Assembly (NCBI GenBank): GCA_947039505.1
Contig: CAMQYZ010000004.1
Coordinates: 92,031-156,030, forward strand
DNA from: an uncultured Mycoplasma sp.
GTDB lineage: Bacteria; Bacillota_I; Bacilli_A; Mycoplasmatales; Metamycoplasmataceae
Direction of reading: 5' to 3'
DNA: 64,000 nucleotides
The notes beneath the pieces are model-generated. The model saw nothing but the letters and a program-made list of their open reading frames with translations. It was not told the origin of the DNA and did no database searches. Both the position numbers and the translations under genes were made by a program. Within the stretch, counting starts at the first letter, position 1; every line of letters starts with the position of its first letter. Of the stretch, positions 1 through 64,000 are shown one piece after another.

Positions 1-167
1 ATACACATCCTTTTTCATAAAATAAATATTAGAATTAACTATAAGTTAAAACTTATATCTACAATTTAATTATACAATAATATATAAATTACAAAAAAAT
101 AAACCCAAACATGGGTTTTTAAAAATATTTTAAAAAGTAATAAATTTTTTTTGATTTCAAAACAATT

Positions 168-440
168 TTATTTTTTGGGTGTTGTTATACGCTCTGGATA
201 AACCGAAACAATTTTTTTATTTCTTTTATCTCCATACTTAATATAACCATCTATTAAAGCATAAAGTGTATCGTCATTACCACGACCCACATTATCCCCA
301 GGATGAATCTTAGTACCTCTTTGTCTAAAAATTATTGATCCCGCATTTCCATATTGACCATCACTTAGTTTTCAACCAAGACGTCTTCCGGCAGAATCAC
401 GACCATTCTTACTAGAACCAGCTGCTTTTGTTTTTGCCAT
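168..440 (-). CDS. rpmA: 50S ribosomal protein L27
   Basis: Read from sequence with TGA=Trp: [65 protein letters not shown]...; directly downstream of rplU. Missing from the ORF track because of an in-frame TGA. Confidence 0.95.
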
Positions 441-450
441 ATTCTATCAC

Positions 451-750
451 CTAACCTTTCATTTCAATTATTTTTACACGAGTATAAGGTTGACGATGAC
501 CAAGCTTTCTTTTGTGTGTTGATTTAGCATTGTGACGATAAACTACAATTTTTTTGTGTTTTCCTTGTTTTTCAATAAGACCTGTTACAGTTGTGTTTTC
601 TAAAAGAGGTAACCCAATTTTATCTCCCATAACTAGAACTTCATCAAAAACAACTTTGTCTCCAGCTTCTCCTTCAATTTTCTCTATATAGATAATTGAG
701 TCTTTTTCTACAAGTAGTTGTTTACCACCAGTTTTAATTATTGCAATCAT
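451..750 (-). CDS. rplU: 50S ribosomal protein L21
   Basis: ORF MIAIIKTGGKQLLVEKDSIIYIEKIEGEAGDKVVFDEVL..., typical L21, paired with L27. Confidence 0.97.
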   Translation of the reverse strand: MIAIIKTGGKQLLVEKDSIIYIEKIEGEAGDKVVFDEVLVMGDKIGLPLLENTTVTGLIEKQGKHKKIVVYRHNAKSTHKRKLGHRQPYTRVKIIEMKG

Positions 751-754
751 TGCA

Positions 755-850
755 TCTCCTAATTTTTAAATTCTCATCCTTAAGGTGATTTTCATCTTAT
801 ATTAACCTCTTTGGTATGGTTACAAAAAGTAACTTATAAAGTATTATACA
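755..850 (-). ncRNA. Possible L21 leader / 5' UTR regulatory element
   Basis: About 100 nt between a possible promoter and rplU with small hairpin potential (GTTACTTTTTGTAAC). L21 leaders are known in Firmicutes; not verified against a covariance model. Confidence 0.25.
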
Positions 851-933
851 AAATTATTTATTTAAAAACACTATTTTCTAAAAATAAATAAATATTTTAG
901 AAGAAGTTTTCAAAATTACTTTATAATAGAACT

Positions 934-1275
934 ATGAAAAACCAAAGAATAGTTGCCACTTTAACAACAGGTATTGTCTTATCAATATTAAATTTTATTT
1001 TATTTGTAGTAATTGTAACAGGAACTACAATTTATTTATTAGATAGTGTTCAAGGTTCTTGAGTGCCTGTCCTTATTTCTTTATCTGTAGTTTTTGTGGT
1101 TTCATTTGTTATTAATATAATATTATACACAACAATAATTTTAAATAAAAATTCGTTGGTTAAGAATCAAGAAAATGAATTCTCCTTTTGAATAGCGGCA
1201 TTTATTTTTTGAATATTGCAACCTCTTTCATATTTTATATTTATATTCATTTACTTAAAAGAAAGAAAAATATAA
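934..1275 (+). CDS. Small multi-spanning membrane protein, paralogue of next gene
   Basis: TGA=Trp reading: MKNQRIVATLTTGIVLSILNFILFVVIVTGTTIYLLDSVQGSWVPVLISLSVVF...IYLKERKI; TATAAT 6 nt upstream. Confidence 0.7.
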
Positions 1276-1276
1276 A

Positions 1277-1654
1277 ATGAAAACTTCCACAAAACAGATA
1301 GATAAAAAAGGAAACAAAAAAAGTTTTTCTTTTGTTGTCAATTCTGGAATTTACTTGTCTATATTCAATATTTTCATTACAAGTTTAATTGTATTTGTTT
1401 GTGTACAGTTATTTATGGATCCCATTAATTATATTTTATGAATAAGTTCTTTAGGAGTTTTTGCTTTTATTTTATTTGTTTCACTACTTTTAACAACCAT
1501 TTTATTTGTAAAAATAATTTTAAACAATCAACAATTTTTAAACAATGAACAAGTGGGAATCAACCCAAAAAAATACTTTATTGCAGCAACTATTTTTTTC
1601 TTTTGAAATAGTTTGATTAGCTTTTTTATGTATAAAAAATTATTAACAAATTAA
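1277..1654 (+). CDS. Small multi-spanning membrane protein, paralogue of previous gene
   Basis: MKTSTKQIDKKGNKKSFSFVVNSGIYLSIFNIFITSLIVFVCVQLF...MYKKLLTN; same TM layout as 934-1275. Confidence 0.7.
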
Positions 1655-1668
1655 TGGGAAGTGATTGT

Positions 1669-3261
1669 ATGAAAAAATCAAAAAATAAATTTATAATTCC
1701 GTCTGTTTTAACAATAGCTATAGGTTCTTCAATTGCATTGTGTAGCTATGGTTTTGCTCAAGTTGTAACTGAAAAAAACATAACTACCAAAACCAGCAAT
1801 AAATTGATGGGATGAACTAGAGAAAACGAAGAAATCAATAAAAATAGATATGCGCATGATGCTTTAATGCAAGATGCTGTGGAAAAATCTCGAACTGACT
1901 CTGTTTTATTTTATAAAATTAATGGTTCTAGCGTTATTACAAGATTCTCTTTTGTTGCACACATCATGAAAGTTTTAGAATTAAATCCTGACAAACATAT
2001 CGAAATTTATGCCATCAATCTCCTGAACTTAGATATGGATTATTTCAAGCAATTTCCTAATGTTGTTTATAATGAATTTAGTGAAACTGTGTTGACAAAT
2101 AATGCAACTTATTCATATAATTTAAGTTTCTTACAAAATGTTTATGATAAATTTGGAAAAAATGTCAAAATTGATGGTTATTTTGATGACTACACTTATA
2201 TGGCCAAAGTATCATTGTATATGAGAGGTTTTAACTCTCCTTTAGATAGATTAAGAATATATAATGAATTTATTTTGCTAGGTCAATTAGAAAGTATGAA
2301 TTTTTTTTCAGATGGAACAAAATCAGTAGAATATTTTAGTCAATTATTTAAGCAATCATTTTTACTTTCTAACAACCTATACAACGAAGAAGATAAAAAT
2401 TATACAAACGCTAAACTAATGAGACAAGCAGTAAAAAATAATCAAATAAGTAAAGAGGTTTTTTTAGAAGGTAATAACGCCCTTTTGTTTTTAACTTCTA
2501 TGATGACAATTGATTTCGAAGATCCTAATAGCACCAAATACTTCCTACCTACAACAGATTTTATTCCAGAAATGAATAGACCAGATAATAATCCGAACTA
2601 TAAATATGTAGAAAATGATATTTTCTCTCCATATAATTCCGTAAATATGGACATCATTACATTTATGAAGGGATTTGACCAAATAGTCATTAGAAAAATT
2701 TTAAAAATTAAAGAGGATTTTGATCCTAATTCTTATATACAACAAATGAATAATCATAAAAACTACATTTATTCAGGTGGAAAAATGAATACTCAAGATA
2801 GAATAGATAGCAATATCAAAACACTAGTAGCAATTAAAAATTATGCAAATTCAAAACATCCAACTGAAAGTGATAAAATAATTGTTTGATTTAAGGGTCA
2901 CCCTGCTGATGAAAATATTTTGGAAACTTTAGTAAAACGAATTAGTGTTTTATATCCTGGAGATGATGGTAGTTGAATACAAGTTTTAGATAATAAAGTT
3001 CCTTTTGAATTTTATTCTATCTACAACGTGTTCGCTTCTGATCCTGCAAACAACAAAGAAGTATTCTTGTTTTCTACATATTCCACTTTAGTTATGATAT
3101 TGCATGCAAGCGGTCAAGGGTCTGACATAACAAAAATTATAGTGGATGATACAACAATTTATTCTAAAGAAAAAATAATTGGCATCTATGGATCGAACTC
3201 TATAATTTTTCCAGAAGAAAATCTAACCACTTTAGAAGATTTTGAAAACTCTTTTTCTTAA
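1669..3261 (+). CDS. Membrane-anchored protein with GT80/sialyltransferase-like (GT-B) motifs
   Basis: N-terminal signal anchor (MKKSKNKFIIPSVLTIAIGSSIALCSYGFAQ), then KIDGYFDDYTYMAK, IIVWFKGHPADENI, VPFEFYSIYNVFASDPANNKEVFLFSTYSTLVMILHAS; ORFs 1867-2889 and 3028-3261 join in one frame through TGA=Trp. Confidence 0.55.
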
Positions 3262-3317
3262 AAGAGTAATGCTTTCCTTATTTTAAAGTTATAATAAAAA
3301 TAAGGAAATAAAAAATT

Positions 3318-4202
3318 ATGGGATTATATTTAGGTATTGCAACTATTTTTAGTATTATGACTATTTTATTTTTCAACAATTTTTTTGATAAAGTTTTTAA
3401 TAATTATTATGCAATGTCTATTTTAGGAATAGTGTTTTTTATTTATTTTTGAGTGATTAGATATCAAGAAGATGTGATGAACCTAATAAACGGAACATCT
3501 TTAATTAATGGAGAATATAACAGTTCTTTAGACAACAATACCACTAATATTAAAATTTCTAAAGTTTTTTTGTTGGATCTTTGTCCTTTTGTTGCAATAT
3601 TATTTTCTATTTTATTAACATTTGATAGACAAAGAAATGTTTTGAAAATTATTGCTCCTTACGCTTTTTTCGGAGGTGCCATAACTATTTTCGGACAAAT
3701 AATGTGAGAAGGTGTAGGTACTGCTAATAATAATTTCTATACCGTTACAAATGGATGAGATTTTATATTTGGTAATGAAGCATATTTTTTAATGCATTAT
3801 TTTACATTAGTTACTTCTTTGATTATCATTATGAATTCAAAAGGTTTTGGTTTAAGTAGTTTCATTTATGTTGTTATTTTTCCACTTTCTTATTTTGCAT
3901 ATATTATGATTTTTGTTACTCAATTCGGAGTTACAAGAAATGCGACAGGATTGGTTCAAGGAGATTGAGTAGGAGGACAATATCAAATGGTTTGAGAAAT
4001 TTTTGGAAAACTATCTTTTCCATATATTGTCGTTTTATGTTATTCTTTAGTTGCAATATATATATTTTCTACTTTATTATTAAGAAATATCTTTATTTTT
4101 GACAACAAATGGAAGCATCCCAAAATGATTGTTTTCCCAAGAATTTCAATATCTATTAGAAGTTTTTTTAATAAAGTTAATAAGTTAATTTTAAGTATAT
4201 AA
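3318..4202 (+). CDS. Polytopic membrane protein (possibly DUF5378/YwaF-like)
   Basis: MGLYLGIATIFSIMTILFFNNFFDKVFNNYYAMSILGIVFFIYFWVIRYQED...; about 7 hydrophobic segments; TGA=Trp throughout. Confidence 0.6.
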
Positions 4203-4210
4203 TTTTTATT

Positions 4211-5038
4211 ATGTTTAAACTAATATACAAGGAAAAGGGCATCTCTAGTTTCAAAGCAATTTCTAACTTTTCTAGAGAAAATGGAATCAAAAAAATTGGT
4301 CATACAGGCACATTAGACCCTCTAGCAACAGGTTTGTTATTGGTTGCTACAGATGATGACACCAAATTAATTGAATATATTACAAATAAAGACAAAACGT
4401 ACATTGCAGAAGCTACATTTAACATCGAAACCGACACCTATGATGGAGAGGGAAAAATCATCAATACATATAACAAAGAAATTACTTTGGAAATGATAAA
4501 GCAAATTATTCCTAACTTTATTGGAAAAATAACCCAAATTCCGCCTATTTTTTCTGCAAAAAAAATAAATGGCAAAAGAGCTTATGAATTGGCGAGAAAT
4601 AACAAAGATGTGAGTCTGCCACCATCTAAAGTGGAAATTTATAAATTAGAAATCATTTCTTTTTCAAATAATAAATTAATATTTGAAGTTGAAGTTTCAA
4701 ATGGCACTTATATTAGATCTCTAATTCATGACATAGGTAAAAGTTTGGGAACTGGCGCTTTTATGTCAGAATTAGAAAGAACAAGAATTCATGGTTTAGA
4801 TAAAAATAATATTGAAATAAATTTTAAACAATTGATTGATTTGCCATTTATTGAAATAGACCAAGATATTACAACCAGTTTATTAAATGGCAAACCAACG
4901 TTTATAAAAGAAGAAAACAATAAATATGGAATAATTTCTAAATTTAATAATGATATTATTGGTATTATTGAAATAATAGACCAGGAAGTTGTCAAAAGAA
5001 AATTATTTGGTAATAAGTTAGGAAAAAATAATGTATAA
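4211..5038 (+). CDS. truB: tRNA pseudouridine(55) synthase
   Basis: KIGHTGTLDPLATGLL catalytic motif, IPPIFSAKKINGKRAYELAR, VSNGTYIRSLIHDIG. Confidence 0.96.
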   Translation: MFKLIYKEKGISSFKAISNFSRENGIKKIGHTGTLDPLATGLLLVATDDDTKLIEYITNKDKTYIAEATFNIETDTYDGEGKIINTYNKEITLEMIKQIIPNFIGKITQIPPIFSAKKINGKRAYELARNNKDVSLPPSKVEIYKLEIISFSNNKLIFEVEVSNGTYIRSLIHDIGKSLGTGAFMSELERTRIHGLDKNNIEINFKQLIDLPFIEIDQDITTSLLNGKPTFIKEENNKYGIISKFNNDIIGIIEIIDQEVVKRKLFGNKLGKNNV

Positions 5039-5849
5039 AATGATTGTATTTGATATTGATGGAACATTAATAAAATATAAAGGAGCTGCTTTTTCATTTG
5101 ATGAACATGTTTTAAAAACTTTTCGTCTATTAAAAAAAAATAACTATATTGTTGTTTTAGCTTCAGGTAGAGATCATGTTTCTATTGGGTCTTTACATTT
5201 GTCGGAAAATATTGATTATTTTATTGGTGCAAACGGCTCTTTTATATATGATACAAAATTAAAGAAAAATATTTGAAGTACAAAACTTTGTATAAATGAT
5301 TTTTTAAGTTATAAAGAACAAATTTTAGATAAACATATTGGTGAAATAAATAATGTTATTTTAAGTGATGATAAAAACATCTTTGTTTATTCATATGATC
5401 AAATTAAAAAACATTGATTTTGAAAAGATTTTTATAGTAAATTTAAACCATTTGATTCTCATACTACAGATTTAAATTTAGACCAATTTCATTTGATAAC
5501 AATTAATTGTTTAAATAAAAAAATAATAAATATTTCAAAAGATTTTTTTGAAAATGGTAATTCAACTTTATCAGTTCAAGCATTTTGAAATAATGGTTTT
5601 TTTGTTTCTGAAAAAAATTTGAATAAAGCTATAACAATGGAAAGATTAGCTAGTATTTTAAATTTTACCAACGATCAAATTATTGCATTTGGAGATGGAG
5701 AAAATGATATTCAAATGATTCAAACAGCAGGTATGGGAATAGCTATGGAAAATGCAATTCAAGAATTAAAAACAATTGCTAATGATATTGCAAGAGACGT
5801 TGAAGATAATGGAACATATCACAAACTAAAAGAAATGGGAATTATCTAA
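5031..5849 (+). CDS. Cof-type HAD-IIB family hydrolase
   Basis: MYKMIVFDIDGTLIKYKG... and C-terminal IIAFGDGENDIQMIQTAGMGIAMENA; two ORF fragments share a frame through TGA=Trp. Confidence 0.92.
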
Positions 5850-6689
5850 ATGGAAATTTATAACTTTGATTATAAAGTTGAACTCGCAAATGAGATATTT
5901 CAAAATAAATCTACACTTATGATTGGCAAATTTGATATTTTTCATCAAGGACATAAGGAGCTTCTAGGCAAAGCCAAAGAAATTTCTAAAATTAACAAAA
6001 TTGGAATAACTTTGTTTAACATCAAAGAAAAAGAAATTATCACAACACTTGAAAATAGATTAATTAATCTTGCAGAAATTGGTTTTGATTTTGTTGTAAT
6101 TATTGATTTTGATTTTGATTTTAAATCTTTACAAGCAAAAGATTTTATTGATCACACCATCAAAAAATATAAAGTGGAAAATTTTGTAGTCGGACAGGAT
6201 TTTAGATTTGGACAAAATAGAATGTGAGGCGCAAAAGATTTAAAAAATTATTTTGAAAACACTTTTATATGTGAAACAAAAAAGATTAATAACATCAAAG
6301 TTTCTTCTTCTTCAATAAAAGAAATGATTTCAACAGGTGAAATTAAATTAATAAATGAACTGTTGTTAACTAAATATAATCCAAAAATTCAATATAGTGA
6401 AAGTAAAATGATTTGGCCGAACAACTTAATAAAACCACATAGTGGAATTTATTTCATTAAAATAGCAATAGATGATTATTGACATCATGGTTTACTATTA
6501 ATTTCTATGAAAAATGATGATCAAATTTTATTACTAAACTATGAATCAGATTTGATTGATAACTTTTATACAATCCAAGTTATTCAAGAATCAAGAATAA
6601 TTATAAATTCAAGATTTAACAAAATTATAGAAGAAGATAAAAAAAATTGTATTGAATTTTTTTATCATTTGCAAAAAAACAATATATAA
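5850..6689 (+). CDS. ribF: Bifunctional riboflavin kinase/FAD synthetase-like protein
   Basis: MIGKFDIFHQGHKELL, FVVGQDFRFGQNRMWG; follows truB as in many Firmicutes (truB-ribF). Confidence 0.85.
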
Positions 6690-6774
6690 TTTAAATTAAC
6701 ATTAAGGTCATTTTTGGTTATTATATTAAAATATAATTTGCTAAATTTAACGTGTTTATGAAGGGAAAATCACT

Positions 6775-7041
6775 ATGGTTTCAAAAGAAAAAAAATTAGA
6801 ACTTATTAAAGAATTTGGAGGAAGTGAAAAAAACTCTGGTTCAATTGAAGTTCAAATAGCCATCTTAACTGAAGATATTGAAAATTTAAAACCACACTTT
6901 TTAAAAAATAAAAAAGATTTACATTCAAAAAGAGGTTTTATTGCCAAAATTGAACAACGTAAAAAATATCTTGTTTATTTAAAAGAAAATAATTATGAAA
7001 GTTATTCATCACTAATTGGAAAACTAGGAATTAGAAAATAA
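6775..7041 (+). CDS. rpsO: 30S ribosomal protein S15
   Basis: MVSKEKKLELIKEFGGSEKNSGSIEVQIAILTEDIENLKPHF... Confidence 0.97.
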   Translation: MVSKEKKLELIKEFGGSEKNSGSIEVQIAILTEDIENLKPHFLKNKKDLHSKRGFIAKIEQRKKYLVYLKENNYESYSSLIGKLGIRK

Positions 7042-7049
7042 ATTTATTT

Positions 7050-8066
7050 ATGAAAATATTTAAAAATATTTTCTCGATGTTTAAACGAGATTCGGATTTT
7101 ATAAAATCAGCAAATTACATAGTCACAAGCGACTATGATAAAAGTTATCTCGATCAAACAAAAATTAAAAAGATAAGTTTTTTTAAATGACTTTATCTTG
7201 CTTGTATTTTATGTGCCATTTCTATTTCGTTTGTTCCTTTGTTGGCTGGTGATTTGATAACCGGCAACAAAAATCTTTTATTATGACTAAATGTCATAAT
7301 GTTTTTTGTTTTTTCTTTTGATTATATTCTTAGATGAGTAACATATAGTTTTAGAGCAAACCATCATTCCAAATTTCCTTTACTTTTTTTCCCCTTTACC
7401 GGAGTTTCTATAATAATGTTATTTGGAATACTGCCATCTTTCATTATATTATTTTTCCCACTTATTGAAAACAACAGTGGAAATGAAGCATTAGAAAATT
7501 TTATTACAATATTGTCTTCTTTAGTTATTTTGCAATTAGGTAGATTAATTTTATTATTAAATGTAGTTCCTCCTTTTAGATTATTTACCAATATTTTTAT
7601 CAAACAAAAGAAAATTCTAACATATGTTTTTGTATTCCTTATTTTAGTAACATTGTTATTTGCAGTAATTATTTATAGAGCAGAAGTTGGTGTCAATGAT
7701 AAAATTATCAATTATTGAGATTCTTATTACTTTACCGTTATAAGTATTTGTACCATAGGTTATGGAGACATATCGCCAGTTACTGAATTAGGTAGAATAA
7801 TGGTTATTGTTTTGGCCTTTGTAGGAGTGGCTATTTTCACTATACCTGGGGCAGTTATAGCTGGGGGTTTTCTTGAAGAAATTCAAAACAGAAAAGAAAT
7901 AAAAGAAAAAAAATCTAAAGAAGAGGAGTTAAGTGGTGTTTCAGTTGTTGAAAAAACTATTTTAAAAAGTATTGACGGTGTTAAAAAAGTTTCAAAAAAA
8001 GTCAAAACTAATAATGAGCTTGAACATAATAAAAAAACTTCTAAAAATACAAAAAATAAAAAATAA
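7050..8066 (+). CDS. Voltage-gated-like potassium channel family protein
   Basis: Several TM segments plus selectivity filter YFTVISICTIGYGDISPVTELGR; Lys/Glu-rich C-terminal tail; TGA=Trp joins ORFs at 7416 and 7800. Confidence 0.85.
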
Positions 8067-8106
8067 CCAAACCTTTTAATAATATAATGTATAAAAGAAG
8101 GTTTTT

Positions 8107-9348
8107 ATGTATTCAAAAATAATTTTAAAAGATAAAGAAATTGAAGTTGCAATTAATAGTGAACTACAACGTCAAAAATCACACATTGAATTAATTGCTT
8201 CTGAAAATTATGTATCAAGCGATATTTTAAAAGCAACTGGATCAATTCTTACAAATAAATATGGAGAGGGTTATCCAGGTAGACGTTATTATGATGGTTG
8301 TCAAAACATTGATATTATTGAAACATTAGCAATTGAGCGTTTAAAAAAACTTTTTAATGCTGGTTTTGCAAATGTTCAAGCACATTCAGGTTCAAGTGCA
8401 AACGCTGCCGCTATTGCTGCATTAATTCCTAAAGGAGCAAAAATATTAGGAATGGGTCTTCCAGCTGGAGGTCATTTAACACACGGTTATAAAATTAACT
8501 TTTCAGGATATTTTTATGAAGCATATTCATATGATGTTAATGATGAAGGTTTGCTAGATTATGATCAAATTATGAAATTAGCTCAAGAAATTAAACCTGA
8601 CTTAATTATTTGTGGTGCATCTGCATATTCAAGAATCATTGAATTTAAAGAATTTAAAAAAATTGCTGATGCTGTAGGTGCAAAGTTATTAGCAGATATT
8701 GCCCATATTGCTGGAGCAGTTGCCACAAACTTACACCCAACACCTTTTGGTTATGCAGATGTTGTGACATCAACAACACACAAAACATTAAGGGGAGCCC
8801 GTGGAGGAATCATTATGACAAACGATGCTTCTATTGCCAAGAAAGTTGATAGTTGAATCTTTCCTGGTTACCAAGGTGGACCCTTATTTCATGTTATTGC
8901 TGGAAAGGCAATTGCATTCAAGGAAGCCCTAGATCCTAGCTTTACTATATATCAAAAACAAATATTAAATAATTCAATTGCTTTTGCAAATCAATTTATT
9001 AAATTGGGAGCCAAGATTGTTTCAGGCGGAACTGATAATCATCTTTTTACCATTGATGTTAAATCAACATATAATCTAACTGGAAAACTTGCTTCAGATC
9101 TTTTACAAGCAATTAATATTACAGTTAATAAAAACACAATTCCCAAAGAAACAGAATCACCTCAAGTAGCTAGCGGAATTAGAGTTGGTACACCCGCTAT
9201 GACAACAAGAGGATTGAAAGAAAAGGATTTTGTAATTTTAGCAAACTTAATGCATGAATTACTATCTAATCCAAATGATAAAATAACTCAAAAAAGAATC
9301 AAACAAAGTATTGATGCTTTAATAAATCAATTTGAATTGGAAAGATAA
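8107..9348 (+). CDS. glyA: Serine hydroxymethyltransferase
   Basis: [53 protein letters not shown]; fragments joined through TGA=Trp. Confidence 0.97.
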
Positions 9349-10178
9349 TGAAAGATTCATATACAAAAACAATAATTAAAAATAATATTAGAATCTATTT
9401 AAGTGATTTTCAAAAAGTAACTCAAGATATTTTGAACATTCATAAATATACGCCGTTAGCGTCATTAATTTTAGCAAATGGAATTACCACTTTTGGAACT
9501 CTAGGATTTCTCTATGATATTGAAAAGGTTTCTATTTTAATAAAAACAAATGGTGCTATGAAAACATTTGCCTTAGAGTTTAAAGATGGCGCAATTAGAG
9601 CATTGCTCGGTGATGGAAGTGTTATTACAGAATATGATGACAATAAACTACACAATAATATTCCCTTAATATTAGGAATTGGTGATGAAGGAGTAATCAG
9701 AGTAAGTCGCTTCATTAAAGGAGTTCCTTATACTTCTGAAGTTCCAATTGCAAATGGAGATATGATTACCGATTTAGTTTATTATTTAAATAAATCAGAT
9801 CAAATTTTTTCAGCAATTTTAAATGATGTTTGATTGAATGAAGATAATCATTTGCAAGTGGATAAAGCTAAATCTGTCTTATTTCAATTATTACCCAATC
9901 ACACAGAAGAAGATGTTCTTTGAATTGAAAATCTAATTAAAGAAGTTAACTTCCAAAAAATAACTTTAGAAGATTATTTAAAAATAATTGATGGAAAAGA
10001 ATTAATTGAAAATCCAATAATTGCTAAGTGTGATTGTACTTCTAAAAAAATGTTAAATGCAATTAATTTATTATCACAAAATGAGAAAGAAGAAATGATT
10101 GATCAAGGCGAAGATATTGAAATAAAGTGTGATTTTTGTTTAAAATCACTTAAAGTTAAAGTGGAAAATATCTTCTAA
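9348..10178 (+). CDS. hslO: Redox-regulated molecular chaperone Hsp33
   Basis: Hsp33 fold sequence and C-terminal redox Zn motif CDC...CDFC (AKCDCTSKKML...IKCDFCLKSL). Confidence 0.9.
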
Positions 10179-10233
10179 TAGCACACTATTTATTGACTTA
10201 TTAGGATGTATTTTCTTCAAAAAAACATTATTA

Positions 10234-10270
10234 TTCAAATTTGTTCAAAATAGTTCAAAAATGTTATAAT
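10234..10270 (+). promoter_or_regulatory. Promoter/operator of the fructose operon: three TTCAAA direct repeats at exact 10-bp spacing plus TATAAT
   Basis: ttcaaat-ttgttcaaaa-tagttcaaaa: TTCAAA at 10234, 10244, 10254; TATAAT at 10265-10270. Confidence 0.6.
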
Positions 10271-10286
10271 TTCTATGGGAGATATA

Positions 10287-11024
10287 GTGAGTCAAAAGAT
10301 TTTAGACACCATCAAAAAAATTATTCAAGAAAGAAATATTGTTAAACCAAAAGATCTAGAAAGTGAATTGAATTTAACGGTATCAACTTGTAGAAGATAT
10401 TTAATGAAATTAGAAGAATCAGGATTTATAAAAAGAGAGTTTGGGGAAATTATTTATAATGATGAAAATTATTATCAAATAGATAAAGACGCCAAAAATG
10501 AAATTCATAAAAACAAAAGCATCAAAAAAAAACTTGCCAAAAGAGGAGCTTATTTAGCCCAAAAATATGAAGTGATTTTTATAGATGCTAGTTCAACTAA
10601 TTATTATTTATTTGAATATCTAGATAAAAATAAAATAATTTATACAAACTCATTGCTAAATGCAAGTTATGCTATTAGTAATGGATTTACAAAAATAAAT
10701 ATTATTTCTGGATTAATAAAAAATCAAACAATGACCATCATTCCCACCAATACATTAGATTTAGAGAGAATTAAATTCCCAATTTCTTTTATAGGTGTGA
10801 ATGCTATTTCAAACAAACATGAATTAATGACAACTGAAATCAATGAAGGTATATCTAAAAAAATAATATCTGAACAAAGCGAGTTTGTAGTTATTATGGC
10901 CGAAAAAGAAAAATTTAAGCATTCAAGTGTTTTCAATTTTGCCACAACAACACACACTCTTGTAATCACAGATAAAGAAGATTGACCAGATAATGATAAT
11001 TTTAACATTATGACTATAATATAA
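10287..11024 (+). CDS. fruR: DeoR-family transcriptional regulator of fructose operon (likely GTG start; longest ORF starts at 10275)
   Basis: HTH (KPKDLESELNLTVSTCRRYLMKLEESGFIKREFGEI) and DeoR sensor domain (FIDASSTNYYLFEYL...); adjacent to fruA-fruK; SD-like GGGAG before GTG 10287. Confidence 0.85.
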
Positions 11025-11037
11025 AATAAGGAATAAA

Positions 11038-13152
11038 ATGAAAATAGATAATTTTTTAAATGAAAAAGTTTTCTTTGTTGATTTAGAATTTAAAACAAAG
11101 AATGAAGCTTTAAAATACTTTTCATCAAAACTTGTTGAAAAGGGATTTGGTTCAGATGAAAAAAAGATACTTGCTGCAGCCAAAGCGAGAGAAGAAGAAT
11201 TTTCAACAGGAATAGGTAGTGAAATAGCCGTTCCTCATATCAGGATTCCTGAAATGAAAAAATCTGTTCTATTATTTGCTAAAGTAAAACCAATGGATTG
11301 AGCATCAATGGATAATCAACCTATTAAATATATTTTTTACATTGCTTTAAATGATCAAGATAATGTTCATATTCAAATTCTATCTGAATTAAGTAAAAAT
11401 CTAATGAATGATTCATTTTTGAAATCATTAGAATCCATCACTACTTTTAAAGAACTAATTAATCTTTTTAAAAATGCTAAACAAGAAGAAGAAATTGTTG
11501 AACAATATGACGGGGGTGATTATGATGTCGTTGGGATAACTGCTTGTCCCACCGGAATAGCACATACATATATGGCTGCCGAGCAATTGAAGAAAAAAGC
11601 TGCCGAGATGGGTGTCAAAATTAAAATCGAGACACAAGGTACAGAAGGTGGAAGAAATGTTCTAACACCTGAAGAAATTAAAAACTCTAAAGGAGTTCTT
11701 TTAGCAATTGATAGAGCAATTGATTTGGATCGTTTTACACAACATCCTAATGTTATTGAAACTACTACAAGAAAAGTTATCAAGAATCCTGAACAGGAGA
11801 TTAATAACATTCTTGATAAAAAAGGAGGGAAATTAACAAGCACTATTTCTTCCGGTGCCGGTGCAGATGATTTAGCTGGATTTAATTTCAATAAGTTTGG
11901 AACTAGAGTTTTCAAAGCCATGCTTACTGGGGTTTCATATATGTTACCGTTTGTAATCTTTGGTGGAATTATGATCGCTATTGCATTCATTATTGATATT
12001 CCGAATGCAGGTAGTCCTGATTTTGGTACAGTAAATGATGTTGCTTATTGATTTAAAACACTTGGAGGAATTTCCTTTAATATGATGGTTCCGATGTTGG
12101 GAGCATATATTGCTTGGGCATTAGTCGGCAAGGCCGGCTTGTTACCTGGTTTTATAACAGGTTTCATTTCAGCTGGCGCTTTCCTTTTTAGAGGAGAAGG
12201 TTGATTTGGTACACCAGCATCTTCATCAGGTTTTTTCGGAGCTATTGGTGGAGGAATTCTTTCGGCAGTATTAATAATTTTAATGATGAAATACATTGTT
12301 TCAAAAATGCCAAAAAGTTTAAATGGTATTATGCAAATATTAGTAGTTCCATTTTTAGGAACACTAATCATTGCAGCTTTATTCTGAATAATAAATATTC
12401 CACTTTTATATTTAAATTGAGGATTTACTTTATTCTTAGATATATTCCAAGGAAATAATAATTTAGCAATTATTTTAGGATTTATTGTTGGAATAATGAT
12501 GGCTAGTGATATGGGTGGACCTATCAATAAAGCTGCTTATGTTTTTGCGACAGCAACATTAAGTGAAACTGCAGGTCAAGGAACATATGTTATGGCATCA
12601 GTAATGGCTGCAGGAATGGTTCCACCATTAGGAATAGCAATATCAACAGCACTAAACAAAAAACTTTGAACAAAAGAAGAAAGAGAAGCTGGATTAGCAA
12701 ATTGAATAATGGGAATAAGTTTTATCACAGAAGGGGCAATACCTTTTGCTGCTAAAAATCCAAAAGTAATTATTCCGGCATCAATGATTGGAGCAAGTTT
12801 TGCAGGAATGTTAGCTGCTGCATTTGGAATTACCCTTGCAGCTCCGCACGGAGGAATATTTGTATTTGCATTAGTTAAATCTACTTTATTTGCAAATGCT
12901 GGTATGTCAATTGGTTTAGGAATAACTCTTTATTTAATAGCAATAATTATTGGTTCAATAATCACCGCAATTATGATTAATCTTTTAACTAAATTATTTA
13001 ATAAAAATAAAGAAAACAAAAATCCAAAAATTAAATTAGAAAAAAAATTCATTTTCCATAAAAAAAATAAAAAAGAAAATATTAATAAAATAAATATTTT
13101 CAACAATAGAACAACAATTAAGGATAAAGTAAAATTATGTTTTATACAATAA
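11038..13152 (+). CDS. fruA: PTS fructose transporter subunit IIABC
   Basis: [61 protein letters not shown]; single frame through TGA=Trp. Confidence 0.96.
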
Positions 13153-14042
13153 CTTTTTCACCATCAATTGATTTACTAATTGAAACAGATAACCAATTTG
13201 ACAGAAATGGTTTGACAAGATATGAAAATTCTGATTTATTAGCTGGCGGAAAGGGCATTAATGCTTCTGTCATCTTAAATAGACTAGGATTTGAAACAAC
13301 AGCGATAACATTTATGAATGGTGCCATATCAAACATGATCACTGAACAATTAGAAAAAGAGAAAGTCAAGCTAATTGCCATTCCAAGTGTAAATGAAACT
13401 AGAATCAATATTAAATTTAATAATCAAATTAATAACTTTGAATTAAATGGACCAGCATCAATAATAGATGCAAAAGCAGAGAATCAATTGATGAAATTAA
13501 TTTCATCAATGACTGGAAATGATGTTGTTTTCATAATGGGTAGATCTAATATGACTTTAGTAGAAAGTATCGTTAAAATATTAAGTGCCAATAATGTCAA
13601 ATTTGTTCTTGATATTGACTCAAAAGAAATTATGAAATTATTGAAATACAAACCCTTCGTTATCAAACCTAATATTTTTGAATTAGCAACACTTATGGAA
13701 GTCAAAATAAAAACTGAAAAAGATATTATCAAGCACGGTAATAAATTGATTCAAATGGGATTGCAAAATTTGCTAGTATCTTGTGCAGATGAAGGTTCAT
13801 ATTTTATGAACAAAGAGAAGATATTAAAAATTGAAACTCCAAAATTAAAAATTATTAATTCATCAGGAGCAGGAGATAGTATGTTGGCAACATTTGTTGC
13901 CAAATATGTTGAATCAAACAATGTAGAGAAATCTTTCATTTTAAGTAATGCAGCCGGAATGGCAACAGTTAGTTCAAAATGACTAGGAACTTTGGAAATG
14001 ATTGAAGATATAAAAGATTCTCTTAAAATAATTAAAATATAA
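13137..14042 (+). CDS. fruK: 1-phosphofructokinase
   Basis: [18 protein letters not shown]...GGKGINASVILNRLG...NSSGAGDSMLATFVA; PfkB family, follows fruA. Confidence 0.95.
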
Positions 14043-14063
14043 AAATAATTTTATAATATAAAA

Positions 14064-14096
14064 AACAAGAAATTAAATTTCTTGTTTTATTTTTTT
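14064..14096. terminator. Bidirectional hairpin between convergent fruK and pnuC
   Basis: AACAAGAAATTAAATTTCTTGTTTTATTTTTTT. Confidence 0.75.
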
Positions 14097-14881
14097 CATT
14101 TAATTATTCCAATTATAGAATTTACAATATATAAACTTCACATAACCAAATATAATATACTTGTTAGATCACTTGTGTCTTTGATAATTAAAGTTATGTA
14201 TATACCAACACTAACTATATTAACTAGAAGTCAAACATATCATTGTTCACGATAAAACTTAATCATCAATATCATTCCAAATATAGAAAGCAATGTAGAG
14301 GAAGAGTCCAATAGAGGACTTTTATCTCCTAAGTAATATAATCCAATTGCTAAACCAAAAATTAAAATTAGTAATGAGGGTATAATAATTATTCATTGCT
14401 TAAGAGAGAGTTTTTTTGACACTATATTTGCATGATTTAAATTGTTTATTGGTTCTGGACTATTTGAATTGTTTTCTTCTATTTGGTTTTTATGTTTTTT
14501 TCAAAGAAATCAACCCATAATGTTTGTGGGTAAATAATAAAATAAATTTAGCGCAAAATCACCATAAACAGTTAATAACAATGCTGCAATACTATAAAAT
14601 ACAACATGTAATGTTCCAAAAATAAAATTTATTCGTAATTTTCTAGTTGCTAAAAGATTAGATATAACACCCGTTGTTGTAGCTACAATTGAAATTGAAC
14701 TTGCAATTAATGCAATTTTATTATTAACTGTTAAAAAAATAATAGCAATATTCAAAATAATCAAAATAATAACTTCGATTAACATCAATAAATATAATCA
14801 CTTATTATTTTTTATTTCATGATTAATCTTATTTGCAAGTTCTTTTTTAGTGAAATTATTTTTATTTATTTTTGACAACAA
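14087..14881 (-). CDS. pnuC: Nicotinamide mononucleotide/riboside transporter PnuC
   Basis: TGA=Trp reading: ...RKLRINFIFGTLHVVFYSIAALLLTVYGDFALNLFYYLPTNIMGWFLWKKH...REQWYVWLLVNIVSIGVYITL; TTG start after AGGAGA. Confidence 0.82.
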
Positions 14882-14918
14882 AACAATTCTCCTAACTTAT
14901 TCTTAACATTCAAAATAT

Positions 14919-15476
14919 TTAAATTTCGTATTTTTCAGGATGTTTTTTCATCATCATTTCAACAAATTCTTTTTTAGGTAAGTGACCATATTTTATCATC
15001 AAATCAAAACATTCTTTGTATTCAGCTCAAGCTCAGTCAACATTTTCAAAACCAGGAACTTTAGTAATTCCAATTCTTTTTCAGTTTTTATAAGTTTTAA
15101 AAAAAGTTTCAATTTCTTTTAATCAACTTTGATCAAGATCTTCTAATGAATTAATATCATCAAGTCTATAGTCATCATGGTGAACAGCAATTAACTTTGT
15201 GTCAGTTTCTCCATCATCAATCATTCTCATTGCTCCAACAATTCTTGCATTTAGTTGAACTCCAGGAACAAATGTTTCGGAAGAATATACAAGAACATCT
15301 AATTCATCTCCATCTCAATCAAGAGCAGTTTCAATAAATCCATAGTTGGCTGGATATGCAAATCCATTTCTCAATATTCTATCTACACATATTTTTTTAT
15401 TTTCTCTATTATATTCATACTTAATATTTGAATTAAGTGGTATTTCTATTATTACTTTTATTATTTTCTTTTCCAT
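14919..15476 (-). CDS. ppa: Inorganic diphosphatase
   Basis: [63 protein letters not shown]...[15 protein letters not shown]; absent from ORF track because of TGA-Trp codons. Confidence 0.93.
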
Positions 15477-15529
15477 ATTTATATATTTTACATTAAAAAA
15501 AAATGATATTATGTATAATTTTATTAATT

Positions 15530-16099
15530 ATGATGACATACAATGCACAAACAATTGCAAATACAGTTAATGGATATAAAGTTGAAGATATTATTCTTTG
15601 AACTTTTGGTTTATTTCTTGGAGCAGTTTCGTTGGTGTTCTCTATTTTATCTTACTACTTTGCAAATAAGTCAACCAAACTTATAACTGAATTAATGGAA
15701 AAAACTTGAGTAACCTCAGAAACAGATAAATATTTTTTCGTTAATATGAAAAGCATTAAACACCAAAACAATAAAGCTTTAATGTTGTTGAATTCTGGAC
15801 AAGAAATTTCTTATGAAACATATGTTTCAAATTCAATAGGTTCCAGAATAATTCATATAAACAAAGAAACTATTGACTTATTAACAAAAACAAAATATAA
15901 AAATATAATTATGACTTATGTAAGAGAAAAGAAAAACTGTGACAAAAAATTCTTTGAATCAGTAAAAATAGAAAATATTACTTCTTCATCAAAAAAATTA
16001 ATTCCAGCAAGAGAAATTGTCAACTTAATTGAATATCATGAAATGATTTCGTCTTTTGTTTCACACATCTTAAAAGAATATACTGAATTAACTATATAA
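15530..16099 (+). CDS. Conserved hypothetical protein with one N-terminal TM segment
   Basis: MMTYNAQTIANTVNGYKVEDIILWTFGLFLGAVSLVFSILSYYFANKSTKLITELMEKTWVTSETDKYFFVN... joins ORF 15746-16099 in frame. Confidence 0.6.
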
Positions 16100-16107
16100 A
16101 TAAAACA

Positions 16108-16138
16108 AAAAAACATCTATTTACAATAGATGTTTTAG
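16108..16138 (+). terminator. Hairpin terminator downstream of 15530 gene
   Basis: AACATCTATT-TAC-AATAGATGTTTT. Confidence 0.6.
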
Positions 16139-16155
16139 TATATAAATTATATATA

Positions 16156-16242
16156 TGGTGCCCGAGACTGGACTTGAACCAGCACGTCCAATACGGACCA
16201 GGGATTTTAAGTCCCCTATGTCTACCATTTCATCACTCGGGC
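16156..16242 (-). tRNA. tRNA-Leu (anticodon UAA), CCA encoded
   Basis: GCCCGAGTGATGAAATGGTAGACATAGGGGACTTAAAATCCCTGG...GGTTCAAGTCCAGTCTCGGGCACCA; acceptor GCCCGAG/CTCGGGC, long variable arm. Confidence 0.96.
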
Positions 16243-16337
16243 ATATTTGCTTTTTAATTATACTATAATATTTTAAAAAGACATAAAAGAAATGAAAATT
16301 TAAAGTAAATTCTTTCTATTGTAATATAATTTAAAAT

Positions 16338-16820
16338 ATGAATTTTCAAGATATTTTAGTTAAACAGATTGAATTAAACAAAGCCATAATTAATGGTCAT
16401 GAAAATAACAATGAAAATTTTGAAAAAAAACAAATACTAGCATTAATTGTTGAAATTAGTGAATTAGCTAATGAAATCCAGCATTTTAAATATTGAAAAA
16501 AAAATATTAAAATAGATGATGAAAAAATAATTGAAGAATATTCTGACGGAATGCATTTTTACTTATCATTTGGCTTGAATTTAGGAATGCAAAATGATGT
16601 TGAACCAATTGTATTTTCTCAAGACTTAACGTTGCAGTTCTTAGAAATATATAATTCAATTAGCCAATTTTATCAAAAAAGTACTTTAGAAAATTTTAAC
16701 TATTCTTTTGGGTTATTTATTGGCTTAGGAAAATTATTGAATTATAGTGATGAAGAAATGAAAAATGCTTATTTAAAAAAAAATAACATTAATTTTAGTA
16801 GAATAAAAAATAAATATTAA
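16338..16820 (+). CDS. dUTP diphosphatase (dUTPase-2/MazG-like all-alpha family)
   Basis: MNFQDILVKQIELNKAIINGH...ILALIVEISELANEIQHFKYWKKN...EYSDGMHFYLSFGLNLG; EIxELxxE motif. Confidence 0.75.
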
Positions 16821-16844
16821 ACAAATAAAATATGCATTGTCATG

Positions 16845-17849
16845 TTATTGATTTTCTGAACCAGTTCTTCGATCTCACAACATATAAATAGATTTGTGTA
16901 AATCAAGATTATGAAAGATGATTTGATATAAACACTCTACAATTGGCAAGTCCAATTTTGATTTTACTCTAATTTTTTCCACAATCTTAATAGCATTTAT
17001 TCCCTCAAGTGTAATCGATGAAGAAAGCGCTTTTTCTTTGTCCTTGACAAAATTTCTCCCAAAAGTATAATTTCTTGATAGATCAGACATAGAAGTTAGA
17101 ATTAAATCCCCAAGCCCTGTTAAACCCATAATGGTTTCTGGTTTTCCTCCTAAGTGTTTATTGAAAACAGACAACTCACGAACACCTCTAGTGATAAACG
17201 CTGCTGTTGTATTTATTTTAAAGCCATATTCGGTTAACATACCAGAAGCAATGGCTAATATATTTTTATAAATTCCACCAGCTTCAGCACCAATTACATC
17301 GGTTTGTGTATATATTTTAAAATAATGATTAGAAAACAATGATTGTACTTCTTCACATAATTTTTCAGATTCAGAAACCGAAGCCACTATTGTTAAACTT
17401 TTCAAAACCATTTGTTCTGCATATGATGGACCCAAAATACTTACAACACCCCTAATTTTAGGATTACTTTTTACATTATCCTCAATACCCTTATGCAAAG
17501 GATCATCGGTTCCATGATAAAAACCTTTAGAACCACTAATAATCAAAACTTCTGAATCAATATTTTCTTTTATTTGTTCAAGAACTTTAGGAATAATTGT
17601 TGAAGGTAAAGCTAAGACAATATAAGAAGTACCTTTTAAAGCTTCTTTTAAGTTATTTGTGGTTTCAACTTTATGAATCAATAAATCTTCGCTAAAATAT
17701 TTTGTATTTTTTCCAACTTTTAATTCTGATAATTCTTGATCATCTATTCCATAAACAATAATATTATTGTGATTTGAATCAAATAGTATGTTTGAAAACG
17801 CAGTGCCAAGAGCACCTGAACCAATTATAGTTATTTTTTTATCATTCAT
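16845..17849 (-). CDS. gpsA: Glycerol-3-phosphate dehydrogenase NAD(P)+
   Basis: ITIIGSGALGTAFSNIL, GAEAGGIYKNILAIASGM, GLTGLGDLILTSMSDLSRNYTFG; ORF extends through TGA (W) to TAA at 16845. Confidence 0.95.
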
Positions 17850-17887
17850 TTCATCTAACCTTTTCTAAAAATATTTCTTTAAATTAT

Positions 17888-17921
17888 ATAAAATAAATAT
17901 CTATTAATAGACATTTATTTC
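17888..17921 (-). terminator. Hairpin downstream of rpoC
   Basis: aaataaatatctattaatagacatttattt stem-loop. Confidence 0.5.
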
Positions 17922-17928
17922 AAATATT

Positions 17929-22143
<4,215 letters not shown>

Positions 22144-22144
22144 A

Positions 22145-25100
22145 TTACTTATCTCCTTCTTCAATTTCATTTTCGTAAATTTCTAATTTAATTCCAAGTC
22201 CTCTTAATTCATACGCAAGAACATTGAAAGATTCAGGTGTACCTGGCGTTGGTAAGGATGTGTTTGTGGCAAGAGCATTGTATAACTTGTTTCTTCCTTG
22301 GATATTATCAGATTTATAAGTTAATAACTCTTGAAGAATCATTGTAGCTCCATATGATTCAATAGCTCATGTTTCCATTTCTCCAAATCTTTGACCACCA
22401 TTTTGAGATTTTCCTCCAAGTGGTTGTTGAGTAATAAGAGAATATGGACCAATACTACGAGCATGCATTTTATCATCTACCATATGAGACAATTTAAGCA
22501 TATACATAACACCAACAGATATATCATTATCAATAACTTCTCCATCAATTGGATTGAATAATTTTTGTTTTCCAGTTACTGAAACACCAGCTTCTCCAAG
22601 AACCTCTGAAATATCTTCTTTTTTCACACCATCAAATACAGGTGAAACAAATTTTACATTCAATGCTTTCCCAGCCATTCCTAAGTGCAATTCTAGTATT
22701 TGACCTAAATTCATACGTGAAGGAACCCCTTGAGGATTTAATAAAATGTCAACAGTTGTTCCGTCTTCTAAGTGAGGCATATCTTCTTCAGGTAAAATAA
22801 TAGATATAACACCCTTATTACCATGACGACCTGACATTTTATCACCAACTTTAATTTTTCTTTTTTGAGCAATTAATACTTTAACGATTTTATCAACACC
22901 ATCTTCTAATAAATCTCCTTGATCTCTAGAAAGAACTTGTACATCAATTACAGTTCCTGCTTGACCATGCTTAACTTTTAGAGATGTATCCAGAAAACTA
23001 GAATCACGATGACCGAAAATAGCAGCCATCAGTTTTTCTTCAGGAGTAGGATTGTGTTCACCTTTTGGCGAGATTCTACCAACCAAAATATCACCAACAC
23101 CAACTTCAGATCCAATTATAACAATACCATTTTCATCCAAAAATCTTTTAGATGCAAGAGAAGTATTTGGTATTTCTAATGTTAATTGATCTTCACCAGC
23201 TTTAGCTTTACGGAACTGAATGGTTTGTTCTTCAATATGAATTGATGTAAATACGTCTTCTTTTACTAATCTTTCATTAATAATTATCGCATCTTCATAA
23301 TTATAACCATTTCATGTTGTAAATGCAACAAGTACATTTTTACCAAGAGCCATTTCACCATTTTTAAAAGATGAAGAGTCAGTAAGTAATTGACCTTCTT
23401 TAACTTCTTGTCCTAATTTAATGATTGGGGTTTGATTAATAATGGTGCCTTGATTTGATTTTTGAAAATTTTTCAAATAGTAAGTTAATACTTCTTTATT
23501 GTCATTAGATTTAATCTTTATTTTTGTTGAATCAACATAAGTGATTTCTCCAGCTTTTTTAGATTTAATATTAGCTGCTGAATATTGAGCAATCGCTGAT
23601 TCAATACCTGTACCAACAATGGGCGCTTCTGCTCTTAATAAAGGCACAGCTTGACGTTGCATATTTGAACCCATAAGTGCCCGGTTAGCATCATCATTTT
23701 CCAAGAAAGGAATCGCTGCCGCAGCAATTGATGTCATTTGCTTTGAAGAAACATCCATAAAATCAACCATTTTAGGTCCCACAATAATAAAGTCATTATC
23801 TTTTCTAACTGTAATATTTTCATCAGTTAATTCATTATTTTCATTGATATTAATTGAAGATTGAGCAAAAGAAAATCCTTGTTCATCTATCGCTGTTAAA
23901 TAAACAGGTTCTTTATAATCAACTACACCATTTGATATTTTAAAATAAGGAGTTTTTAAAAAACCATATTCATCAATAATTGCGTAAGTTGCTAGATTAA
24001 GAATAAGTCCAATGTTTGGTCCTTCAGGTGTTTCAATAGGACAAATTCTTCCATAATGAGTAGGATGTACATCACGAACTTCAAATTGAGCTGTATCTCT
24101 ATTAAGACCTCCAGGCCCTAAAGAAGTAACACGTCTTTTATTTGATATTTCACCCAAAGGATTAATTTGATCCATAAATTGAGAAAGTTTTGAAGAGTTA
24201 AAAAATGTTTTAAATTGATTGTAAACAGGTTTGTTGTTGGTTACATTTTTAGGGGTAACTTTTTCAATTTCTTTTGAAGACATTCTTTCTTTAGTATTTT
24301 TTTCTAATTTAGTTAATCCAATTTTAAATTGATTTTGCAATAATTCACCAACAAGAACTACTCTTTTATTAATTAATGAATCTGGATCATCATCTTGTCC
24401 GATATTTTGAATTAAATTAAAGTAATATGAAACTGAAGCAATAATATCTGGTATCAATAAATTAAGTTCTGTTGATGTTGGATCATTACCAATAACTGTA
24501 ATTGGTTCAAGTCCTTCTGTTGATGCATCTTTTTCATTTTGGAATATTTTAATTAAACTAATCTTAATTCTTTTCTTCAATTTTGGATAATCTTCAATTA
24601 GTTTTCCATAAGATTTTTCAGTGATATCAGGAATTTTTGTCAGTTTTAAAACACCATCAACAAATAATTGGTCAACTTTTTTAGCATCTAACATATCAAA
24701 TTTATGTCCAGCTTTAAAAATTACTTGTCCTTCTTTGTATTCTTCAGTATCTTTTTCAGCAATTAAATCTTCAGCTAAAATCTTGTGATAAATTCTATTT
24801 TGTAAATTTAATTTACGATTTATTGTATATCTACCTGTTTTTGATAAATTATATCTTCTACTATTAAATAAAAGATTTGGAAATAAATTTGCAGTAGATT
24901 CTGCCGTTACTCTATCACCTTTTCTAATTATTTGGTAAAGAGTTTCAATACATTCTTCTTGAGTTTGAAATTTATCTTTTTTCAATGTTTCTTCTAAAAC
25001 ATCAGAATTTCCAAATAATTTAACAATTGTGTCTTTATTTAAACCAAAAGTTCTTAAAAAAACAGAAACTGGAACAGCTTTGTGTTTATCAATTCTAATT

Positions 25101-25687
25101 TTAACACTATCTATTGAATTACCAGTTACTCTATGGTAAATTTCAATTCATGAACCCAATTTAGGAATAATTTCCACTTTATTAAACAAATCATCTGCTT
25201 GTTTATTTCTAACTTGACGACCAAAATATGCTCCAGAAGAACGAATAAGTTGTGAAATAATAACTTTTTCAGAACCATTTATAATAAATGAAGCGCCATT
25301 TGTCATCAAAGGAACTTCTCCGAAAATTACTTCTTCTTCTTTTACTTCTCCGGTTTCAATTATAGTTTTTCTTAACTTACCATATAACTTAGCTGCATAT
25401 GTAACACCTTTTTGCTTTGCCTCATCAATTGATTTTGATTCATTCTTAGATCTTTCAATTCTCTTTGACTTCGAAATATATTCAATAACCATTTTTCCAT
25501 TATTTGAACGAATAGGATAAATTTCTTTAAAACTTTCCTCAATACCTTTTTCTAAAAATCATTCAAAAGAATCTCTTTGCATTTGTAAAAAGTCTTGTGT
25601 TTCTAATTCAATTTTTGTATTTGAATAATTCCTTCTATCAGTTAATGGCCCATATCTTCTTACTTGATAGTTTGTTGGTTTACTCAT
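22145..25687 (-). CDS. rpoB: DNA-directed RNA polymerase subunit beta
   Basis: [25 protein letters not shown]...; [37 protein letters not shown]; 1 nt before rpoC. Confidence 0.98.
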
Positions 25688-25728
25688 AAAGTGCTCTTTT
25701 CAATTGTATATTTATAAATTTGTTTAAA

Positions 25729-25761
25729 TATTAATAAATAGTTGCTCGCCATTTATTAATA
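25729..25761 (-). promoter_or_regulatory. Perfect inverted repeat in rpoB 5' region
   Basis: TATTAATAAAT-agttgctcgcc-ATTTATTAATA, 11-bp stem, 11-nt loop. Confidence 0.5.
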
Positions 25762-25913
25762 GATATGTGAATTTAAAGTTTATTTTTTAATTTTATCATA
25801 ATTTGATATAAAAAATACATATTTAATTTATTTATAAAAATTTATTAAAAATAATTTTATGTTATAATTATTAGTTATTTTTATAGATAAAGTTATAATT
25901 ACAAAATAATTAT

Positions 25914-26765
25914 TTATTTATTCTTATTCTTAACAGATAAACGATATTCATAGTCTTCTGCAATATTTCTAATTTTTATTAATCAATGATTAAGGCCGCT
26001 TTTAGTTTTTACAATATTATGAACCTTAAATAATTCATCACTTATTTGAGAAAGTGGTAAATATGAGTGTTCTATTTTAAATTTATAAAATGTTATTTCA
26101 TCATCTTTAAATTTACCTAATAGTTTGTGTTTAACAACAAAATCATAATTATCTAAAAATAAAGCATGTGAATCAACTAATTTTAGTTGGTTATATACAT
26201 CTAGATTGCCAATTCTTGTAATTTGATTTTTATGATCTCTGATTATTATTGCATCAAAAAATTTAAAAAATGAATCTTGTGAACCAATAGCTTTTAAAAA
26301 TTCTGATATTTGTTCGTTTTTTTTCATATATAAGATTGCATAATCATTTTTATCCAATATAGAGAAAAATAATTCATGTGTTGCCAATTTTTCAACCATT
26401 ATTTTAGCCAATTCAATACTTTTAATTTTTAATTCTAAGTGATAAGAAGATGATTCTAAAGAAGACATTGAACCGCTAGAAACAAAAACTCCTGCAAAAA
26501 AAAGTTGTGGATCCGATATTATCATTGTTTTTGAATTATTTTTAGGAAATATAAATGCTTTGTTTTTAGTTAAGAAGTCTTTTCCGCTTGTTTTTAAAAT
26601 ATCTTTTACTTTATCAAAAATTAATTCATCTTTGAATAAAATTTTAGTTTCTTCTCCTTTTTTATATGAAGAATAAATTATTCCATCTACAAAAGATACT
26701 GCTTGTTTTTTGTTTATTTTTTTGGTAATTAATTCATTTTTGATTTCAAATGAAAAGCTTTTCAT
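25914..26765 (-). CDS. whiA: DNA-binding protein WhiA (sporulation regulator homologue)
   Basis: MKSFSFEIKNELITKKINKKQAVSFVDGIIYSS...FFAGVFVSSGSMSSLESSSYHLELKI...PLSQISDELFKVHNIVKTKSGLNHWLIKIRNIA; extends past the ORF-track stop through TGA=Trp. Confidence 0.88.
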
Positions 26766-26793
26766 AATTCCTCCTTAAAAAAAAGCAAAAAAA

Positions 26794-26897
26794 AGCAGCG
26801 ATTATCTATCTTCCCTAATGGTATTGTCGACGTAAAAAGGCTTAACTACTGAGTTCGGAATGGATTCAGGTGATCCCTTTTGCTATGTTCGCTAATA
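26794..26897 (-). rRNA. rrf: 5S ribosomal RNA (isolated)
   Basis: TTAGCGAACATAGCAAAAGGGATCACCTGAATCCATTCCGAACTCAGTAGTTAAGCCTTTTTACGTCGACAATACCATTAGGGAAGATAGATAATCGCTGCT; conserved CCGAACUCAG..AGUUAAGCC core; helix I AGCGA/TCGCT. Confidence 0.93.
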
Positions 26898-26899
26898 CT

Positions 26900-26905
26900 A
26901 TTATA
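26900..26905 (-). promoter_or_regulatory. -10 box (TATAAT) of the 5S rRNA gene
   Basis: attata on + strand directly upstream of the 5S 5' end. Confidence 0.65.
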
Positions 26906-27059
26906 TAACAATATTTTATTTATGTTACATTTTTTTTAAAAAAATAAATATATACCATTTAATACAATGTAAATCAATGAAAACATACTATAAATTATAG
27001 CTAAATTTTCTCAAAAACAAATTTAAATAAAATTTATAAATTAATTTATAATTTAATTT

Positions 27060-28292
27060 ATGAATTACAAGCAAATATCTAAAATCACCATTTATTCAAC
27101 CATTATGTTGATTTTTGCAATAATAGGTATTGTTATATTTTCAACAGATTTTCCTAATTGAAAATTATATGGTTGAAATGATTTAGTTGATCCTATAAAC
27201 TTTGAAGATCCTAATGTTAAAATGCCTATATCTGTCTCTATTCAAGCTGCCAGGGCTTGATCTGCAGCCTCACTAATCATATGTTTGTTAATGATTGGAT
27301 TTAATTCATTAGAAATTAAAAGAATGGAAACCAGTGATTATAAAAAATACTTTGTTTCTTCAATAGGTATTTTTACATGATTGATTTTACCATACACTAT
27401 TTATATTGGTGTTAAAAATAAATCATATGAAGATTATTTTAATTATATTTCTCAAAATAGAGTTGGAGCCAACCAAATGTCTCTAAACTCTTTTAAAAAT
27501 GGTTTCCAAAAAAACGGTAAAAGAAATTCATTATTTTGAAATACAGCATTTGGTTATTTTGTTTTATTAATTACATTTATTGGTTTTATATTTGGTTTTT
27601 TAATTTTTAATGATTTATTTCCACAATATATTGAAATGCCTGAAGGTGGTTTAAAACCAGGTTTTTCTTTCGAGGAATATAAATCCTATATGGAAACCTA
27701 TTATATTTTTGATACATTTTCTTACTTTACACAATTAACGAATATTGCTTGTTTTGTATTTATGACATTCTTTGTTGCATTTAGTAAAAAAATAGCATTT
27801 AGAAACAACACTATCTTAATTGCGGTATCTGCATACATATTTATTGTATCAGCAATATTTTGAGTATATTTATTTCCAACATCATTAGATCACTACACCA
27901 AAGCTTTCCAATGAGCTAAAACTTCTTGAACTCACGCAGTTGTTCCTGTTCTCTTTATTGCTTTTGCCATTACATCTTTATTAATTAACAAAAACGCACC
28001 ACAAAAATTTGGAAAAATGATAGGGGTTTCTATGATTTACCCTTTATCTTATGGTGTGTTTACATATTCATTGCCATTTTATACAAGATTTAGTGTTTAT
28101 GGTTCTTTAACCAATATAAACCCAAATATGAATACATCAATCGGACTGAATGAAGCAAGTAAAAATGGAAGTTTATGAATGATTGGAGCTATATTTCTTT
28201 TAGGAGCTATATTCATTTTAATGATTTTTATTTTCTGACTTATAGCATATAAAATTAATAAAAAAGAAAGTAAAAAAACAGAATTAAATTAG
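27060..28292 (+). CDS. Polytopic membrane protein (DUF1600 / Pr6Pr-like)
   Basis: MNYKQISKITIYSTIMLIFAIIGIVIFSTDFPNWKLYGWND...DTFSYFTQLTNIACFVFMTFF...WAKTSWTHAVVPVLFIAFAI; TGA=Trp. Confidence 0.65.
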
Positions 28293-29177
28293 TTAATTAT
28301 TGTCTTGACTTTTTGATAAAGCATCAATTCCAAATAAAGCACAATCATCGCCATAAGGATCTTCTAAAAATTCAATTACATTAAATTGTGAGGGAAGAGA
28401 ATTTCTTTTTGCTCATTCAATAGCTTTATCAATATATCATTTATTATGTCTAGCGACAGAACCACCTATTACAATTGAATTAGGATTTAAAACAGCTATT
28501 GTGATTGCAAGAGTACTTCCAAGAGTCTCAATGGCTTCATCAATAATAATTTTAGCTTTTTCATCAGTGGAATATAAGGCAAAAACCTCTTCAGTAGTTA
28601 TTTTTTTATTAAAAATTTTAGTTGCTCTTTTTTCAATTCCAGAACCTGAAGAAAAATATTCACAAGAACCAGTAGAAAGATGATTTTCTTCTTTATTAAA
28701 AGAAGCGGGCATTCAAGCAATTTCTAATCCTTGAAATGAAAAACCAGAATATATTTCGCCCTTATGTATCAACCCCGCTCCCAAACCTGTTGATATTGTA
28801 AAAAATTGTGTAATATCTTTTTTTGTTTTTTTATAAAAAGTATGAACTGCATAAGCCATAGCATTAGCATCATTTTCAAAAACTATTTTTTTTACACTTG
28901 AATTTTGAGTAATAAAAGTTCTCACATTAAAGCCAACTCAATTTGGTATATTAGCTCCCGAAATAATTACACCTTCATCATAATTTGCAACACCAGGTAA
29001 ACAAATTCCCAAAAATTCTATTTCATGTTCATTCAATAATTTTATTAAAGGTTCTAACGACTTCTTAGGATCTGAAAGAATTGTTGAAAAGGATTCTCTA
29101 AAAATTATTTTATCATCTACTATAATTGCAAATCTAGAATTAGTTCCTCCAATATCAATTACTGCATGTTTTTTCAT
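28293..29177 (-). CDS. ROK family sugar kinase
   Basis: MKKHAVIDIGGTNSRFAIIVDD...FENDANAMAYAV...TISTGLGAGLIHKGEIYSGFSFQGLEIAW...PNSIVIGGSVA; SD ahead of ATG at 29177 (longest ORF to 29207). Confidence 0.9.
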
Positions 29178-29207
29178 ATTTATTCCTTTTTTTAAATAAT
29201 TATACAT

Positions 29208-29239
29208 AAAAAATAAACTAATTTCTTAGTTTATTTTTT
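29208..29239 (-). terminator. Hairpin terminator after rplS
   Basis: AAAAAATAAACTAA-TTTC-TTAGTTTATTTTTT, 14-bp perfect stem. Confidence 0.85.
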
Positions 29240-29252
29240 ATAAATTTCAATA

Positions 29253-29609
29253 TTATTTCTTTACTCTAATTTCTTTTAAACGAGCTGATTTACCTTTTAA
29301 TTCTCTCATATAATAAAGCTTAGCACGCCTTACTTTATTAGAACGAACTAATTCAATAGATGCAATATTAGGGTTGTTTAAAGGAAATGTTCTTTCAACA
29401 CCAATTCCATAAGAAATTTTTCTTATAGTAAAAGTTTCTTTAGAACCACTATTTTTCATAGCAATAACCAATCCTTCAAAAATTTGAATTCTTGATTTTT
29501 CTCCTTCTTTAATTCTTACGTGAACTTTAATATTGTCTCCAGATTTAAAAGTTGGAAAATCTTCACGATGTTGAGAATCTTCAATTGCTTTAATTTTATT
29601 ATTTATCAT
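29253..29609 (-). CDS. rplS: 50S ribosomal protein L19
   Basis: [62 protein letters not shown]. Confidence 0.97.
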
Positions 29610-30276
29610 TTTTTTTCCTTTCTAAAAGATCGGGTCTTTTATTTAGAGTATTTTCTTTTTGTTTTTTAATTCTTCATTCATTAATATTTTTATGGTTTCC
29701 ACTTAACAATACTTCCGGAACTAACATATTTTTGTATTCCCTTGGTCTTGTATATTGAGGGAAGTCTAATAAATCATTTTGGAAAGAATCATTTTGGTGA
29801 GATGATTCTTTAATTACTTCAGGAATTAATCTAATTACTGAATCGGCTATTACCATAGATGGCAACTCTCCTCCAGTTAATACATAATCCCCAATTGAAA
29901 TTTCACAATCAATTAAACTTCTAACTCTCTCATCAAAACCTTCATATCTACCAGAAATAAACGTTAATGTTTTTTCTTTAGATAATTCTAAAGCCATTTC
30001 TTGACTAAATTGTTTACCTTGAGGAGACAACATTATTATCTTACCTTTTTCTTCTAATGAATTTAAGGCATTATCAATAGGTTCTACCATCAATAACATT
30101 CCTGGTCCACCACCATAAATTTCATCATCCACTTTTTTGTGTTTATCATTTGTAAAATCTCTAAAATCTATTATATTAATATTGATTAAGTTTTTTGATA
30201 TCGCTTTTGCAATAATGGATTCTGTCTTAAAGGCTTCGTAATATTTAGGAAAAATTGTTAAAAAATTTATTTTCAT
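29599..30276 (-). CDS. trmD: tRNA (guanine-N1)-methyltransferase
   Basis: [16 protein letters not shown]...[17 protein letters not shown]...SPQGKQFSQ...[10 protein letters not shown]...[16 protein letters not shown]; runs through TGA=Trp into an 11-bp overlap with rplS. Confidence 0.96.
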
Positions 30277-30278
30277 TA

Positions 30279-30656
30279 TTACTCTTCTTTTTTAGAAGTT
30301 TTTTTAACTACTGGTTTTTTAGCAGTTTCTTTTGCAGCAATTTTTTTTGCACTAGGTTTTCTTACTTTTGCTTTTTTAACTGATTTACCTTTAGATAATT
30401 TATCTTTTGATAAAGAATATTCTTCTCAAAATTTTTCTTGTTTCAATAAATTTCTAACTGTATCAGTAGGTTGTGCACCATTATCTAATCATTTAGTAAT
30501 TAACTCTTTGTTTAATTTCAATTCTTCAGATAATGGATTAAAATATCCTAACTCTTCTATAAAACGCCCATCTCTAGGTGCTCTAGCATCCGCTGCTACA
30601 ATTCTATAAAAGGCATTGAATTTATTACCCATACGTTTTAATCTCAATTTTACCAT
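30279..30656 (-). CDS. rpsP: 30S ribosomal protein S16 with Lys/Ala-rich C-terminal tail
   Basis: [42 protein letters not shown]...; absent from ORF track owing to TGA-Trp. Confidence 0.95.
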
Positions 30657-30696
30657 TTGTCCTCCTTAATAATTTTTAAAATATAACTAAATTTTA

Positions 30697-30751
30697 ACAC
30701 AAAAACAAAAATAGGTGTCAAGTATTTTTGCTTGACACCTATTTTTGTTTT
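30697..30751. terminator. Strong bidirectional terminator after phoU
   Basis: AAAACAAAAATAGGTGTCAAG-TATTTTTG-CTTGACACCTATTTTTGTTTTT. Confidence 0.9.
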
Positions 30752-30756
30752 TAAAA

Positions 30757-31398
30757 CTAACTAATTTCTTTAGAAACAACATTTGCAAAAATACTTTTTA
30801 TTCTTTCTAATGTTATTTCCATTGATTTAACAATTTGAGAAATTGGAAAATAATCTAATTCATTATCCTCATTTGCTAATTGCAATCTAATAGCTTTAAT
30901 TGCTTCGTGAGATAATTCAATAAAGTCTGAATACATTTTTTCAGTTTGATCAAAAATATCCTTTATTTTTTTATCTTTATATATTTTGATATATTTTTGT
31001 AATAAATCTAGATAAGTTTTGGATAAATCCTTAATCATCACAATGTGATTTTGATTTACTTGCTTTCTAACAAATGTTTTTGCTATATTTAAAGAATAAA
31101 TAGTAGCTATTGCAATATCTTTTGCAGAGTAAATAATAGAAATTACAAATCTTAAATGATTAGCTCTAGGATCATCTTTTGAAATTGTTCAAATACACTC
31201 ATCAACTAAATCTCTTTCCTTTTGTTCCGCCTCTTTCACTCTTGATGCAATTGAATCTATTATCTTGTGACCATTTTCTTGGTTAAAAATATATTTTCAT
31301 AATTTTTCATGTGTGGCAAAAGAATATTCTAAAAATTCTAAAACCATTTTTTTTAAATTTTTTTCTGATGTTATTAATGAATTATAATTAGTAGCCAT
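30757..31398 (-). CDS. phoU: PhoU domain protein
   Basis: [37 protein letters not shown]...DDPRANHLRFVISIIYSAKD...; last gene of pst operon. Confidence 0.85.
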
Positions 31399-32252
31399 TA
31401 TCCTATCCTTCCATTAATATAATCTTTTGTTTCCTTTTTATTCGGTGTTAAAAATATGCTTTTTGTTTTTCCTGTTTCCACAATTTTTCCTTGATAAAAA
31501 AAGAATGTTTCATCACTTATTCTTTGCGCTTGAGCCATTGAATGAGTTACAATAATTATTGTATATTTTTGTTTTAATTGTAAAATTAATTCTTCAATTT
31601 TTATAGTTGCAATTGGATCTAAGGCAGATGTTGGTTCATCCATTAGTAAAACTTCTGGCTCCATAGCAATAGCTCTTGCAATACACAATCTTTGTTGTTG
31701 ACCTCCAGAAAGACTAGTACCTAAGTCATCAAGATTATTTTTAACATCTTCTCATAAAGCAGCATTTTCCAAAGATTCTTGGACAATTTTATCCAAAACT
31801 TTTTTATCATGAATTCCATTAGATTTTGGACCGTAGGCTACATTATCATAAATTGAAATAGGAAATGGTGTTGGCTTTTGAAAAACCATACCAACTCTAG
31901 ATCTTAAAGTTGTAACTGGAATTTTTTTAGATTTTATATTTAGATTATCAAAAAAAATGTCTCCTTCACATATAACTCCATCAATCAAATCATTCATTCT
32001 ATTTAAAGCTCTAAGAAAAGTTGATTTACCACACCCTGAAGGACCAATGAAAGAAGTTATTTGTTTTAATTTAATACTTGCATTTATATCATATAAAGCT
32101 TGCTTTTCACCGTTTTTATACCATAGTGAAAAATCATTAATTTCAAAAATATTTTTTTTTGAAAATCCTTCTTTTGTTTCTATCAAAACCGTTTCTCTGT
32201 TTTTCTTTTTTGAAATTTTACTCATAAAATTTTCTTTAAAATTTGATTTCAT
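31398..32252 (-). CDS. pstB: Phosphate ABC transporter ATP-binding protein
   Basis: [55 protein letters not shown]; fragments in one frame. Confidence 0.95.
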
Positions 32253-32254
32253 AT

Positions 32255-34243
32255 TTATTTAATTAACTCCTTGTTTACTTTTTGCTTTTTGTCATTTTGC
32301 AATGATTCTTTTAAATAATCTTTAAATTGATTTAAATGACTTTTGATTGATTTTCTTGCAGGAATTATAACATAACCAATAATTACCAATGAAAAAACTA
32401 ATAGCATAGCAACTAAAGCTGCTTCATATTGAACTCATTTCGCATTAGATGATGTTGAGAATATTTGGGCATAAATATGTGTTGTTAATGTTGTTCCGGG
32501 TCTATTCAACGCTGTATCAGCAGAAGATGATAATCCTGCCGTTAAATATAGCGGAGCTGTTTCCGAAAGTATTCTACCAATTATTGTAATTATATTTCCT
32601 GTTATTGCAACCAATGCCATTGGAACTATTAATTTTTTGATTGTTTCACTCTTAGTATTTCCTAGAGAGTATGAGTTCATTCTAATTTCATCAGGAATAT
32701 TTCTTAACGATTGTTCAAGTAATCTAATGAATGTAGGAATAATAACTATTACTACAGTTAATGCTCCGGCAATTAATGAATTTCCCATTGTTCCACTATT
32801 AGTCATACCTAATGTTTTAATGAAAAATAACATTCCGAACATTCCAAATAAAATAGATGGAGTAGAAGAAAGTGAATCCAACATAAAGATAATTGTTTTC
32901 TTTAAAAATCCTTTTTTAGCATATTCATTTAAATAAACTGCAATAAATAAAGCAATAGGAAAACTAATAGTCAAACAAACAACAATTAATAATAATGTGT
33001 TTAAAAATGATTGACCTACTGTATTTTTTGTATAATCTCAAATTGTCGATGAATCTTTTGTTGTTGAAATTATTCCATTAACCACAATATCCCCAATAAT
33101 TCATGCTAAAAATGAGAAACAAATAATTATACTAATCGTTTCCAAAGTTATTTTATATTTAAAATACAAATTTCCATATTTATAATTATTATTTCTATCC
33201 TTAATATAATTAATTGTTTCAGGTAAATTGTTTGAATCAATTACATGATTACTTTTAAATGATTGTTTTTCAAAAAACATTTTTATATTTGTTGGAATGA
33301 ACATGAAAAATGCAGCAATATTATTTCTTACTTTAACAATCTTCACATTTCTAGAAGCTTTTTTTGATTTTGTTATTATAGAAATAACAATATTTAGCAA
33401 CATCGAAATAATAAGCATTATTAAACCGAAAGCATACAACAATGGTCTAATTTTTTCTGGATCAGAATCAGCAAACATAGTTGATGATATATAAGCACCT
33501 AGTGATTGTGAAGATGAATTTAGCAATGAGAAAAATCCATCTTGAAAGGCTTCGTTAGAAGGTTGCGATTGAAGAATCATAGATACTGCCATAGACTCAC
33601 CAATAGCCCTTGATATAGCAACAACAACAGCGACAACAATTCCTGATTTAGCAGCTTTTTTACAAACTTTATAAATTGATTTTGTTTTAGAATTACCCAA
33701 AGCCAATGAGTTATCCAACAAACTAGGATCAATGGCATTTAATGAATCTAATGTCATAGAAATAATTGTAGGAATAATCATAAAAGCTAACATTATGGAT
33801 GCATTAAATATTGAGTTTCTAGAAATTCCAAATAAAGAATTGAATAATAAACCCAATGAATTTACTGCAAACAAACCAAAAATAACAGATGGAATTCCTG
33901 ATAATGTTTGAAACAAAATCATGACTTTTTTTCTTCACCTCTTATGAAGGCGATATTTTGTAAAAATTGCAACTTTAATTCCAATTGGAACACTAACTAA
34001 TATAGCTATTCCGGAAGTAAGTGTCGTAACAGCGAAAGGTACTCAAAATGAATATTCACTAAAATCTCCGCTAAATAATATGTCTGAACCAAATTCTTTA
34101 AAACCTTTGACAGCCATTATTGAAATAAAAATAATTAATATTAAAAACACTAAACCCATTGACATTGAAAATCCCATTGACATTGATTTTACAAATGAAT
34201 TAATACTATTCTTCTTTTTAAAAAGTTTTTGATTTTTATCCAT
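32255..34243 (-). CDS. Phosphate ABC transporter permease, PstC-PstA fusion
   Basis: ORFs 34043-34243, 33101-33922 and 32435-32974 share one frame through TGA=Trp with no TAA/TAG; two BPD permease modules (GIPSVIFGLFAVNSLGL... and STPSILFGMFGMLFFIKTLG...). Confidence 0.9.
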
Positions 34244-35424
34244 TATTTATCCTTCAATTCTAAATATTTTGGCGGTTTTGCTTCTTCTTCTAGTTTTAAA
34301 TCAAATATATCTTTATCGGTGGCAGTTCAAAATGTTGTTGCATCTCTTATTCCATCTTTATTAAGACACATTAAATCTAAAATTTGTTTTTCTGTTAAAA
34401 CTATGTAACCCTCTGTTTTGATTATATTTTTTGCTATTTCATCACCCAAAATTCAATTGATTAAATCTTGCGAATTATGATCATCAATAGTTGTATCGCT
34501 TGCAGAACTCCCTTCAATAGATACCATTAAATTTAGTGGTCTATATCAATTATAAGAATCTGTAATATTTTCAACTTCAATGGTTGCACCCTCGTAAGTT
34601 GCAATCTCAAAACCATTATCTTCTATTTCTTTTCTATTATTATTAATAAATCCTGCAGATAGATAAACCATTGAACCAATTTTATTTTCATTTTTAACAA
34701 AAGATCAAGCTTGTGAATTAGATTCTGAAGTTGTTCTAGTGAATTTTCCATAATTACCCTTGATTAAAGCATCATCTAATTCTGGATTTTTTTCATAAGT
34801 AAGTCTTGAATCTTTATAAAACGCATCAGCAGTTCCAGAAACAACCGCTCCACCACTTCTTGCATATGGATAAACTTTAGTTGTATCACCTGTCACTCCC
34901 AAATCTTCAAATGTTTTTTCTTCATTACCTGCAAAAGCGGTATAAATGTTAAGAATGGTGTCTTTATTTACATCTAATTTTGTGTTGGGTTTGCTAGGTT
35001 TATAAACTAATCCCATTCCATCTCAAGCAATGGTGATTGTTTTTATCTTTCTTTCGATTCAACTTAATTCATCTTCTAATTCTTCTGGAGTAAGTTCTAC
35101 GCCAGGCTCTGATTTTATAATTTTAGGATTTTTAGATGCCATACCTATTTCTTTGGTACCATCAATAATTGCTCTTATACCAGCTCCTGAACCTCCGGCT
35201 TGAGTTACCAAATCTGCTCCAAGATACTTATTGGAAAAAGAAGCCATTAATGGTTGAACAGCAGATGAACCAGCTGAATTTATTAAAGGAGTATTTGATA
35301 AAATTCCTGAAGTTAAAACAATTGTCGTAGTAACACTAATAAATGTAAATCCTATTGCCAACTTTTTTAAAGTTACTTTTTTTAATTTGGGCTTTTGCAT
35401 ACTTCCATTTTCTATATAAATCAT
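34243..35424 (-). CDS. pstS: Phosphate ABC transporter substrate-binding protein PstS
   Basis: INSAGSSAVQPLMASFSNKYLGADLVTQAGGSGAGIRAIIDGTKEIGMASKN; start may be the internal ATG (MQKPKLKK). Confidence 0.9.
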
Positions 35425-35496
35425 TAATGATTATTCAATTTTATAAAATAATTATAGTGTAATTTATTTTTTTTAAACATAAAAAAAAATTTATTT

Positions 35497-38192
<2,696 letters not shown>

Positions 38193-38212
38193 GTTTCTCC
38201 ATATTTTATAAA

Positions 38213-38245
38213 AAAACAAACCATTTTATTTAAAGAGGTTTGTTA
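38213..38245 (-). terminator. Hairpin after rplT
   Basis: AACAAACCATTTTATTTAAAGAGGTTTGTT. Confidence 0.6.
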
Positions 38246-38247
38246 TT

Positions 38248-38607
38248 TTATTTTTTATCCAAAGCCGTCTTTGCTTTATCGAAAATTATTTTAAAAATTT
38301 CAGGATTATTAATTGCTAATTCTGATAACATTTTTCTATTAATTTCAATATTTGCAGCTTTTAATCCTTCAATAAATCTAGAATATGATAATCCCATAGG
38401 ACGTGTTGCAGCGTTAATACGTGCAATTCATAATTTTCTAAAATTTCTCTTAACTTGTTTTCTATCTCTAAAGGCATATACTCAACCTTTTACAACTTGT
38501 TGTTTGGCAACTTTGTAACCTATTGATTTATGTCCTCAATATCCCTTTGCTAATTTTAGTCACTTTTTACGTCTTCTTCTAGTAACTATTCCGCCTTTTA
38601 CTCTCAT
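38248..38607 (-). CDS. rplT: 50S ribosomal protein L20
   Basis: [67 protein letters not shown]. Confidence 0.97.
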
Positions 38608-38646
38608 AAATTTCTCCTATTTTCTTTTTTTAGTATTATGCAATTA

Positions 38647-38835
38647 TTAAAATAATCCCTTGAATCTTTTAACATCAGAAGGATGCATCATATCTGATTT
38701 ACGAGATTGTCTTTTTTGTTTTGTTGTTTTATTTTGAGCTAAATGAGATCTATATGCTTGACCTCTTTTAACTTTACCTGTACCAGTTACTTTAACACGT
38801 TTTGTAATGGCACTTTTAGTTTTCATTTTTGGCAT
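38647..38835 (-). CDS. rpmI: 50S ribosomal protein L35
   Basis: [62 protein letters not shown]. Confidence 0.97.
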
Positions 38836-39436
38836 TATCTTCGTTCTCCTTATTTTTGTTTTTATTTTCTTTATTTAATTGAATAATTTTTTTCTTATCT
38901 TGTTGTAAAAACATATCTAAGAATCTTCCTGAATTTAATACAGGTTCTTTTGTTATTACGGCAATATCTTCAACTTCCTTAAAAAAAGTATTTAAGGCAG
39001 AATAACCTAACTCCGGTCTTTGAGATTCTCTTCCTCTAAATTTTAAAGAAATTTTAACAATATCTCCTTCAAGTAAGAATTCTCTGGCTTTTTTTGCTTT
39101 AGTTTTTAAATCATTTATACCGATTAAAGGAGTAAGTCTTATTTGTCTATTTTCAGTTCTAGATTGTTTAGATTTTTCTTCTTTTTTCTTTTTCTTGCGA
39201 TCATATTTGAATCTTCCATAATCCATAAATCTAGCAATGGGTTTGGGAGTTGTAGAAATTAGAACTAAATCTAATTTTTGTTCTAAAGCACTTTCCAATG
39301 CTTCAGCCCTAGTCATTACACCTATTTTTTCACCATTTACTCCAATTATAAAAATTTTTGGAAATAAAATGTGTTCGTTAATAATATGTTCTGGTCCCGG
39401 TTTTCTTTTTTTGGAATTTGATGATGTATCAATAAT
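38816..39436 (-). CDS. infC: Translation initiation factor IF-3 (probable ATT start; longest ATG ORF begins at 39481)
   Basis: [72 protein letters not shown] 6 nt before ATT. Confidence 0.93.
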
Positions 39437-39590
39437 GATGAACCCCTTAATTAAATATTGAAAATAAATTATTTGTTTCATTAATAACTATTAATTTTTT
39501 AAATGTATGTTATAGCTAAACCCAAGATATAAATCATGAGGTGAGAAATGAATCTACTTTCTGCAACAATTATTATTGCTTTTTAATGAT
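39437..39590 (-). ncRNA. Candidate L20-type leader RNA upstream of infC-rpmI-rplT
   Basis: Structured-looking 5' UTR: GCAATAATAATTGTTGCAGAAAGTAGATTCATTTCTCACCTCATGATTTATATCTTGGG; same position as the known Firmicute L20 leader; not covariance-checked. Confidence 0.4.
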
Positions 39591-39598
39591 AACATAAA

Positions 39599-40435
39599 TT
39601 AATTTTTTTTAATTAAAGTTTTGCTATATATTTCTACTAAATTCTCTAGAAGCGAAACAACTGTTAACGGACCAACCCCTCCAACTGTTGGAGAAATTGC
39701 TGCAGCTTTATTTTTAACTGATTCGAAGTCTACATCTCCGAAAATTTTATTAGATAAGTTTGCTCTGCTCACACCAACATCTACAATAATTGCTCCTTCT
39801 TTAATATTTTCTGCCTTCACCAAATTAGGAGAACCTGCTGCAACAATTAATATATCTGCTTTTTCAGAATTTTTTATACCTGTCTCTAAGTTAAAGCTAT
39901 TGACAATACCACCCATTCTTTTCAACAATTCTTTTGTCGGTTTTCCCACCAAATTAGATTCACCAATAATACCTATTTGTTGATTTTTAATAGGAATATT
40001 ATAAAAAGTTAACAAAGAAATAATCGCCTTAGCTGTAGCAGGAAAAATACATTCTTTATTTTGATAAATCATATTATGATTTTTTTGAGATAACCCATCA
40101 ATATCTTTTTCGGAATCTACTGCATTCAATAATTTTTGCTTATCTAAATGTTGAGGAAGTGGCAATTGAACAATTAGTCCGTCGGTTTGTTTACATTCTT
40201 TTTTTATTAATGAAGTTAATTCCTCTTGATCAATATTTTCACTTAATTTAATGTGATTGGTTTTTACACCTATGGAGTTTGCTTGCTTAATTTTTATGCC
40301 TATATATTTATTGCTCTCAAAAACATCACCCACTTGAATAATAGACATTTGGGGTTTAATTTTCATTGTGGATATTTGCTTTTCTAAAAATTTGAGTTTT
40401 TGATTTGCCAATATTTTTCCATCTAAAATAAGCAT
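39599..40435 (-). CDS. folD: Bifunctional methylenetetrahydrofolate dehydrogenase/cyclohydrolase
   Basis: GLIVQLPLPQHLDKQKLLNAVDSEKDIDGL, PTVGGVGPLTVVSLLENLV. Confidence 0.96.
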   Translation of the reverse strand: MLILDGKILANQKLKFLEKQISTMKIKPQMSIIQVGDVFESNKYIGIKIKQANSIGVKTNHIKLSENIDQEELTSLIKKECKQTDGLIVQLPLPQHLDKQKLLNAVDSEKDIDGLSQKNHNMIYQNKECIFPATAKAIISLLTFYNIPIKNQQIGIIGESNLVGKPTKELLKRMGGIVNSFNLETGIKNSEKADILIVAAGSPNLVKAENIKEGAIIVDVGVSRANLSNKIFGDVDFESVKNKAAAISPTVGGVGPLTVVSLLENLVEIYSKTLIKKN

Positions 40436-42918
40436 TATAATTCCTCTATTTTTTTGATATATAAAGATAATTTTTCTTGATAATTTTTATATTTTTGCTT
40501 TTCTAAATCTATTTTATTTTTTGGTGCAGATTCCACAAACTTAACATTTGATAAAATTTGCTTGGATCTAATTATTTCCATATTTAATTTGTTAATTTCA
40601 CTATTTAATCTAGATTTTTCAATTGCAATTTGTTTATCAGTAAGTTTAATGTAAATTGTTATACCATTTTTTGAATATGGAGAATTGTTATTTTTCTCTA
40701 TTGTTGAATTAGCTATTTTATTTACCAATTCTACAATTAAAGTATTACTATCACATGATTCAAAATAATATGAAACTTTTTCTTTATTACTAATATTAAA
40801 TTCTGCTCTAAAGTCACGAATTAAACTTATTATGGAAATTGCATCATCAATGTAATTAACTTTATAATTTTGAGTTGTTTCAATTAAATTCTCCAACAAC
40901 TCTTCTTTAGTCAATAACTTAAACAAATGATCTGTTAAAAAAGGAATAAAAGGATGTAATAAAATTAATAATTTCGAAAGTATTTCTACAGCTATTTTTT
41001 TATTTGGTGTTATTTTTAGAAATTCAATATATCAACTTGAAAAATCATTATAAATAAAATCATTTAATTTTTTTCCGATTATTGAAAACTCATATTTACT
41101 CATGTGCTTTTCAATTTCTTGTTCCAAATTAAAAAATTTTGAAAGAATTCATTTATCAGTATCTTCAATGATTGTTTTTGAATCATCTTCCATAGCAATA
41201 ATAAATTTTGTTATATTTCATAATTTATTATTTAGCGATCATGCAGATTCAATTTTACTTTCGCTAAAATTAATATCTTGTCCCGGTGTAGAATTGGTTA
41301 GCAAAAATCATCTTAATGAATCAGAACCATGTTTTTCAATTACATCCATAGGATTGATTCCATTGCCTAATGATTTTGACATTTTTCTACCAGATTCATC
41401 TCTTATTAATCCATGAATTAATAAGTCTTTAAAAGGTATGTCTCCCATAAATTCTAAAGATTGAAAATACATTCTAGCTACTCAGAAAAAAATAATGTCA
41501 TACCCTGTTACCAATAGAGATGTTGGAAAATATCTTTTTAATTTTTCATCATCCATATTTGGTCAACCTAAAAATGAAAATGGACAAAGAGCCGAAGAAA
41601 ATCATGTATCCAAAACATCTTCATCTCTTATTCATCCTTCTCCAGGAGATTCAACTTGCACCTTAACTTCTTCACCTTTATATCAAGCTGGTATTTGATG
41701 ACCTCATCATAATTGCCTACTTATAGTTCAGTCATGCACTTCGCTCATTCATTTTTTTAGAATTATTTCAAATCTATTTGGATAAATATTTACCTTGTTT
41801 TTAGAATCAATATTCGTTAATAAATTTTCACTCAATTTATCCATTTTAACAAACCATTGTGGCATAACTAAAATTTCAATGGTTTCGTGAGATCTTTCTG
41901 ATATACCAATATTATTTTCAATTTCCTCAACTTTAACTAACAAATTATTCTTGTGAAGTTTTTTAGCAATTTCTTTTCTGGCAACCTTAGAACTCATGTT
42001 CTTGAATTCCATCGCAAGAGAATTCATTAATCCAGCTTGGTCAATACATTCTTTGATTTCTAAATTATTTTTAATAATAATATCAATGTCATTGGTTGCA
42101 TGAGCAGAAACCTTCATAAATCCAGATCCAAATTCAGGATCAATATATTCATCAGTAATAATTTCAATTAATTCATTTGTCAAAGGATTGATAACTTTTT
42201 TATTTTTAAATTTATGATTCTTTTTATCACTAGGATGAAATGCTATTGCCACATCACTAAAAATTGTTTCAATTCTTGTAGTGGCAATTGTTAAATAATC
42301 AGACTTATCTTCTAAGTAATATTTTACATAATACATTTGTGATTTTGTCGCCTTGGAAATAACCTCTATATTAGAAAGTGCTGTTTGTAATTTGGGATCT
42401 CAATTTACTGCTTTAACACCTTTATAGATCAAACCTTTATTGTACATATCAATAAAAACTTTATTAACTGCATTATTAGATCCTTCATCTAATGTGAAAC
42501 GTTCATTAGTATAATCCAAAGACAAACCCAATTTATTTCATTGTTGTTTTATAATTTTGGCATATTCTTCTTTTCAAGAAATGGCTTGTTTAATAAATTC
42601 TTCTCTCCCCAACATTTCTTTGGTTTGTGAATTATTTCTTAATTTTTCTTCAACTTTTGCTTGCGTCGCTATTCCAGCATGATCCATAGCAGGCAAAAAC
42701 AAAACATCAAAATCTTTTAATTTTTTATAGCGAATAATGGTGTCTTGAATAAATCCATCTCAAGCGTGTCCTAAATGCAATTGACCAGTCACATTTGGTG
42801 GTGGCAAAATAATAGAAAAAGGTTCTTTCGATTTATTGTGTGTGGAAAAATATTTTTTTTCAATTCATTTCTTATTTTTTCCCTTTTCAACAAGTTGATG
42901 ATTGTAAGTTTTGTCCAT
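40435..42918 (-). CDS. valS: Valyl-tRNA synthetase
   Basis: [82 protein letters not shown]; alternative start at 42927. Confidence 0.96.
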
Positions 42919-42964
42919 AACTCTCATTTCTAATTTATTTTAACCTAATTATAAACAAAGATTT

Positions 42965-43426
42965 TTATTTTATTGAAAATAGAATAAGAGATGGCAAAGA
43001 AATTAGTAATAATAATATGCCATAAATTATCAAAATAACAGAAATAAAAACTAAATCACTATTATCTTTAGTAAGTTTTGTTTTTTCTTCTTCTTGCAAA
43101 TCTAATACTCTCAATTTTTCTTGTTCCGATGGAGTAAATTTGCTTTTACTAATATTTTTGACTTCTTTAAACTTAAATAAATCAAAAGCCTTTCTAAAAA
43201 TTCCTTTACCACCCATAGTAAAAATCATTGCAAGAATAGGTAGGGTTATGTAAAAAATAGAAACAATTGAGATAACATCAAATCACAGTCTATTAGTTCC
43301 CAATGAAACACCGATAATTATGGAAATTGATATGAATATAAAAAAAGAAATAATAAGCAAATTGCTTTTATTACATTTTCTTTTTATATAACTTCAATAA
43401 TTATGATAATTTTTATTTGGTAACAT
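42965..43426 (-). CDS. Small membrane protein downstream of opp operon
   Basis: MLPNKNYHNYWSYIKRKCNKSNLLIISFFIFISISIIIGVSLGTNRLWFDVIS...LLISLPSLILFSIK; overlaps oppF 3' end. Confidence 0.65.
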
Positions 43427-45809
43427 CAATGATAGTGCTTTCCTCTATTTTTTGTTCATCTTTTCAAACGTTATTGTTTCGTTTTACTTCAACCACTTTT
43501 CTTATAATGTTATTTTCATAACCCATTCATCTGTTATATTGATCTTTTGTAGAGTAAACATAATGATTTTCACTACACTTAAAGAATTCTTCTGATTGAG
43601 AAGATTTTTTTTGCTCTTCCAAATAATTTAATTCAAAATTTGATGCTTCAAAAGGTTTATTAGCATTTGATATTTTAGGAATAGATTCAAATAAATTAAT
43701 TGTATAAGGATGAATTGGATTAGCATAAACTTTAGATGTTTCTCCATATTCAACTATTTTTCCTAAATGCATAATATTAACTTTATCCGCTATATATTCA
43801 ACCATTGATAAGTCATGAGCTATAAATATTAAAGCAACATTTTTAGTTTTACATAAATCCTTTAACAAATTAACCACTTGCGCTTGAATCGAAATATCTA
43901 AAGAGGCAATAGGTTCATCAGCAATAATTAATTTTGGATTCGATATAAGAGCTCTAGCAATAACAATCCTCTGTCTTTGCCCTCCTGAAAATTCATGAGG
44001 ATATCTTCAAGCAAATTGTCTTAATAAGCCAACTTCTTCAAGAGATTTATAAATTTTTTCTTTTAACAATATTTTTTTAACAAATATTTTCGATAATTTA
44101 TTTGATTCAATACCCACCAAATGTTTCATTTTTAAAAAATCTGATTTTAAATTTATTATTTCTATTTCAAAAGATTTTAATGATTCTTTTTTCTGTTTTA
44201 CTTTATCATTATAAACACCTACAAGTTGTTTTGTTTTTTCCTTTGTGAATTCTTTTTCTAAACAATATTTCTTTAATTCCAAAATAAAATTATTGTGAAT
44301 CTCATCAAATTTATTGTTTAAAATATTAATTTCAATTTGATGCTTTTTATTTAATTCATGTTCTATTTGAATGTCTTCATTTAATAATTGCATTTCGCCT
44401 TCAAATTCTCTTAAGAAAATTTCTAAATTTCACTTATGTTCATCAACAGTATTTTGAAAATCCTTTTTAGCAGACAAAATATCAATATTTGTTTTATGAG
44501 GACTTGATTTAATTTTTAAAACTTGTGTTTTTTCATCTAAAGATATTTTATCCTTTATTATTAATTCATCAATAGTTGATTTATTAATTGATGATATATG
44601 GATAAAGTTTGAAATATTAAAATCAAAATTTACTTTGATTGTTTTTTTTACTTTTTTAACAAAAGAAGGTTCATCTATATCAATTTGTTTTAACATTTTC
44701 AAACAATGAAAAATACTTTCATTCAAAGTTATAATTAGTTTTTCAATATCTTGTAGAGATAAAAAGATTAGTTTTTCAATATTTATTTTTAATACATGGC
44801 ATGCATGTTTATAAACTAAAAATTTTATCTTTAGTTTATTGAATTTTATATAATCAGTTTCTTTATTAGCTAATTCATTAAAAGAAAGATAAGTGTTTTT
44901 ATATTCTAATAAATAAGATAGCAATATATTTTTAACATTTGAAATATCTTCACTCTGATTTTTTTTATCTTCTGAAATTTTAGCTTTTAATTTTGTTTTT
45001 TCCATACCTATTAAATATTTATTCAAAGATTGTGTAGAAAGTTCAATTGTTAAATCTAATTTTTCTTTTGATTTTTTTAACTTACTTTCATCTTCCACCA
45101 AATCATTATTTCGATAATTTTTCTGATACAAAAAATATTCTTGCAATAATTCTTCATTATTAACAAATACTTTTTTAACATAATATGATTCTTTTGATTG
45201 TCTTGAATCTAAAAAACTAAAATAAGAATTAAATATATTATCTATTTTATTATCCACAAAGTTAAATTTAAAATCCTTAAATTCATCACTTCATTCATCA
45301 ACAAAATCCTGCGATTGTGCATTTAACTCTTTTATGTTAGAGTATTCAATTTGCTTAACTTTTTTTTGAAAAGAATACTTAAAATTTTTTAAAACATCTT
45401 TTCAGTCTGTGAAAATATCATCATACTCATTTTTCATTATTTTATTAACAATTAACGGTTCTTTTAGTATTGAATAAATATTTTGTTGTCCATCTAATGA
45501 TGCATGAGGATCTTGAAAAATCATTTGCATATTTTTATGAAGAAACAAATTTCTTTTTTTCGATATTTTTTTTCCAGAAATAATTTGATTATCTAAAGAA
45601 ATATATCCTGAAAAATCACTATATAATCTGATTAATAGTCTTCCAACAGTTGTTTTTCCTGAACCAGATTCACCAATCAATCCCATTATTTCTCCTGGCT
45701 TTATAGTGAAATTAATTTTATCAATCGCTTTTACTACACCATGTTTAGTATGAAAGGATTTCTTCAAACCCTTTACAACCAATAAAGGTTCATTATTTTT
45801 ATTATTCAT
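43413..45809 (-). CDS. oppF: Oligopeptide ABC transporter ATP-binding protein OppF with about 450-aa insertion
   Basis: Walker A GLIGESGSGKTTVGRLL, Q-loop MIFQDPHASLDGQQN, signature HEFSGGQRQRIVIARALISNPKLIIADEPIASLD; four ORF fragments share a frame; 798 aa. Confidence 0.92.
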
Positions 45810-46893
45810 TAAACACCTTCTTAAAATAATTTAGTCTTGTTTCCAATTGAGAAGTTATTTCTACTTTTGGAGATCTTTCATCAAGTAATCATGTTGCTGC
45901 AAAATGAGTTTTTGAAATTTGAAATAATGGAGGTTCTTTCTTAAAATCTATTTCTAAAGCAAATTGATTTCTCGGAGCAAAAGGATCACCTGATGGTAAA
46001 TTAGCCATATCAGGAGGAGTTCCTGGAATATTAAATAATTTCTCATCTTTGCTTTCAGGAATAGATGAAATAAGTGCTCATGTATAAGGGTGAGCAGGTC
46101 TTGTAAAGATATCTTTTTTAGTTCCCGATTCTACAATTTTACCAGCATACATTACATATATATAATCACAAAATTTGGCAATAACTGAAATATTATGCGA
46201 AATAAATATAATGGAAATATTGTATTTTTGTCTAATATCTTCAAACAACGATAATACCGAAGCTTGAACTGTTGGATCTAATGCAGTTGTCGGTTCATCA
46301 GCAATTATTAATTCAGGCTTTGCGGCAACTATCATGGCAATAACTACTCTTTGTTTCATACCACCACTAAATGTATGTGGGTAAGAATTGAATTTTCCTT
46401 TAGCATCTCTAATTCCAAAAGATTCAAGCAAATCAATTAAGTATTCTGTTTTTTCTTTTATAGTAGGAAATTCTTCGCTATCTTTTAAAACATCAAGTAA
46501 TTGCTTTCCAATAGTTCTGGTAGGATTTAATGAAGTCAATGGATCTTGTGGAATATAACCTATTTTTTTTCCTCTTATTTTTGATCAATCTTTATTTTTT
46601 AAATCTTTAAGTGAAATGTCTTGCATATTCATTTCATCTGATTCAGTTATTGATAAATCATTAAGATTCATAAGAGCTTTTGAAGTAACTGATTTGCCTG
46701 ATCCGGATTCACCAACAAGACCGACTATTTGTCCTTTAAGAATTTTTAAATCCACACCTCTAACAATTCTTATTATTTTTTTTCTAGTTACATTAAAAGA
46801 AACATTTAAATTTTTAACATTTAACAAAACTTCGCTTTTTTGTGGACTATTTATTGTTAATTCAATTTCGTTTGATTGCTCAATGTTATTCAT
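45802..46893 (-). CDS. oppD: Oligopeptide ABC transporter ATP-binding protein OppD
   Basis: GLVGESGSGKSVTSKALM, IGYIPQDPLTSLNPTRTIGKQ, HTFSGGMKQRVVIAMIVAAKPELIIADEPTTALD. Confidence 0.95.
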
Positions 46894-48128
46894 TATTTAC
46901 CTCCTTTTAACTTTGGATCTAAAGCATCATGCAATCCATTTGCAATAAATTGAGTTGATAATGATATAAATAACAATATTAATGATGGTAATAATAATAT
47001 TCAAACATTGTTTTCCACTTGACTTCTTGCTTCATTTAAAACAGTTCCTAAGTTAGGTTCTCCACCATGTGGAATAAATCCTAAAAATGCCAAAGAGGAA
47101 ATAAAGAAAATAACAATCACTATTCTTTGAACTAATGATGTAGCCAATTTACCAATTATTGCAGGTAAAGCATGAGAGAATATTTGTCTATTTGTAGAAG
47201 CTCCGATTGATTTAGAAGCTAAAATATATTCTTGATCTTTTACTGTTATTATTCATAATCTTGTTTGATAAACAGGGGCTGTTCAACCAATAATTACTAG
47301 TGACAAGAATAAAGTTCCAAAATTAATATCCTTAAACAATGAAATTAATAGTAAAAATCAAATAATACTTGGTACATTTTTTATAATATCAATTATTCTT
47401 GTTAAAACTGTATCAATTCATGTTCCAGCATGAAAACCTAAATATGCACCAATCACAATACCTATCGCTGTTTCTGTAAAAGCAACTAAAATTGATAATA
47501 ACAACGAATCTCTAGTAGCTGTTCATGTTCTTGTTCAAATATCAATTCCTTCTTGAGTAGTACCTAATAAAGTACCAAAATTTTGGGCATCAGGATCTGA
47601 AATTTGTAATGTTGCATTTATTAAATCATATTTATTATAAGTAACTAATCAATCTCCACCAGGAGTTAATTCTTTTTTATCAAGAATGGGACCTAAAATC
47701 TTTTCAACATGTTCCAATTGAGTTATTGTCAAGACTTCTGTAACAATTGGAGCATAAGAAGGAGGTAAATTTGAAATAAATTGATAATCAATAGATAAAA
47801 TAACTTCATTAGAACCGAATTTCGAAATAGCAGGCGCTATTATTGATATTAATAAAATTGTTGAAAACACAAACAAAGAAACTAAAGCAAAATAATTTTT
47901 GAAAAATCTGCCTGCAATATCAACTGTAATTCTTTTTTGTTTACCACTCAAAGAACTCATTCCTGATGATCTTTCTAACTCTACAAAGCGAAACAAATTA
48001 TCATTTAATGAAAAGTCTAAATTCTCTTTTTCATATTGTTGATCAGTATGAATTAAGGTTGTTTCAACTTCTTTTTCTTCGATTCCAAATTCTTTATAAT
48101 CAAATTCATTGTCATTATCTTTATTCAT
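46893..48128 (-). CDS. oppC: Oligopeptide ABC transporter permease OppC
   Basis: DPDAQNFGTLLGTTQEGIDIWTRTWTATRDSLLLSILVAFTETAIGIVIGAYLG; DppC-like. Confidence 0.93.
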
Positions 48129-49260
48129 CTTCTTCAACCTCCTTTGTATAATTTGTAGCTTCAACAAAAGACTCTACATCTAAAGTTGCGGTGTCATAAT
48201 AAGATTTATCAACCAAAATTCCATTTTTCTTATTTTTCATTGCTAATTTGTAATTCTTATAAACTTTTAATCTATTTATTAAATCATTTACATAATTGAT
48301 CTTATCTTTTTCAATAAACATAATTCTTGGATCAATGACAATGTACAAGAAATCCAACAATATTTGAATAGCCAAAGATATTGAAGCATAAAACATAATC
48401 GAAAACATTATTATATTGATTTCACCATTTGGAAATGCTTGAATAATTACAGAAGAAGAACCTGGCACATTAAAAAATTGCTCAATAACCACATTACCCG
48501 CTAATAAAACAACAAATGAAGGTAACATAAATGAAATAATTGGAATTGATATGTTTCTTAAAATATGTTTGAAAAAGATGTCAATACTTGACAAACCTTT
48601 TCCTTTTGCGATCAATACTTGGTTGGATGTTAATATTGAAATAAGTTGATTTCTAACTAAAATTGTATATGCTGCAAGAGAAGCAAGTGTAACAGTTAAA
48701 ATTGGTAACATCAGTGATTTTAAAGATAAAAGTCAACCAACATCTTCTGGTAGTTTAAAGTCAAACAAAATTAAACCATTTGAATTAACGGCAATCAATA
48801 TCATAATTGGTGCTATTACAAATGATGGTAAACCAATGAAAGTTACAACAAAAATATTAACAACAGCTTCGATTCAAGTACCTCTTTTATAACCAGCTAA
48901 TACTCCCAAACCTGTCCCTATTATTGAAGAAAAGACTAATGCTGGAACCGTTATTAAAAGTGTTCATTTCAAAGGAACAAAAAAGAATGTAGGAATAGAA
49001 ACAGATTCTCCACCTTGTGGAACATATATTTTACCAAAGGAACCATTAAAAATATCTCCAATATACCTACCAAATCTTATAAGTACTGGATCATTTAATC
49101 CTGCTTTTTGAGCTAATTCTGCAGCATTTTCAGGATCTCCGCCTGAAAATGGATTTTTTGAAAATGATGCAACTAAAAGATAAACCAAAGTTATTAAAAT
49201 TATCATTGTAAGAATAGCCAATGCTACTCTCTTCAAAACATATCTAAACATTTTTATCAC
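48121..49260 (-). CDS. oppB: Oligopeptide ABC transporter permease OppB
   Basis: MFRYVLKRVALAILTMIILITLVYLLVASF...LPILTVTLASLAAYTILVRNQLISILTSNQVLIAKGKGLS. Confidence 0.93.
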
Positions 49261-51913
49261 CTAATCTTATGTCAGATAAATACAAAATTCCCGATTCTGT
49301 TGTTGGATATAAGTATTCAGGCAATACCAAAGATAATGAAGTTGAGTTAGAATCATCAATTGAAATATCGCTTTCCATTGCAAACCCAGCAATAATATTT
49401 AGTTCGACAATTAAATTTGTAATTTGATCAACTTGCAATTCTTCTTGATACATTAAAAAGAACTTAGCTAATTCAGTACTTATGGCAAAATTTCCAAATT
49501 TACTATCAATATTATTATTATCATCATTAGTAAATGAAACTCAATTTTCAACTTTAAGATTATCAGGTAATTCAGGATTCATTACTTCTTTTAATCTATC
49601 TGAAAGTTTTGTAAATTCAGGACTTTGACTTCTTAATTTTGTATTAGTAATATTTGAATAAAGTGAAAATGCACCCAATAATGATATTCCTTTACCATGA
49701 GAAATTCCGTCCAAGAAACTCCCAATTCCCTCATAATCATAACCTCAACCATTAAAGTCAGAAACTCCCTTATTATCATTTACTGCTTGTATCATTTCAT
49801 CTCTATTATTAGGCACATATACACTAGGTTTTAAACGACCCTTGCTATCTAATAATTTTATAGTTTTAACAACCATATCTAATTGATCTATTTTTATTTT
49901 ATTAGAACTAGCATCGGCGTGCGGATATACAATGCTTCATTCTAAGGGTTTACTTGCAACAACGCCCTCTCTATCCAATAATTCTTCCACCAATTTTTTA
50001 ATTTCTAAAAAATTTTTATTTTTATATTGCTCATCAATACTTGAAGAATTATCTAAAAACAATTGTTTCATTTCTTTTTCAGTAGTTTGTACTTTTCTGC
50101 CATCTTTACCAAAATAACCAACTGCATTAACACGTTCCGCATTATCAAAAGGAGTAGATTCACTATATCTAGAACTATACATTGCATTTGGAGCTGTATG
50201 ATTCAATCATAATTGTTTCAATCCTTTTGTTGAATTATTTATAAATGTAAATCAATTAATAGAAGCATTTAATAATGTTCTTAATTCAAAACCAGAACCA
50301 TTAAAAAACGAATTAGTTGTGTTAGCAATTCCAGATTTTAATTCTTGAATAGTTGAACCGTACATAATTTTTGCATATGATTCATTAAAAAAATAATTAC
50401 CAGTTTCATTAGCACTAAATTTTCTAGGATCAGTTGCAAGCAAAGTTCTTTGAACTAATTGTGTTTTATTTAACTGTTTAACTTGTAATAAACCTTTTTC
50501 TATAGCAAATTCATCATTTCCTTCAAGACCAAATATCTTTATTTTTTGTTGCTGAGTTAAAGAATTGTAAGGCATTTCTGAAACTGTTCCTTCAAAAAAA
50601 TTATTAAATAATTGATCATTAAATGTTGGCGAAGTAGAGTATTCAAATATTATTCTTTCCAAAGTATTTGTTTCATTCAAAAATTCTTTATTAGCAAAAT
50701 GAATATTTTTCTTAAATACAATTCTATTTTCCCCTGAAGAAATCGGTATATAAGATGAAGCGAAAAGATTATCTGATCTTTTTTGGCCATATACATATAT
50801 ACCAAATTTATTTGCATCACCTAAAATTTTTTCACCTGATGGCAAACTTGTAGGATATATTTTGTCATTATTTTTAGCAACTAATTCATCAATAAATTGA
50901 GATGGTGCGGCTGATAATAAAAATGAATTTAAAAACGCTTTATCTAATAAAGATTTAAAACTTGGACTTGTTTCGTCGCTCAAAGCAGTTATATTGAACA
51001 CATCAGTTGAAACTCCATCAATATCAACCTTTTGAATTGTCTTACTTTCATCCCTTAAAGCTAAAGCATCAATACCAAATAAACCCAAAAGATAATCATT
51101 AGGATATTCCTTTTCATTAGTAAATCTTGATGTAGTACTTGTTGTTTCAATAAAATATTGATCAAGAGTTTCAGAACCACCATGTGAACGTCTATATTTT
51201 GTATCAAATAATCAAGTTCTCATATAAGAATAATAGAAATCTCTTACATTAATTTTATATTTTGTTTGATTACCATTATGATCTACTCAAGAAACGTCGT
51301 CGCGAACAGTGAATCCAAGTGAATTCAACAAATATACACCTTCTGAACTAGGTTTTAATTCTCCATCAACTAAATTAGCCCTACCCTCTGATAATAAATT
51401 AGCAAAATTATCATGATTAATTGATTTTTTATTATTTGACTCTAATTTTATAACTTCTGGTTTATCGATCATACTAATAGAATGATCTATTTCAGAATCA
51501 TCACTATTAAATATTACTTGAACTGTTTCATTACTTGCATTTTTAAATGTTAAGATTATTTCTTTTGCTAATTCTAAAGAGCGTTTTGATTTAGATGATT
51601 GTGCAACAACTAATTGTCCAAGATCATTTTTAACAAATTTAGTTTCTCCAACAGTTTTTTCCCTAATTAAATTTGCAGTCATCAAACCCTCAGGTGTTTT
51701 TGTAGCAGTGGGTCCATAAGTAGCACTTGTATCAAAATAATAACCACCCAAAGTTAAGGGTGTACTATTTCTTATTAAATATTCTTTTTTATCTGTAATA
51801 TTCTTTAAATCTCCTGCAGAGAAATAAAGCCCTGCACTAGTTCCAAAGATTGCAGCCAAACCTGTCGAGATCCCCAATCATAATATTAAATTTTTCTTAC
51901 TTGATTTTGTCAT
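49244..51913 (-). CDS. oppA: Oligopeptide ABC transporter substrate-binding protein OppA (889 aa)
   Basis: MTKSSKKNLILWLGISTGLAAIFGTSAGLYFSAG..., long extracytoplasmic domain, first gene of oppABCDF order; four ORF fragments in one frame. Confidence 0.85.
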
Positions 51914-51982
51914 ATTTTTACCTTTATATTTTTTATTTTATTTTATTTTTTACTTATTTTTATTATTCAACTTACTTAATTC

Positions 51983-52942
51983 TTAATTAAAGTAACCATT
52001 GGTTTGTTTACCTGTTATTAAAGGAGTAACAATTTTTGTCGCAAATGATATTATTAATAAATTCATTCAAATTTTAATCGGAGAAGACACAAATGAAACT
52101 AAGAATGATACTCAAAAATTAATTCCCACTGTTGCTTTATCGGCCAACGCAATTAATGGAATATTTATAAATTCAGTTAATATAATAAACATCAATAATG
52201 GAACCATTTTAATATAGTTGTGTGGTTTCATAGAAAATCTACACACTATTAAAAAAATTATAATCAATAAAAATCCCACTCACACAAACATTAAAAATAC
52301 TATTCTATTTTGTAAAAATGAAAAATTTTCAAAAGCTGATTGAAGTATCTCTGGAGTTAGAAATTTTTCAAACAATATTGTAATGGTGAAAGCAATTGCT
52401 AAAGTGAACATTATAGAAGAAAGAAGATTGAAATTTAATAATTTTAATTCTTTGGTTTTTTCATCTTTAAGATAAAAAATTTTATTATCAATTTTTTTTA
52501 TTTTGTCAAGAATGGTTATGGCATTGTTGGACTTTAAGTCATTGCCGTATTCTGAAATTAATTTATGATTTAATTGAATTTTTTTAATATTATATTTTTT
52601 AACTTGTATTTTTTTTGTAAATTTAGGATTAAATTTTTTAAAGTAAAATCAAGCAAATATTCCAGGAATCATCCCCGAAATAGCTAAGGCGAGAGAATAA
52701 ATAGGATTGTAAAATACCGGGACAAATAAAAATGTCATAATATCTGTTATAAAACCAATTATAAATCCAATGCCTGGACCAAATAGAAATCCTGTTATTT
52801 TAACTGGCAAACCAGCTAATGAAAGTTTGAAATTGGGTAAAGAAGATATCGCTGCGGCTTGGGCACCAATTACAACGAATGCTATAGATGTTGCTATAAG
52901 AATTGCAATAAAAGCAATTCTTTTTGAATTTCATCTTTTCAT
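51983..52942 (-). CDS. Folate-type ECF transporter S component (FolT-like)
   Basis: MKRWNSKRIAFIAILIATSIAFVVIGAQAAAISSLPNFKLSLAGLPVKITGFLFGPGIGFIIGFITDIMTFLF. Confidence 0.75.
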
Positions 52943-53034
52943 TTTTACCTTTCTTAACTTATTAATTATAGAGTAATTAATACAATGTAAAACAATTAAA
53001 TTAAAAATTCTTAAAAAATGATATTATTATACAT

Positions 53035-53883
53035 ATGAAAAAAATAGCAATAGTATTAGATTCTTTTTCTGGTCTGTATAAAAAAGATATTGAAGATATT
53101 GAAGATATTTACTTTCTTTCTTTACAAGTTGAAGTAGATAATCAACAAATCCAAGAAGGAATCAAAATCCCTACACAAACTTTGATAAATCAAATTATAA
53201 ATGGAGCTCAATGCTCAACTTCTCTTCCTGCTTTATCGCACATGCAAGACTTAATTGATAAATTATTGAAAGAATATGAACATATAATTTTCTTACCCAT
53301 TCCAAAAACTATGTCAGGAACTCTTGATACCTTATTAGCATTTACAAAAAAATACCAAAATGTAACAATTTTTGAAAATCATTTTATTGGAAATACTTAT
53401 TTAGAAGTTGCTCAACACGCAATTAAAATGATGAAAAATAATTCTAGCATAAAAGATGTTTTATCTTTTATTGAAAATATGAACAACAATACTATTGGAT
53501 ATGTTATTCCCAATGACTTAAAACCAGTTATTGATTCAGGAAGACTTAAAGGAATTAAAAAACATATTATTACATCAGGTAATTTTTCCTTAATAATTAA
53601 AGTTTATAATAAATTATCAGTGTCTGGAATAGCAAGATCTAAAAAATCAGCTATCAAAAAAACATTTCTTAAAATCGAAAAATTTTGTTCAGAAAATATT
53701 TTAGAAAATGGTTACTCATATAAAATAATTTATGGTTATGAAGATACATTTTTAAAATTAGCAAAAGAATATATGAAAGAAAATTTAATTGAATTAGCAT
53801 TTGAAATGAAAACTTCCTTATCAACATTTATACACACAGGCTATGGTTCTATATACATTGGAATTACTCCAAAAATTTCATAA
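53035..53883 (+). CDS. DegV family (fatty-acid binding) protein
   Basis: MKKIAIVLDSFSGLYKKDIEDIEDIYFLSLQVEVDNQQIQEG...ISSGLSGT-equivalent PKTMSGTLDTLL; PVIDSGRLKG. Confidence 0.9.
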   Translation: MKKIAIVLDSFSGLYKKDIEDIEDIYFLSLQVEVDNQQIQEGIKIPTQTLINQIINGAQCSTSLPALSHMQDLIDKLLKEYEHIIFLPIPKTMSGTLDTLLAFTKKYQNVTIFENHFIGNTYLEVAQHAIKMMKNNSSIKDVLSFIENMNNNTIGYVIPNDLKPVIDSGRLKGIKKHIITSGNFSLIIKVYNKLSVSGIARSKKSAIKKTFLKIEKFCSENILENGYSYKIIYGYEDTFLKLAKEYMKENLIELAFEMKTSLSTFIHTGYGSIYIGITPKIS

Positions 53884-53886
53884 ATT

Positions 53887-54285
53887 TTAATTTAATGTTT
53901 CTTTTATTTTGGTTTTTATAACCTCTTTTTTTTCATAATAATTAACGAAAATATTAACAGGTATTACTACAAATACTAATGGAATAATGATTAATATTCT
54001 ATATCATCTATCATCACCTTGTAATCAAGAACTTAAAAAAATAGCCATAAAGCAAACCAATATAGGAATTACAAATGTCATAATAGACATTTTTAATATT
54101 TTAAAATATATTAAAAATAAAGTTATTGTAATTATAACAATAATAAAAACTAACGCTATCAATATATTATATCCAAGTGATAATGGAGGTGTTTTTCCAA
54201 AATCTTTACCTAGAAAAACCCACATAAAAAAAGAAGGGATGGCAACTACAAATAAAGTGTATGCAGGTTTTATTCAACTTTTCAT
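53887..54285 (-). CDS. Small membrane protein
   Basis: MKSWIKPAYTLFVVAIPSFFMWVFLGKDFGKTPPLSLGYNILIALVFIIVIITITLFLIYF...; TGA=Trp. Confidence 0.6.
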
Positions 54286-54316
54286 ACGTGTATTTAAAAT
54301 TGAAATATCTTTTTTA

Positions 54317-56056
54317 TTATTTTTCAAGATAAAAAGCTTTCAAATAACTAATAATATCTTTTTTATCAATAGTTTCTTTTTGCTCAGAACCATAGAATCT
54401 TAAAGATAACTTATCACCTTTGACTTCTTCATCGCCAATAATTATTTGAATTTTTGTTTTCATTATTTGAGCTTCTCTAATTTTTTTGGACATTCTTTCA
54501 TTTCGATCATCAACATTAACATAAATATTTTCTTTTTTTAATAAATCATAAATTTGATTAACATAGTCATTATGTCTATTATCAATAGGTATTATAGTAA
54601 CTTGTCTTGGAGATAATCAAAAAGGAAGATTGCCTTTTGATTGCTCTAATAATATTGCCAAAAATCTTTCATAAGTTCCTATTAATCCTCTATGTATTAG
54701 AACGGGTGTTTCAAATTTGCCTTCTTCATTGATATACTGTAAATCAAAATTTTTAGGTAATAAAAAATCTAATTGTAATGTTGACATAGTGATTTCATGA
54801 CCAAGAACAGTTTTAATTTGGATGTCGATTTTAGGTCCATAAAAAGCAGCCTCACCTTTCATTTCTACATAATCAATTTTCAATTCTTTCAAAACTTGCC
54901 TTAAACCATTTTCAGCTTCATTTCACATTTCATCATCATCAAAATATTTTTCTTTATTAAGTGGATCACGAACAGAAAAAGATACATATGCAATATCTAT
55001 ATTAAAAATTTTCAAGGCTTCTGAAATCAAACTATAATTTCACTTAAATTCCATTACTATTTGATCTCTTCTAGCAAAAATATGTCCTTCTGTTAATTGC
55101 ATACTTCTTACTCTTTCCATACCTGTAAGAGCTCCAGATTTTTCATATCTAAATAAATTAGATTGTTCAGAATATCTAATTGGTAATTCACGATAAGATC
55201 TTCTAGTTGAATTATATATCAAAATATGATGAGGACAAGTCATAGGACGCAGAACTAATTTTTCTTCTTCCACTTCTATTGGCGAAAACATATCATCTTT
55301 ATAATGATCTCAATGACCTGATTTTACATACAATTCTTTTTCTCCAACTATCGGAGTCAAAACTTCTGTAAATCCATATTTATCATCTAATTCAAGAATT
55401 TTTTTCTCAATTCTTCTTTTTATTTTCATTCCATCTTCTAATCAAATAGGAAAGCCTTGTCCTGAAAATTTATCAAACATAAAAAGATTAAGTTCTTTCC
55501 CCAATTTTCTATGGTCTCTTTCTTTACGTTCAGCAATAATTTCCAAAAATGAACTTAATTCTTCTAAAGTATTTCAAGCAGTTCCATAAATTCTTGTTAA
55601 TTGTTCATTTTTAGAATTACCTCTTCAATATGCTCCTGATAACGACAATAATTTAAAATGTTTCGCTTCTTTAATTGCATTAACATGACCACCTGCACAC
55701 AAATCAACAAATAAATCTTTTTTAAGATTAGGATCAGTTATAGAATAAAAAGTAACTTCTTTTCCTTGAGAAATAAATTCATCATTCAATTCTTTCTTTA
55801 AAGGTTGGTAATTGAAATTATATTTATAATCATATTCCTTCTTTGACATTACAAATGCATTTGCAACAATTTTATTCATTTGTTTTTCTATTTTAATTAA
55901 ATCTGATTCCAATAGAGGTTTCGAAAATTTAAAATCATAATAAAAACCTTCTTTTGTTGGAGGTCCAAATCCTAAAATGGTATCAGGATATAATTTTAAT
56001 ACAGCCATTGCCAATATGTGTGATGTAGTATGATTGAGTTCTTTATTAAATTTCAT
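54317..56056 (-). CDS. thrS: Threonyl-tRNA synthetase (no N-terminal TGS domain)
   Basis: [110 protein letters not shown]. Confidence 0.96.
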
Positions 56057-56091
56057 TTTTTTTCCTTCATTATTTTTATTTCAATTGCAAA

Positions 56092-57090
56092 TTAATCAAA
56101 AGATTTAAATCCAATTTTATCCATTATCTTTGCAATATTGTTATTAGCAATCCTGTTTGCTTTAATGGCTCCTTCATTAGATATTTTCTTTAAATTAATT
56201 AATGATTCAGCATATTTTTTTTGTATTTTAATCAAAAATTCTTGTACAACACTTCCTACAGCTTCTTTAAATTCTTTATAATTAGCATGAATAAAAGTTT
56301 TTTCTGCATCTTTAATTGATATCTCTTTTAGTGATGCATATATCACCAATAAATTTTTAACTCCAGGTTTGTCATCTGAATAATATACTTTATTCTCGCT
56401 ATCAGTAACTGCTTTTTGTATTTTATTAAAAGCCACATCAGGGTCATCCAATAAAAATATTGATGCATTTTTATCATTATCTGATTTTGACATTTTTGAA
56501 TTAGGATCTTTTAAAGACATTATTTTAGAACCCAATTCTGCAAAAATAGGTTTTGGTTCAATTAAATCTAAATTATATTTTTTATTAAATCTATTTGCCA
56601 AAGTTTTCGTTAATTCTAGATGTTGTTTTTGATCTATTCCAACAGGAACAAATTCTGGATTATAAATTAAGATATCGGCCGCCATTAGAGTTGGATATAC
56701 AAATAATCCAGTTGATATATTTTCAGTTCCATTATCTTGTTTAGTTTTTATCGATTTATCTTTGAATTGAGTCATTCGTGATAATTCACCCATACTAGTA
56801 TTTGTAATAGTTAATCAATTTAATAACATGTGTGCAATAATGTCTGATTGGAAAAAAATAGTTGCTTTATTAGGATCAAGACCACATGCAAGATAAAGAG
56901 CAAAAATATCTTTTCTGTTCTTGTCTAAATCATCAGGTTTAATTTGAGAAGTAAGTGCATGAAGGTCAGCAACAAAAACAAACATTTCATAATTGTCTTG
57001 ATGTTTAATAAAATTTTTTATTGCTCCAATATAATTCCCTATTGTCAAGGAACCAGTTGCAGTAATTCCACTTACCATTCTTTTTTTCAT
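56092..57090 (-). CDS. trpS: Tryptophanyl-tRNA synthetase
   Basis: MKKRMVSGITATGSLTIGNYIGAIKNFIK, VPVGIDQKQHLELTKTLANRFN, SKMSKSDND. Confidence 0.96.
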
Positions 57091-57142
57091 ACTTCTTAAT
57101 AAAATTATATATTATTATTAATATTAAGAAGGAAGTATTTTT

Positions 57143-57496
57143 ATGACAAAAAAAGAAAAATCATTATATTGATTTTTAATCATCATAACTTTTGGGTTGA
57201 TTTTGATTTATTGAAAAACTAAAAAAGTTGAAATAAAAGAAGAATTATCACAAAAAAAGAAAATTGACCTAAACATGAATAAGCTAATTATTTTATTAGG
57301 AAATTCTGAAAATATAAAAAATATTAGTTCAACACACACTAAAGTAAAGATTGATATTAAGGATCGAGAAAAAATTGATATTAAAAAAATAAAACAATTA
57401 AATGGAATATCAGGAGTATTTGCTAGTTCAACTTATATACAAATTATTGTGGGTAATCAAGCATTAGCAATTGAAGAATATTTAAAAAATATTTAG
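57143..57496 (+). CDS. Membrane-anchored PTS EIIB (glucose-family)-like domain protein
   Basis: MTKKEKSLYWFLIIITFGLILIYWKTKK...NKLIILLGNSENIKNISSTHTKVKIDIKDREKIDIKKIKQLNGISGVFASSTYIQIIVGNQALAIEEYL. Confidence 0.75.
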
Positions 57497-58068
57497 TTTT
57501 TTTCTTTTTGAATAGTTCCTTGAACATGACAAGAACGACATCTTGCTTCATATTCTTCATGATCTCCTAATTGAGTTAGCTCTAAGGAATTTGTTTTTCT
57601 AAATGATTTAGATGCTGGGCCTTTACAAACCAAACAAACAGCAACTAATTTAGTTACATAGTCAGCTATAGCCAATAAACTGGGCATAATTCCAAATGGT
57701 TGCATTTTATAATCAGTATCAATTCCTGAAACAATGATGATTTTTCCTTTTTTAGCTAAATCTTCAATTATTGGAATTAAATCAATATCAAAAAATTGAA
57801 CTTCATCAATAATAATTGCATCATATGATTTGTTTCAAAAAGACAATATTTCTTGACCATTTTTTGCTGAAACTGTAATTTTTTCAACTCCTGAACGAGC
57901 AATTATTTTATTATTAGAAAATCTTTGATCAGTAAAAGGTTTTACGACAAGAGTTTTAATATCTGCATATTCAAGAATTCTAACTCTTTTTATGATTTCT
58001 TCAGTTTTTCCTGAAAACATTGGGCCTGTAATAACTTCAATTAATCCTTTTATTGGTCTTCTAAACAT
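57493..58068 (-). CDS. tdk: Thymidine kinase
   Basis: GLIEVITGPMFSGKTEEIIKRVRILEYADIKTLVVKP, CLVCKGPASKSFRKT, YEARCRSCH. Confidence 0.95.
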
Positions 58069-58171
58069 AATTATTCCTTTTACAAATTTTATTGATACAT
58101 ATATTTATCATAATATAATTTTATATATATTATAATAAATAAAATACATTAATTATATAAGGAGAAAAATC

Positions 58172-59785
58172 ATGTTAGAAGTAAGAAATTTATCTAAAAT
58201 ATTCATTGATAAAAAATTATTCCAAGATGTAAATTTAAAATTTACAGAGGGCAATACTTATGGAATTATAGGTGCTAATGGTGCTGGTAAGTCAACCTTC
58301 CTAAAAATAATATCTAAAGAAATGGAATCTTCTGGCGGAGAAGTATTCGTCGATAAGGGACAAAGAATATCATCTCTAGAACAAGATCATAATAAATATA
58401 ATGAAATGAATGTTACTGATTTAGTTGTTATGGGCAATAAAGACTTGTTTGATATTCAAGAAGCTAAGAATGCAATATATATAAATCCTGATGCTACTGA
58501 AGAAGACTACACAAGAGCAAGTGAACTAGAAGAAGAATTTGGTGCAAAAGGTGGATGAAGTGCTGAAAATGATGCTCAAATATTATTAGAGGCTCTTGGA
58601 ATACCTAGAGAAAAATTCGGAATGAAAATGAAAGATTTAAAATCAGGAGAAAAAGTTAAAAGTATTTTAGCTAAGGCTCTTTTTGGAAATCCTGATATTT
58701 TAATTATGGATGAACCTACTAACCATTTAGATATGAGAGCTATTAAATGACTAGAAAATTTTATTATTGAGTATGATAAAATTGTTATCATCGTTTCTCA
58801 TGATAGTGATTTTTTAGATAACATATGCACCAATATTGTTGATATTGATTTTGGTAAAGCAAAAATGTTTACTGGCAATTATTCTTTTTGAAAGCAATCT
58901 TCAGAATTGATAGCAGAAATGCAAAAAAATACCAATGTTAGAAAAGAAGAGCAAATTGCCAAATTAAAATCATTTATTGATAAATTCTCAGCAAACGCTT
59001 CTAAATCAAAACAAGCCACTTCTAGAAAAAAATCTTTAGAAAAAATAACACTTGACGAAATCATCCCTTCTACAAGAAAATATCCTTTTATTAGATTTGA
59101 AGTAGATAAAATTCCTGGCAAGCAAATATTGGAAATAGAAAACTTGGGTTACAAAGACATTACTGGTCAAGTTTTATTTGATAATTTATCTTTTACTATG
59201 AAGCCAAACGATAAATTAGTAATCATTGGTGAAGATGATATTGCCAAAACTAAATTTTTAGAAATCCTTGTTGGTAAAGAAAAAAATTTTACTGGACAAG
59301 TAAAATGAGGAGCAACTATAAAACATGATTACTTCCCTAGTGATAATAATTCATATTTTGAAAATGATAACTCTATGCTTGATTGACTTAGAGAGTGACC
59401 TCTTAAAAACACACAAGAAGCTAACAAAGATGTTAGTGATCAAAGAATGAGATCGTTCTTAGGTAAAATGTTGTTTAGTGGTGACAGTGTTTTTAAACAA
59501 GTCAAAAACACTTCCGGGGGTGAAAAAGCAAGATTAATGTTTTCTAAAATCATGCTTACTGAGTCAAATTTTTTAATTTTTGATCAGCCATTAAATCACT
59601 TGGATACAGAATCTATCGATGCTGTTGTAGAGTCTTTCGACAAATATGAATCTAATATGATTTTCACAACATATAATAAAGCATTAATAAAAGAAGCTAA
59701 CATTATATTAGAAATTAAAAATGATTCTTCATTTATATTCAGAGGAACATTGGAAGAATACGAAAAAAAAATGGATATTAATTAA
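58172..59785 (+). CDS. ABC-F family ATP-binding protein
   Basis: Two ABC domains: GIIGANGAGKSTFLKIISKEMESSGGEV ... ILIMDEPTNHLDMRAIKWLENFI ... LNHLDTES; SD AAGGAG upstream. Confidence 0.93.
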
Positions 59786-59800
59786 GTCCATTTTTTTTAT
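59768..59800. terminator. Hairpin between convergent ABC-F gene and lipoprotein gene
   Basis: aaaaATGGA..TCCATttttttt. Confidence 0.6.
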
Positions 59801-60243
59801 TTTGCTGGAATATAGAATTGTACAATTAAATTTTTATAATCAGAATAATATTCAGTATTAAGATCGTTATTATAAAAATAAGCAATTCTCACTCTTAATA
59901 TAACTGTAGTCCCTTCACTTTTTGCTGAAATTGGTTGGAGTTGAGTCACAAAATTTTTTCCAAGCATTTGGTTTCATGGATACTGAGAAAATATTGAAGC
60001 ATTGATGATATTGCTTGAAATATTATTTTTATCATCAACAATACTTGCGGCAGCTTCATTTGATTTTTGTTTTGCTAAAATTTCATCTGAATATGTTACA
60101 TTAGCCAAAGTATCTTGTAATGAATTTAATATATCGTTAATTTCACTTGGAGTTGAAGAACAAGAAGTAAAAACTACAATTGGCAAAGAAGCCAACAGTA
60201 CTGTCCCTAATTGTAATAATAATTTTTTAATAATAAAATGCAA
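59797..60243 (-). CDS. Lipoprotein
   Basis: IIKKLLLQLGTVLLASLPIVVFTSCSSTPSEINDIL: signal peptide with lipobox FTSC; TTG start. Confidence 0.75.
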
Positions 60244-60261
60244 CTTCTCTTTCTAAATATT

Positions 60262-60954
60262 TTAGCTTACTTTCGCCATAAGAACAGTATCAGAAACATT
60301 AGTAAAATAATAAGTAGGTGATGCAATCAAAGTTATTGTTGTATTCACATCAATCAATAGAACATTTTTACCATCAATTGTTTTCAAGTGTTCTTCAGTA
60401 ATTCCTGAAAATAAAGGAGATAGCGCTGCAGCCATTTCTAGTTCGTTTTCAGCTTTTTTATAATCTGTTATTGATTTATCAATTATTGCTTGTGTAACAT
60501 TAGCAACCAAAGCTATAGGAAGTACATTAGTAGGTGTAGGTGAAACAATTGTTGTCAACTTAACATCAACAGTGTCCGAAGATACATTAAAAACATATTT
60601 TGTATTGTCAATTATTTTACCTTGCAAAGTAATTGTTTTATCAGTTTCACCTTCAACTAACACTTCAAAATTATTAATGTTATTTTCATTTACACCAATA
60701 AAAATATTTTTCAAGATTATAATTAATTGATCATTTATAATTTTTTTCTCTTCAGGTGTTGTTGATGGTAACGCTTGTACTGCAACAATGTCAATTGCAT
60801 TTTTATTTATATCTGCTTGTGTTACTGTAGTCATATTAGATAGTAATTTAATATTTAACAATTCATCTGTGATTGCCGAAGAACAAGATGCCATTGCTGC
60901 TACCGGTAAAATAGCTAATGATACAGTTCCTAATCCTAATAATAATTTTTTCAT
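60262..60954 (-). CDS. Lipoprotein
   Basis: MKKLLLGLGTVSLAILPVAAMASCSSAITDELLNIKLLSNMTTVTQADINK...: lipobox MASC. Confidence 0.85.
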   Translation of the reverse strand: MKKLLLGLGTVSLAILPVAAMASCSSAITDELLNIKLLSNMTTVTQADINKNAIDIVAVQALPSTTPEEKKIINDQLIIILKNIFIGVNENNINNFEVLVEGETDKTITLQGKIIDNTKYVFNVSSDTVDVKLTTIVSPTPTNVLPIALVANVTQAIIDKSITDYKKAENELEMAAALSPLFSGITEEHLKTIDGKNVLLIDVNTTITLIASPTYYFTNVSDTVLMAKVS

Positions 60955-60966
60955 AATTTCCTCTTT
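60878..60966. repeat. 89-bp direct repeat copy A (RBS + lipoprotein signal peptide)
   Basis: Matches 62106-62194 with a single mismatch (60890 g / 62118 a). Confidence 0.95.
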
Positions 60967-61029
60967 TTAAATTCAATTTTAGTTTTATACTATTATACAA
61001 TATTTTTGCATTCATGCTATAAAAAATAA

Positions 61030-61054
61030 AAAGAATATCTAAAAGATATTCTTT
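61030..61054 (-). terminator. Hairpin after lipoprotein gene 61085-62182
   Basis: AAAGAATATCT-AAA-AGATATTCTTT. Confidence 0.7.
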
Positions 61055-61084
61055 AATTATGATTTTTTAAAATTATTATTTCAA

Positions 61085-62182
61085 TTATTTTGCTGGTGGT
61101 GTTGGCACTACATCAGCTTTTAATAAAGAAGGATTAATACTAATAACTTCAGATAAAGTTGAAGCATCTTTAAAGTTTACTGTTAATTTAATTAAAGAAC
61201 CAGTATCTTCTATTTTAATATTTTCAACTGTTTCCAAAACTTGTTTATTTGTTTCTGTAGAAACCAAAATTTTTCCTAAATCAGTCGCAGTTGTCATACC
61301 TATAAGTGTTGCTTTATCAATTGTTTTTAATTCATCTGTATTAAATTCATATTGTAATTTCCCTGTTGAAGAAGGATATACAAAAGTATTTTCTAAAGCT
61401 GCTGATGGTGCAAAAAATACTGTATCCATACCAATTACTGCTTTTGGAACTGATGGTACCAATTTAGAATATATGTCACTCAATTTCAATTCATAACCAA
61501 TAAGTCCACCAATATTATTTAATTTTTTTGAATTATTCAAATAATTAATTTTATCAAAAATACCCAAATCATCAAAGTCATTATCATCATCATTTTCACC
61601 CAAGAAATATTCTTTTAATTCACTAATATCTAAACCATTTGAATTTGTTGTAGCTTGTTTAATCATTTCAGTAATTTCATTTATTTGAGCTTGAGAACTA
61701 ATAATTGGTCTAATTACTCAATCAATTTCTTTTGTTTGAATAGTTTCAGTATCTTTAGTATCTGTTTCTAGTTCAAATTTAACACTTAATTTAGCAGTTC
61801 TAACACCATTAGTATCAGGAGCTCCAATACTTAAAACAGTAATTCCTTTATCTAGAATTTCAATTTCAATTTCATTATTTTCAAATTCGTAAATATCATA
61901 AAAATCAGTTAGTATTAAATCAAAATCTTTTTGCAACATTGAAGTTGTAAGACTATTAATTTTTGAATTTAATATTTCTTGAGCATTCATATTAAATGCA
62001 GGATCAATAACATTTTCTTCCAAAACAACTTTTTGTCCTTTAACAACCACTTCTTTTTTAACAGTAACATCAAACTCTTGTTCTGTTAATTTTGGAGAAG
62101 AGCTTGAAGAACAAGATACCATTGCTGCTACCGGTAAAATAGCTAATGATACAGTTCCTAATCCTAATAATAATTTTTTCAT
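61085..62182 (-). CDS. Lipoprotein
   Basis: MKKLLLGLGTVSLAILPVAAMVSCSSSSSPKLTEQEF...; ORFs 61718-62209 and 61085-61666 share frame through TGA=Trp; lipobox MVSC. Confidence 0.85.
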
Positions 62183-62194
62183 AATTTCCTCTTT
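62106..62194. repeat. 89-bp direct repeat copy B (RBS + lipoprotein signal peptide)
   Basis: Matches 60878-60966 with a single mismatch. Confidence 0.95.
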
Positions 62195-62334
62195 AAAATA
62201 GTATTTCAATCCAGTAATTTTTATAGATTGATTAAATCATTATAACATAAAAAAAATTATTGAAATATTTTTTTTGTGTCTAATTTGATTAAAATATATT
62301 AAATAATTAATCTGTAATTAAGCACTTAATATTA

Positions 62335-62890
62335 CTATGCAAAACCAGTAATTGTAAATGCAACATTTTGAATTATTGTTATTTCAATTCTTATTTCTTT
62401 AACTATATACAAATAATTAAGATGAATTGTTTCATCAAGCAGTATTACTGAATTTTCTTCACCCACAAGAGATTTAAGGGCATTTCATTTTCTAATTTAT
62501 CTCCTAGAATTATTGCTATTCCTTGAGATATGGTTACAAGAAAATATTGAACTCTTAAAAATATATATTCAATTTTTAATGTTGGTAATGCTTCTAGTGT
62601 TATTTAACAGAACGCCATTGCCACTATCAAGTAAAATAATTAATGATAAAATTTCTAATTCTAATAATAATTTAACACCTTACTTACTAAAATTTAATAA
62701 TTTTAATCATTGTTTTTTAAATTTATGAAAATAACTTATTCATTTGTAAAGTAAATTATTCTTAATTTGCATGAATATTCACTAGATGGATAAGAGTTTC
62801 TAAAATTAAAAGTTTATTAATTACATTCTTTAGTATAGAAATTGTCAATTAATGTTTTTGAAATATTTGATTTTGCTGCTTTTGTATCTA
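62335..62890 (-). pseudogene. Decayed remnants of about two surface-protein repeat units downstream of the intact ORF
   Basis: aaaaccagtaattgtaaatgc (62340) cf. aaaccagtaattgtaaatgt (63222); ttcttcacccacaagagattt (62458) cf. atcttcacccacaagagattt (63980); tttttgaaatatttgattttgctgcttttgtatctatt (62852) cf. gcttttgaaatatttaattttgctgtttctgaatctatt (63460). Confidence 0.6.
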
Positions 62891-62896
62891 TTTTAC

Positions 62897-64000
62897 TTAT
62901 GGTGTTGTTGGTGCTGTAAATCCAGTGATAGTCATTTTACCAGTTGCTGTTTTTGATCCTGCTGTTTCAGTAACTGTAATTATTACTTCAACTGTTGTAT
63001 TATTTGTTCCAATTACTGCTGATGTTACTTCAAAAGTAAATCCCATTGAAACTGTAGGAACATTTTCACCTACAAGAGTTTTTAAAGCTGCAAGTTTTGT
63101 TGCTGCATCTCCTGTAATTGTCGCTGCTGCTTCTGCTGCAGTTTTTGTAGCTTCTGCAGTTAATGCCGCTAATGAAATATCATATTTTGCTGCTTCTGCT
63201 GCCAATGTTGGCGCTGCTTTTAAACCAGTAATTGTAAATGTAGCTATTTTAGTAATTTCTGTTCCATCTTGTTTAACTGTAATTGTCACTGTCATGTTAG
63301 TTGTTCCCAATGCTGCTGCTGCCATTACTTCAAAACTAAATCCTGTTGACGGTGTTGGAGCATCTACAAGAACCTTGAATGCTGCAAGTTTTGTTGGCGC
63401 GTCTGTTGCATTATTAATTGAATCTATTGCCGCTGTTATAATTGTTGTTGGAGTTTTGGTTGCTTTTGAAATATTTAATTTTGCTGTTTCTGAATCTATT
63501 GTTGGTAATGGTACATCAGTAACTTGCAAGACAGTATTTTGAAATCAAAATCATCCTGTACGTACTGTGATATTGATATCAAGTGTTGTTGGTGTAGTTG
63601 CATTGATTGAAGCAGACTTTACTCCAAATCAAAAATCTTCCGCTAATACCGGAATATTTTCTGCACCTACAAGATTTTGTAAAATACTAAGTTTTGCTGT
63701 TTCATTATTTGAACTATTATTAAATTCTTCAACTAATGTATTTGTATTATTAGTTAAATCAATTGCTTTTAATGCAATATTCATTTTTTTTGTTTCACTT
63801 TCTAATGTTGGTATTCCAGCCAAATTAGTAATTGACAAAATGGCATCTTTTTTATTAGAACCTACTATACCATTTGTTTCAGTAACTGTGATTTCAACAT
63901 CAATTGTTGTGTTTGTTACTCGATTAAGAGCCACTAATTTTACTTCAAAAGTAAATCCATCTGCTAATGTTGGTAAGTTATCTTCACCCACAAGAGATTT
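62897..64000 (-). CDS. Repeat-containing surface protein, 5' end beyond the window
   Basis: ORFs 63629-63991 and 62897-63529 lie in one frame (TGA=Trp); about 100-aa repeats with GFTFEV / TTVEVxITVTE / xxTITGFxAPTL / KLAALKxLVGE. Confidence 0.8.
62897..64000. repeat. Tandem degenerate repeats, about 294-321 bp period, encoding surface-protein modules
   Basis: Landmark (t/c)acaag at 63071, 63365, 63668, 63989 (spacing 294, 303, 321). Confidence 0.8.

Follow-up and report, generated by a model that had tools for sequence, protein, structure and literature searches.

In an uncultured Mycoplasma, two neighbouring lipoprotein genes share a nearly identical 5′ module, although their mature proteins have nothing recognisable in common. 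We consider it probable (about 0.78) that this module is homogenised within each genome by repeated gene conversion between tandem neighbours, while the mature parts diverge freely. Recombination at a common 5′ module had been proposed in a first-pass annotation of this DNA, and that proposal is supported here by silent-site identity and by the tree of the module. If this is right, the locus is a clean comparative case in which a lipoprotein export tag evolves as a unit apart from the exported protein: neighbours copy it from one another, and searches of these bacteria gave no site-specific recombinase. It also carries a warning that signal-peptide similarity tells little about the relatedness of mycoplasma lipoproteins, and the module is a candidate homology anchor, through which surface proteins could be reshuffled.

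The lipoprotein array and its 5′ module

The genome analysed (G000) comprises 804 kb in 8 contigs, and the window, that is, the whole stretch of 64,000 nucleotides under analysis, corresponds to G000:C4:92031-156030, its right end being the contig end. TGA encodes Trp in this genome, and genes were read with code 4. For comparison we used G004, G009 and G011, in which the array also lies beside the ABC-F gene, with further C orthologues from G002, G007 and G010; those of the genomes that public records name are consensus assemblies of metagenomes. A scan with the ABC-F neighbour gave uncultured Mycoplasma CAMRBN010000002.1 as the closest named relative with the locus (ABC-F protein 96%), and a scan of genome contigs with the C protein gave no named relative.

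Lipoprotein genes A, B and C, a remnant and gene D stand in tandem in a single orientation (Table 1). Gene D contains repeats of ~100 aa each at ~300-nt spacing, and its missing 5′ end was found in no other G000 contig by module similarity. None of A, B, C and D matched a Pfam or NCBIfam family above cut-off, and structures predicted from two-sequence alignments (mean pLDDT 53 for C and 51 for B) were too poor for a fold search. Beside the ABC-F gene the order is A, B, C, D, F in G004, A, B and part of C in G009, and A, C, F, D, E in G011, so that F and D change places between genomes; pseudogene remnants with decayed modules occur in G000 and G011. Another candidate instance of the locus (L054) was rejected, as the ABC-F gene there is adjoined by other genes.

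Table 1. Coordinates of the array and its associated elements within the window.
Feature	Position	Strand	Remarks
ABC-F gene	58172-59785	+	Lipoprotein array begins to its right
Gene A, lipoprotein	59797-60243	-	Non-ATG start; directly downstream of B; orthologues in G004, G009, G011
Diverged module-type signal region of gene A	60155-60243	-	66% to module, E 1.1e-6
Gene B, lipoprotein, 230 aa	60262-60954	-	Orthologues in G004, G009
Gene B 5′ module, signal peptide MKKLLLGLGTVSLAILPVAAMASCSS	60878-60966	-	89-nt repeat, 99%; exact 75-nt core 60892-60966
TATAAT -10-like element, gene B	60992-60997	-	Outside module, 43 nt upstream of ATG
Terminator-like hairpin downstream of gene C, A+T-rich and T-tailed	61030-61054	-	z -1.97, weak
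Gene C, lipoprotein, 365 aa	61085-62182	-	Orthologues in G002, G004, G007, G010, G011
Gene C 5′ module, signal peptide MKKLLLGLGTVSLAILPVAAMVSCSS	62106-62194	-	89-nt repeat, 99%; exact 75-nt core 62120-62194
TATAAT -10-like element, gene C	62239-62244	-	Outside module, 62 nt upstream of ATG
Decayed D-like lipoprotein pseudogene	62338-62700	-	Degraded module, about 62606-62673
Gene D, repeat-containing surface protein	62897-64000	-	5′ end beyond contig end

The B and C modules are direct repeats with a spacing of 1228 and one mismatch, spanning the ribosome-binding site, the start codon and the signal peptide, all as the first-pass annotation had described, down to the peptide it quoted. Its further statement that the two proteins diverge straight after the module is borne out by mature B and mature C, which have no BLAST similarity. 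The exact core begins 12 nt before the ATG and ends at codon 21 (chance expectation 0), and codon bias alone would lead ~12.9 of 24 same-residue codons to differ between B and C, where 1 was observed. At the sole mismatch B encodes Ala and C encodes Val, and the same residue separates B from C orthologues across species. A diverged copy noticed earlier near 60.17-60.24 kb proved to be the signal region of gene A, and the pseudogene remnant carries at its 5′ end a fourth, decayed copy that the annotation lacked (about 62.61-62.67 kb, 79%).

The two genes predate this near-identity. Orthologues match the G000 proteins at 62-68% of amino acids for A, about 50% for B and 58-63% for C. Because mature B and mature C are unlike each other and each has orthologues in other species, sequence comparison indicates that they are old, distinct genes and that the pair predates the species split. 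The species order given by thrS places G004 as sister of G000 with full support, followed by G009 and G011. Among these four genomes, the residues of B and C are 96-100% identical in the signals, versus 52-62% in the mature parts.

In the region 59797-62182, the mature A, B and C of G000 have 52-63% identity to those of G004, where thrS and the ABC-F protein reach 93-97%; the silent codons of the three match at 0.59-0.69, versus 0.75-0.76 for thrS and the ABC-F gene. Such values between sister genomes suggest either strong diversification or exchange between lineages. In the mature C tree, grouping of G000 with G004 was weakly rejected (AU p 0.044).

Every tandem gene except A, including D and E of the relatives, has a TATAAT element 32-106 nt upstream of its start and outside the module; gene A lacks a clear element of this kind. 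A generic promoter scan gave no more matches than shuffles, and promoter calls here consist of TATAAT and position only. The elements at B, C and the relatives' D and E would nevertheless argue against a single-promoter locus with the other genes silent, and the terminator-like hairpin after C suggests that B is a separate transcription unit. A run of eight T lies just upstream of the gene C -10-like element (62245-62260). In other lipoprotein promoters of mycoplasmas, tracts of this kind gain or lose length by slippage.

Silent sites, trees and tract edges

The first-pass annotation had named signal-peptide constraint alone as the competing account of the repeat, to be checked at synonymous sites, and on that check this account fails. 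Silent codons in the signal were identical at 84/85 positions between paralogues within a genome vs 102/127 between orthologues (pooled; Fisher p 1.2e-5, the pairs being not fully independent), and the probability of full identity in any one event at the orthologue rate is about 0.01. Over codons 2-24, B and C of G000 differ at 1/69 nt with 0 silent changes, C, D and E of G011 have 0 differences, and B and C of G004 differ at 4 nt, with one codon silent. Between orthologous signals the same stretch shows 3 to 8 nt differences, and 2 to 5 codons have changed silently. General silent constraint is no explanation of the identity, because orthologous signals change at silent sites as fast as thrS and the ABC-F gene do (G000 vs G004 codons match at 0.76, and at 0.75-0.76 in the latter two genes). 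Codons 2-9 are invariant, silent sites included, in 9/9 compared copies, so that only ~15 codons are informative; some nucleotide constraint is likely at the very start of the gene.

The tree of the module rejects a clade of C orthologues (AU p 0.0014 and 0.006) and does not reject one of B orthologues (AU p 0.10 and 0.20). The conflict between segment tree and flanking-gene orthology by which concerted evolution is recognised was thus found for C and was not significant for B. As a control, an unlinked lipoprotein gene (Cp, G000:C3:79729) has a signal of its own, which is 76% like the module and near-identical, upstream region included, to that of its G004 counterpart. The homogenised copies of G000 and G011 stand in tandem, as conversion among genes close to each other would lead one to expect.

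Private variants are distributed by genome. The codon CCG makes up 6.6% of proline codons and, in modules, is found only in B and C of G000, and the combination GCA+TTG is confined to the B and C genes of G004. The three G011 genes C, D and E have the same sequence over a stretch that starts 19 nt upstream and runs to the end of codon 24, and the upstream region of C is the AAAGGATATTAAATTATT of D genes (ribosome-binding region), unlike the kind found in its orthologues. Upstream, identity reaches to -12 in G000, to -19 and -28 in G011 and to about 0 in G004; the downstream edge is the point where homology stops. Varying upstream edges would be as expected of homologous tracts and not of a fixed site.

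The upstream region also bears on the direction of copying. B orthologues in G004 and G009 have 32 identical nt upstream of the start in common, and G000 B instead has a C-like upstream and ribosome-binding region, replacing the one that B orthologues keep. Given that G004 is sister to G000, that G009 lies outside, and that both have the common B upstream region, the change is placed in the G000 lineage, and we infer that its direction was likely from C to B.

Probable copying between neighbours and alternative explanations

The unit copied would consist of the ribosome-binding site, the start codon and the signal peptide up to the lipobox, and the last event in G000 would most likely have copied ~75 nt from C to B. 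The Ala/Val mismatch may be due to a tract that stopped short of this residue, or to selection that restored Ala in B. Conversion probably proceeds by RecA-dependent homologous recombination between direct repeats ~1 kb apart, and RecA is present in G000 (E 3e-128). Selection may tolerate conversion because any working signal peptide will do. The same copying would have taken place independently in related species, keeping the export tag uniform while the exposed proteins diverge.

Purifying selection alone, by which the copies stayed the same because signal peptide and translation start are constrained, accords with B and C signals that are far more conserved in residues than the mature parts and with the silent invariance of codons 2-9. 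We think it unlikely, since the silent codons of orthologous G000-G004 signals diverge like those of housekeeping genes and those of paralogues within a genome do not, and neither the private CCG common to B and C nor the D-type ribosome-binding region in G011 C is easily explained by it. Recent tandem duplication or module capture, with the mature parts diverged or replaced afterwards, would suit an array with gene birth and death, as seen in the remnants and the changing order of F and D. The separate orthologues of B and C in other species mean that the genes are older than the identity, which makes this account very unlikely, though the contradiction is limited to B and C, and for D and E of G011, whose mature parts are about 30% alike, such an origin is conceivable.

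Least credible is a site-specific phase-variation locus of the Vpma/Vsp/Vsa type, in which a single promoter or module is joined to one mature gene or another; this we regard as having almost no chance of being correct. The anatomy is alike, with a conserved 5′ untranslated region and signal peptide and divergent mature parts (PMC2268961). Against it, PF00589 gave 0 tyrosine recombinase matches in G000 (97% complete), G004, G009 and G011, with positive controls in 14/14, and PF00239 gave no serine recombinase in G000. Moreover, all copies of the module in the assemblies face the same way, a promoter-like element precedes each tandem gene except A, and there is no fixed crossover core.

In vpma of Mycoplasma agalactiae and vsp of Mycoplasma bovis, clustered lipoprotein genes have a conserved 5′ untranslated region and signal peptide with different mature parts, and a tyrosine recombinase whose site precedes the start codon inverts DNA, switching one promoter between genes (PMC2268961). 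The G000 locus resembles these in its common 5′ untranslated and signal-peptide region and divergent mature parts, and differs in having no recombinase found, direct repeats, mostly own promoter-like elements and a varying upstream edge. The N-terminal paralogues of MBA in Ureaplasma parvum share a 5′ region for the signal peptide and anchor and then differ, and chimeric genes are made by DNA inversion at inverted repeats (PMC3047005); the G000 locus likewise has several genes with a common 5′ region, but no such inverted repeats were seen there. Segmental recombination between repeated copies changes the surface genes mgpB and mgpC of M. genitalium (reviewed in PMC4534519). There the variable parts are exchanged with archived copies, whereas here an invariant export segment would be copied. 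We found no report of concerted evolution confined to a signal module in the open-access literature.

The first-pass annotation had gone further, suggesting that recombination at the module could swap mature lipoproteins or delete one. Swaps of mature parts and deletions between modules would be possible in principle, but neither was seen: the genes share a single orientation, B, C and the relatives' D and E have promoter-like elements beyond the module, the searches gave no recombinase gene, and the relatives' assemblies contain no deletion or fusion junction. That the module is kept as a homology anchor, with whole mature lipoproteins exchanged between lineages, by recombination there with neighbouring genes or with DNA from outside and without a dedicated recombinase, is hinted at by the low identity of mature A, B and C together with their lower silent match between G000 and G004 and the weak rejection in the mature C tree, and we consider it a doubtful though conceivable reading. 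G011 has C next to A, with no B gene in the gap; loss of B by deletion from module to module is not supported, since no remnant of B was seen at that place and G011 A lacks a module.

Related arrays, relics and the signal of gene A

In G008, four tandem lipoprotein genes (L081) are alike in the signal and the start of the mature part. This array is an ordinary tandem duplication, in contrast to the G000 locus. A lipoprotein gene relic elsewhere in G000 (L004:1440-1640; G000:C3:138835) begins with 33 nt exact to the module, its frame stops after ~30 codons, and an intact counterpart is found in G004. G011 has, between its D and E genes, a decayed copy of the module (L069:9415-9917); its upstream region is nearly that of D, and it is another dead gene of that array.

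Gene A of G000 appears to have had its signal peptide replaced in place by a module-type signal, presumably donated by some module-type gene. Its signal has a BLOSUM score of 70 to the module and of 30-38 to the A orthologues; the latter score 59-65 with one another and, in three genomes, have one common signal-peptide type different from that of G000 A. Only the G000 gene, among A genes, was found by DNA similarity to the module, and its mature part is a normal orthologue. At 60229-60243, G000 A has ATT where the G004 and G009 orthologues have ATG; its start is likely a TTG 12 nt upstream of the ATT, which is itself preceded by purine-rich sequence.
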